From IMG/VR virus record IMGVR_UViG_3300037065_000039, positions 1 to 37,915 of that record: a stretch of 37,915 nucleotides of DNA; one strand, 5' to 3'. Every line of letters starts with the position of its first letter. Within the stretch, counting starts at the first letter, position 1. This DNA is from a virus. The notes beneath the pieces are model-generated. The model searched no databases. It saw nothing but the letters and a program-made list of their open reading frames with translations, and was not told the DNA's origin. A program made the position numbers and the translations under genes. This document shows positions 1 to 37,915 of this stretch, piece by piece.

Positions 1-1
1 T

Positions 2-100
2 AAAAGCCTTGATGATATTTATACCTGCGAGCAAATAGCTAGCTTGGTTAAAAATAGTTATGGTTATGAAAAATTTATAGAAAAAATGAAAAGACTTTAG
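2..100 (+). CDS. Partial CDS, C-terminal end of an unknown protein
   Basis: An open frame enters from the left edge and ends at TAG 98-100, giving about 32 residues (ending IEKMKRL). The start lies outside the window. The next gene starts at 102, immediately after the stop, so the two are probably co-transcribed. Only a short charged tail is visible and no family can be assigned. Confidence 0.5.
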   Translation, partial: KSLDDIYTCEQIASLVKNSYGYEKFIEKMKRL

Positions 101-101
101 T

Positions 102-500
102 ATGGAAAAAATAAACACGGCAGAAATTCAAGAAGGTGACATCGTTCATTTTAGAAACGGGGGGAAGAGCGAGGTTGTTCTGCAACCTTATGGATTTATT
201 ACCAATTACCCTGCACATTTGTCTATAGGTAATATAGAAATGAAGAATTGGATACAGGCTGGTAAATATATAGGAAGAGCTGATTTCCCTTGTTGGAACA
301 CGGGGTTTGACATCGTTAGGGTGGAGAAAAAGAAGATGGTGGGAGCCATTTTTTATTTTGCTCAAAACTTCAATCCAGCTCAATCAACAATTAGATTTGA
401 GGAACTTTCTAGTCTAATGGTGGCTTTTCAAGGCAAAGTATTTGATGCTATTTACAAAATAACCGTCACCCCAACCACTCAAACTATAGAAAGACTTTAG
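102..500 (+). CDS. Hypothetical phage protein, 132 aa
   Basis: The frame starts at ATG 102, one base after the preceding stop, and ends at TAG 498-500. The N-terminal part (EGDIVHFRNGG, then FDIVRVEK at about residues 67-74) looks like a small beta-rich module of the kind seen in short phage accessory proteins. The C-terminal half is less distinctive. There are no membrane segments or signal peptide. It ends with IERL-stop, and its last bases plus the next start form the same 15-base string found at its own start junction. I do not recognise a function. It is the second of at least five small plus-strand genes packed head to tail. Confidence 0.6.
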   Translation: MEKINTAEIQEGDIVHFRNGGKSEVVLQPYGFITNYPAHLSIGNIEMKNWIQAGKYIGRADFPCWNTGFDIVRVEKKKMVGAIFYFAQNFNPAQSTIRFEELSSLMVAFQGKVFDAIYKITVTPTTQTIERL

Positions 501-504
501 TATG
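490..504 (+). repeat. 15-bp repeat at a gene junction (second copy; first at 90-104)
   Basis: AAAGACTTTAGTATG occurs at 90-104 and again at 490-504. In both copies it contains the last codons and TAG of one gene and the ATG of the next. Two consecutive gene junctions therefore have the same sequence exactly 400 bases apart. Confidence 0.7.
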
Positions 505-693
505 TCAAACCCACCATGCCAACAGCTTGAAGGTGTTTTAGCAAAAATTCGCAAGCAAGATGCTTTAATTAAGGATTTAATGCTTGAAGTATCAGAATTG
601 CGCAAAGAAGTTAAACCAATAATCATTAAACACAAACTGGAAAAGCAACATGAAGAACGGAAAGAGAGGGGAGTTTATGATAAAACTAACTGA
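502..693 (+). CDS. Small coiled-coil protein, 63 aa
   Basis: ATG 502 directly follows the upstream stop. The central region (about residues 8-55) is highly charged with heptad-like leucine, isoleucine and valine spacing, suggesting a short coiled coil or helical hairpin; the C-terminus is Lys/Glu-rich. There is no signal peptide or membrane segment. It overlaps the start of the next gene at 677, implying translational coupling. The function is unknown. Confidence 0.5.
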   Translation: MSNPPCQQLEGVLAKIRKQDALIKDLMLEVSELRKEVKPIIIKHKLEKQHEERKERGVYDKTN

Positions 694-808
694 AAACGAG
701 GTTTTAATCGCCCTTGAGAAGGGGTTAGCAGCAATGGCTAGGCATGAGGTGTGGGCTAGGATTTATGCGATAAAAATGGGGTTTCAAGAAATTAGCAAAA
801 ATCGCTAA
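677..808 (+). CDS. Small hypothetical protein, 43 aa
   Basis: The frame ATG 677 to TAA 806-808 encodes 43 residues, beginning MIKLTENEVLIALEKG. A strong purine-rich ribosome binding site (GAGGGGAG) ends three bases before the ATG, and the gene overlaps the end of the previous one. It is predicted to be mostly helical. No family is recognised. The good ribosome binding site and tight packing make it a likely real gene. Confidence 0.5.
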   Translation: MIKLTENEVLIALEKGLAAMARHEVWARIYAIKMGFQEISKNR

Positions 809-845
809 ACCATCATAACAAAAATAACTTTTAGGGATTAAATAT

Positions 846-1271
846 ATGCTTATAATAAATATGTTAGTGTTTAGTTTGCTGTTCAGACTTTTAGGTGGGG
901 GTTTTTCTGCAAATACAAATTTTCCAAGGTGGATTGTTCTATTGGCTTGCGGGGCAGTAGTTGGTTTTAATATCCCGTTTGGGTGGGGATTGCTGGCTTA
1001 TGGTTACATATTTTGCATATTCCGCCTTTTATCTACAAAACCTCTTTTGCAGGCGACTATGGGTGATGCAAATGGAATATGGAAGTCATCATTGAAAAAC
1101 TGCTTCGCACTTCCCGCTATATTTTATATTGGCAATCCGTGGCTAGTCCTGATTTTCTTTCAAGGAGCTATTTATTATGCTTGTGGTAAAATCACTCGTG
1201 AAGGTGATAAAATCCCTCCAGTTATGTTGGCGGAACTGATTACTGGTGGAATGTTTGGGGCGTTGTTATAA
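846..1271 (+). CDS. Integral membrane protein, 141 aa
   Basis: The product begins MLIINMLVFSLLFRLLGGG and contains about four hydrophobic segments (roughly residues 1-18, 27-45, 47-62 and 88-110) separated by short polar loops. It is therefore a polytopic inner-membrane protein with no cleavable signal. It is last in the plus-strand run from 102, and the convergent gene at 1327-1572 faces it. Small phage membrane proteins at such positions include superinfection-exclusion and lysis-modulating factors, but nothing in the sequence decides between them. Expression as a real gene is likely; the function is unknown. Confidence 0.65.
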   Translation: MLIINMLVFSLLFRLLGGGFSANTNFPRWIVLLACGAVVGFNIPFGWGLLAYGYIFCIFRLLSTKPLLQATMGDANGIWKSSLKNCFALPAIFYIGNPWLVLIFFQGAIYYACGKITREGDKIPPVMLAELITGGMFGALL

Positions 1272-1301
1272 AAAAAGGCAGCTAATTAAAAACTAGCTGC
1301 C
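1270..1301 (-). terminator. Rho-independent terminator for minus-strand transcription
   Basis: GGCAGCTA (1277-1284) and TAGCTGCC (1294-1301) form a perfect 8-bp stem with a 9-base loop. Read on the minus strand, the stem is followed by a run of seven T (the A-run at 1270-1276). On the plus strand no T-run follows, so it mainly stops minus-strand transcripts leaving the gene at 1327-1572. It would also keep them from running antisense into the membrane protein gene. Confidence 0.8.
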
Positions 1302-1326
1302 CCTATTTCGGTTATCCGACAAGGAA

Positions 1327-1572
1327 TTATGCTCCTACTACAGTTTCTGCAACAGGTGGAGTAGCAACAGTTTCTGCTTTCAATGCTTCCACTTCGGCTT
1401 TAGCTTCTGCCACAATTGCAGATACATCCGTTACAACGATGCTTGCAATTTTAGCTTCAAGAGCTTCAACTTTGTTTGCGAAATTTTCCACTTTAGCTAC
1501 AAGAGCCAAGATTTCATCTTTAATTGTCATGGGTTTTTTCTTTCTAAAAAGATTGATGATAAATTTTAACAT
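1327..1572 (-). CDS. Small coiled-coil protein with basic amphipathic N-terminus, 81 aa
   Basis: Residues 1-14 (MLKFIINLFRKKKP) form a hydrophobic then strongly basic segment, possibly a peripheral membrane anchor. Residues about 16-70 have heptad-like Leu, Val and Ala spacing typical of a coiled coil. The tail is Ala/Val/Pro-rich. The start at 1572 is favoured over the inner Met (residue 15) because a GGAG lies about nine bases upstream. It is the last minus-strand gene and ends 26 bases before the terminator at 1270-1301. It is unrelated to the plus-strand spanins that separate it from the endolysin. The function is unknown. Confidence 0.6.
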   Translation of the reverse strand: MLKFIINLFRKKKPMTIKDEILALVAKVENFANKVEALEAKIASIVVTDVSAIVAEAKAEVEALKAETVATPPVAETVVGA

Positions 1573-1595
1573 TTTTTATACTCCAGCTCCTGTAA

Positions 1596-1632
1596 ATAAT
1601 ATCTTGCAATTTATAAAAAAGCAATAGATAAT
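1596..1632. promoter_or_regulatory. Overlapping divergent promoter candidates
   Basis: Minus strand: TTGCTT (1624-1619), a 17-base spacer and TATTAT (1601-1596), reading into the gene at 1572. Plus strand: TTGCAA (1604-1609), a 17-base spacer and GATAAT (1627-1632), reading into the spanin gene at 1639. The two share bases, so they could not easily be used at the same time. The plus-strand -10 lies only six bases before the ATG, so that transcript would have almost no leader. Confidence 0.45.
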
Positions 1633-1638
1633 TTCACC

Positions 1639-2094
1639 ATGCCAACAATTATAACATCAATTTTTAGTTTTTTCAAGTCATCTTCTGGTATTGCCAGTGC
1701 GATTACTGCAAGCGCGGCTATAATTATCGCGCTATGTGCTTACGAACAACGGCTGGGGGCAATTAGTGCGGATGCAAAGTATGTCGTCGCTACGCAGGAA
1801 GCCCAAAGTAAAGTGGAAAAAGCCACTACCACCGCTCAACTTTCAGATAGGGATAATCAAAATGAATATGACAACCAAATCACTGCTATTGATGCTTATG
1901 GTGACAGCTTGTACGCCAGCGACACCAACTCCGCCAGTATGCGCCAAGGTGCAACCATTCCCGCCAGAAATCGTAAAAGCGTTGCAGCAAAATCACCTAG
2001 AATATCTCCAGATTATGCCAAAAAAGTAATCTTGATTGAAGCATTAGGAAAATACTATAGTACAGCGGAGCTTGAAATAAATGGTGTCAAGTAA
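1639..2094 (+). CDS. Inner-membrane spanin (Rz-like), 151 aa
   Basis: The product has one N-terminal hydrophobic segment (about residues 16-35, ASAITASAAIIIALCAYEQ), followed by a charged, Ala/Gln/Glu-rich helical region with coiled-coil character. This is the architecture of Rz i-spanins: N-in, C-out, with a periplasmic coiled coil that links to an outer-membrane lipoprotein to fuse the two membranes at the end of lysis. The identification rests mainly on context, because a second frame within the gene encodes a small lipoprotein, the classical nested Rz/Rz1 arrangement. Unusually, the pair is on the strand opposite to the endolysin and holin-like genes about 0.5 kb away. Confidence 0.75.
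   Translation: MPTIITSIFSFFKSSSGIASAITASAAIIIALCAYEQRLGAISADAKYVVATQEAQSKVEKATTTAQLSDRDNQNEYDNQITAIDAYGDSLYASDTNSASMRQGATIPARNRKSVAAKSPRISPDYAKKVILIEALGKYYSTAELEINGVK
1862..2029 (+). CDS. Outer-membrane lipoprotein spanin (Rz1-like), nested
   Basis: ATG 1862 to TAA 2027-2029 encodes 55 residues, entirely inside the i-spanin gene in a different frame. It begins MNMTTKSLLLMLMVTAC, a lipoprotein signal with a lipobox ending at Cys17, followed by a Pro-rich stretch (TPATPTPPV), as in Rz1 o-spanins. The mature protein would be about 39 residues, anchored in the outer membrane, and would contact the i-spanin across the periplasm. A second in-frame ATG two codons later (1868) is an equally possible start. 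Full nesting within the i-spanin gene is typical of the lambda-type arrangement. Confidence 0.82.
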   Translation: MNMTTKSLLLMLMVTACTPATPTPPVCAKVQPFPPEIVKALQQNHLEYLQIMPKK

Positions 2095-2335
2095 TTGCCC
2101 TCATTGCCTTTTCTACCACAAGAAATCTTACTCAATATGCTACATTTGCCACAAGGTTTATCAGGAAACATTTATTGAACGGATCAAGGCATGGTTAAAA
2201 ATTCGCACGAGGCTAGCTGTTCAACTTGCAAATTCCTTCCCGTCAATACAGAAAAAGAGCCGTGCAAATCTTGCCGTTACTGCAAAACAGATTATCGCCC
2301 AAATTGGCAGCCTTCGTTTGGGTATAAAATCATGA
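2081..2335 (+). CDS. Possible small zinc-ribbon protein, 84 aa
   Basis: The frame opens with ATG 2081, overlapping the last 14 bases of the i-spanin gene. The N-terminus has two CxxC pairs (CPHC at about residues 6-9 and CYIC at about 20-23), consistent with a small zinc ribbon. From about residue 37 onward it overlaps, in another frame, the better-looking Cys-rich gene at 2191-2361, and that part of its own sequence looks unremarkable. Either both frames are used, or the real protein is only the first half and a frameshift has occurred. The function is unknown. Confidence 0.4.
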   Translation: MVSSNCPHCLFYHKKSYSICYICHKVYQETFIERIKAWLKIRTRLAVQLANSFPSIQKKSRANLAVTAKQIIAQIGSLRLGIKS

Positions 2336-2361
2336 AAATCTGGCAGAGGTTTTTTATATGA
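2191..2361 (+). CDS. Small Cys-rich zinc-binding-type phage protein, 56 aa
   Basis: ATG 2191 to TGA 2359-2361. The sequence has CSTC (about residues 10-13) followed by CKSCRYC (about 25-31) and YRPNWQP. This layout recurs in short Cys-rich proteins of many tailed phages, where metal binding is presumed and the role is unknown. It overlaps the frame at 2081-2335 and shares an ATGA-type overlap with the gene starting at 2358. There is no signal peptide. Confidence 0.5.
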   Translation: MVKNSHEASCSTCKFLPVNTEKEPCKSCRYCKTDYRPNWQPSFGYKIMKIWQRFFI

Positions 2362-2534
2362 ACGAAAAATCATGCGTAACTTGTCATTATTATGAAGTTT
2401 TGCCTATACGCAGTGGCGACCGCATATTAACCGACGGCTTTTGCAATCGCTTCCCCTCGCAGTTTGCCTGTATTGTGATGCGTAAAAAAGATTGTGGAGT
2501 TGAGGGGAGATTTCATGACGAAAGAGCAAGTTGA
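2358..2534 (+). CDS. Small Cys-rich phage protein, 58 aa
   Basis: ATG 2358 overlaps the previous stop by four bases (ATGA), a normal translational coupling. The product starts MNEKSCVTCHYYEV and has further Cys at about residues 29, 38 and 46 (GFC, FAC, KDCG), so four to five cysteines could bind a metal. The layout resembles short phage proteins with a CxxC head and a C-terminal Cys-Gly motif. The function is unknown. It overlaps the small frame at 2515-2595. Confidence 0.5.
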   Translation: MNEKSCVTCHYYEVLPIRSGDRILTDGFCNRFPSQFACIVMRKKDCGVEGRFHDERAS

Positions 2535-2595
2535 TATTTTGCGGAAAAAGGTGACAGAGCCTTTTTGGTCAAGATTATTTGACGAGTGGTTTTAG
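2515..2595 (+). CDS. Very short possible CDS, 26 aa
   Basis: ATG 2515 to TAG 2593-2595 encodes MTKEQVDILRKKVTEPFWSR and six further residues. A strong GAGGGGAG sits six bases upstream, stronger than at several larger genes here, and it overlaps the upstream Cys-rich gene. Its end overlaps the convergent endolysin stop. The good ribosome binding site is the main reason to list it; it may be the natural last gene of the spanin transcript. Confidence 0.35.
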   Translation: MTKEQVDILRKKVTEPFWSRLFDEWF

Positions 2596-3074
2596 GCAGA
2601 AATTGTTCCACCAGCATTTTCGTAAGCGTCAATTAAATCAGAAAGTTTATTCGTTCTTTGCCCGTATGGTGACGCGGGTAAACTAGCCCATCGTGAACGG
2701 CATTTGAAAATCGCATCTTGAATAAGCCCGTCTTCAATATCCTGTATCGCCCCGCATTCCTTGATTAATTGGGTTGCGATTTTATCTTGGCTATCAGGGC
2801 TGAAATCAGGCAATTTAAGCATGGTTTTATACGCATCATAGAAATGCTCAAGAATTTGATAACGCCCACTAGCGGTGCTTTTTAAGCCCTCTGAATTAAT
2901 TGTTTTAGGGGGTCTGCCGTCAGCAAATGGGTGAGTGCTATAATCAGTGAAAATTTCCCACTTATTATCAATTCCTTTAACTACAACATCGTACCCATTA
3001 TTTGCAGTAATCGGACAGGTAACTGTCCCCTCACTAACCCCTATCATGGTTAGAAACGCGTCTAAATTACTCAT
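2592..3074 (-). CDS. Endolysin, lambda R-type lytic transglycosylase
   Basis: The 160-residue product matches the pattern of the phage lambda R endolysin (GH104-like soluble lytic transglycosylase): VSEGT with the expected catalytic Glu at residue 15, NGYDVVV, FTDYSTHPF, SGRYQIL, DFSPDSQD, RSRWASLP, YGQ and a C-terminal NAGGT. These enzymes cut the MurNAc-GlcNAc bond to form 1,6-anhydro ends. The length is as expected and there is no signal peptide, so release to the periplasm needs a holin. The start ATG overlaps the upstream stop as TAATG. Its stop overlaps the convergent plus-strand frame at 2515-2595. Confidence 0.92.
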   Translation of the reverse strand: MSNLDAFLTMIGVSEGTVTCPITANNGYDVVVKGIDNKWEIFTDYSTHPFADGRPPKTINSEGLKSTASGRYQILEHFYDAYKTMLKLPDFSPDSQDKIATQLIKECGAIQDIEDGLIQDAIFKCRSRWASLPASPYGQRTNKLSDLIDAYENAGGTISA

Positions 3075-3337
3075 TATTTTCCGTCCTTGCTTAAAATCTG
3101 GTCAAGTTTTGCACCTATCCAGCTTTCCATTTTATCAAATCGTTTATCTATTTGAGCGAATAGGCTAGCACTTTCACTGCGAGTTAAATACTCTCGAGCA
3201 ACAATAAGCTTATGGTCGTTGATAGATTTTTCGTTTTCTTCTGATTTTGAGTGCAGTGTTTTAAGGGCAAAACCTACTGCACCACCAATAATTCCGAAAG
3301 CTGTCATTGCGATTGCCAATATAGTGCTTGTGTCCAT
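3074..3337 (-). CDS. Membrane protein with coiled coil, possible holin or antiholin partner, 87 aa
   Basis: Residues about 5-26 (TILAIAMTAFGIIGGAVGFA) form one transmembrane segment, followed by a charged heptad-rich region (about 30-85) resembling a short coiled coil. It lies between the two-helix holin-like gene (one base away) and the endolysin (TAATG overlap), so it belongs to the lysis cassette. Candidate roles are antiholin, a single-span holin, or a membrane accessory factor. It is not an obvious Rz, and a convincing spanin pair exists elsewhere. The identification is from topology and context only. Confidence 0.6.
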   Translation of the reverse strand: MDTSTILAIAMTAFGIIGGAVGFALKTLHSKSEENEKSINDHKLIVAREYLTRSESASLFAQIDKRFDKMESWIGAKLDQILSKDGK

Positions 3338-3598
3338 TTATGGTTGCCCTTTTGGCTCAGTTGATTGTTTCATAAAAAGGGCAGCACCCGCACCCGTAAA
3401 TAGCAATAAAAATGAAGTGGCAAAATCTCGCATTGATGATGTATATTTGTCAATTGGAAAAGTATAATCCCGCAAAAAAACAACAATGCCTATGACATAA
3501 GCAATAATAAAAACGCTCGCGACGATAAACAAAAATAGCCGAATAATATCCGTACTTTGATTATCAACTCCTGTAATTGCGGTTTTTAGAAAATTCAC
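3338..3598 (-). CDS. Holin-like two-helix membrane protein, 86 aa
   Basis: Two strong hydrophobic segments (about residues 18-42, IRLFLFIVASVFIIAYVIGI, and about 60-77, FATSFLLLFTGAGAALFM) flank a charged loop, with a basic/polar C-terminus, as in two-span holins. I prefer the GTG at 3598, which overlaps the stop of the upstream gene as TAGTG and has GGGGAG eight bases upstream. A GTG at 3607 would add three residues. The downstream neighbours are the one-helix membrane protein and the endolysin. The holin assignment rests on topology and position, since holins share little sequence. Confidence 0.68.
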   Translation of the reverse strand: MNFLKTAITGVDNQSTDIIRLFLFIVASVFIIAYVIGIVVFLRDYTFPIDKYTSSMRDFATSFLLLFTGAGAALFMKQSTEPKGQP

Positions 3599-3906
3599 TA
3601 TTCCCACTCCCCTGTTACTGGTATTGCCTCACTCGCTAGAACGGCTGTAACGCCTGCTGGTGGCGTGATGATTGTTCCCGTGCGGATATTCACATAATAG
3701 CTCACGCCATCACCTGTTTGCGGGCTGGCTGGTATCATGTTGCCTAGCGCATCGGTGCTTGATGCAATAGCAGGGTGAGCCTGCGTAATAGGCGTGATAT
3801 TCAAGCCTGCGTTAGGCGACCAGTTGCCTTGTGCATCTTGCGTGAAAAATGCTGCCTGCAATGCTGCGATTGTGGAAGCTTTGAAGTATTGGTCAGAGGT
3901 TGCCAT
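3598..3906 (-). CDS. Hypothetical protein between fibre and lysis genes, 102 aa
   Basis: It begins MATSDQYFKASTIAALQAAF. The body is rich in Thr, Pro, Ala and Gly with several probable beta strands (YYVNIRTGTIITPPAGV). There is no signal peptide or membrane segment. It lies directly downstream of the large fibre-type gene (8 bases) and overlaps the holin-like start. The composition resembles small virion accessory proteins encoded beside tail fibres, but no family is recognised. Confidence 0.55.
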   Translation of the reverse strand: MATSDQYFKASTIAALQAAFFTQDAQGNWSPNAGLNITPITQAHPAIASSTDALGNMIPASPQTGDGVSYYVNIRTGTIITPPAGVTAVLASEAIPVTGEWE

Positions 3907-3914
3907 AATTTTTC

Positions 3915-5186
3915 CTATTGTGTGACTTTTTGCAATTGAGCGTTCGTGAGCATTTTATTCCAGTATCTAAACTTTCTGATCCAGCCGAATAGCTGTGTAC
4001 CGGCCGGGTCACTACCAATATTCAACTGATTTAGTGTTGGGATTACTAAAGAGGACCCAGGAATAGTGCTTGTTAGAACGCCATCCTGAGCGCCTTGCAA
4101 CACACTTCCATTGTACGAATATCCTATTTTATGCACGGCATTAGCGGTAATGGCGACTGGTGTCGATGGTGCGCTTGTGTACAAAGAATTCTGCCAGAAT
4201 ATTGCCGACGCTCCAGATCCGTAGCCAGCTATTATGTCTAGCCTATTTGAGGATGTGCCATCTGAAAAAGCAGACGCCACTTGATAGGCTTGCACGACCG
4301 GCGCAGTAATAAACTCGGCTGTAAAAGTTCCCTGTGAATTATTGAACCAGCCGCCAATGCTGGTATTTATGCAATAATCAGCAGCGCGGGTAACGGCGGT
4401 TGTGGTTGTGGGTATGTATGAAGATGGAAATGCTGCATTTTCACCTTGCGCTCCGTAAATCAGAAAATCCTCCGTACCGTTTAGATAAATAGGTGCTTGA
4501 TTATCCGCGCTATGAAGCTCTAAAAGAACAAAACCACCCGTTGCTATCGTTGTAGATATACGATACCAGCCGTTGGGAAGAGCCTGCATTCTAGCCGTTA
4601 CTCCCGCTGCAACTGTTCCAATAGTTCCCGTGGCGACATTGAAAAAAGCACCTGTCGTTTGCGCTCCTGCTGACCCTGTCGATAATCCGACCCAAGTTCC
4701 TGTGAGTGCTTTGACATAAAATGAGGCAGGTCCATTTAATCCCACTGATGTTAGGTACATCAGTGAAGATTGCGTTGTTCCAACCGCGCTTGAATAAATA
4801 CGGGAAGCGTTCATCGTTCCATCAGGTGAAACCCCGTAGTTCGCAGTTATAAGATTGCCCTGCCAATTCCATGGAAACCCGTTATTGGCAAAAGTATTTG
4901 ATTGTGGCAGCATATTCGTTGCCGAACCCTCAATCAGCAACCCATTCATCGCGAGTGTGGAGGGGTTATAATCAAAGCGTGGCACATTACTACTAGCCTG
5001 CGTTAATATGCCAGATGAGTTGTAATATGAACCACTACTTGCCCGCGTAAATGTATAGCGACTATCCAGCGCACCAGATGTAAAATCAGAGGTATATGTT
5101 GCACCCGCTACTGGGTTAGATTGTGTCGCATTTGCAGGTGCGCAAATCGCCAATGATAGCAATAATGTCAGTAAGCATTTAATCAT
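3915..5186 (-). CDS. Exported-looking fibre/LamG-like protein, 423 aa
   Basis: The N-terminus MIKCLLTLLLSLAICAPANA is a textbook Sec signal peptide with a probable cut after ANA. Next comes a segment (TFTRASSGSYYNSSGIL, then PRFDYNP and GLLIEGSATNML) typical of phage head-spike/fibre proteins. The C-terminal half (from about residue 280) has the short beta-strand rhythm of a concanavalin/LamG fold and ends FRYWNKMLTNAQL. I chose ATG 5186 rather than the upstream alternative because it overlaps the previous stop (TAATG) and follows a GGAGGG. A signal peptide on a fibre-type protein is unusual and shared with the next two genes. The protein may be a host-surface rather than virion protein. Confidence 0.75.
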   Translation of the reverse strand: MIKCLLTLLLSLAICAPANATQSNPVAGATYTSDFTSGALDSRYTFTRASSGSYYNSSGILTQASSNVPRFDYNPSTLAMNGLLIEGSATNMLPQSNTFANNGFPWNWQGNLITANYGVSPDGTMNASRIYSSAVGTTQSSLMYLTSVGLNGPASFYVKALTGTWVGLSTGSAGAQTTGAFFNVATGTIGTVAAGVTARMQALPNGWYRISTTIATGGFVLLELHSADNQAPIYLNGTEDFLIYGAQGENAAFPSSYIPTTTTAVTRAADYCINTSIGGWFNNSQGTFTAEFITAPVVQAYQVASAFSDGTSSNRLDIIAGYGSGASAIFWQNSLYTSAPSTPVAITANAVHKIGYSYNGSVLQGAQDGVLTSTIPGSSLVIPTLNQLNIGSDPAGTQLFGWIRKFRYWNKMLTNAQLQKVTQ

Positions 5187-5692
5187 TATTGTAACCCTCC
5201 GTCCGCCGCCCACTCATTTGTTCCAATTTTAGTCAAAATAACGCGTGACCATTGACCAACAAAATTAAGTGTGGATACATACCTAATCGTTACGCCACCA
5301 GTTGCCACGATAGATGACGCGCCTGCACCATATTGGATTACATTTATTTGAGTTCCAATTGGGTATGCCACTGTTGCATTTAACGGGATTGTAATTGTAT
5401 TAGCAGATGTATTACTCGCGGTGATGATATTGCCAGCATCGCCAAGAACAAGCGTATATGCCGTGCCTGTTTGAGCGTTCGTAGTGCCGTTGCCCGCCGT
5501 GCCGCCATTTGTAACTGGCAAAGTTCCTGTAATACCTGTTGATGCGGATACACTTAAAGGCAGTGGATTAGAGCTTGTATAAGGCAAAAATTGTCCAGTA
5601 CCATTTAGATACCCCATTTGCACAGGCTCGGCGATAGCATAAGCATTGCTTGAAGCTAAAACCAATAATAAAAATGCAATTATTTTCTTCAT
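5186..5692 (-). CDS. Exported-looking fibre-domain protein, 168 aa
   Basis: The start at ATG 5692 gives MKKIIAFLLLVLASSNAYA, a clear Sec signal peptide. The mature part contains TGTLPVTNGGTAGNG and GTAYTLVLGDAGNIITASN followed by alternating strands ending in LTKIGTNEWAADGGL. This beta-rich domain recurs at the ends of phage tail fibres and spikes. The motif SSNPLPLSVS in the early mature region matches STSNPLPVTI of the upstream small gene, suggesting a shared module. It overlaps the 423-residue protein start by one base and follows the 57-residue gene by two bases, so all three are probably co-translated. Export of a fibre-like domain is odd. Confidence 0.7.
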   Translation of the reverse strand: MKKIIAFLLLVLASSNAYAIAEPVQMGYLNGTGQFLPYTSSNPLPLSVSASTGITGTLPVTNGGTAGNGTTNAQTGTAYTLVLGDAGNIITASNTSANTITIPLNATVAYPIGTQINVIQYGAGASSIVATGGVTIRYVSTLNFVGQWSRVILTKIGTNEWAADGGLQ

Positions 5693-5694
5693 AA

Positions 5695-5868
5695 TTAACT
5701 TCCTATAGCGATTGTTACTGGGAGAGGATTGCTTGTTGATATTGGGACTGTGCAATTATTAGCCCCAGCAGGACATCCTACTGTAGTAGATATTACTGGC
5801 GTTACAGGCGTTGCAATGGCGAACGCTTGAAAGGGGAATAGTGCGATTAGGAAAAAAATCTTTTTCAT
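5695..5868 (-). CDS. Small exported protein, 57 aa
   Basis: ATG 5868 to TAA 5697-5695 encodes 57 residues. It begins MKKIFFLIALFPFQAFA, a classic Sec signal with a probable cut near AFA. The mature part is only about 40 residues, with two Cys (about 32 and 39) that could form a disulphide, and ends with STSNPLPVTIAIGS. The start is two bases... from the previous gene's stop, with the ATG immediately after TAA plus one base. Its N-terminal layout (signal, then an NPLP motif) repeats that of the next gene, so it may be a duplicated or truncated relative. The function is unknown. Confidence 0.65.
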   Translation of the reverse strand: MKKIFFLIALFPFQAFAIATPVTPVISTTVGCPAGANNCTVPISTSNPLPVTIAIGS

Positions 5869-5869
5869 A

Positions 5870-6241
5870 TTATGTCCCCGCTGGATATGCTAGTTTAGTT
5901 GGTAAAGGTAAAGTTGGGTCGCCCGCAGTATTTTTTGGGTCTACAATAACACGAAGAGCGTCATCGTACGCCTGCCAGTTTGCGGGAAATGCAATGCCTT
6001 TTTTTGCGCAGCGAATAGCCACTGTGTCTGATTTTATCAGCAATGCTTGAGCTTGTTGCTGATATTCCGCCCAAGTAATAGGTGCTGGCGGTGCGGGAAT
6101 AATATCCGTGCCATTATAACTATCGCCGATATTAGCCGTGTCGCTTTTAACGAGTATATCAGTAGGCGTGTGCCAGTCTACCACATCCGCAAGCAAAACT
6201 ACATTCGTCACCATGCCATTTTCTATTAAAGCATATTTCAT
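5870..6241 (-). CDS. Tail-fibre-assembly-like protein, 123 aa
   Basis: The N-terminus MKYALIENGMVTNVVLLADV resembles the small N-terminal domain found in many phage tail-fibre assembly or tail-accessory proteins. A Pro-rich linker (PAPPAPITWAEYQQQ) leads to a helical segment. There is no signal peptide, unlike the three genes downstream. It lies eight bases after the tail fibre gene, the normal place for a fibre chaperone. The family match is from pattern memory, so the role is probable rather than certain. Confidence 0.6.
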   Translation of the reverse strand: MKYALIENGMVTNVVLLADVVDWHTPTDILVKSDTANIGDSYNGTDIIPAPPAPITWAEYQQQAQALLIKSDTVAIRCAKKGIAFPANWQAYDDALRVIVDPKNTAGDPTLPLPTKLAYPAGT

Positions 6242-6248
6242 AAATTAC

Positions 6249-7670
6249 CTATACTGTGCAAAATTCATAAATTAGTAAAAGTCCACCCGTTCCACTTGTG
6301 CTGTCGCCATTACCTCCAGAACCGTAAGCAGGACACATTCCATAATAACTAGCTCCTCCAGCAGCTTGTGCGGTATATAAATTATTCGTATGTACGCCAT
6401 TACCACCAAACATTCCCACGCCACCCCCCGCGGCACCCCCCAAGCCACCCGCAAAAGAAGTAGCACCCCAACCGCCATTAGCTATTAAATTAGGAGCTGT
6501 ATAAAATACTGAAGTGCCACCATTCCCACCAGCTCCTCCACCAGCTCCTATAACAACGCCTTTTGATGCCCCAATCTGTGCAGCAGTATAGTTTTGTTTT
6601 ACAAATCCACCAGCTCCTCCCCCAGCACCTGTTGATCCTCCCCCACCGCCCCCAACTAATTCAAACATACAATACTTCATGCCAGCTGAAGGCGTATAAG
6701 TTCCGCTTGTTCCAAAGGCTTGAAATTGTATAGTCTTAATATCACCAGCGATTGCAGCATTAGCAGCGGCATTAGCAGCGGCATTAGCAAAAGCTGTCGT
6801 GGCGAGTTGTGTCGTGTTTGTGCCAGTTGTGGCTGTAGGAGCAGTTGAAATACCAGCAGGAAGCGTAATTGGCTGGTTAATAACTATATTATTCCCTGCT
6901 AATGCCGTATCACCAATCACTAGGATATTACTCGGACTTAGATTAGCGATAATGCGCGCGACACCGCTAGCATCTTTTTGTAGTACCCCCCCATTATTAT
7001 TTACTGTCAACCTAGATAAAGCTGTCGCACCATAAACAGTCAAATCCCCGCTAATCGTTCCGCCAGTTAGCGGGACATACGCTCCAATTACCGCATTCAG
7101 TGCGTTGATATTGAACTGCACTATCCAATCCCCAGCAGCTAAATCAGTATCAAAACTACTGCTTGATGTATTCATATTGGCACACCAAAACCAATTCGGA
7201 TAATTTGAATCACCAGCTGGGGCAACAACAGTATCGCCATAATTATAAAGAGTACCAGCAACCCATGGTCCTCGCCATAATCCTGTCCTACTCGCAATTT
7301 GCTGAATCTCCATGCAAAGAGTATCAAGTGCGCTCTCAATAACCTGCGGATAGAAGTTTGTTTGATTGGAAATTGAAGTCTGTTGCGTAAACGGCAAAAT
7401 CCGTTGTATAATAATAGAAGTACCAGTAGATATTGGTAAGCCAGTTAAAGGATAGGTAACAGTGCCGCCATAACTCCATATTTGCCCAGTAGCAACAGGA
7501 TTGAGAGTTAGTGTATATGAAGACGGATTCAAAGTTACGGGAACACCACTAGCAGATACATAAGATACTTGAATATCCGCAGCAGCCACTGCTGGAAAAA
7601 TAAAGCTAAACGAGTAAGTAGCTGAATTTCCGTAGAGCTGCGCCAAGGTTTGTGATGTGGAAACCGTCAT
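6249..7670 (-). CDS. Tail fibre protein with T7 gp17-like N-terminus and Gly-rich tip, 473 aa
   Basis: Residues about 1-130 (YSFSFIFP, IIIQRILPFTQQTSISN, ESALDTLCMEIQQIA) follow the pattern of the N-terminal anchor domain of T7-type tail fibres, which binds the tail near the nozzle. The middle (about 190-330) contains Thr/Gly repeats of shaft type and an Ala/Asn repeat encoded by a 12-bp tandem repeat. The last 130 residues are Gly-rich (ELVGGGGGGSTGAGGGAGG and similar), like the polyglycine tips of receptor-binding adhesins. No signal peptide is visible. The gene follows the giant ejection protein gene after 63 bases and precedes the assembly-like gene. Confidence 0.82.
   Translation of the reverse strand: MTVSTSQTLAQLYGNSATYSFSFIFPAVAAADIQVSYVSASGVPVTLNPSSYTLTLNPVATGQIWSYGGTVTYPLTGLPISTGTSIIIQRILPFTQQTSISNQTNFYPQVIESALDTLCMEIQQIASRTGLWRGPWVAGTLYNYGDTVVAPAGDSNYPNWFWCANMNTSSSSFDTDLAAGDWIVQFNINALNAVIGAYVPLTGGTISGDLTVYGATALSRLTVNNNGGVLQKDASGVARIIANLSPSNILVIGDTALAGNNIVINQPITLPAGISTAPTATTGTNTTQLATTAFANAAANAAANAAIAGDIKTIQFQAFGTSGTYTPSAGMKYCMFELVGGGGGGSTGAGGGAGGFVKQNYTAAQIGASKGVVIGAGGGAGGNGGTSVFYTAPNLIANGGWGATSFAGGLGGAAGGGVGMFGGNGVHTNNLYTAQAAGGASYYGMCPAYGSGGNGDSTSGTGGLLLIYEFCTV
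6757..6789. repeat. 12-bp tandem repeat in the tail fibre gene
   Basis: GCATTAGCAGCG is repeated 2.75 times in tandem (6757-6789) and encodes an Ala/Ala/Asn repeat in the fibre shaft (ANAAANAAANAA). Being a multiple of three, gain or loss of units would lengthen or shorten the shaft without a frameshift. Confidence 0.7.
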
Positions 7671-7692
7671 ATATTCTATCTATCATAGGGTT

Positions 7693-7712
7693 GTTACGCA
7701 ATCCTGCGTTAC
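7693..7712. other. Imperfect hairpin between ejection protein and fibre genes
   Basis: GTTACGCA (7693-7700) and TGCGTTAC (7705-7712) form an 8-bp inverted repeat with one mismatch and a 4-base loop. It lies in the 63-base gap upstream of the tail fibre gene. There is no T-run after it on either strand, so it is not a convincing terminator; an mRNA-processing or stability role is possible. Confidence 0.35.
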
Positions 7713-7733
7713 TCTTGGGTATTATAGTAGAGT

Positions 7734-10700
7734 TTATTGTACTTGGCTAGTGGTTTTATTTATAATTTTTGTTTGTTTTCGCAATAGCTGGTTATAATCC
7801 ACATCATTTTCATCCGCAGCTTTATCTGCTGCTTTTTTCATCAAGTCAGGATAATGGAAAAACATAGCATTTTTTGCTGAGTGTGTAGCAAATTCTTCTA
7901 CACCTTTTATTATCGCTAACTTTTGTTCTGTATTTGCTGAATTAAAATCTTCAGCACCATCCCCTTGAATTAAAGTGCTTAATCCATTATGTAAAATATG
8001 CCCACGATAAACGCTAAAATCCATATATTGTTTATCATCCAACTTTATTTTATTTATCTCTCTTTCAGGGTTTGCAATACCTATATGAAGCTCCTGAAGT
8101 TGCATAGTCACTGGGTCATTGTGATATTTTTCTATATCGGCTTTTCTTGTGACAGGGTCACCAAATACAGATATTTTAGGCATAAGCGTTTCTTCTAAAA
8201 ATGGTATTTTATTGTAAGCAGCCTGAATAATTCCATGATGCTCTCTAACTACTGGGTCAAGCATATTATTTATTTGTGACTGCCCTATAGCCCAAGGAGA
8301 CCAATTGGTAACGAGCGAAGCCAACTCACTAGCACTTTGCTGTGGCTTCGTAAGCGCATCTATCATTGTGTGCAATCCATTTAAGAAAGTTTCATCGGTT
8401 ATATTTCTGCCAAAATTCCCTAACTGCATCATTGCAAGTTTTTCTCCATCACCATCATCCCAAGCATGAGCTGTTTCAGACATATCCGCAGTCATACCCA
8501 TCAACATACCAACTGGACTTCCTTTATACGGAATCTGCAAACCACCAATCTTTACGGTATATGGAGTATTAGTTAAGAGCCATACCTTGCGTTTTTCAGG
8601 GTCATCTGGTCCATTACCAGTTATTAAACCTTGTGATGCAAAATGTTGGACAGCCCAAATCGTAGAAATACCAAGCAACATTGCTCCTAATTGCCGAGCT
8701 TGAGCTATATCACCATTCCGCCCAAGAAGATTATCCCTTGAAGTTTTATCTATAAAATTCAGACCAGGTGTTAATTCCATAAAACCCTTGGTTATCCCAA
8801 TCCCAATTTTTGCAAACGGCATTGCCATTCTAGCTACGATATTATGACTTGAAATTCTTGAAAGTTTGCTCTCTATGGAGTTGTAATCAGTTTGCGACAT
8901 ATACATATCTTTTAACGCTCTTTCCCGAGCATTTTTCATCATTTCCGCTGTTGGAGAAATTGTATTTTTTACTATATCATTTATAAAACTAGGATTTTGA
9001 GCGGTACGATAAGCATTCCCTGCTATTTCTTGTTCGTATCGCAATACTGCTGAAAAATTATGTATTCCCGTGACAACACGAGAAGGTATATTATAAATCT
9101 CTCCGAATTTTCCTTTAATTGCATTTACATGGGGATAATACGCTCCCGCTTGAGAAACATTAAATCCTTCTGAAAGTTTCATTAAATCTATTGGTTGTCC
9201 GCCTTTAACTGCTCTAGTTAGAGCAGTCCAACCATCAGCAGAACCCTTTCCGATAGCATACAATTGTTCTAAACTTTCACCGAAATAAACTTTCTCAACA
9301 TCTTTTCCTAAGGCTGATATTGCCGCACTAGCAAGAGCAGAAAGAGGAATTTCAATTATTGGGGTATAGATTGACTTCAAAGCATTTTGAACTGCATATC
9401 TAATATGTGTAATTGGACCTGATATGAGATTATTTACATATATTTCTTGCAAAATATCTTTTACTGAAGATTTTGCAGTATCACGCAAAAATTTAGCTTT
9501 CTGCACTGGGTCTTTTAGCGCAGCCAGCATATTCATTTGCTGAGCAATATCATCTAAAGTTTCACCAGTTTGCTTTTGGAATAGCTCAGCTATATTCTGC
9601 GCCCCTTTTATTCCTTCTCTAACTGTAGTAAGAATTTGCAACGCCCTACCAGTTTCACTAACCGCACCTAAGAAATTATTAGCAGCATCAACCATTTTTT
9701 GCTGTGCAATTTTATACTCTATTATATTTTCAGGTGTTTTTGCTAGTAGTGATTTATTATAAGCATCAGCAGATAGAGTATGGAATATCGCTTCCGCTGC
9801 TTTCAATTGATGTGCATTATAAGTTTCCCCTATTTTCCTATCGCCAAGCTCATCAACCCCTATGGCTTCAGCCAACCTCATGGTGTCGGCATTGGTAACA
9901 ACTCCACGCCTTGCTTGCTTAAAATTATCCATTTCCTTGGCGACTTCTTGAATAAAGTCCTGAATTTCTTGAGATGTTTCTAGCTTCTCAATGCGTTTTT
10001 GTATCATATCATAGTTAACATCACCAGACGGCATTAGATACGGTACTGGTTTTTTAACAATAGAATTTATGTCTGAGGGGTCTTTTGACCCTGCTGTGAA
10101 TTCTCGTTCCGCATTGCCAGTGCCATTTCTTCCTCGCTCGGCTGCCGCTCCTTCTTCGCCTGTGCGTCCTGTAGGCTCAACGCCTGCTCCGTTTTGTCTA
10201 TCACTTGTTCCGCCTGTTGCTTCGCTTCCTGCGGGATGTTCGGTATTTGTAGTATTTGTTTCGCTCTGTCCTGCATTTGCAGCAAGTTCTTCCTGTTTGC
10301 GCTCATTTTCTAAGTCCTCTATGCTTCTTGGTTCTATGGTCGCCAATTCTTCTTGATAATTACCATCTTCAAGGCTTCCATTCATGCGTTCAAGTAAATC
10401 TTGAGCTTCCTGTTCTTTGGCAAGGTTAAATTCTTCTTGCTCATTTTTGCTCATCTTTTCAGCAGCTTCTTCCCAGAATTGCTCGTAAGTTTTACCTTTA
10501 GTATCAATACCAAGTTCGGTTGCAAGCCTATCAATTTCTTCATTGTGCCTTATCGCATCATGGTAATCTTGCACTTTTTCAATATCATTATGAGAGTAGC
10601 GTTTATTACCAGCCAAATCATCCTCTAAAGCAGCTTGAAACTCTTTCTCCGTTGGCAATCTATCGTTTATTTCTGGAAAATAACCTGCTTCATGTGCTTT

Positions 10701-13256
10701 CTCCGCCATGGCTTCGTGTTCAAGACCGCTCTTATTTACCAATCCCCGCCCAGCAGTACCATCCTTGCGGAGTTTAGTATCTAGCACCTTTAATACATCT
10801 CCACCGCCATCACGAAGCCCACCATTCTTACGCACAAATTCTGCAAGGCTATCTGGCTCTTTTGGCACAGGAATAGCTAACTGAGTGTTGCGAGGCTTAA
10901 CCAATGTTTCGTGTGGTTTGAGTGGTTTCGGTTCGGGTGCTGTCTTCTCTACTTTTACCTCTGGTTCAATCACAGCTTTTTCAGGGTTAGCAGAAAGCAT
11001 ATGGTCAAAAACATTGCGAATATCATCAGTAATAGGCGAACGCAAATCCTGCACAGTTTGATAAATGCGAGATAACCAGTCTTTGAATTTTGCAAAAACA
11101 TTTGCAAGCTCTTTACTTGGTGCTACACCTTCACGCATATAGCGTTCAAATCCTCTGGCAAACTGCTCATGTTGCCCTCTGCTAAATCCACTATACTCAC
11201 CAGTTTTATCGCCTAGCCATTCACGCACTTTATCAGCATGAGCCTTCAATGCTTCTGGTGCAGATTCATCTTTAGAGAAACGCATCAACTCATCAAGCCA
11301 CGCATGACCTATTTCGTGTATCGCTGTACTTGCATCAGATTTACCAAAGATTTTAATCGCTGCTTTAGCCTGTTCAGTAGCTAGGCGGATTTTTCCTTTG
11401 GCTGGCTGTTCAAGCTCACCCTTATTAACCTTATTCTTGCCCTTAGTTATTTCTGGTGCTTCACGAGCGTAGATCTCTTCAGCCGTTCCTTTAGTCCATC
11501 CCTGCTCGGATATAGCCTTATAATGCTCAGCAACCAATTTTCCAATAGCGTTAGCTTCCTCTGCGGGACGACCAACATCACCTATATTCTTAGCAACATC
11601 AGCAGCTATATCTAATTTGGGGGGTGTAACTTTATTGCCTTCTTCAGGGACTTTGTTTTGCACCACTGCTTTTGCCTCAATAGGTTTTTCCGCTACCACT
11701 GGTTTTTCTTCAGCGAAAGAAGCCTTGGGTGTATATTCTTCTAAATGCGGATTTTGCTCTATTGCTTGCCTACGCATTTCAGAAATAGCAGGTGCTAAGT
11801 CACGCTGACGATAATCAAGCTCTTGGTGCTTGGAACGCAAATCAGCCATTTCTGGAGTATCACCTTTAGTATTTTCTTCAATATACCTTTCTCGCTCAGC
11901 AGTTAAAGCATCAATTTTTGCTTGGTATATTTTAGCCTTACGAGGGTTTGCATCTTCTAACTTAGCTTGTAAATCAGCAATCTCATCAGCATGAGGAGCG
12001 GCAGCTTCAACATCAGTGCGTTGCTGTTCTTTGAGATTATCCAATCCAGTTTTTAGCAAATTCTTTCTATCCGTAAGTGCGGTGTATTCAGAATGAACTT
12101 GAGGATTTATTTCTTTCATTGCAGCAGCTAAAGTTGGTTTGGCCAACTCATCTTCCTTTGCATAAGCCCCAGAAGCTTCTTGTGGCGTAGTTGCCCTTAC
12201 AATTTGTGAAGCCTCAGCCTTTGCCTCAGGTGTAGCATTAGGAAAAACCCCGTTGTCAATTGCTTTAGCTAACTCAGGGTGTAATGGTGGGTTTGTAATC
12301 CTGTCTATGATAGCTGGTGTGAAATGACCAGCTGCACCGCCCCCAAACATACCTAAGGTGGATATAAGGTCCTGCGTGCTTTTGCTGCCGCCATTTTCTT
12401 TTACCAATTCAGCCAACACAACAGGGGTTACTGTAGAACCTCCAAGCGTCAATGCTTTTTGCAATATAGCGCCTTCGCCACCAGCTAATAGCGGGATAAA
12501 AGTAGTAGCCATTGCAGCAACCTGACCAGAAGGATATTTAGGCTGATAATCTGTTTCAACTGCCCCACTAGTTTGCTGTTTTATTTCCTCTGATAAAAAT
12601 TTTTCAACGGCTTGCTGTTTATCCGATTGTACGCCAGAAAGAAAGGGAATGCCCAGAGATTTCCCTACATTTTCAACCCATCCTTCTGGTGCTTTTTGAG
12701 TATCAACATATTGCTTTATTTCTTCTGGCGTTAGAGAGCTTAATTTTTCTCCGACAAATTTACTGACTTGAACACCAAATGTTTCTGGTAAATCACCAAT
12801 CATTCTAGCGAGTTGCCCAGCGGCAGTAGGTAGAGGATGTCCGCTGGCTACTAGGTGTACAGCCTCATTAGATACGACACCAGATATAGATTTACCAATG
12901 TCTATTAAATTACTGCCTATAATGGCATTGCGAGTGACAGCATCATTTATTCCACCCTTCCATTCAGATAGAATCTTCGCATCAGGAGAATCTGGTTCAG
13001 CGTCCACAAGCCCTATAGCTTGCATGATTTTGTTTGCGGATTGCTCCTTATGCACATCTACTACATTGCTAACCCCATCCATAAACGACTTTGGATTTTC
13101 TCTTAAATTCTGCATTAAATCGTTAAAAGGTTTATCGCTAGATACAGGCTGTTGAGTTGCTGGCTGCTCAATTGGTGTAGGCGCAGGAACTGGTTGCTGT
13201 TGTGCAGCCATATCCTTCACGCCACTTAGAACTTGGTTAAAATCTTCATCAGCCAT
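7734..13256 (-). CDS. Giant DNA-ejection/internal virion protein with HEIGH metallopeptidase motif, 1840 aa
   Basis: This is the largest gene here and follows the transglycosylase protein gene by one base, the position of T7 gp16. The N-terminal 60 residues are Gln/Pro-rich. Hydrophobic helices around residues 240-320 could enter membrane. A charged coiled-coil region spans about 390-520. HEIGHAWLDEL at about 647-657 is an HExxH zinc-peptidase motif. A low-complexity Thr/Gly/Asn/Glu linker spans about 984-1063. The C-terminal half (about 1080-1840) is helical with further hydrophobic stretches. It is probably stored in the capsid and ejected to help DNA cross the envelope. Whether the peptidase is active cannot be judged. 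The linker overlaps a second frame at 10067-10306. Confidence 0.8.
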   Translation of the reverse strand: MADEDFNQVLSGVKDMAAQQQPVPAPTPIEQPATQQPVSSDKPFNDLMQNLRENPKSFMDGVSNVVDVHKEQSANKIMQAIGLVDAEPDSPDAKILSEWKGGINDAVTRNAIIGSNLIDIGKSISGVVSNEAVHLVASGHPLPTAAGQLARMIGDLPETFGVQVSKFVGEKLSSLTPEEIKQYVDTQKAPEGWVENVGKSLGIPFLSGVQSDKQQAVEKFLSEEIKQQTSGAVETDYQPKYPSGQVAAMATTFIPLLAGGEGAILQKALTLGGSTVTPVVLAELVKENGGSKSTQDLISTLGMFGGGAAGHFTPAIIDRITNPPLHPELAKAIDNGVFPNATPEAKAEASQIVRATTPQEASGAYAKEDELAKPTLAAAMKEINPQVHSEYTALTDRKNLLKTGLDNLKEQQRTDVEAAAPHADEIADLQAKLEDANPRKAKIYQAKIDALTAERERYIEENTKGDTPEMADLRSKHQELDYRQRDLAPAISEMRRQAIEQNPHLEEYTPKASFAEEKPVVAEKPIEAKAVVQNKVPEEGNKVTPPKLDIAADVAKNIGDVGRPAEEANAIGKLVAEHYKAISEQGWTKGTAEEIYAREAPEITKGKNKVNKGELEQPAKGKIRLATEQAKAAIKIFGKSDASTAIHEIGHAWLDELMRFSKDESAPEALKAHADKVREWLGDKTGEYSGFSRGQHEQFARGFERYMREGVAPSKELANVFAKFKDWLSRIYQTVQDLRSPITDDIRNVFDHMLSANPEKAVIEPEVKVEKTAPEPKPLKPHETLVKPRNTQLAIPVPKEPDSLAEFVRKNGGLRDGGGDVLKVLDTKLRKDGTAGRGLVNKSGLEHEAMAEKAHEAGYFPEINDRLPTEKEFQAALEDDLAGNKRYSHNDIEKVQDYHDAIRHNEEIDRLATELGIDTKGKTYEQFWEEAAEKMSKNEQEEFNLAKEQEAQDLLERMNGSLEDGNYQEELATIEPRSIEDLENERKQEELAANAGQSETNTTNTEHPAGSEATGGTSDRQNGAGVEPTGRTGEEGAAAERGRNGTGNAEREFTAGSKDPSDINSIVKKPVPYLMPSGDVNYDMIQKRIEKLETSQEIQDFIQEVAKEMDNFKQARRGVVTNADTMRLAEAIGVDELGDRKIGETYNAHQLKAAEAIFHTLSADAYNKSLLAKTPENIIEYKIAQQKMVDAANNFLGAVSETGRALQILTTVREGIKGAQNIAELFQKQTGETLDDIAQQMNMLAALKDPVQKAKFLRDTAKSSVKDILQEIYVNNLISGPITHIRYAVQNALKSIYTPIIEIPLSALASAAISALGKDVEKVYFGESLEQLYAIGKGSADGWTALTRAVKGGQPIDLMKLSEGFNVSQAGAYYPHVNAIKGKFGEIYNIPSRVVTGIHNFSAVLRYEQEIAGNAYRTAQNPSFINDIVKNTISPTAEMMKNARERALKDMYMSQTDYNSIESKLSRISSHNIVARMAMPFAKIGIGITKGFMELTPGLNFIDKTSRDNLLGRNGDIAQARQLGAMLLGISTIWAVQHFASQGLITGNGPDDPEKRKVWLLTNTPYTVKIGGLQIPYKGSPVGMLMGMTADMSETAHAWDDGDGEKLAMMQLGNFGRNITDETFLNGLHTMIDALTKPQQSASELASLVTNWSPWAIGQSQINNMLDPVVREHHGIIQAAYNKIPFLEETLMPKISVFGDPVTRKADIEKYHNDPVTMQLQELHIGIANPEREINKIKLDDKQYMDFSVYRGHILHNGLSTLIQGDGAEDFNSANTEQKLAIIKGVEEFATHSAKNAMFFHYPDLMKKAADKAADENDVDYNQLLRKQTKIINKTTSQVQ
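10067..10306 (-). CDS. Candidate overprinted gene inside the giant ejection protein gene, 79 aa
   Basis: In the +1 frame relative to the host gene, ATG 10306-10304 begins a 79-residue product (MSANRKNLLQMQDRAKQILQ onward) with natural amphipathic helix patterning, rich in Gln, Lys, Glu and Ala, unlike the usual shadow frames here. AGAGGA lies exactly eight bases upstream of the ATG, a near-ideal Shine-Dalgarno. Over the same interval the main frame is a low-complexity linker, as expected when a second frame constrains the sequence. Alternatively, it could be the remnant of an ancestral frame after two compensating frameshifts. No function is known. Confidence 0.4.
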   Translation of the reverse strand: MSANRKNLLQMQDRAKQILQIPNIPQEAKQQAEQVIDKTEQALSLQDAQAKKERQPSEEEMALAMRNENSQQGQKTPQT

Positions 13257-13257
13257 C

Positions 13258-15444
13258 CTACATCCCCATCAAAGGAAATTTATTAAGAAAACTTGTAGCT
13301 TCATTTATCTTACTACTCGTAACCTCTGCTTTGCTTGGCAGGTTTAATGACTTCAAGAAAGTGTTTTTATTAGCATCTAACGATAAAAGAGCACTCTTGT
13401 CTGCGCCATTGGTGGTGTAAGCAGTAAAAAACCCCTGCACCGCAGCATCAAATTTCTGTTTATCAGCATCGCTATTGGTTGGGTAGTAATTCTTTTTTAT
13501 TGCGCTTAGAAAATCAACCTGATTAGTTACTTCTGCTTTACCTTCTGGCGTATTGGCTTTGCTTACTAACGATTTCAATTTATTGTAGCCTACACCTCCA
13601 ATATCTTTTCTTGCACCATATACTTCATTGAGACTAGCCACATCGGTAACACCGCTATCTTTATCACCCCTAGCAATCCCTTGTGCTACATCTAAAAACC
13701 CAGTGCCAATACTGGTATCTTTATCTGTTTTGGTTTTTTCAGAAAATTTCTTTTCTAGTGCTGCATATTGCCCTGCGTCTTTCAAGTCTTGCTTCAGACT
13801 CTGTGGGAGCATATCCATTGAAGTATATCTTTGGTCTTTATCTATTTTTTCAACGACATCAGCTTGTTGCTGTTTCCAAACCTTTTCGCCAAATGCAGCT
13901 TGTTCATATTTAGCTTTATTTTGCTTAAAAGCACTTTCTCTAACAGCATCGTCGGGAATAGCATCTATCGCAGCTAATGCAGATGGTTGTAGAGCGGTTA
14001 TTTGCTTGAATAAATCATGCGGATTGCTAAATTGTTGAATCGCTGGGGTTTGAGCATTAGCTTGATTTCTGATTGCATCAGGCAAGTTAGCCCCATCAGC
14101 AACTGTTACTTTCTGTTTATCATAATGCCCTTGGAATAAATCCTGAATATGATTGGAAAAATCTTTTGCAGACATAGTAACAGTCCCGCCATTTTGCAAT
14201 ACATGCTTTGTCGCATCTTCTTGAGATAAGCCCGCACCTTTGACTAACGCTTGCACAGCGGTGTCGGTATCGCTCGCTTTTAATAATGCTGAAGCACCAA
14301 GCCCCCCTTGATTGTAAGAAAGGTATCCCTCTTTGGGGGTTGGCTGCCTACCTAAACGAGTGGCTAAGTCACCAGTATTCTGATTCCATATTTTAACCGC
14401 ATTGTGCCCAGATGACGCTAAACTATCATCCGTATAATTAGCATCACGATACTTAGGGTCAGTTTGGAAATCGTCTTTAAGGCGAGAGGTATCTTTTACA
14501 CCTTTTCCATAACTGCTTTCTGCCCCATGAATAGCGAACAATATATTCGGGTCAAAATTTTCTTTTTGTGCGATTTCTGCAACCTGCGCCTTTTTTTGAA
14601 TATCGTCATACTGTGGCGTGCCTTGAGGAATAGCTTTATTTCCACTATATATATTATTAACAATCTGCTTCCCATTGTCATAAACAGAAACAGAGGCTAT
14701 TTCTTTTTCAATAGCAACTCTATCTTTCAAATTTAGATAGTCGTTATATTTATTTTTATACATAGTAGCTGCATTGTGGTCGTTATTATCCAATGCCATC
14801 TGAATAACGCCTTTAATCGCACTAGAAGCATCTTCTTTGGCTACTGATTGTGCTAATTTTGTTGATTCATCATCGTGCCCAGTTTTATTACCATAATAGT
14901 ATACGCCAGAAGTTTCAATGTTCTTTATATTTTTATCAACCAATTCTGGACTATTGTAATTCTGCGCTGCATCATCGGCATTCATTTTCATTGTTTGGCT
15001 GTGAACTAAATCAGCGTGCTTGGTAAATTCACTATCAGCGTGATTTGATATACCATCCATAATCCGCAAGGAATGGTCACGGGCATAATTCCCAATCCAT
15101 TCTGCTTGTTGGTTATTGTTAGCACCACCGATATATTTGGTATTTAATTCTTTTAGTTGTTTTTCATATTCTGGCTGTTGTTGTAGAGCATCCGTCCCTG
15201 ATAATTTCTTAAAATTAGATAACAGAGCATTGGCTTCGGGAACATAGCCATTAACAATAGTATCATTAACCGCAGTGTGGTCAGCCATTGTCTTGAGCTT
15301 CTGCGCTACATCTGTAACCTGCGCTCCACCTTGCACCATAGCCTCGCCAATCTGCCCACCAAACGCATCAGGTCGAGCAACCGCTTGATTAGGAGTGAAT
15401 GTTGCAGCCATCTCACCAGAGGGATTATAAGGTACTTCAGCCAT
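13258..15444 (-). CDS. Internal virion protein with lytic transglycosylase domain, 728 aa
   Basis: The region at about residues 298-400 is a transglycosylase-like domain: ILFAIHGAESSYGKGV with the expected catalytic Glu at residue 309, then LSYNQGGLGASALL with the conserved Asn-Gln-Gly-Gly pattern. The rest is long, charged and helical with many Asp, Lys and Gln, as in ejection proteins. In T7-like phages such a domain is carried by an ejected protein and opens peptidoglycan locally for DNA entry. It lies two bases after the gp14-like gene and one base before the giant ejection protein gene, completing a three-gene ejection set. There is no signal peptide. Confidence 0.82.
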   Translation of the reverse strand: MAEVPYNPSGEMAATFTPNQAVARPDAFGGQIGEAMVQGGAQVTDVAQKLKTMADHTAVNDTIVNGYVPEANALLSNFKKLSGTDALQQQPEYEKQLKELNTKYIGGANNNQQAEWIGNYARDHSLRIMDGISNHADSEFTKHADLVHSQTMKMNADDAAQNYNSPELVDKNIKNIETSGVYYYGNKTGHDDESTKLAQSVAKEDASSAIKGVIQMALDNNDHNAATMYKNKYNDYLNLKDRVAIEKEIASVSVYDNGKQIVNNIYSGNKAIPQGTPQYDDIQKKAQVAEIAQKENFDPNILFAIHGAESSYGKGVKDTSRLKDDFQTDPKYRDANYTDDSLASSGHNAVKIWNQNTGDLATRLGRQPTPKEGYLSYNQGGLGASALLKASDTDTAVQALVKGAGLSQEDATKHVLQNGGTVTMSAKDFSNHIQDLFQGHYDKQKVTVADGANLPDAIRNQANAQTPAIQQFSNPHDLFKQITALQPSALAAIDAIPDDAVRESAFKQNKAKYEQAAFGEKVWKQQQADVVEKIDKDQRYTSMDMLPQSLKQDLKDAGQYAALEKKFSEKTKTDKDTSIGTGFLDVAQGIARGDKDSGVTDVASLNEVYGARKDIGGVGYNKLKSLVSKANTPEGKAEVTNQVDFLSAIKKNYYPTNSDADKQKFDAAVQGFFTAYTTNGADKSALLSLDANKNTFLKSLNLPSKAEVTSSKINEATSFLNKFPLMGM

Positions 15445-15446
15445 TG

Positions 15447-15968
15447 TTAGCCCCCTTGGTATGTATTAGTGTCATAACCAGTAGCACTCTTACTATTAGC
15501 CCAGTTTCCATATTGCATACCAATAGAGCCAAGTCCAGATGCCGCAGTAGTAGCTGCACCAATATCCCCAGCCGTGCTTGCATTTGCAGCCGTGGCGGTA
15601 TCAAGTGCCGCACTAGTCTGATAGCCATAAGCCTGTTGTGCTGCTTGAGAGCGAATTTGCAGTGCGTTAAGCTCGCCAATTTGTGATGCTGATTTCTGCA
15701 CATCCGATGCCGAACCGCTAGATATATCAATGCCCTTTGAAGCCTGCGCAGCCTCAATAGCTCCCATTTGAGCGCGGGTTTTCATTTGCTCGTTAGCTAC
15801 ATTCTGCTCGCCAGTTGCCCCCGCCATTTTAGCGTTATTCGTAGCAATAGCTGCATTAGCCGTTGCTGCTTTGGAAGCCGCATCAGCCGCTTGTTCTTTC
15901 CCAGCTATTGCCATGCCAGTGCCAGCTAGTGTTACTGCTAGTGTTGCTGCTGATACTCCACCTGACAT
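15447..15968 (-). CDS. Small Ala-rich internal virion protein (gp14-like), 173 aa
   Basis: The N-terminus SAATLAVTLAGTGMAIAGKE is hydrophobic and Gly/Ala-rich. It is followed by a long Ala, Gln, Ser and Thr-rich helical region (about 25-140) and a Tyr/Asn/Gly tail. This layout is typical of the smallest ejected internal protein of T7-like podoviruses (gp14), which inserts in the outer membrane. Position supports it: first of the three ejection genes, two bases from the transglycosylase protein gene. Sequence in this family is poorly conserved, so the assignment depends on composition and gene order. Confidence 0.7.
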   Translation of the reverse strand: MSGGVSAATLAVTLAGTGMAIAGKEQAADAASKAATANAAIATNNAKMAGATGEQNVANEQMKTRAQMGAIEAAQASKGIDISSGSASDVQKSASQIGELNALQIRSQAAQQAYGYQTSAALDTATAANASTAGDIGAATTAASGLGSIGMQYGNWANSKSATGYDTNTYQGG

Positions 15969-15969
15969 A

Positions 15970-16386
15970 TTAAGCTCCTAATTTTCTGCGAGTAATTAAC
16001 ATATCCGCCTCATTGGTAAATTCATTTTCTGCATTTTCTATTGTTTTTGCCTCAGTTGGAAAAATCATAGTCAGCATAGTATCCGTTCTTGCGAAAAATG
16101 CTTGCTTTCTATTCGCTCCACCCTTCAAGATATTATACCCTATATAATCTACGCTTTCACCACCGATATAAACTGTAACATCTCCTTGCATTATAAGCAA
16201 TGTAGCAATTTTTATCAATGCACCCGTTAAGATGGTATTAGCTGGTATCATAATCGTTCTAGCATACATTCCAGCATGAAAAATATGGTTGGTATCTATA
16301 TGAACTTGTGGCATAGTTAAAACTATTGCCTCCATTTCATATACCTTTCTAATCGCCTCATCAGTCATTGGCACAATTTCATTCAT
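15970..16386 (-). CDS. Small cupin-like phage protein, 138 aa
   Basis: The sequence has many short beta strands (HIFHAGMYARTIMIPANTIL, then IMQGDVTVYIGGESVDYIG) in the order expected of a double-stranded beta-helix (cupin-like) fold. Similar small proteins are encoded near tail genes of podoviruses. The usual His/Glu metal ligands of enzyme cupins are only partly visible (H33, then no clear HxH), so it may be structural or non-catalytic. It overlaps the acetyltransferase gene by eight bases and is followed after one base by the gp14-like gene. Confidence 0.55.
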   Translation of the reverse strand: MNEIVPMTDEAIRKVYEMEAIVLTMPQVHIDTNHIFHAGMYARTIMIPANTILTGALIKIATLLIMQGDVTVYIGGESVDYIGYNILKGGANRKQAFFARTDTMLTMIFPTEAKTIENAENEFTNEADMLITRRKLGA

Positions 16387-16840
16387 CGCTTATACTCCGA
16401 AAGAATACACGATTAGTTTCGGTATAGCCAACATTAGGTAATACTTCTGCAAGACTTCCACCTAAAGGCGCGCTTACCAATAACCCACAAGCCTTCTGGT
16501 CTTTAGTATAATCCTCCGCAGCTTTTAACAACTTCAATCCTGCACCAGTTTTACGACATTCTTTCATCACAAAGAAACTTTCCACTACCGCAACTCTCAC
16601 ACTATAATGTAGAAGTATCGGGGCAAGAACAATAATAAACCCAACTAGCCAACCATCAAGAAATGCACCAATTACCTCAATAGCTCCATTGGCTTCAAGT
16701 TTTCTATACATATCAACTTTAGCAAAAGGGTGCGGTAATCCAGCAATAGAACTTTCACTAGCATATTCATCTAGCAGTTCATAAATATGCGGAGCTTCTT
16801 CCAACTCTGCAATGGTTGCTTTTCTTATTACTACGCCCAT
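16379..16840 (-). CDS. GNAT-family acetyltransferase, 153 aa
   Basis: The product has the GNAT layout: a N-terminal helix pair, a central sheet (AIEVIGAFLDGWLVGFIIVL), a strand with VVESFFVMKECRKTGAGLKL that matches the acetyl-CoA pyrophosphate-binding region (basic/Gly-rich loop before a helix), and a C-terminal strand ending VGYTETNRVFFRSI. It should transfer an acetyl group from acetyl-CoA to an unknown amine. The start shares TAATG with the stop of the sulfotransferase-like gene. In podoviruses GNAT genes between tail and ejection genes are common, and the substrate is usually unknown. Confidence 0.8.
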   Translation of the reverse strand: MGVVIRKATIAELEEAPHIYELLDEYASESSIAGLPHPFAKVDMYRKLEANGAIEVIGAFLDGWLVGFIIVLAPILLHYSVRVAVVESFFVMKECRKTGAGLKLLKAAEDYTKDQKACGLLVSAPLGGSLAEVLPNVGYTETNRVFFRSISDE

Positions 16841-17445
16841 TAAACCTTTCCCTCTTTTACCAATTTACGCAATTCTGACTTGCAAATAGCCTTGAAGCCG
16901 TCAATTGCAGGACGGTTGGCGAAATAATATAGGAAATGTTCCCTAACATCAATCTGTATATTCTTATTTTTCATATAATTCCACCAATCTCTGTCAAATT
17001 CATAAGGCAAACAATGCTCCCACAATTTCTTGCATCCCGCCTCTGTCGCCAAGTCATCAAATTCTAGCACTAAAACACTTGGGTCTAAAGCTATTTTTCT
17101 CAAACACCTATCTCCGTATTCCATAGTCCTACGCAGCAGTGGTATATCATAAGTAGCAACACCAGTTAAATCTATCTCCAGAAGGCTTTTAATAACATCA
17201 TCAACTGGTCGTAAAATCACCACTTCCTTAATATCAGGGTTCACATACTTTATCAGCATCCTGCCTTGTGCCGTTGCCGTTTCCGCGCTCCCTGTTTTTT
17301 CCTTCGTTAGTAATTGTTTCACATCATCAAAACTTCGCATTGTTACCGCTTGCTCATGCCCACACTTCCATTCACCATAAGTTAAAAATGAAGCCATCCA
17401 AGCTGTACGGCTTCTAGGCAACGCATGAATTATAAAGTTTCGCAT
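16840..17445 (-). CDS. Sulfotransferase-like P-loop protein, 201 aa
   Basis: The N-terminus IIHALPRSRTAWMASFL matches the PSB-loop type opening of sulfotransferase-family proteins, where a strand, PRSRT loop and helix bind the 5'-phosphosulphate of PAPS. Later, KEVVILRPVDDVIKSLL resembles the 3'-phosphate-binding Arg-containing segment (RdPrdv-like). The domain is compact for the family. It overlaps the nucleotidyltransferase gene by 16 bases and the acetyltransferase by one base, so the three are translated together. It may modify a host or virion molecule, but no sulphate acceptor is indicated; kinase-like relatives are an alternative. Confidence 0.65.
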   Translation of the reverse strand: MRNFIIHALPRSRTAWMASFLTYGEWKCGHEQAVTMRSFDDVKQLLTKEKTGSAETATAQGRMLIKYVNPDIKEVVILRPVDDVIKSLLEIDLTGVATYDIPLLRRTMEYGDRCLRKIALDPSVLVLEFDDLATEAGCKKLWEHCLPYEFDRDWWNYMKNKNIQIDVREHFLYYFANRPAIDGFKAICKSELRKLVKEGKV

Positions 17446-17762
17446 ATTTTCCTTCTTATCTCTGTTGCGCTAATTGCTTCAATGCTTTTAGGCAGTTCAA
17501 TTTTTGTTATCTTATATCCTACATCTCTCCCATAAATTATTTCAGTTATATTTGGGACACTCATTATAGTGAATTTACCCTCGTATTCTGCCAATGCAAC
17601 AAGAATACGAGATTCCACTTCCTCAAAACCAAATAACTCTCCAGTATTGCGAACCATAATACATACACTACCAGTTTTGGCTAATGCCTCCTTGAATAGT
17701 GCGGTATGCCCATCATGCCAAGGCTGAAATCTTCCGAGCATCTGTACTGTTGGCTGTGTCAT
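17430..17762 (-). CDS. HxGH nucleotidyltransferase (NMN/cytidylyltransferase-like), 110 aa
   Basis: Starting at ATG 17762 (MTQPTVQMLGRFQPWHDGH) the product contains the GRFxPWHxGH signature of HIGH-type nucleotidyltransferases and, near the C-terminus, ISATEIRRKI matching the ISxTxIR motif that binds the triphosphate. It probably transfers AMP or CMP to a small phosphate substrate; the short length leaves specificity open (NMN adenylyltransferase, or a cytidylyltransferase). GAGAAGGAG lies about nine bases upstream of this ATG; an upstream start at 17840 would run into the tail gene and is less likely. It is first in an accessory cassette after the tail tubular genes. Confidence 0.8.
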   Translation of the reverse strand: MTQPTVQMLGRFQPWHDGHTALFKEALAKTGSVCIMVRNTGELFGFEEVESRILVALAEYEGKFTIMSVPNITEIIYGRDVGYKITKIELPKSIEAISATEIRRKICETL

Positions 17763-17796
17763 ATCTTTAACTCCTTCTCTCTTTATTTCTAATGGT

Positions 17797-20688
17797 TTAT
17801 CCCGCATTATCGCCCACGACATACTCAATGACCAAAGCAATTATGCCTAGCGGAAGCGGGTCTGTAGTTTGGATTGCAACCTGCCCTCCATTCTCCCAAC
17901 CATCTTGAACTGTAACAGGTTCAATGTCACCTGAGAAGAGCGGAATTGACGCTCCCATATAATTATTTGCAGTTCGGTATTTTATTTCAGTCAATCCAGT
18001 CCACGGGATATTTGCATTGTTCTCCTGAATTGACGCATCGGGCTGATTAGTACCTATCATCCCGCCACGACTGCCATTCATACGAGCAATCACCCTAAAA
18101 ATAGATTTGCGCTTGCCCTGCGCTGTTACTGGCAATCCTTGCGGGTCAAGATAATTAGTTTGTAATTGTACAGTAAATGGCAATCCCACTGTTACTAGGC
18201 TTGCGGTATTAGGCAAAGCTATCATTCCGTTTGTAACAATCTGTGGTGTCACAGTTCCACCATCAGCCAGTATAGAAACAGTTAGACCCTCAAGGTGGTT
18301 CAAACCAGATATTGAATTAACCGCAGAGTATGATGCCCATGCTCCTGCCGCAGCAGCCAATGGCATATTATTAGGGTCATTAGGCACAACAGCCGTAATT
18401 GGTGATGTTATCGTTGCTACAACTTGAGTGGGTGATAAATAACCAGTGACAACAGCTATCCCTCCCCCCATACGAATTGTATCAGTAATATCTGTTACTG
18501 CCCATACGCCAGCAGATGCAGTAAATATCACGCCAGTTCCTACGCCTGATTGGGAAGCCGTTAGTGTCGCAGGTAGATAGCTACCAGGAGTTGTACTTAC
18601 TCCTGCATCAACACAGAAACATTGCTCAGAATTTTCCCAAAGGCGATTGTCCATGCGTTCTGAATAATAAAGCCACCGTCCTTTTACATAGCGTTTTACA
18701 ATCACATATACCGCATCAACTGGAGGTTCGGTAACAGTAGTAATCCCCACAACCTGCCCATTGGTATCGTGTCTAGCCCATGCCCAAACCTCTTGGTCTT
18801 TCAAATAAGTAAAGGAAAGCAAAATGCCATCATCTCGCACACACCAAATAACCCTGTAAGGCTCTTCCGCATAAGCCCATTGCTCAATAGTGTGGTTATA
18901 AAATAAATGATTTGAGCGGAGCGTTTGGTCTTTCCCGATATAAATTTGCGTAAAATAGCTATATTCTAATTCATGGACAGCTGAACCTTTGGATTGTACA
19001 TAAATGATATTATAATTTATCGGCAATGGCTGAACTATAGATGAACAACCGCTACTTCCCTGTGGAGTTGCCGTTTGAGTAGAGGGGGTTAATGCAGCAC
19101 CGCTTCCGCCACCATTAACCTGCCAAGCACCTTTGCCAGTGAAAACTACCAGCCCATTAGGCATAGGAGTCATAAACTGCACACCATTAACCTGTTGCGC
19201 CCATGGAGTTCCTGTTATTGCATCTGCATCTGTTACTGGAATTGAGCTATCAAAATTATCAAAAGACCCAGCTTGTGACATCCAATAAGTATCAGGTGCT
19301 TGTAAGCTACCTGCATAAATCCTGCGCTGCTGATAATAAGCAACTGTGCCTGGATAAGTTCCCGTTTGTGGTCCTATAGTGAGTGATGCCGTTGCACTGC
19401 TACCCCCAGTGATATTTATTGTATCAGTAGCTGCATAACCAGAACCGCTATTTTGAATGACAAAACCAACTACTGCCCCGCCAATCACAACTGGCTGTCC
19501 AACAAAACCGCTACCAGTTGAAGTGGTGATGTTATATCCAACAGTCGCTTGAGAATATCCACTCCCCGAGACGGTGATACCCACATAGTTAATCGCACCT
19601 CGTGCAAATGGATTTTTCTGCACGGGCGGAACTTTTGTAAAATCTTGCGTAATGTTGCTATCCGTAAAACTACCACCAAAGGAAGTTCCAGCATACCCAT
19701 ATAAAACGCCAACTGCGATATTGCTAGTTAAAGATGGAGTGCATTTATATATGTTGTAACTACTAGCTCCAGCTACCGCATTCCATGTGACTGTGTTTGA
19801 ACCTTTATAAATAGAGATATTGTTATTTTGTACAGAAACAGGCGTACTGGCAATGCTTTCTTGCCCCGTATTACCATCAACCGCAGTTACAACATATCCA
19901 TAATATGTATCAACAGTAGTTGAGCTTTGAGCCGTAGCAGCCACGCCAGTTGGAGGTAAAATAATAGAAGCAAAAGTAACCGCAGTTAAAGTCCAATTCG
20001 TAGCACCTAATCGCTTCAAATTATATTGCTGATATTCATTGTTAGTTGAGGTATTTACGCAAGTTAAAGTCATTACATCAGCAGATTGAGTGAATTTCAA
20101 ATATGGCAAATCAACTGCTGCATAAGGAGTAGATAGTGTGTAAATTCTAGCAGCAATACCTCCACTGATATAAGCTGAATAACTCGTGGAATCCACCACA
20201 TTCCAAAACATATCGGTTAATGTGAAAGTATCAGCATCAATCCTAGTTACAATCCACGCCATGCCATTAAAGTTTGTCATACCAGTAGCATTGGCAATAT
20301 ACACCCAATCATCAGTAGAATATCCGTGATCCACTGAAGTAACTACAGCAGGATTAGCTTGAGTAATCCCCGTAATGGTTTTGTTGGCTTCAAGAACATA
20401 CCCTCCATTGGATTTAATTCTCATATAATAATCACCAAACTCTAAAGCATAACCTTGAGTATTGCTGAACTGAAAATTTATATCTCGTGGAGGAGAACTG
20501 CTACCCGATTGTCTGCAAGTACCAATATAAGCTAATCCCGCACGAGAGGTCGCGCCACCACGATAATTGATGAAGGCATTTCGGATAGTTGAACCGCCTT
20601 GTCTTATTGCGGGCAAGTCTATTCTTCCCCATAGTGCGGGGCTTATCTCTCCTGTTGCGAAACTTGTTTGAAATGTTGCTATTGTCAT
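17797..20688 (-). CDS. Tail tubular protein B / nozzle protein (gp12-like), 963 aa
   Basis: The N-terminus (FQTSFATGEISPALWGRIDLP, GSTIRNAFINYRGGATSRAG) is diagnostic of the podoviral nozzle protein family that includes T7 gp12, which forms the distal hexameric tail tube. The central region is beta-rich with many Thr, Ser and Gly, and contains a fibronectin-like segment (about 240-340; TGVAATAQSSTTVDTYYGYV). A later segment has YYSERMDNRLWENSEQCFC. The length is on the large side compared with T7 gp12 (about 800). It overlaps the tubular A gene by one base, the usual order. Confidence 0.92.
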   Translation of the reverse strand: MTIATFQTSFATGEISPALWGRIDLPAIRQGGSTIRNAFINYRGGATSRAGLAYIGTCRQSGSSSPPRDINFQFSNTQGYALEFGDYYMRIKSNGGYVLEANKTITGITQANPAVVTSVDHGYSTDDWVYIANATGMTNFNGMAWIVTRIDADTFTLTDMFWNVVDSTSYSAYISGGIAARIYTLSTPYAAVDLPYLKFTQSADVMTLTCVNTSTNNEYQQYNLKRLGATNWTLTAVTFASIILPPTGVAATAQSSTTVDTYYGYVVTAVDGNTGQESIASTPVSVQNNNISIYKGSNTVTWNAVAGASSYNIYKCTPSLTSNIAVGVLYGYAGTSFGGSFTDSNITQDFTKVPPVQKNPFARGAINYVGITVSGSGYSQATVGYNITTSTGSGFVGQPVVIGGAVVGFVIQNSGSGYAATDTINITGGSSATASLTIGPQTGTYPGTVAYYQQRRIYAGSLQAPDTYWMSQAGSFDNFDSSIPVTDADAITGTPWAQQVNGVQFMTPMPNGLVVFTGKGAWQVNGGGSGAALTPSTQTATPQGSSGCSSIVQPLPINYNIIYVQSKGSAVHELEYSYFTQIYIGKDQTLRSNHLFYNHTIEQWAYAEEPYRVIWCVRDDGILLSFTYLKDQEVWAWARHDTNGQVVGITTVTEPPVDAVYVIVKRYVKGRWLYYSERMDNRLWENSEQCFCVDAGVSTTPGSYLPATLTASQSGVGTGVIFTASAGVWAVTDITDTIRMGGGIAVVTGYLSPTQVVATITSPITAVVPNDPNNMPLAAAAGAWASYSAVNSISGLNHLEGLTVSILADGGTVTPQIVTNGMIALPNTASLVTVGLPFTVQLQTNYLDPQGLPVTAQGKRKSIFRVIARMNGSRGGMIGTNQPDASIQENNANIPWTGLTEIKYRTANNYMGASIPLFSGDIEPVTVQDGWENGGQVAIQTTDPLPLGIIALVIEYVVGDNAG

Positions 20689-21458
20689 TAGAATACTGGA
20701 AAGGACATATTATCATAATTCGCTACGCCATAGAACGGAATGTTATTCAATCTCCCTCTTGCGCTTATCCAACTAGCTTGGCGAGACTGGCTTTGTGTGC
20801 CTTCATTGCCATCTGAAATTCTCGCTTGGTCAATCATTCTTTGCGCCTGTGCAACTGCACCTTGTAATAAAGGCATATTCATATTTAATGCCTGAATAAA
20901 ATACACTGACAAAGAAGCAACCATCGCGGCTTGAAATTGACTATCCCAAAGTTGTGGATTAGGTTGATTTACAGTATAAACCGCCTGTGATTGTGATTGA
21001 TTGCAGAGAATAATCTCACGAGGATTCCCGCTACTATCAGTGTCATAAGAAACAACAAAGGGGATTTGTGCGCCAGTTGCTAGGATAGGAGTGACGATTC
21101 CCGTATTTCCAGTCATCTGTGGAATACCATTAAGAGCCAAATTAAAAACAGGAACGATAAAACGAATTCGTAAACTGTCTGATGGAACTTGATAGGAGTA
21201 TAACCACGGAAAAGGCGGAACTGGCATCGTTGTACCAGTTGGATTCTCAGGTGTGCCAGCAGCAGCCGCAAGTAATGTAAGTACAGCCTGTTTTCTTAGG
21301 CAGTTCCAATAAGCAGCACGAGCTAGTGCTTCAAATGTTGGTTGGTATAAAACATTCGCAGTATTACTTTGAATGCTACCTTCGCTAAGAGATGATATTT
21401 GAGTGCGAGAACCAGTTTGCAATAAAGCCCGATTTACGATTGAAAGTATATCTGCCAT
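20688..21458 (-). CDS. Tail tubular protein A / adaptor (gp11-like), 256 aa
   Basis: MADILSIVNRALLQTGSRTQ followed by YQPTFEALARAAYWNCLRKQ is the characteristic start of the gp11 adaptor family, which makes the dodecameric ring between portal and nozzle. A helical C-terminal region (about 175-230: AAMVASLSVYFIQALNMN) fits the family. Its stop overlaps the nozzle start by one base. The gene follows the small head protein gene at 21471 by 12 bases. Length and position are as expected. Confidence 0.9.
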   Translation of the reverse strand: MADILSIVNRALLQTGSRTQISSLSEGSIQSNTANVLYQPTFEALARAAYWNCLRKQAVLTLLAAAAGTPENPTGTTMPVPPFPWLYSYQVPSDSLRIRFIVPVFNLALNGIPQMTGNTGIVTPILATGAQIPFVVSYDTDSSGNPREIILCNQSQSQAVYTVNQPNPQLWDSQFQAAMVASLSVYFIQALNMNMPLLQGAVAQAQRMIDQARISDGNEGTQSQSRQASWISARGRLNNIPFYGVANYDNMSFPVF

Positions 21459-21470
21459 TGCTAGTCATCC

Positions 21471-21818
21471 TTATTCCCCAGAATATAATTTTTTCCCAAG
21501 CCGAGACATTACATCTTCAGATTGTTCGTTTTCTTCATCTTCATCTTCAGCAGCTATATGAGTGATTTGAAGCTCAACACGCTTTTTAACTCCGTCATTA
21601 GTATCTTGTGAAGATACAGAAGTAATCTTGGCGATACAGTGCAAATGCACCATTTCCCCAACTTCAATATCATCATCAAGGTCTAATTTTTGCAGGTCAT
21701 CATCATTCAAGCAAATAGCAAGCCCGTACGGATAAAGATTTTGCCCTGGATAGGCATTGCCTTCATCATCTAAGGATGGCTCTTTTTTCATGTCCACCAT
21801 ATTAGGAAGTTTTTCCAT
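21471..21818 (-). CDS. Small acidic head-associated protein, possible capsid staple, 115 aa
   Basis: The protein is acidic, with a core PYGLAICLNDDDLQKLDLDD, then VGEMVHLHCIAKITSVSS and RVELQITHIAAEDEDEENE. This pattern (PYGL, DLDD, GDM-type turn, ITHMAAEDED) is common in small proteins encoded near the capsid genes of podoviruses, some annotated as capsid staple proteins. That assignment is from memory of the pattern. It lies between a head fibre-like gene and the adaptor gene. The C-terminus SRLGKKLYSGE resembles, loosely, the ERLYGK motif of two nearby proteins. Confidence 0.65.
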   Translation of the reverse strand: MEKLPNMVDMKKEPSLDDEGNAYPGQNLYPYGLAICLNDDDLQKLDLDDDIEVGEMVHLHCIAKITSVSSQDTNDGVKKRVELQITHIAAEDEDEENEQSEDVMSRLGKKLYSGE

Positions 21819-21826
21819 ATTAACCT

Positions 21827-22450
21827 CTAGTTAGTAGCATTGATTTCAAATTGCCACAATGAGCTATCGCTCGCAGTAGTCGCAGAGTTCAAAGTAATAG
21901 CAACAATAATCGGAGCAGCTTCATTTAGAGTTAAAGTTCCTGCAACCCCCATACCGCCATGAGTAGCACCGATGATAACACCCATTTCCTGATAGTTTTG
22001 AGTATTAGAACCAGCCGCACCATATTTACTCACATTCGCAGCTAATGCCCATCCAACAGCACCAGTAGTATTATAAACACCTGTAGTTGCCAGTGTAGTT
22101 CCACCAGAAACAGCAGACCCAACTACAGCCGTTGTCGCACCAACAATAATTTTAGCAGTTTTCGCATTCGTATTATTCGCGAAATTTCCTGCCGCTAAAA
22201 GTCCTAGTGAGCGACCAGCAATATCAAAGCTATTAGCAGGGATTGTATATGTTGCCACTACAATATCACCAGCAGTTGATGCTGGGGAAGTACCAGAACT
22301 GAAAAGTTTATAGATATTTCCTGCCTCTGGAGCATAAGCAGTACCACTGCCAAACTGCCCAAGAGTTTGTGTTTGAGTTGTTGCTGCTATCTGTCCATTG
22401 GGAAGGATACCCTGTACTTGAAATACTTCGTTACCTAATGCTGCGGTCAT
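21827..22450 (-). CDS. Beta-rich head decoration or fibre-like protein, 207 aa
   Basis: The product starts MTAALGNEVFQVQGILPNGQ and is rich in Ala, Thr, Gly and Asn with short alternating strands. There are few charged residues, as in phage surface structural proteins. TLTLNEAAPIIVAITLNSAT near the end is a likely pair of strands. It lies within the head gene block and is presumably a minor head or head-fibre protein. I do not recognise the family. Confidence 0.55.
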   Translation of the reverse strand: MTAALGNEVFQVQGILPNGQIAATTQTQTLGQFGSGTAYAPEAGNIYKLFSSGTSPASTAGDIVVATYTIPANSFDIAGRSLGLLAAGNFANNTNAKTAKIIVGATTAVVGSAVSGGTTLATTGVYNTTGAVGWALAANVSKYGAAGSNTQNYQEMGVIIGATHGGMGVAGTLTLNEAAPIIVAITLNSATTASDSSLWQFEINATN

Positions 22451-22452
22451 GG

Positions 22453-22866
22453 CTATTTTCCTTTTCCTAGTTCAGATTCATGTTTTTTATAAAGTTCAGC
22501 GGTTTCTGTTTCATGCCGAGTGTGCATAGCATCTAATTCTCCTTCATGCCGAGCGTGAAGTTCTTTTTTAGAGCCAGCATTCGCATTATCATGGTAAGAC
22601 TGTTCCACTTGATGCTTGTGGTGTAAAGTATGATGCTCGTGAATATGCTTATGCTTAGTTTCACGACGCTCATGTTGATGACGAATATGCAGAGGCAAGA
22701 TAGCTGTGCGTTGTTGCGCATTGCCCTCAGATTTCTCATTTGGACCAGCATCTTTTGGCTTAGGAGCAGGTTCTTCAGTAGTTTTCGCGACTGGAGTAAC
22801 TTTAAGTTTTCCATCTGCATCTTTCCCTAGTTTTTTAGGGCTATACAATCTATCTTCCATGCTCAT
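22453..22866 (-). CDS. His-rich charged helical head-block protein, 137 aa
   Basis: Starting at ATG 22866, one base after the previous stop (TGA-T-ATG), the product begins MSMEDRLYSPKKLGK. Residues about 58-137 hold a long His, Glu, Lys and Arg-rich helix (HERRETKHKHIHEHHTLHHK) and HARHEGELDAMHTRHETE, with roughly thirty histidines. This could be a metal- or nucleic-acid-interacting coiled coil. Similar His/Glu/Arg repeats occur in small proteins near the capsid genes of other podoviruses. A start at 22896 would overlap the upstream gene by 29 bases and is less likely. The function is unknown. Confidence 0.6.
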   Translation of the reverse strand: MSMEDRLYSPKKLGKDADGKLKVTPVAKTTEEPAPKPKDAGPNEKSEGNAQQRTAILPLHIRHQHERRETKHKHIHEHHTLHHKHQVEQSYHDNANAGSKKELHARHEGELDAMHTRHETETAELYKKHESELGKGK

Positions 22867-22867
22867 A

Positions 22868-23083
22868 TCAAATCTCTTTCCCATAAAGGCGTTCATGCAG
22901 AGGTATTTTACCCTTCTCTGCTTTTTTCTTTTTTTGGAATTTCTTTAATGTTGTCGGATTAGAAGAATCAGCGATTTCTAACAAATCATTCCTTTTAATC
23001 TGCTCACCATTAGAGAAATCAGAATTAGGATGCGCACCAGAAGGATGCTTAGCCTTTTCCTTTATCCACTTTTTCTTACCCAT
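22868..23083 (-). CDS. Small Lys-rich head-block protein with C-terminal ERLYGK, 71 aa
   Basis: Strongly basic: MGKKKWIKEKAKHPSGAHPN at the start, KKFQKKKKAEKGK near the end. The last residues are PLHERLYGKEI, which share the ERLYGK motif with the C-terminus of the scaffold protein (SLTERLYGKV). The gene lies between two small head-block genes in tight array. The high charge suggests contact with DNA or acidic capsid surface; the shared tail suggests a common binding partner such as the capsid protein. No family is known to me. Confidence 0.55.
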   Translation of the reverse strand: MGKKKWIKEKAKHPSGAHPNSDFSNGEQIKRNDLLEIADSSNPTTLKKFQKKKKAEKGKIPLHERLYGKEI

Positions 23084-23084
23084 T

Positions 23085-23495
23085 TTATCTACCTGTTGAA
23101 GTTAGAGTCCTAACAATCACATCACTTTTTGGCAGTTGCACTGTGCGAGTAACTTCTTTGCTCTTAACTCTGTTTGACATCAATGGAATACCAGGTTGCC
23201 CTTTTTCCAGTGAAATTCTACGAGCATCAGAAGTAGCCTCACCAATAGTCGGCAAATCATTCAAATTGCGATGTTCAGGTAACACATTTTCTTCAGCATC
23301 TTTGCGTCCAGCTTCAATCTTATCAAAAAATGTTTTCAATTTTAACTGAGCTGGCTCATTCAGAGCTTCCATTTCATAGTTGGGTTCTCCTTCGTATTCA
23401 AACGCTTCACCTTCCATAATCAAAGTTGCATCAGGTGACCAAAAACCAGCGGGGTTTAGTTGCCGATAAGTTGGGATAGTCGTAGAAATAGCCAT
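23085..23495 (-). CDS. Hypothetical head-block protein, 136 aa
   Basis: The product begins MAISTTIPTYRQLNPAGFWS and has a central acidic region (MEGEAFEYEGEPNYEMEALN), then a helical part and a basic C-terminus (VQLPKSDVIVRTLTSTGR). There is no signal peptide or membrane segment. It sits one base from the Lys-rich gene and 28 bases after the cement-like gene, so it is probably a minor head protein. The family is not recognised. Confidence 0.55.
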   Translation of the reverse strand: MAISTTIPTYRQLNPAGFWSPDATLIMEGEAFEYEGEPNYEMEALNEPAQLKLKTFFDKIEAGRKDAEENVLPEHRNLNDLPTIGEATSDARRISLEKGQPGIPLMSNRVKSKEVTRTVQLPKSDVIVRTLTSTGR

Positions 23496-23523
23496 AAGAA
23501 GAACCCTCTATGTTAAGTTAAAA

Positions 23524-24075
23524 TTAAACTACAAAATTGCCTGGGAATTGTGAACCTTCAGCTATATTTGGCTGATTGATAACAACACCAGCAGAAAGCG
23601 TACCCGCAGTCATAGGACCAGTCGCAACCGCATAGTTCAGTTTATAGAAGCGTGGTAGAGCTTCCGCTGTCCCCAACTGAATTGGAGGAATTGGCAAATT
23701 AAGCGAGAAACCCGCAACCAAGCTAGCAACAGGAATTGCAGCAGTTGAACTCAAGGTGGTATAAGTACCTGGAGTATTATTAGTCGCACTAACAGCAGGA
23801 GCAGCTAACAAAGAAACGGTTAGAGTTGCAGCACCACCAGCAGTGAAAGTAGTACCAACAGTCACATTGACAGACGGAACTGCGATACCATCGCTAGCAC
23901 CTAAATCAATACCAATTGGGTATGCTGCACCAGTTGAAATGTTCTTTCCACCAATCATCGCAGGAGCGTTACCAGAGCCAGCTCCAGTAACATCAACTAG
24001 CGAACTGTCAGCAGTGGTAGTTACCGCTACTGGGGTGGTATAAGAAGAGAAAAACAGTGAACTGTCTAAAAACAT
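23524..24075 (-). CDS. Bbp16-like capsid cement protein, 183 aa
   Basis: The N-terminus MFLDSSLFFSSYTTPVAVTT and the C-terminal LPRFYKLNYAVATGPMTAGT and GVVINQ follow the pattern of the Bbp16 family, named after the cement protein of Bordetella phage BPP-1. It is beta-rich throughout with a jellyroll-like strand rhythm. Such trimers bind between capsomers on the outside of the head. Position agrees: directly after the major capsid protein gene (23 bases). Length is normal for the family. Confidence 0.82.
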   Translation of the reverse strand: MFLDSSLFFSSYTTPVAVTTTADSSLVDVTGAGSGNAPAMIGGKNISTGAAYPIGIDLGASDGIAVPSVNVTVGTTFTAGGAATLTVSLLAAPAVSATNNTPGTYTTLSSTAAIPVASLVAGFSLNLPIPPIQLGTAEALPRFYKLNYAVATGPMTAGTLSAGVVINQPNIAEGSQFPGNFVV

Positions 24076-24098
24076 AAAATTAATCCTTTTTCTAATTA

Positions 24099-25148
24099 TT
24101 AAACAACACGACTTTCTGAGTTAGTTAGTGCATCCACAGTACGGATTGGCATATCGCGGAACATCATGGTAGGTTCACCAGCATATTCTTTGTATGAAAT
24201 CAGAACATTTTTATCGCGAACAGCTTGTAAATCCAAAGCAGAGCCAACAGTACGATTGACATATAGCACTGGGTTAGTCCCAACGCGCGGTTCATTCGGG
24301 CTATCTACTTCTGTAATACCAGTTAAGCGTTTGCTTGCAGTTGGCAATTTACGGATATTATTGATAAGGAAAGCGAACAAATCAGGAGGAGTTGAGCTTT
24401 TCAAACCGCCAGCAGTAGTTGTAGTATCAATGTTCGCAAAGCGAATGTTGTACTGCCAATTTTTGATAGCCAAACCTAGTTTCCATACGAAATAAGAGGT
24501 GTAACCTTCAAAGCGGTTTTGTGAGCTATCATAAAGAGGAACGAAATCGCTCTTATCTTCATAAGTCAAACCAGCTTTTGAGCCTTTTGGATAGATACCA
24601 AATGTTGAGTTATCACCCCAACCTACAACCCACATAGAAGCATTGGAGCTACCAGTACCACCACAATCAACCACATTCGCTGCTGATTTAGCAGTTGTTC
24701 CAGTAACGGTATTATAGTTTGCAGCCAAACCAGTGAATTGGTTAGGATTAGTAGCTTCATTCGCATAGATTAGCGCAGATGCAACTTGTTGTGACATACC
24801 TTCAATGAAAGACATATCTTCCATAAGGCGGAATTTAGCAACTTGCCCCATAAGGTTAGCAACAGATTTATCAACTTGCGAGTACGCAACCAATTCAGCC
24901 ATACCAAACTGAACTTGAGATGTAAGCGATTTAGTCGCTGGAACACCTTGGTTGGCAGAACGCCAAGAACCTTGTGGCAAAGAGGCACGAAGCGTTACTT
25001 TGTGTCCTTCTGGTTCGTTAGCTTCTTGCCATAGGCAATCTGCATGAATTTGATTCGCTTGAGCCAGCAATTCAGCAATATCAGCGATATTACCATTTGG
25101 CTCAGTGCGGCGCATATAATCTGCGATATTCAGTAATGTACCAGCCAT
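24099..25148 (-). CDS. Major capsid protein (GP7/Bbp17-type HK97 fold), 349 aa
   Basis: MAGTLLNIADYMRRTEPNGN followed by EHKVTLRASLPQGSWRSANQ-type sequence (EGHKVTLRASLP, SWRSANQGV), then TSQVQFGMAELVAYSQVDKS, matches the GP7-like major capsid family of podoviruses, with the E-loop at about 55-75. The C-terminal PTMMFRDMPIRTVDALTNSE is the usual last strand. The length is as expected. It lies between the scaffold gene (64 bases upstream) and the cement gene. There is no fused scaffold domain or visible cleavage site. Confidence 0.9.
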   Translation of the reverse strand: MAGTLLNIADYMRRTEPNGNIADIAELLAQANQIHADCLWQEANEPEGHKVTLRASLPQGSWRSANQGVPATKSLTSQVQFGMAELVAYSQVDKSVANLMGQVAKFRLMEDMSFIEGMSQQVASALIYANEATNPNQFTGLAANYNTVTGTTAKSAANVVDCGGTGSSNASMWVVGWGDNSTFGIYPKGSKAGLTYEDKSDFVPLYDSSQNRFEGYTSYFVWKLGLAIKNWQYNIRFANIDTTTTAGGLKSSTPPDLFAFLINNIRKLPTASKRLTGITEVDSPNEPRVGTNPVLYVNRTVGSALDLQAVRDKNVLISYKEYAGEPTMMFRDMPIRTVDALTNSESRVV

Positions 25149-25212
25149 ATTAAAACTCCTTCAAAAGGGATTATCCGTGTCATCACGACATTGATTTTCC
25201 AGTTATAAATAA

Positions 25213-25938
25213 TTACACTTTACCATAAAGACGCTCCGTTAAACTAATACTTGCTGGCACTTGCGGTGCAGCTTTTGGAGTTCCTTCAGATAAACTTGGT
25301 GACATAGCCGCTCTTGCGAAAGTACGGATAATCGCTTTGTGATTATCCAATCCTGTGCGCGCTAAAATGTCATATAATTCTTTTTGTTGCTCAACCGTTC
25401 CACCATGAGTGCGAATAAACTTCTGCGCTCCTTCAATAGTTGCCATTTCACGATTTCCACCAAACTCAGGGTCTTTTTTGAAATCTTCTACCCAACTTTG
25501 TCTTTCGGTTTCTACAGCTTTAGCTTGTGCTTCACGAAAGTTATTCATTAGCGTTACATGACGATCAACAAGTGACTGAGCAAATTTCTGTACTTCAGCA
25601 TGGTCAGCCTTTGTTGTAATTTCAAATTCAGCAATTGTTTTTGTGAAGTCACCAACAACAGCGTCATCAACAACTGCATTTTCAGGGAATACAAACGGCT
25701 CATAAACTGGCGGCTCAATCGGAGCTTCAACTACTGGCTCAACTACTGGAGCTGCCGCATTGTCATTATCAACTACTAATTCAGGGGTTACTGGAGCAAC
25801 AAGGTCAGCAGGAGGTGTTAGGATAGATGTTACTGGAGCAACGGCAGGTACAGCATCTGCCACAACCTCAACCGCAGGAGCAGCAGGTGCTGCATCCGCA
25901 GTATCAACAGCATTAGAAATAATTGTTTCTTCAGTCAT
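25213..25938 (-). CDS. Capsid scaffold/assembly protein, 241 aa
   Basis: Residues 1-95 are Ala, Val and Pro-rich and acidic (low complexity). The rest is helical and charged (about 110-215: EVQKFAQSLVDRHVTLMNNF), the usual scaffold layout. The C-terminus ends in SLTERLYGKV, likely the segment that contacts the capsid protein, as the C-termini of scaffolds generally do. The gene directly precedes the capsid gene. Upstream lies a divergent control region with a dyad inside the promoter. No protease domain is visible. Confidence 0.8.
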   Translation of the reverse strand: MTEETIISNAVDTADAAPAAPAVEVVADAVPAVAPVTSILTPPADLVAPVTPELVVDNDNAAAPVVEPVVEAPIEPPVYEPFVFPENAVVDDAVVGDFTKTIAEFEITTKADHAEVQKFAQSLVDRHVTLMNNFREAQAKAVETERQSWVEDFKKDPEFGGNREMATIEGAQKFIRTHGGTVEQQKELYDILARTGLDNHKAIIRTFARAAMSPSLSEGTPKAAPQVPASISLTERLYGKV

Positions 25939-25958
25939 TGGACACTTCTATGTAACAG

Positions 25959-25989
25959 ATTATGCGACACTTCACAGTGTTGCTGTAAA
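25959..25989 (-). promoter_or_regulatory. Promoter with internal dyad for scaffold/capsid operon
   Basis: On the minus strand TTTACA (25989-25984) and CATAAT (25964-25959) are separated by 19 bases, slightly long. GCGACACT (25964-25971) and AGTGTTGC (25976-25983) form an 8-bp inverted repeat (one G-T pair) that fills the spacer. Either it is an operator between -35 and -10, or its twist-sensitive spacing makes the promoter regulator-dependent. It lies 21 bases before the scaffold ATG. Confidence 0.45.
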
Positions 25990-26030
25990 TAACAATAGCT
26001 GGATAAAGAAAGTATTTCAAACTTTTTCTC

Positions 26031-26059
26031 TTGACTTGCACAACAAAAGCCACTTTAGT
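26031..26059 (+). promoter_or_regulatory. Sigma70-type promoter for the opposite-strand cassette
   Basis: TTGACT (26031-26036), a 17-base spacer and TTTAGT (26054-26059) precede the gene at 26110 by about 50 bases; a strong AAAGGAG lies nine bases before its ATG. This gives the plus-strand cassette its own host-type promoter, apart from the minus-strand late operon. Confidence 0.6.
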
Positions 26060-26109
26060 GCCTAAAGGGAGATATTTATCCCTGAACCAATCTTAAAGGA
26101 GTTAAATTT

Positions 26110-26340
26110 ATGTCTGATGAGAAAATTACTACAATTGCTACTAAGAACCCAGCAGATAGTTCAATCGCAAAAATCAAAGAAGCTGCTTCCAAGGAAATCC
26201 AAAACAAGTTTGATGAACAGGTAAAAAGGGCCTTAAATGCCGCTAAGGTTTATGCTAATGAAAAAAAAGCATTGCAGGAACTTAAAGCAGATACAGAGCA
26301 GGAAAAACATGAATTGGCTGAATTATTAAAAGGATTGTAA
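26110..26340 (+). CDS. Small charged helical protein, 76 aa
   Basis: The product has Lys/Glu/Ala-rich helices with heptad-like spacing over about residues 20-75 (KIKEAASKEIQNKFDEQVKR), suggesting a coiled coil. No signal peptide or membrane segment is seen. It is first in the plus-strand cassette, with a clear promoter at 26031-26059 and a strong ribosome binding site. The next gene begins three bases after its stop. The function is unknown. Confidence 0.6.
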   Translation: MSDEKITTIATKNPADSSIAKIKEAASKEIQNKFDEQVKRALNAAKVYANEKKALQELKADTEQEKHELAELLKGL

Positions 26341-26343
26341 TAT

Positions 26344-26817
26344 ATGGAGTCTCCCATCTCAGAAATAGAAGTATCATTACTATCTAAGATAAGGTGGCTT
26401 GGATGGGAGACTAATTTATTATACCTACAACAGGCTGGATGGGTATGGGAAATTAAGACAGCGCATTTTTCCAATGCGCTGCAAAATAATTATCTCTATA
26501 TTCGTCATCCAGACCATAAATTGATTGGTAGAGCAAAAATAACTAAATCAGTTGTACTATTAAATCTGTGGAGTATTGATGCGCTTGATTTCCTAACTCA
26601 TGAGAAAAATCAAAGAATTGCTAAAAAAATATATCAAACTGAAGAAGTTGTTACTATACCATTAAAAGAATTCCAGTATATAAAGCAAGATTTGACTGAA
26701 GATGATATTTCACCTATGCTAGAAGCCATCCTAAAAATACAAGCTAATCGTCCTAGGCGCAGAATAGAATTGCCTGAGGCGGAAATTTTGGAATTTATGA
26801 GGGGAAGAGTATTTTGA
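26344..26817 (+). CDS. Hypothetical protein of the opposite-strand cassette, 157 aa
   Basis: The N-terminal half is mixed alpha/beta with many Trp (IRWLGWETNLLYLQQAGWVW), and the C-terminal half is helical and charged (PRRRIELPEAEILEFMRG). It has no membrane segment. The start follows the previous stop by three bases with an AGGA in the preceding gene's last codons. It is probably a small regulatory or host-interaction protein, but no family is recognised. Confidence 0.6.
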   Translation: MESPISEIEVSLLSKIRWLGWETNLLYLQQAGWVWEIKTAHFSNALQNNYLYIRHPDHKLIGRAKITKSVVLLNLWSIDALDFLTHEKNQRIAKKIYQTEEVVTIPLKEFQYIKQDLTEDDISPMLEAILKIQANRPRRRIELPEAEILEFMRGRVF

Positions 26818-26824
26818 GAATTTT

Positions 26825-27274
26825 ATGAAAAAACTATTTTATACAGACCCACTTAAAGCAGTATGGATGGCAAGAGAGTTTGGAGTGGAGTATATTACCA
26901 CACATTATTCTGGAAAGATTAAGTGGAGTAATTGTTGTGAATTCGCCTATGATTTAATGGATTTTTTTAACATTGGTGAAGATGGGCATGGCGGTACAGA
27001 GAATAATGTACTTGCAAGGTATGAAGTCCACCCAGACAGTTACGAGATATTTGAGCCAAGGGTGGGCGATTTGGTCTCTGTTCCGTCTAATGGGTTTGAT
27101 TTTTGTAATAAATGTAATCCTAAAGCAAGTCATAAATACTGGGTTCTCTTTGATAATGACCCAACTTTCCCTATTGGAACACCAGTACAATGTTCAGATG
27201 TTAAGGATATGGAAATCCTAAAACGCAACGGGATAACCTTTGAGATGCCAGAGAGGAAAGAGGGATGTCCCTAG
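26825..27274 (+). CDS. Hypothetical protein with Cys pair, 149 aa
   Basis: The product contains GEDGHGGTENNVLARYEVHP, then PRVGDLVSVPSNGFDFCNKC and a strand-rich C-terminus. The CNKC pair with the nearby CC-free surroundings and C40 (NCCEFAYDL has a CC pair) could bind a metal, but this is uncertain. It overlaps the following gene by ten bases. No family is recognised. It seems a cytosolic protein of the cassette. Confidence 0.6.
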   Translation: MKKLFYTDPLKAVWMAREFGVEYITTHYSGKIKWSNCCEFAYDLMDFFNIGEDGHGGTENNVLARYEVHPDSYEIFEPRVGDLVSVPSNGFDFCNKCNPKASHKYWVLFDNDPTFPIGTPVQCSDVKDMEILKRNGITFEMPERKEGCP

Positions 27275-27447
27275 AAACTGCTATTAAAGATTTGGATACT
27301 GAATTCAGAAAAATTGCTCCTATTAGATATGCGATAGATGATGAAATTCGCTATCTAAAAACACTAAATAAAGAAGGTGTTGCTAATTATATAAAAAACC
27401 GCAAAAATCTTTCAATTCCATTTGTAAAACCAGAGAGGGAAGAGTAA
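27265..27447 (+). CDS. Small hypothetical protein, 60 aa
   Basis: The start overlaps the end of the previous gene by ten bases and is preceded by GAGGAAAGAGG. The product is helical and charged (MSLETAIKDLDTEFRKIAP), with a basic C-terminus, and has no membrane segments. The next start (27449) follows its stop by one base. The function is unknown. Confidence 0.5.
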   Translation: MSLETAIKDLDTEFRKIAPIRYAIDDEIRYLKTLNKEGVANYIKNRKNLSIPFVKPEREE

Positions 27448-27448
27448 A

Positions 27449-27547
27449 ATGATCGGCACAGGAGAAGAGACAATACCAAAACCATTTTGGGGTACAGAAA
27501 ATATGGATGAACGGGCAATGGAGCGGAGCAGAGCAGAACATACTTAA
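27449..27547 (+). CDS. Very short possible CDS, 32 aa
   Basis: ATG 27449 to TAA 27545-27547 starts MIGTGEETIPKPFWGTENMD. A GAGGGAAGAG lies about five bases upstream. It overlaps, in another frame, the 53-residue frame beginning at 27507, so at most part of the interval is under normal coding constraint in both frames. Listed because of its good ribosome binding site. Confidence 0.35.
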   Translation: MIGTGEETIPKPFWGTENMDERAMERSRAEHT

Positions 27548-27668
27548 ATTTCACGATAGAAAAAGTGCTGAAAATGTTATGAAACTAATGGGATTTAAGA
27601 AAAACACTTGGTTAGATGGAGTTGTTACTGAAATAACTGAATATAAAGAGTACAAGGAAATTAAATGA
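27507..27668 (+). CDS. Small hypothetical protein, 53 aa
   Basis: ATG 27507 to TGA 27666-27668. It begins MNGQWSGAEQNILKFHDRKS and is mostly helical, with a Lys/Glu-rich tail. The stop overlaps the start of the RHH-like gene (ATGA), a coupling that supports it. There is no clear ribosome binding site before the start, so it may depend on the upstream frame or start elsewhere. The function is unknown. Confidence 0.45.
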   Translation: MNGQWSGAEQNILKFHDRKSAENVMKLMGFKKNTWLDGVVTEITEYKEYKEIK

Positions 27669-27814
27669 AAAAAACAAAGATAGCAACCTTCCTAGATGGC
27701 GACCTTCTTAAATGGGTGATTGAACAAGCTCGGAAACTACGAGTCTCAGAATCATCTGTAATCCGCAAATGCGTGGCAGATAAGATGGAGGAAAAGAAGG
27801 ATGATGCTGTATAA
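27665..27814 (+). CDS. Ribbon-helix-helix-like small DNA-binding protein, 49 aa
   Basis: The pattern is a short strand (TKIATFLD), then helix (DLLKWVIEQARKL), turn and second helix (SESSVIRKCVADKMEE), the size and order of Arc/CopG-type ribbon-helix-helix repressors. These form dimers and bind operators through the strand. It is coupled to the gene before it by ATGA overlap and overlaps the next start. It could regulate this cassette; the dyad at 25964-25983 is a candidate target. The fold assignment is from pattern only. Confidence 0.55.
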   Translation: MKKTKIATFLDGDLLKWVIEQARKLRVSESSVIRKCVADKMEEKKDDAV

Positions 27815-27938
27815 AATACCAGATTTGCTAAGATACTGTACATATGTCTTTATGCTTCAATGGCAGAACGAGAGAGACGACACATCTATTGCCCCAGTTG
27901 AATTAGACGAATTCCTATCTACTCCTCCACAACCTTAG
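27801..27938 (+). CDS. Small hypothetical protein, 45 aa
   Basis: ATG 27801 to TAG 27936-27938. It starts MMLYKIPDLLRYCTYVFMLQ and ends with an acidic Pro-rich tail. GGAGGAAAAGAAGG precedes the ATG closely. It overlaps the RHH-like gene by 14 bases and the convergent gene at 27919-28242 by 20 bases. It is the last gene of the plus-strand cassette. The function is unknown. Confidence 0.4.
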   Translation: MMLYKIPDLLRYCTYVFMLQWQNERDDTSIAPVELDEFLSTPPQP

Positions 27939-28242
27939 GGGCTTTACCCTCACGGCACATCAGCACATAATTCTCAGGTGATGCTTGCTCCAAATCAGCA
28001 GTCAAACGAAATCCAATACTCTGTTTCCCGCAATTGAAATTCGTAGTGTTAATTTCACCAGTAAAAGGCGTATTGAAAGCCGAACAATAGCACAACAAAT
28101 CATAGAAAAACTGCCGTCCACCTAGCGTTTCCATCGCTTCTTGCATGAATTTAACCTTGTTATGGGTTACAAACTCATCCTGTTGCCTTGCTTCCGCAAT
28201 ATGTTCAGGATTGGAGGCGTTATACATTTTCTTCTTAGCCAT
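27919..28242 (-). CDS. Bbp19-like phage protein, 107 aa
   Basis: The core, GRQFFYDLLCYCSAFNTPFT followed by FNCGKQSIGFRLTADLEQAS and YVLMCRE, is the Bbp19-like domain of small proteins found between scaffold and portal genes in BPP-1-type phages. The family function is unknown; the position suggests a head-assembly role. In this phage the gene is separated from the scaffold gene by the plus-strand cassette. Length is normal. Confidence 0.78.
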   Translation of the reverse strand: MAKKKMYNASNPEHIAEARQQDEFVTHNKVKFMQEAMETLGGRQFFYDLLCYCSAFNTPFTGEINTTNFNCGKQSIGFRLTADLEQASPENYVLMCREGKAPKVVEE

Positions 28243-28244
28243 AA

Positions 28245-28511
28245 TTACTCCATAATGATTGAAGATTTTTTAGGCTCTGAATTACGCTCAAATTCTTCTA
28301 GTTTCTCCATTTGCATATAAAGCTCGCTTTTCGGCAAAGGTTTTGATGTAGCAGTTTTATGTGATAGCCAACGCATAGCTTTCAATTGATTAGCAACATT
28401 TTTGTGTTCTTCAATTTTTGTTATTTTATATAAATCAGCAGAATAACCCACTGCTTCATCAAGACTGGTAAGCAATGTGTTGATTATTTCTTTTTCATTT
28501 AATTCGGTCAT
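28245..28511 (-). CDS. Small helical hypothetical protein, 88 aa
   Basis: The product begins MTELNEKEIINTLLTSLDEA and is charged and probably all-helical, with no membrane segment. It overlaps the upstream gene by four bases (ATGA type) and is two bases before the Bbp19-like gene. No family is recognised. It is probably part of the same head transcript. Confidence 0.55.
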   Translation of the reverse strand: MTELNEKEIINTLLTSLDEAVGYSADLYKITKIEEHKNVANQLKAMRWLSHKTATSKPLPKSELYMQMEKLEEFERNSEPKKSSIIME

Positions 28512-28738
28512 TCTACTTTCCCTAACGCTTTTAATGCTTGTTGGACTTTCATTTCCTGTGTTGCTGCTTCCGCTGCTGCACGAGAGATAATCATCTTATG
28601 AACCAGTTCCAAGCAATCTGCGATAACCTTAAATTGGAAGTTCTGCTGATGATGAACTAATGCTCTAGCTGCCATCATAGCCCGTTTAATCGCTTTAGAA
28701 AATTTCATTGTGATTTCTTGTTCGGTTGGCTCTCGCAT
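28508..28738 (-). CDS. Small helical hypothetical protein, 76 aa
   Basis: The product is mainly helical with Ala, Met and Lys-rich segments (KFSKAIKRAMMAARALVHHQ). Four-base overlap with the following gene indicates co-translation. It is the first gene after the 195-base gap that follows the portal gene. No family is recognised. Confidence 0.55.
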   Translation of the reverse strand: MREPTEQEITMKFSKAIKRAMMAARALVHHQQNFQFKVIADCLELVHKMIISRAAAEAATQEMKVQQALKALGKVE

Positions 28739-28857
28739 TAATTGTGTCCTTAATGATATTTTTTCTCATTGGATTGCTTTTTTATGTAAAAGTCAAGTGC
28801 TTCTTGATGGGTGATTTTATCTCAGCCATTGCGAAACTAACTTTCGTTAAGGGTTAG

Positions 28858-28897
28858 AAACGCTGTAGCGCTCGTAATGCTATGGCGTTTTGTTTTT
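28858..28897 (+). terminator. Hairpin with T-run, plus-strand terminator
   Basis: AAACGCTGTAGC (28858-28869) pairs with GCTATGGCGTTT (28879-28890) over 12 pairs (two G-T), with a 9-base loop. On the plus strand a T-rich run (TTTTGTTTTTA) follows. On the minus strand the equivalent T-run is weak. It could stop antisense transcripts from the plus-strand cassette before they enter the portal gene. It lies in the 195-base gap between portal and the 28508-28738 gene. Confidence 0.6.
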
Positions 28898-28932
28898 ATA
28901 TGGTAGCAAAATGTATACAGAAAGCAAGAAGT

Positions 28933-30762
28933 TTATTGCCCTAGAATAGAATCTAAGGCGCTTTTCGCTCCACCTATCTGGGTGTTCGAAAGCACATTTG
29001 CTGCTTGCGCCCCAGTCTGAGCTGCGGTAGCAGTTTGTTGAATCTGGCTCATTTTTTGCATCTGAGCTTGCTGCTGTGCTGCTTGTTGTCTAATCGCTGC
29101 TACTTCTTTAACGCTGCGTATTATGGAAGCAGGATTTCCCATTGACTCGCTTACGACATCAATCACATTATCCATATCAATTTTATCTTTAGCATTTGGG
29201 AAAACCGCTTCTGCATTACCCACTAGAGCGAGAAGCCTCTCGATCCCCGCTACTGCATTTGTTCGCGCCGCTATGGAGAACATCGTGACGAAATCCATCT
29301 TAATCGGAACGCCCTTCAAACTATCAGGCATTGGCGGTATCATGTTCTTGCGCTGCATAATGGCGTAAATGCGTTTTAGCTTCGGCTCTAGGCTGTCACT
29401 CACCACATTTTCCACTACAGGTCCTAGCACCGCCATTGCCTCGCTAATACGCTGAGAGATTTCTGTTGCCGTCCGCTGGTCGCCCTTTAAGTTGGTGATA
29501 GACATAAACACATCGTTGAAAAAACCACGAGAAATTCGTTGTTCTGTGATGGTTATATCATTTACCATAGCGTTCAAATCAGGATTTACAGTATAAATAG
29601 GGCGCAATCCTACGCTAGGACTTAAATCCTGAACATAAGTAATATCCCCAGGTATTGAACTACTTGGTTGGTTTTTCATTGATTTATCACCAAGCAAAGG
29701 TGGATCAACCTGCTTTGCTATTGCTTCCGCCTTTTTAGCCGCCTGAACCTGTAATTGCTTTGAATCATTCACCACATCCATACCAGGCGACCGACCATAC
29801 GGATCATTGCTCGCTGTGTACCATCGTGCCACAGTAAAAGGGCATTCCACAAACCCACGAACAGACAAAGGATAAGGCGCACCATTAGCATAAACCCAAT
29901 AAATCTCACGCCAAGCAAAGTTGCCTGGTATTTTACCAACATTACCTACTCCAATGCCAAAATTAGGCTCTATTGCATGTGCGATAATACGCTCTTTATC
30001 TAATCCCGAACCCTTTTGTTCCCATAAACTCTTGATTTCAGCAGGTGTTTTATCAATGCTAAACATATCAACTGCTTGTTGTACAGTCATTAAAAAGGTG
30101 CGATATAAGCCATCAATTCGCATAGTAGCACTTGAAGAAAGGAAATACTCGCCAATAATCGGATTATAGCACCTAATTACATCCTCTGCATCCTCATAAA
30201 TGATACATGGAGCAGTGCCGAATACTGTATTATCTTCGCATTCTTGGCTGAAAGAGTTATAAAAATTACTAGCCGCTAAAACCGAGTAAATACGCTTTTC
30301 AGTTTCGTCAAACCATGCCTTCGCTGCCGCATCCATTGTGAAATTCTCAACTGATGGCTTCATCTTGAACCATTCACGGCTTGGCGAAGCCAATCCAGTC
30401 ATTAGACCCGCAGCGCATACCCGTGCGCAATAAGTAGCATGTGGATTGATAATGGAATTGTTTAACTGCGCCCCTCGCATTGTGTTGTTTGGGACTGGAA
30501 ATCCGCCCGACCCTTGGGTAAGCATCGTAGAACGCCTTGGCAAGATATATTCAGCGCAATCCGCCCAAACTAAACTCCACCAACTCTGCCGCCATGAACG
30601 CAAGCCAGCAATCCGTGTTTCTAAATGACTGCGGAGTAAATCCCAATCTCTGCGGTCTTGCTTCTTACTTTCTAATATACTTGGAGTGGCAATCTGCTGT
30701 GCTAATAGCCCAACAGAAGATTTAGTGTAAAAACTATCACCATTATTTTCTTTCTTCGCCAT
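28933..30762 (-). CDS. Portal protein, podoviral head-tail connector, 609 aa
   Basis: The sequence contains SLVWADCAEYILPRRS, VCAAGLMTGLASPSREWFKM, the GRSPGMDVVNDSKQLQVQAA motif and RTATEISQRISEAM, all recurrent in podoviral portals of the gp8-like family. The long Gln/Ala-rich C-terminal helix (about 555-600) matches the barrel. The product forms the dodecameric DNA channel bound by terminase and later by gp11-like adaptor. Length fits. It follows the small DUF4177-like gene by 50 bases. Confidence 0.93.
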   Translation of the reverse strand: MAKKENNGDSFYTKSSVGLLAQQIATPSILESKKQDRRDWDLLRSHLETRIAGLRSWRQSWWSLVWADCAEYILPRRSTMLTQGSGGFPVPNNTMRGAQLNNSIINPHATYCARVCAAGLMTGLASPSREWFKMKPSVENFTMDAAAKAWFDETEKRIYSVLAASNFYNSFSQECEDNTVFGTAPCIIYEDAEDVIRCYNPIIGEYFLSSSATMRIDGLYRTFLMTVQQAVDMFSIDKTPAEIKSLWEQKGSGLDKERIIAHAIEPNFGIGVGNVGKIPGNFAWREIYWVYANGAPYPLSVRGFVECPFTVARWYTASNDPYGRSPGMDVVNDSKQLQVQAAKKAEAIAKQVDPPLLGDKSMKNQPSSSIPGDITYVQDLSPSVGLRPIYTVNPDLNAMVNDITITEQRISRGFFNDVFMSITNLKGDQRTATEISQRISEAMAVLGPVVENVVSDSLEPKLKRIYAIMQRKNMIPPMPDSLKGVPIKMDFVTMFSIAARTNAVAGIERLLALVGNAEAVFPNAKDKIDMDNVIDVVSESMGNPASIIRSVKEVAAIRQQAAQQQAQMQKMSQIQQTATAAQTGAQAANVLSNTQIGGAKSALDSILGQ

Positions 30763-30812
30763 CTTTTATCCAAGCCAGCCGCACAAATCCATGTGGGGCA
30801 AATTACTGTCTG

Positions 30813-31007
30813 TTAAATATCCGCACCATCAGTGCTAGGAGTAGTAATATCACCTATCTCTTTGATGCAAACACCCTTTACATAACCATGTATGGTTTCA
30901 TACATAATTAATTGCCAACCATCTTGACCAATTTTTTTCAATTCTTTAACAAATGTCAAATAATTGCTATTCGGTGCTTCAACTTCTCTGTAATCATATT
31001 TTGCCAT
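30813..31007 (-). CDS. DUF4177-like small protein, 64 aa
   Basis: The start ATG 31007 (MAKYDYREVEAP) follows GGAGAA seven bases upstream; an upstream TTG frame start is unlikely. The pattern KYDYREV, then ELKKIGQDGWQLI and VKGVCIKE is that of the short DUF4177-type fold (strand, helix, GWELV-type strand). The role is unknown. It overlaps nothing and stands between a small conserved head gene and the portal gene. Confidence 0.6.
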   Translation of the reverse strand: MAKYDYREVEAPNSNYLTFVKELKKIGQDGWQLIMYETIHGYVKGVCIKEIGDITTPSTDGADI

Positions 31008-31008
31008 T

Positions 31009-31215
31009 TTATTCTCCAAAAGTTTTGCTGGTAGACGGAGCAATGCTCAATCCAGTAGGTGTTGTGCCAATAGTTGAAGCATAAGCACCAGCAGCTGAAC
31101 CCTGTCCAGAACTTCCCTTTTTACCAGCATTGGCAATTTGTGGATTCGCTAGTGTCGCAGGTGCTGCTGCTGGAGGAGGAGGAGGAGCAACTGCTGCTGA
31201 TGATGCTGACGGCAT
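31009..31215 (-). CDS. Small Ala/Pro-rich conserved phage protein, 68 aa
   Basis: An Ala/Pro low-complexity N-terminus (SSAAVAPPPPPAAAPATLAN) leads to a short conserved-looking tail, AAGAYASTIGTTPTGLSIAP and KTFGE. Small proteins with this two-part design (PA-rich head, then a 'GRAxTILTG...LG' type tail) are common beside portal genes in podoviruses. The function is unknown. One base separates it from the next upstream gene. Confidence 0.55.
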   Translation of the reverse strand: MPSASSAAVAPPPPPAAAPATLANPQIANAGKKGSSGQGSAAGAYASTIGTTPTGLSIAPSTSKTFGE

Positions 31216-31216
31216 A

Positions 31217-31378
31217 TTATTTACCTTTCTTAGTTGGCAGCGTCACATTGCCACGAGCGGCATCAGCTTTGTTAAATTCCTTAGCTACCTTGATAGGAAC
31301 TCCAACCTTCTTAGCGAAGGCAGGATTATGAGCCGCTGCCGCCATCAGATGTTTTTGCGATTCAGATTTACTTGGCAT
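31217..31378 (-). CDS. Small conserved phage protein (MPSKSxxQ type), 53 aa
   Basis: ATG 31378 to TAA 31219-31217. The product MPSKSESQKHLMAAAAHNPA then FAKKVGVPIKVAKEFNKAD is the well-known short phage sequence pattern (P-S-K-S-x-x-Q, A-H-x-P-x-F-A-K-K-x-G-[IV]-P, F-x-x-A-D). It occurs between terminase and portal or nearby in many phages. The function is not established. Basic C-terminus. It overlaps the next upstream gene by 11 bases. Confidence 0.7.
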   Translation of the reverse strand: MPSKSESQKHLMAAAAHNPAFAKKVGVPIKVAKEFNKADAARGNVTLPTKKGK

Positions 31379-31517
31379 CTTTTATACTCCTATATTCATC
31401 TCGTTCTTTTCTAGTAATAGCTACCATGCCATCCTTCTGACGGCAAAGTATATAGCAATCCAATTCAGGAAAATCCTTCAAATCCTTTATGAATTTTTGT
31501 ATTAAGTCTTCTCTCAT
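31368..31517 (-). CDS. Small hypothetical protein, 49 aa
   Basis: ATG 31517 to TAA 31370-31368. The product begins MREDLIQKFIKDLKDFPELD and ends IKDAK. It is helical and charged, with two Cys (residues about 21 and 25). Its stop lies inside the next gene, overlapping by 11 bases, which suggests coupling. There is no recognisable family. Confidence 0.45.
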   Translation of the reverse strand: MREDLIQKFIKDLKDFPELDCYILCRQKDGMVAITRKERDEYRSIKDAK

Positions 31518-31526
31518 GGCGATATA

Positions 31527-31673
31527 TTACCACTTTCTTCTGGGCAAGTCAATAATTTTCTCTAGCTCATCTAATTCAGAATCTAATATATCAAACAATG
31601 GTGATGGTGGGCAATAGGTTATCTTCTTCATCCACTCAGGGGGTATTGGTGTTGGCTCTTGCGGTTTTCTCAT
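31527..31673 (-). CDS. Small hypothetical protein coupled to terminase, 48 aa
   Basis: ATG 31673-31671 overlaps the terminase stop by four bases (ATGA). The product begins MRKPQEPTPIPPEWMKKITY and has an acidic C-terminal helix (LDSELDELEKIIDL). Tight coupling supports it as a real gene. No family is recognised. Confidence 0.5.
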   Translation of the reverse strand: MRKPQEPTPIPPEWMKKITYCPPSPLFDILDSELDELEKIIDLPRRKW

Positions 31674-34600
31674 TTTCTCTTCAATGGGCTAAATGGGTCA
31701 TATTTGCTCTTGTGCTGATGCTGCCCCATATTGGAATACGGATTCTCCTTAAAAATCGGTTGTGCAAAACTTAACATCGCACAATCCATTTTATCTGGAC
31801 TTCGCCCCAACTTCACTTTGACATCATACTTCGGCTCTAATATCATACTATCACCCTTAAACGCGTAACAAGTCTGTGTCAATTCCGCTAATAATTCATC
31901 ATCCTGAGGCAATACACCCCCCGCCTTAATCCACTGAACAAACTCAAACGCCATCTCAGCTCGCTTATTCGCATAACGGGTACTCGCAGCCTTCCCAGCA
32001 TAATGTATTCCTATAGGTGAATATCCTAGTAGATGCAACTGATCAATCCATGAACCACCAAAACCACCTGTATTATCAACAAAACACGCATCCGCCTTAA
32101 TATCCCGCCAATGCCTAGCTACTATCCCAGCTCCCTGTATTCCATCCAACTGCCGATACTGCTGAATAGAAGACATAAAATTACCCTGCCGTGTGCAGAT
32201 AGTAGAAGAATTTCCACTCCACATAGGAACACCTTTGCGCCGAACATAAATGCTCTGAAACTTAGTTGATACACACCAAATCTTGCCTTTGTAATACACT
32301 TTCTTAACATCCCTTTTATGAACACATTTACCATGTGAGTGAGAGCTTTCATAAATAACGAAAGTATCATGTTTGCGAATAACTTTCCTATCCCCAATAT
32401 AGAATATACTTCCTTTTGCTTCTTTCGTTCTCTTAAGACCAGCGCATCCTAATTTAGATAACATTTCATGAATATCATCAGCCAACTGAGGGCTTGAAGT
32501 AATATAACTACGCCCAGTGCCATCCTTTTTGCAAGTACCATCACCTAATAGAAATGAATCAAGAAAATTTCGTATTACTTGCTCGCTACCGTTTTTAATC
32601 TCATCTGGAACTTTCTTATTATAAGCACCAACTCCGCAATTATTCTTAAGATATTCCCCGATAGGGGCTATTGAAAATTCAACTTGCTGGTCTTGCATTC
32701 CTGTAATACCACATTGAATACCCATTCTTGTTAAAAGCTCAACAATCATATCCTGTTTCTTGCCTGGATTCTGAGCAATCAAAGTTCTCATTCTTCCATT
32801 TTTGCGCGTCTCTTGATACACGCACCCTTCACTAACAAACCAACCAAGCAATAAAGCCCAATCCAAATAATTAAATTCCCATTCCCTTTTTCGTAATCCA
32901 CCATTTGGCATCGTTACACTAGAATTAAATTTTATAGTTTTTGGACTTTTTCCGCTCCACCCATTAACTTTCCTAATTACAAAATTCTGCGGCAAATCAC
33001 TGTAAGTCTTAAAAACATATCTATCACTTACTGGATGCGAACGAACCAATAACCTATGGTTATCAGTAATGCAAAAATTCAAATGTTTAGATTCCAATAG
33101 GTTCAATTCACCATTAAAATCATAACAATGAATTTTATCTATCGCTTCCCAGCTCGCTTTATCATGTTCCATAGAGAAAACTTTTTCATTCCCGTGCAGG
33201 TCTGGAAATAGCTTCCATCCTTCATTTGTGAGTATCTCTGTATCATCGGAAAAACAGTCCCCACCTTCCCTAGCAACATCTACACCAAGCACAATAGCAT
33301 GATTCTGATATTCGCTCAGCTTAATGTGCTTTTCCATCGCCTCCCTAACTTCCTCATACCCAATAAGTGAGTTCAAGCTGCTATTAGGAAACTGACCCAA
33401 TATGGAAATCTTGATGAAATCATTATCGCGTCCGTAAATTTTTATTTGCTCCCTCGCCCACTCAATATCAACACGAGGCGAACGCATCGGATCATCAGGG
33501 TCGCTCGTAATCTCTCTTATCCACCACAAATGCCTACTCGTAGTACAAGCAGTATATAGCGGTCCACTCAAATGCGTAGGGTTTCCAGCCTGTAATAACT
33601 TACCAACCTTAGCAGATGAAAGAGCCGCCTCAGCACTAGACATAATAGCATTCGGCATGGAGCTGGATTCATCCAGAACAAACATGATATGGTCGGCGTG
33701 TAACCCAGCTAGCGTGTTACCTAAAGCATTATTATCCGAACTTTTCGTCCATGTCCTCGCACTCACAAACCAAGTTTCGGGATTGGATTTCGCATATATC
33801 CGTGTCTTTGTCCATGTGAATAGCTCTGTGAATAAAGGGGATTTCCCCATCCATAACGCTAACTCCTTCCATAAACCATCTTTCAGATTCGCTTCAGAAA
33901 CAGAGGTCACCGCTATATTCGGCATCGGATAGCAAATTAAAAAATGAAGTGTCATCCATGCTAAGGCTGTAGTATTATGCGTAACAATAAAATCATTCGC
34001 CAAATAACATGACGAGGAATGATCTACAGTTATACACATAACATCTTGTTCACCTACAGACTCAATCCTGTCAATGTATCGCTTCAAATATCTTCGCTTG
34101 GAAGCATTATCAGCAGGAATCCACCTATCAACTTTTCTTTTAATTAAAAAAGGACAAAAATCAGTTCTAATAGTTACACGATAGCAATCCCTGCAATCTA
34201 TCCGTTCGCCATCTTTGCCATAATAAAATGCTTTCTTAACTGTATCCTTTATTACAGCTCTACCACCAAGCGACCGCACAAGCCATACAACATCATCTGC
34301 TAATTGCTTGGAAGTAGTTCCATACTCCATACTACCATTATCTTTTCCAACGAACCCATCAGTGTCCATCAGCCCCGTAAGCAAATCTTTCCGTTGCTGA
34401 ACAGAAGCGTATTTATAACAATCAGGAATAAATCTATTCTGGCTATTAACTCCAAGTAAACCTATCTTACGCAAGCCAACACTTATCCCATATATTGTTT
34501 TGGAAATCCTACCGCTATTACTTAAACTATATCCACGCCGAATAATCTCATCATCAACCTCATGGTCAATTCCAGTGAACATTCCTGATGCAGCAGTTCC

Positions 34601-35200
34601 ATCCCCTAGCCAAACGCCCATAACATAAGAATCTATTGGCTGATGTGAAAACGGAAACTGAACAGCACTGTGACGAGGTATCTCAAATTGCCTACCTGCC
34701 CACTTCCCATTCTTTACACGAACTCCACGCTTGATTATTTCTTCAGTGGAAAGCGTAGACCATATTTCTTCAGTTTTCGTATCTCGCTGATATGGGATTT
34801 TATGCTTCCTCCGACGCTCATCCGCCCCCCTTACAGACCACAAATGATCACCGCAACATTCAGTAAACGAACCATCATCAAAATAAACGCGGTAAGTAGG
34901 TAATACCCCTCTATCATAAACAGCAGATACTCTCGTAGGACTGCCATCAGGCGCAAATACATAATCACCAACCTTAATATCACCCCATCTGGTTTTCCCT
35001 GTCGGAGTGTCAAAAATCATAGACTTAGGTTGCGCTTTTCCAACGCCCTTCGCTGCCTTCATTCCAACACGCTGATGCTTGGAATACGCCATCAATGTCT
35101 CTACCTGCCAAGCATCGGGCTCTACACCAAAACACTCCCGTACAAATACTACAGGATTATCCCTCCATACCCTTATCCTATCTACCAATGCTTTGCTCAT
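31670..35200 (-). CDS. Terminase large subunit interrupted by two inteins, 1176 aa precursor
   Basis: The extein parts add up to a 473-residue terminase: residues 1-55, 410-648 and 998-1176. ATPase: Walker A KGVGK (51-55), continued by TTALAW after intein 1; Walker B IMFVLDE with Asp510 and Glu511. Nuclease: VLGVDVAREGGD (638-648), split by intein 2, with further acidic residues near FVDNTGGFGG and KMDC (1138-1140). The enzyme cuts and pumps DNA into the prohead through the portal. Both inteins must be removed before either active site is whole. The start is ATG 35200, overlapping the small terminase stop by four bases. The end overlaps the 48-residue gene. Confidence 0.95.
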   Translation of the reverse strand: MSKALVDRIRVWRDNPVVFVRECFGVEPDAWQVETLMAYSKHQRVGMKAAKGVGKAQPKSMIFDTPTGKTRWGDIKVGDYVFAPDGSPTRVSAVYDRGVLPTYRVYFDDGSFTECCGDHLWSVRGADERRRKHKIPYQRDTKTEEIWSTLSTEEIIKRGVRVKNGKWAGRQFEIPRHSAVQFPFSHQPIDSYVMGVWLGDGTAASGMFTGIDHEVDDEIIRRGYSLSNSGRISKTIYGISVGLRKIGLLGVNSQNRFIPDCYKYASVQQRKDLLTGLMDTDGFVGKDNGSMEYGTTSKQLADDVVWLVRSLGGRAVIKDTVKKAFYYGKDGERIDCRDCYRVTIRTDFCPFLIKRKVDRWIPADNASKRRYLKRYIDRIESVGEQDVMCITVDHSSSCYLANDFIVTHNTTALAWMTLHFLICYPMPNIAVTSVSEANLKDGLWKELALWMGKSPLFTELFTWTKTRIYAKSNPETWFVSARTWTKSSDNNALGNTLAGLHADHIMFVLDESSSMPNAIMSSAEAALSSAKVGKLLQAGNPTHLSGPLYTACTTSRHLWWIREITSDPDDPMRSPRVDIEWAREQIKIYGRDNDFIKISILGQFPNSSLNSLIGYEEVREAMEKHIKLSEYQNHAIVLGVDVAREGGDCFSDDTEILTNEGWKLFPDLHGNEKVFSMEHDKASWEAIDKIHCYDFNGELNLLESKHLNFCITDNHRLLVRSHPVSDRYVFKTYSDLPQNFVIRKVNGWSGKSPKTIKFNSSVTMPNGGLRKREWEFNYLDWALLLGWFVSEGCVYQETRKNGRMRTLIAQNPGKKQDMIVELLTRMGIQCGITGMQDQQVEFSIAPIGEYLKNNCGVGAYNKKVPDEIKNGSEQVIRNFLDSFLLGDGTCKKDGTGRSYITSSPQLADDIHEMLSKLGCAGLKRTKEAKGSIFYIGDRKVIRKHDTFVIYESSHSHGKCVHKRDVKKVYYKGKIWCVSTKFQSIYVRRKGVPMWSGNSSTICTRQGNFMSSIQQYRQLDGIQGAGIVARHWRDIKADACFVDNTGGFGGSWIDQLHLLGYSPIGIHYAGKAASTRYANKRAEMAFEFVQWIKAGGVLPQDDELLAELTQTCYAFKGDSMILEPKYDVKVKLGRSPDKMDCAMLSFAQPIFKENPYSNMGQHQHKSKYDPFSPLKRK
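32210..33256 (-). other. Intein 2 in the terminase nuclease motif, with LAGLIDADG endonuclease
   Basis: Residues 649-997 of the precursor (349 aa). It starts CFSDDTEILTNEGW (Cys1, block A), has NFCITDNHR (block B), two LAGLIDADG-type motifs LLLGWFVSEG and DSFLLGDG about 100 residues apart, and block F-like IWCVSTKFQSIYVRR, ending WSGN before Ser998. The penultimate residue is Gly, not His, as in a subset of phage inteins. Exteins join as VAREGGD|SSTICTRQG. It is a class 1-type intein (Cys1) with a possible homing endonuclease. Confidence 0.9.
33974..35035 (-). other. Intein 1 in terminase Walker A, class 3-type, with LAGLIDADG endonuclease
   Basis: Residues 56-409 of the precursor (354 aa). 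It begins with Ala56 (AQPKSMIFDTPTGKTRWGD), not Cys or Ser, and ends VTHN before Thr410. The WCT residues of class 3 inteins are present: Trp121 (block B, DHLWSV), Cys389 (block F, VMCITV) and Thr407 (block G, VTHN). Such inteins start splicing at the block F Cys. Endonuclease motifs: YVMGVWLGDG (192-201) and LLTGLMDTDG (273-282). The insertion is inside Walker A, between GK and T. Confidence 0.9.
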
Positions 35201-35730
35201 GAATCCGCTTCAATCACAAGTGGCTTAAAACTATCCAACACAATCTGCTCTAGCGAAAACTTACCCTCAACAGCTACCGCATGTTTATCCCCAAATTCCT
35301 TCGGTGCAATCGCTCGCAATATCTTAAACTCCGTATCAACAATCAGCTTATCACGATTCACATCCTTGCTGCTATGCCCTGTCTCACCCTTCGCTACCTT
35401 CCGCAAATTATAAGCCAGCGTATAAACCCCACCCAGCCTCGCATTCTCTACCTGCTCCTTCGCCTCTGGATTCTTACCGCAGTATTTACGAACACTGGAA
35501 ACTTCAGGCATGCCTTTGCGTAAACACACAACTTCCATCGGCTCACCAAACTCCGCAATGTGCAGACATATATCATCAATCGTCTGCTGCGTGATTCTCT
35601 TGTTTTCTCGTGGTGCTTCCAACTCTGTCGGGCTTCCCTTCTCTGAATAATACCTTTCCAATGCCATTTCCTTGCCCTTCTGAATATATGCCTTAGTATT
35701 CCTCGGTGGTGGTTTCTTAGCGTGTGCCAT
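35197..35730 (-). CDS. Terminase small subunit, 177 aa
   Basis: The product has a basic N-terminus (MAHAKKPPPRNTKAYIQKGK), a helix-turn-helix-like DNA-binding region (about 45-85: ITQQTIDDICLHIAEFGEPM, then SVRKYCGKNPEAKEQVENAR) and a helical C-terminal part (DKLIVDTEFKILRAIAPKEF). This is the usual small terminase layout, recognising the packaging site and stimulating the large subunit. I chose ATG 35730, with GAGGAG five bases upstream; a GTG two codons earlier is possible. It overlaps the large subunit start by four bases and the Hint-like gene by 14 bases. Confidence 0.82.
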   Translation of the reverse strand: MAHAKKPPPRNTKAYIQKGKEMALERYYSEKGSPTELEAPRENKRITQQTIDDICLHIAEFGEPMEVVCLRKGMPEVSSVRKYCGKNPEAKEQVENARLGGVYTLAYNLRKVAKGETGHSSKDVNRDKLIVDTEFKILRAIAPKEFGDKHAVAVEGKFSLEQIVLDSFKPLVIEADS

Positions 35731-36115
35731 GCTCACTCCTCACTTTTACCCCATTAACCAAATAATAATCCCCGCCATCAAGCGTTAATAAATATGTCGG
35801 TATCCGCTTGTTATACTCAATATCAACCTTCAATACCTGCGTCTTATCAGATACCATGTTAATCCTATGCAAATTCCCTAACTTTCTATTATGACTTGGC
35901 AATGTGAATATCTCCTCATCCAAGTCTCCAATAAGCGTAAAATTAACCCCAGTATAATGCGTGTGCAGCGTAACCTCAACAGTTCGATTGCTTTCCTTAA
36001 CACGAATACTTGATACAATACTAGTCCCATCAGGCGTGCTTACAACATCGCCAACAATAATATCCTCAATCGCAATAGTTCCAAGAGGTACAGAAATTCT
36101 CGTGCCTTTAATCAT
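35717..36115 (-). CDS. Free-standing Hint-like (intein/hedgehog) domain protein, 132 aa
   Basis: The opening KGTRISVPLGTIAIEDIIVG, DVVSTPDGT is a Hint block A with N-terminal Cys missing (the start is MIKGTRI). The end, PTYLLTLDGGDYYLVNGVKV, is a block F/G-like pair, but the last residues are RSEHGTR with no HN. It lacks space for an endonuclease. So it should not splice by a standard route; it might be a relic of a mini-intein, a degenerate homing element, or a domain with another job. It is first in the terminase transcript and overlaps the small subunit gene by 14 bases. Confidence 0.65.
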   Translation of the reverse strand: MIKGTRISVPLGTIAIEDIIVGDVVSTPDGTSIVSSIRVKESNRTVEVTLHTHYTGVNFTLIGDLDEEIFTLPSHNRKLGNLHRINMVSDKTQVLKVDIEYNKRIPTYLLTLDGGDYYLVNGVKVRSEHGTR

Positions 36116-36130
36116 AACTCAAATATATGA

Positions 36131-36136
36131 ATTATA
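36131..36136 (-). promoter_or_regulatory. -10 element candidate for the terminase operon
   Basis: TATAAT on the minus strand (36136-36131) lies 15 bases upstream of the Hint-like gene ATG (36115). There is no good -35 at 16-18 bases, so it may need an activator. A TTGACT lies only nine bases upstream, too close. Confidence 0.4.
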
Positions 36137-36264
36137 ACCGTATTAGTCAAGCTGTTTTATGAGGGTACAAAAGGGTATGTTGGATCTTGAAATTATGATA
36201 AAATTTGAAGACACTTTTTCAAATTGCTCACAAAAAGTAAATAGAGTTTTAGTGGTCCGACCAT

Positions 36265-36309
36265 GGGGGGGGAGGGGGGGGTACGAGTGTCATCCTATAG
36301 GGGTGGGGG
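36265..36309 (+). other. G-tract cluster: G8-A-G8 and G4-T-G5
   Basis: Eight G, one A and eight G run from 36265 to 36281; after about 18 bases G4-T-G5 follows at 36300-36309. Four G-runs within 45 bases could fold into a G-quadruplex. The tract is in sharp contrast to the AT-rich surroundings. Long G-runs are also prone to sequencing or assembly errors. Confidence 0.7.
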
Positions 36310-36388
36310 TAACAACGCTGTGGTGAATGTCAAGATATATCCCAGTGAGTTACCATAGGTATATCTTTCCTTTATTAAGTCAAGAATT

Positions 36389-36410
36389 ATTTTACAACAG
36401 GATGTAAAAT
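36389..36410. promoter_or_regulatory. Perfect dyad, candidate operator
   Basis: ATTTTACA (36389-36396) and TGTAAAAT (36403-36410) are perfect 8-bp inverted repeats with a six-base centre. The dyad ends 26 bases before the -35 box of the early promoter at 36437, so it is a suitable activator or repressor site. Confidence 0.5.
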
Positions 36411-36436
36411 AAATCGCTTTTTATATCATTTTGTTG

Positions 36437-36465
36437 TTGACATAAGTATTTGAGCGTTGTAGTGT
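36437..36465 (+). promoter_or_regulatory. Sigma70-type promoter for the early genes
   Basis: TTGACA (36437-36442, perfect consensus), a 17-base spacer and TAGTGT (36460-36465). The start of transcription would be near 36472, about 45 bases before the ATG at 36518. It reads into the four plus-strand genes ending at the terminator 37492-37515. Confidence 0.65.
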
Positions 36466-36517
36466 TCTTTTAAGGGGGCAATAAAGCCACCTTATAAAGA
36501 GTAAAGGGAATAAGACA

Positions 36518-36712
36518 ATGAAAACCGCAATCATAACAGTAGAAAAAACAATGAACACATCAGGACGGCAGGCATTTTTCAGCAAGCGTTTCAAGAGCTT
36601 AACATTTTTTCATAAGAACAATGAAACTATGGATGTTTCATGTGAAACTGTAAAGCAAGCAAGAGACAAGATTGCAAGTTATGGTGTTTCACAACTTTTA
36701 ATTACCCAATAG
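36518..36712 (+). CDS. Small early-type protein, 64 aa
   Basis: AAGGGAATAAGACA precedes the ATG, giving a good ribosome binding site eight bases away. The product begins MKTAIITVEKTMNTSGRQAF and is basic in its first half, with no membrane segment. It is the first gene of the early operon from the promoter at 36437. No family is recognised; the layout is typical of small early phage genes that redirect the host. Confidence 0.6.
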   Translation: MKTAIITVEKTMNTSGRQAFFSKRFKSLTFFHKNNETMDVSCETVKQARDKIASYGVSQLLITQ

Positions 36713-36724
36713 AAAGGCTACACC

Positions 36725-36916
36725 ATGAAAACCATAACCACAAAACAAATAACAGTGCAAATAAAATCAGTATATGGCAAGCAGACTATTTACCCAGTGT
36801 GTGATGATGCAATTCTTTTTGCCAAGCTAACAGGCAACAAAACGCTTTCACAAGGGGATATAGCCACCATTAAAGGGCTTGGCTATACAATAGCAGTTCA
36901 ACCACAAACTTTATAA
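36725..36916 (+). CDS. Small early-type protein, 63 aa
   Basis: The product, YPVCDDAILFAKLTGNKTLS and DIATIKGLGYTI, matches the recurring pattern of a short protein found in phages and plasmids (YPVCDxAxxFAxLxGxKTL, then IKxLGYxI). The function of the family is unknown. GAAAGGC lies a few bases before the start. It is the second gene of the early operon. Confidence 0.6.
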   Translation: MKTITTKQITVQIKSVYGKQTIYPVCDDAILFAKLTGNKTLSQGDIATIKGLGYTIAVQPQTL

Positions 36917-36927
36917 GGAATAAGACA

Positions 36928-37233
36928 ATGAGAAAAGTACAGCACAATAAACCGAATCAAATAAACATTTACGAGCTTGACACACAAAGTGATTGTACTG
37001 GCAACGGCAATCATGAGAAGGTTATGGCACGCTGCCCAGATGCAGGTAAATTTACTTGTGATGTAATAAAACAGTATGACTTGCCACTTCCTACAGTGCA
37101 AGAAATTCTGCGCGCTGCAAAGAGGCGCAACGGAAGCTATCAGCTAGGCAAATGGAAAGTTGCCAGTGTTGAAGAGTGGACGAATCCTAACAATAAATTA
37201 GAAATAATTAGCTATAACTTTATAGCAGCATAG
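36928..37233 (+). CDS. Hypothetical early-type protein, 101 aa
   Basis: It begins MRKVQHNKPNQINIYELDTQ and contains CTGNGNHEKVMARCPDAGKF, a Cys/His-bearing segment that could bind a metal, and a helical middle (QEILRAAKRRNGSYQLGKW). The start sits in a 15-base string GGAATAAGACAATGA identical to that at the first gene (36507-36521 and 36917-36931). The function is unknown. Confidence 0.55.
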   Translation: MRKVQHNKPNQINIYELDTQSDCTGNGNHEKVMARCPDAGKFTCDVIKQYDLPLPTVQEILRAAKRRNGSYQLGKWKVASVEEWTNPNNKLEIISYNFIAA

Positions 37234-37245
37234 GGAGTAAATAAC

Positions 37246-37470
37246 ATGATAAATGAAATATATAAGGTTATAACACAAAGAGTTTATAAGCCATACAATG
37301 AGTTTGTTAATGAGTGGTTTATTCCGCCAATAAAAGGGAAGGAAACATTAAACGCATATATTGACGGAGTCAAGTGGGGATCACGCAACGGCGTTGGCAA
37401 TGATGTTGCAGAATTGAACGCATTGAGAATTTGCCAGCTGCTCAACCAGCGACTGCTCGCGACAGCCTAA
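37246..37470 (+). CDS. Hypothetical early-type protein, 74 aa
   Basis: The product starts MINEIYKVITQRVYKPYNEF. It is mostly helical with conserved-looking aromatic residues (FIPPIKGKETLNAYIDGVKW). GGGAG lies about ten bases upstream of the ATG. It is last in the operon, ending 22 bases before the terminator. No family is recognised. Confidence 0.55.
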   Translation: MINEIYKVITQRVYKPYNEFVNEWFIPPIKGKETLNAYIDGVKWGSRNGVGNDVAELNALRICQLLNQRLLATA

Positions 37471-37491
37471 CCACTGCCACAATCCGCAATT

Positions 37492-37515
37492 AACCCGCTT
37501 CACGGCGGGTTTTTT
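37492..37515 (+). terminator. Rho-independent terminator of the early operon
   Basis: AACCCGC (37492-37498) and GCGGGTT (37505-37511) form a 7-bp stem with a six-base loop, followed by T6 (37510-37515). It is a strong, GC-rich terminator on the plus strand. Confidence 0.88.
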
Positions 37516-37527
37516 GTGTCTGCACCT

Positions 37528-37613
37528 ATTCCACAGTTTTTTTGTGTGAATTATCTTATTTTACATAAAATTTATGTGAATTGAATAATTCCACAGTTTT
37601 TTTGTGTGAATTA
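37528..37613. repeat. Repeat pair with T7 centre and an intervening palindrome
   Basis: A 26-bp sequence is present exactly at 37528-37553 and 37588-37613, 60 bp apart. Each copy is itself an imperfect inverted repeat (ATTCCACA, T-run, TGTGTGAAT). Between them ACATAAA-A-TTTATGT (37563-37577) is a perfect palindrome followed by GAATT, so TGTGAATT recurs three times at about 30-bp steps. It looks like an array of protein-binding sites. Confidence 0.75.
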
Positions 37614-37650
37614 CAAAATTCGTGCGAGTGCAGGCGTGGGTTAGCAAGGA

Positions 37651-37750
37651 TTTATCCCGATTATTAGGATTTATCCAGATATGCCTATTTTTTAGGCAAT
37701 TTATCCAGATATGCCTATTTTTTAGGCAGACGCTGCCTATTTTTTAGGCA
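37651..37750. repeat. Iterated TTTATCC boxes and TGCCTA palindromes, candidate origin/control array
   Basis: TGCCTATTTTTTAGGCA, a 6-bp-arm palindrome, occurs at 37682-37698, 37712-37728 and 37734-37750. TTTATCC occurs at about 37651, 37670 and 37700, twice as TTATCCAGA, one base from the E. coli DnaA box TTATCCACA. Copies one and two form a direct 30-bp repeat. Such clustered iterons beside an AT-rich stretch are typical of replication origins. No replication gene is adjacent, so the role is inferred. Confidence 0.7.
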
Positions 37751-37915
37751 TTTCAAAGAACGCGTGACAACGAATTGTGCAGACATGGTTATTTCTGCTT
37801 CTAATCCCCCTTTTAAGCGATTGGAGTGTTTTCCATAGCGATTATCAGACGCAGTGCTTACGCTGCTGATAGTACGGTTAGAATTAAATTTTGAGGCATA
37901 TAACGGCTGGTTGAG
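37751..37915. other. Right-end non-coding stretch
   Basis: No gene with a start and ribosome binding site is seen. A minus-strand frame stays open from the right edge to a stop at 37717-37715 (about 66 codons) but has no distinctive residues and ends inside a palindrome. Weak GC-rich strings (GACGCAGTG, GCTGATAGTACGG) have no clear repeat structure. Confidence 0.4.

Follow-up and report, generated by a model that had tools for sequence, protein, structure and literature searches.

Two Putative Inteins of Different Splicing Class in the ATPase and Nuclease Centres of One Phage Terminase Large Subunit

Introduction

The closest described system is the terminase large subunit (TerL) of the Microcystis phage Mic1 (MN013189), whose ATPase and nuclease domains were reported in 2020 to contain an intein each; control of packaging by these inteins was proposed in the same study (PMC7156551). 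The sites, which we took from the Mic1 sequence, are LLTG/..HN/TPKG in the ATPase C-motif region and DHL/..SN/CDALRY in nuclease motif III (slashes denote splice junctions). In that sequence both inteins begin with Cys; an endonuclease is reported only for the larger one (PMC7156551). Two inteins are also recorded for the TerL of a crAss-like phage of the Delta group (cMAG OBYQ01000140; PMC7886860); they are of the Hint-Hop type and occur together with recoded stop codons, unlike those described below.

Phage terminases with class 3 inteins, defined by a WCT triplet, have been documented as well, and the mycobacteriophage TerL1-a inteins are placed between the Lys and Thr of Walker A (PMC5050341). 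In that work every terminase intein of a mycobacteriophage was placed in the ATPase domain, none in the nuclease domain. The class 3 splicing domain has been solved for the DnaB intein of M. smegmatis (PDB 6bs8), the chain being a 125-residue Hint domain. Pectobacterium phage CB7 was considered as an experimental precedent and was set aside, as its terminase contains a group I intron and no intein (PMC7344957).

We have analyzed a stretch of 37,915 nucleotides (IMG/VR virus record IMGVR_UViG_3300037065_000039; hereafter the window), in which a single TerL holds two inteins; this stretch and all sequences compared with it below as data are of metagenomic origin. Like Mic1, this TerL has one intein in each domain. 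The insertion sites differ, being Walker A and nuclease motif I, the inteins belong to classes 3 and 1 and endonucleases are predicted in both. The window adds a new site pair, a mixture of classes and a pair of endonucleases to the known double-intein terminases. The preliminary description of this DNA overstated the novelty of the arrangement, since a terminase with an ATPase-domain and a nuclease-domain intein had already been described in Mic1.

The Terminase Gene and Its Joined Extein

The TerL precursor (1176 aa) is encoded at 31670..35200 on the minus strand as one open frame, and its start is overlapped by the gene of an Sf6-type terminase small subunit (35197..35736, minus strand; PF20901 8e-16; phrog_1482). 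An orphan Hint ORF adjoins the small subunit, and relatives of it were found nowhere beyond the sister contig. On the same strand, the N-extein (aa 1-55, 35036..35200), matched to intein-free homologues, ends with the Walker A residues GVGK. The middle extein (aa 410-648, 33257..33973) starts with the Walker A Thr410 and contains Walker B (LDES, D510-E511) and Asp641 of nuclease motif I (33278..33280, minus strand), while the C-extein (aa 998-1176, 31670..32209) supplies nuclease motifs II (D1042) and III (D1139) and the stop codon.

When residues 1-55, 410-648 and 998-1176 are joined, the intact 473-residue terminase of the preliminary description is recovered, with Walker A GVGKT, Walker B LDES and an RNase H-like nuclease triad, as expected of an Sf6-like terminase. 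In the sequence alignment D641, D1042 and D1139 align with D244, D296 and D444 of Sf6 gp2, which we take to be the Sf6 catalytic triad; Asp641 is the equivalent of D244. The relatives of the joined extein are terminase large subunits, and its identity to the proteins of Xanthomonas phages SAC and CP2 and of many IMG/VR phages is ~50%. The unspliced precursor itself matches terminase in PHROGs, whereas the terminase family was not found when Pfam was run on the split precursor.

The same two inserts are present in frame in a second contig, L001 (IMG/VR 3300002301_000049), which comes from a nearly identical phage, and an assembly error as the source of the double insertion was ruled out for this reason. 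The window and L001 are one lineage and do not represent independent evolution of the intein pair.

Empty Sites, Single Carriers and Other Double Carriers

Homologues at ~50% identity, most of them with neither intein, align straight across both sites without inserts, so that the comparison with intein-free terminases bears out the preliminary description. Homologues keeping the same inserts as permanent domains, which that description had named as evidence against its own reading, were looked for and did not occur. The loci used for the frequencies were retrieved by means of the C-terminal extein alone, so that the query contained no information on either intein. An insert at the P-loop was found in five of 55 distinct terminases (50/55 without) and an insert at motif I in one of 61 (60/61 without), the one being L001. 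The position of the first site was taken from tblastn and HMM coordinates, as the P-loop of some intein-free rows was misplaced across the gap of intein 1 in a large alignment.

Each site is also occupied alone. The P-loop intein occurs singly in L028, L030, L046 and many others, and the motif I intein in L083, L101, L104, L108, L109, L267 and L275; two further motif I carriers, L084 and L269, are truncated contigs. Four other IMG/VR terminases have two inteins like the window, at site pairs different from it: P-loop and nuclease motif III (L048, L228), pre-Walker B and motif I (L082), and P-loop and Walker B region (L249).

Intein 1: Class 3 at Walker A

Intein 1 (354 aa, Ala56 to Asn409 of the precursor; 33974..35035, minus strand) parts Walker A Lys55 from Thr410 (GVGK/T), as do the TerL1-a inteins. 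Its first residue is the non-nucleophilic Ala, which is shared by 34 of 53 terminase P-loop relatives. The class 3 triplet consists of Trp66 (B:12), Cys334 (F:4) and Thr352 (G:5), numbered within the intein, and each of the three is invariant in all 53 terminase P-loop inteins. The C-terminus reads THN/T, i.e., His-Asn followed by Thr at +1. Assignment to class 3 holds by residues and by the modelled Hint fold, and splicing is predicted. In its splicing domain intein 1 is like the DnaB intein of M. smegmatis; it differs in having a terminase host and an additional LAGLIDADG domain, of which both acids, D145 and D226, are kept.

Intein 2: Class 1 at Nuclease Motif I

Intein 2 (349 aa, Cys649 to Asn997 of the precursor; 32210..33256, minus strand) is inserted after DVAREGGD (DVAREGGD/SSTI) with Ser998 at +1. 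With the first catalytic aspartate, Asp641, counted as residue one, the insertion follows residue eight. Cys1, Thr64 and His67 of block B and the terminal Asn349 are invariant in eight nuclease-loop inteins, a sample biased to the motif by which it was collected, as relatives were sought by short peptide patterns of the type CF[DS]D[KQD]TEI; Cys328 is also present in intein 2. The WCT triplet is absent, B:12 being Leu and G:5 being Ser, and therefore intein 2 is of class 1. This assignment holds from its residues and splicing is predicted here as well. With one residue set invariant among 53 P-loop inteins and the other among the eight nuclease-site inteins, the difference of class seen in the preliminary description stands. 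The LAGLIDADG acids, E143 and D239, are both kept.

The usual though non-obligatory penultimate His is replaced by Gly in intein 2 and in all eight motif I relatives. Gly, Lys and Ser are reported at the penultimate position in class 1 inteins of phages, and His was in one case followed by an accumulation of precursor (PMC5050341).

Profile Matches and Predicted Structures

In Pfam, the precursor matched LAGLIDADG_3 over two stretches (6e-15) and also Hom_end (4e-6). No match to Intein_splicing (PF14890) was obtained in the window record, which is due to weak sensitivity of the profile and not to absence of inteins, as both are plain by residues and fold.

The AlphaFold2 model of the whole precursor (67-row alignment) has a mean pLDDT of 83.7 and a pTM of 0.39, with values <50 near the splice junctions and in a few other places. 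Because of this pTM and the low confidence at the junctions, the placement of the domains is uncertain and the domains themselves are not. The model shows Hint and LAGLIDADG folds in both inteins (56..404 and 648..996). Residues 56..404 match PI-SceI (Z 24.3) as well as 6bs8, the class 3 intein of DnaB (Z 15.9, rmsd 1.7, 118 residues, 30% identity); for residues 648..996 the matches are to intein endonucleases (2cw7, Z 24.6). Modelled separately, intein 2 gave a pLDDT of 87.9 and a pTM of 0.88. This second model matches the TliVMA intein (Z 25.7) and the structure of I-DmoI, and its residues 9..357 superimpose on complete solved inteins (1..537 of PI-PkoII). With two motifs and their acidic residues in each insert, both inteins are predicted to contain a LAGLIDADG homing endonuclease capable of cleavage, in agreement with the endonuclease motifs noted earlier in both inserts.

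The terminase domains are still recognizable across the inserts. The P74-26 ATPase aligns with the model at 13..605 (Z 20.9, rmsd 3.2), the nuclease of Sf6 at 610..1149 (Z 20.2, rmsd 2.6). The preliminary description was right in placing one intein in each catalytic centre, between K55 and T410 of Walker A and after the DVAREGGD motif of the nuclease.

Mobility and Recombination

The relatives of intein 2 are mutually 40-56% identical while most of their exteins are only 17-30% identical. Since vertical descent would not readily give such values, intein 2 has spread horizontally.

Comparison of the window with L001 revealed clusters of differences around the inteins. Intein 2 is almost identical in the two. 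In the C-extein, 11 of the 16 base differences fall within the first 17 codons 3′ of intein 2 (p ~2e-8) and nearly all are synonymous, and all three codons directly 3′ of intein 1 differ, synonymously (p 3e-4). Within intein 1, codons 194-242 of the endonuclease region are 39% different and codons 262-316 are 12% different, the remainder being ~0-1%. These clusters point to recombination, probably by co-conversion during homing and by endonuclease swapping, in either direction; causes other than co-conversion are possible for the 3′ clusters. The middle and C exteins have a dN/dS of 0.03, as against 0.25 for intein 1.

Proposed Mechanism and Alternatives

In our view the terminase very probably contains two complete mobile inteins which arrived independently, which both splice, probably constitutively, before packaging, and whose homing is driven by their LAGLIDADG domains. 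In intein 1, the internal Cys334 would most likely cleave the K55 junction, the N-extein would be transferred to Thr410, and exit of the intein by cyclization of Asn354 would rebuild Walker A. In intein 2, Cys1, then Ser998 and then Asn349 would act, rebuilding the loop after the nuclease Asp641. Splicing would have to precede the activities of both centres, so that packaging ATPase and nuclease would be present only once both inteins had been spliced. Each LAGLIDADG domain would cut empty terminase alleles in co-infecting phages, whereupon its own intein would be copied in. The anatomy, the catalytic residues, the predicted folds, the empty and singly occupied sites, the horizontal spread of intein 2 and the traces of recombination are seen in the data; that the inteins splice and cut DNA, that the precursor is inactive and that the rate is constitutive is inferred. 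Points against this explanation are the penultimate Gly of intein 2 in place of the usual His, the common lineage of the two contigs and the other possible causes of the 3′ clusters.

Among the alternatives, the one that survives best, itself improbable, is that splicing serves as a timer or sensor: at least one of the inteins would be slow or signal-dependent, and packaging would be held back until late in infection. Both catalytic centres are interrupted, by two classes with different chemistry, and the same role was proposed for Mic1 in a study that also cites conditional splicing in other inteins (PMC7156551). Nevertheless, the inteins are distributed patchily (no P-loop insert in 50 of 55 related terminases, none at motif I in 60 of 61), each site is also found occupied alone, a block at the P-loop would by itself suffice to stop packaging, the endonuclease patch of intein 1 and the flanks recombine, and no trigger is indicated anywhere in the sequence. 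The timing of packaging by splicing in the preliminary description is an unsupported conjecture, anticipated in 2020 for Mic1, and inteins that are patchy, singly occurring and recombining look selfish. Taken together, the occurrence at single sites, the patchy presence, the exteins of 17-30% identity in most relatives of intein 2 and the 3′ clusters of differences favour two independently acquired selfish elements over a packaging timer.

Still less probable is a joint acquisition of both inteins as a linked pair with common homing. Both contigs of the lineage indeed hold both inteins; against this, the two differ in class and in relatives, and other phages carry one or the other. Moreover, two neighbouring active inteins in haloarchaeal MCM interfere with each other in homing, and the doubles there come from singly invaded alleles (PMC10643990). 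The single carriers of the present set agree with such an origin of the doubles. That one or both inserts are dead, the terminase being lost or working as a fragment or a two-domain protein, finds a hint in the noncanonical Gly of intein 2 and is hardly credible given the full catalytic residue sets in both inserts of two contigs, the dN/dS of the adjoining exteins, the presence of this Gly in all eight motif I inteins and the normally essential role of TerL.

A gene whose class 3 and class 1 inteins would both have to splice before either catalytic domain could work is a clean test object for intein-delayed packaging, since plasmid or laboratory-phage assays permit either intein to be deleted singly.

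Insertion Registers within the Motif I Loop

The inteins of motif I do not all enter at the same codon. In intein-free terminases the spacing of the loop is constant, D-V-A-R-x-G-x-D-x-S/T-V-I (35 rows with a recognizable motif), and the joined exteins of the motif I carriers align to it without gaps, the 12-residue length being always restored; shifted registers as an alignment artefact were ruled out on these grounds. Insertion is after loop residue 4 in L108, after residue 6 in L082, L083, L084, L104, L109, L275 and probably L269 (judged by the C-junction alone), after residue 8 in the window and L001, and after residue 9 in L101 and L267. In every carrier the +1 residue is Ser or Thr. Support for the whole motif I clade in the intein tree is 92/96, the branching order among the register-6 rows not being resolved. 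The two register-9 inteins cluster with that of the window (95/93), and they reside in the terminases closest to its own (42-49% identity).

A tentative reading, to which we give slightly less than even weight, is that one clade of class 1 homing inteins forms imprecise junctions in divergent recipients, and that the survivors are filtered by a Ser or Thr of the recipient at +1 and by an intact nuclease, the register reflecting the ability to splice and not a fixed DNA site. The availability of a +1 residue would then set the register. Neighbouring insertion sites as such are already known, since the mycobacteriophage P-loop inteins TerL1-a and TerL1-b are one residue apart (PMC5050341); a register shift inside one intein clade was not found in a search of the open-access literature. 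Of more use than the double-intein gene as a test object are registers 4, 6, 8 and 9, a natural series for studying the passage of a homing intein to an adjacent codon, which standard precise homing leaves unexplained. Loop position 7 is Asp in typical members of the terminase family of the window and Ser in the register-6 carriers, and this Asp may be the reason why register 6 is unused in that family.

Inteins at both the P-loop and nuclease motif III were found in two terminases of other IMG/VR contigs, encoded at 3081-6569 of L048 and 2863-6492 of L228. Each carries a class 3 intein in the P-loop and a Cys1 intein at motif III with the junctions SPDECDA|C..FN|C, the latter lying in the same region as the second intein of Microcystis phage Mic1. 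The class 3-like inteins of the locus at 2751-5259 of L256 and of near-identical contigs are inserted upstream of the P-loop and not at GK|T, with the junctions AMQA|..THN|CKGPGKT. Site 1 likewise shows a register difference.

Relatives of intein 2 were observed at the site DNYD|SLxG in other terminase-like proteins (L112-L124 and L276-L279), and several of these carriers share the source metagenome 3300035698. In L111 and L162, the Walker B motif itself is interrupted by such relatives (VDEA|SG). In L169 and L131, at least two regions of a single ORF match the intein 2 profile.

Immediately upstream of the terminase small subunit, and overlapping it, lies an orphan Hint_2-like ORF of 132 aa (window 35717-36115, minus strand), whose sole relative found was in the nearly identical sister contig. 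This Hint domain looks dead for splicing, as Met replaces Cys1 at position 1 and the terminal Asn is absent.
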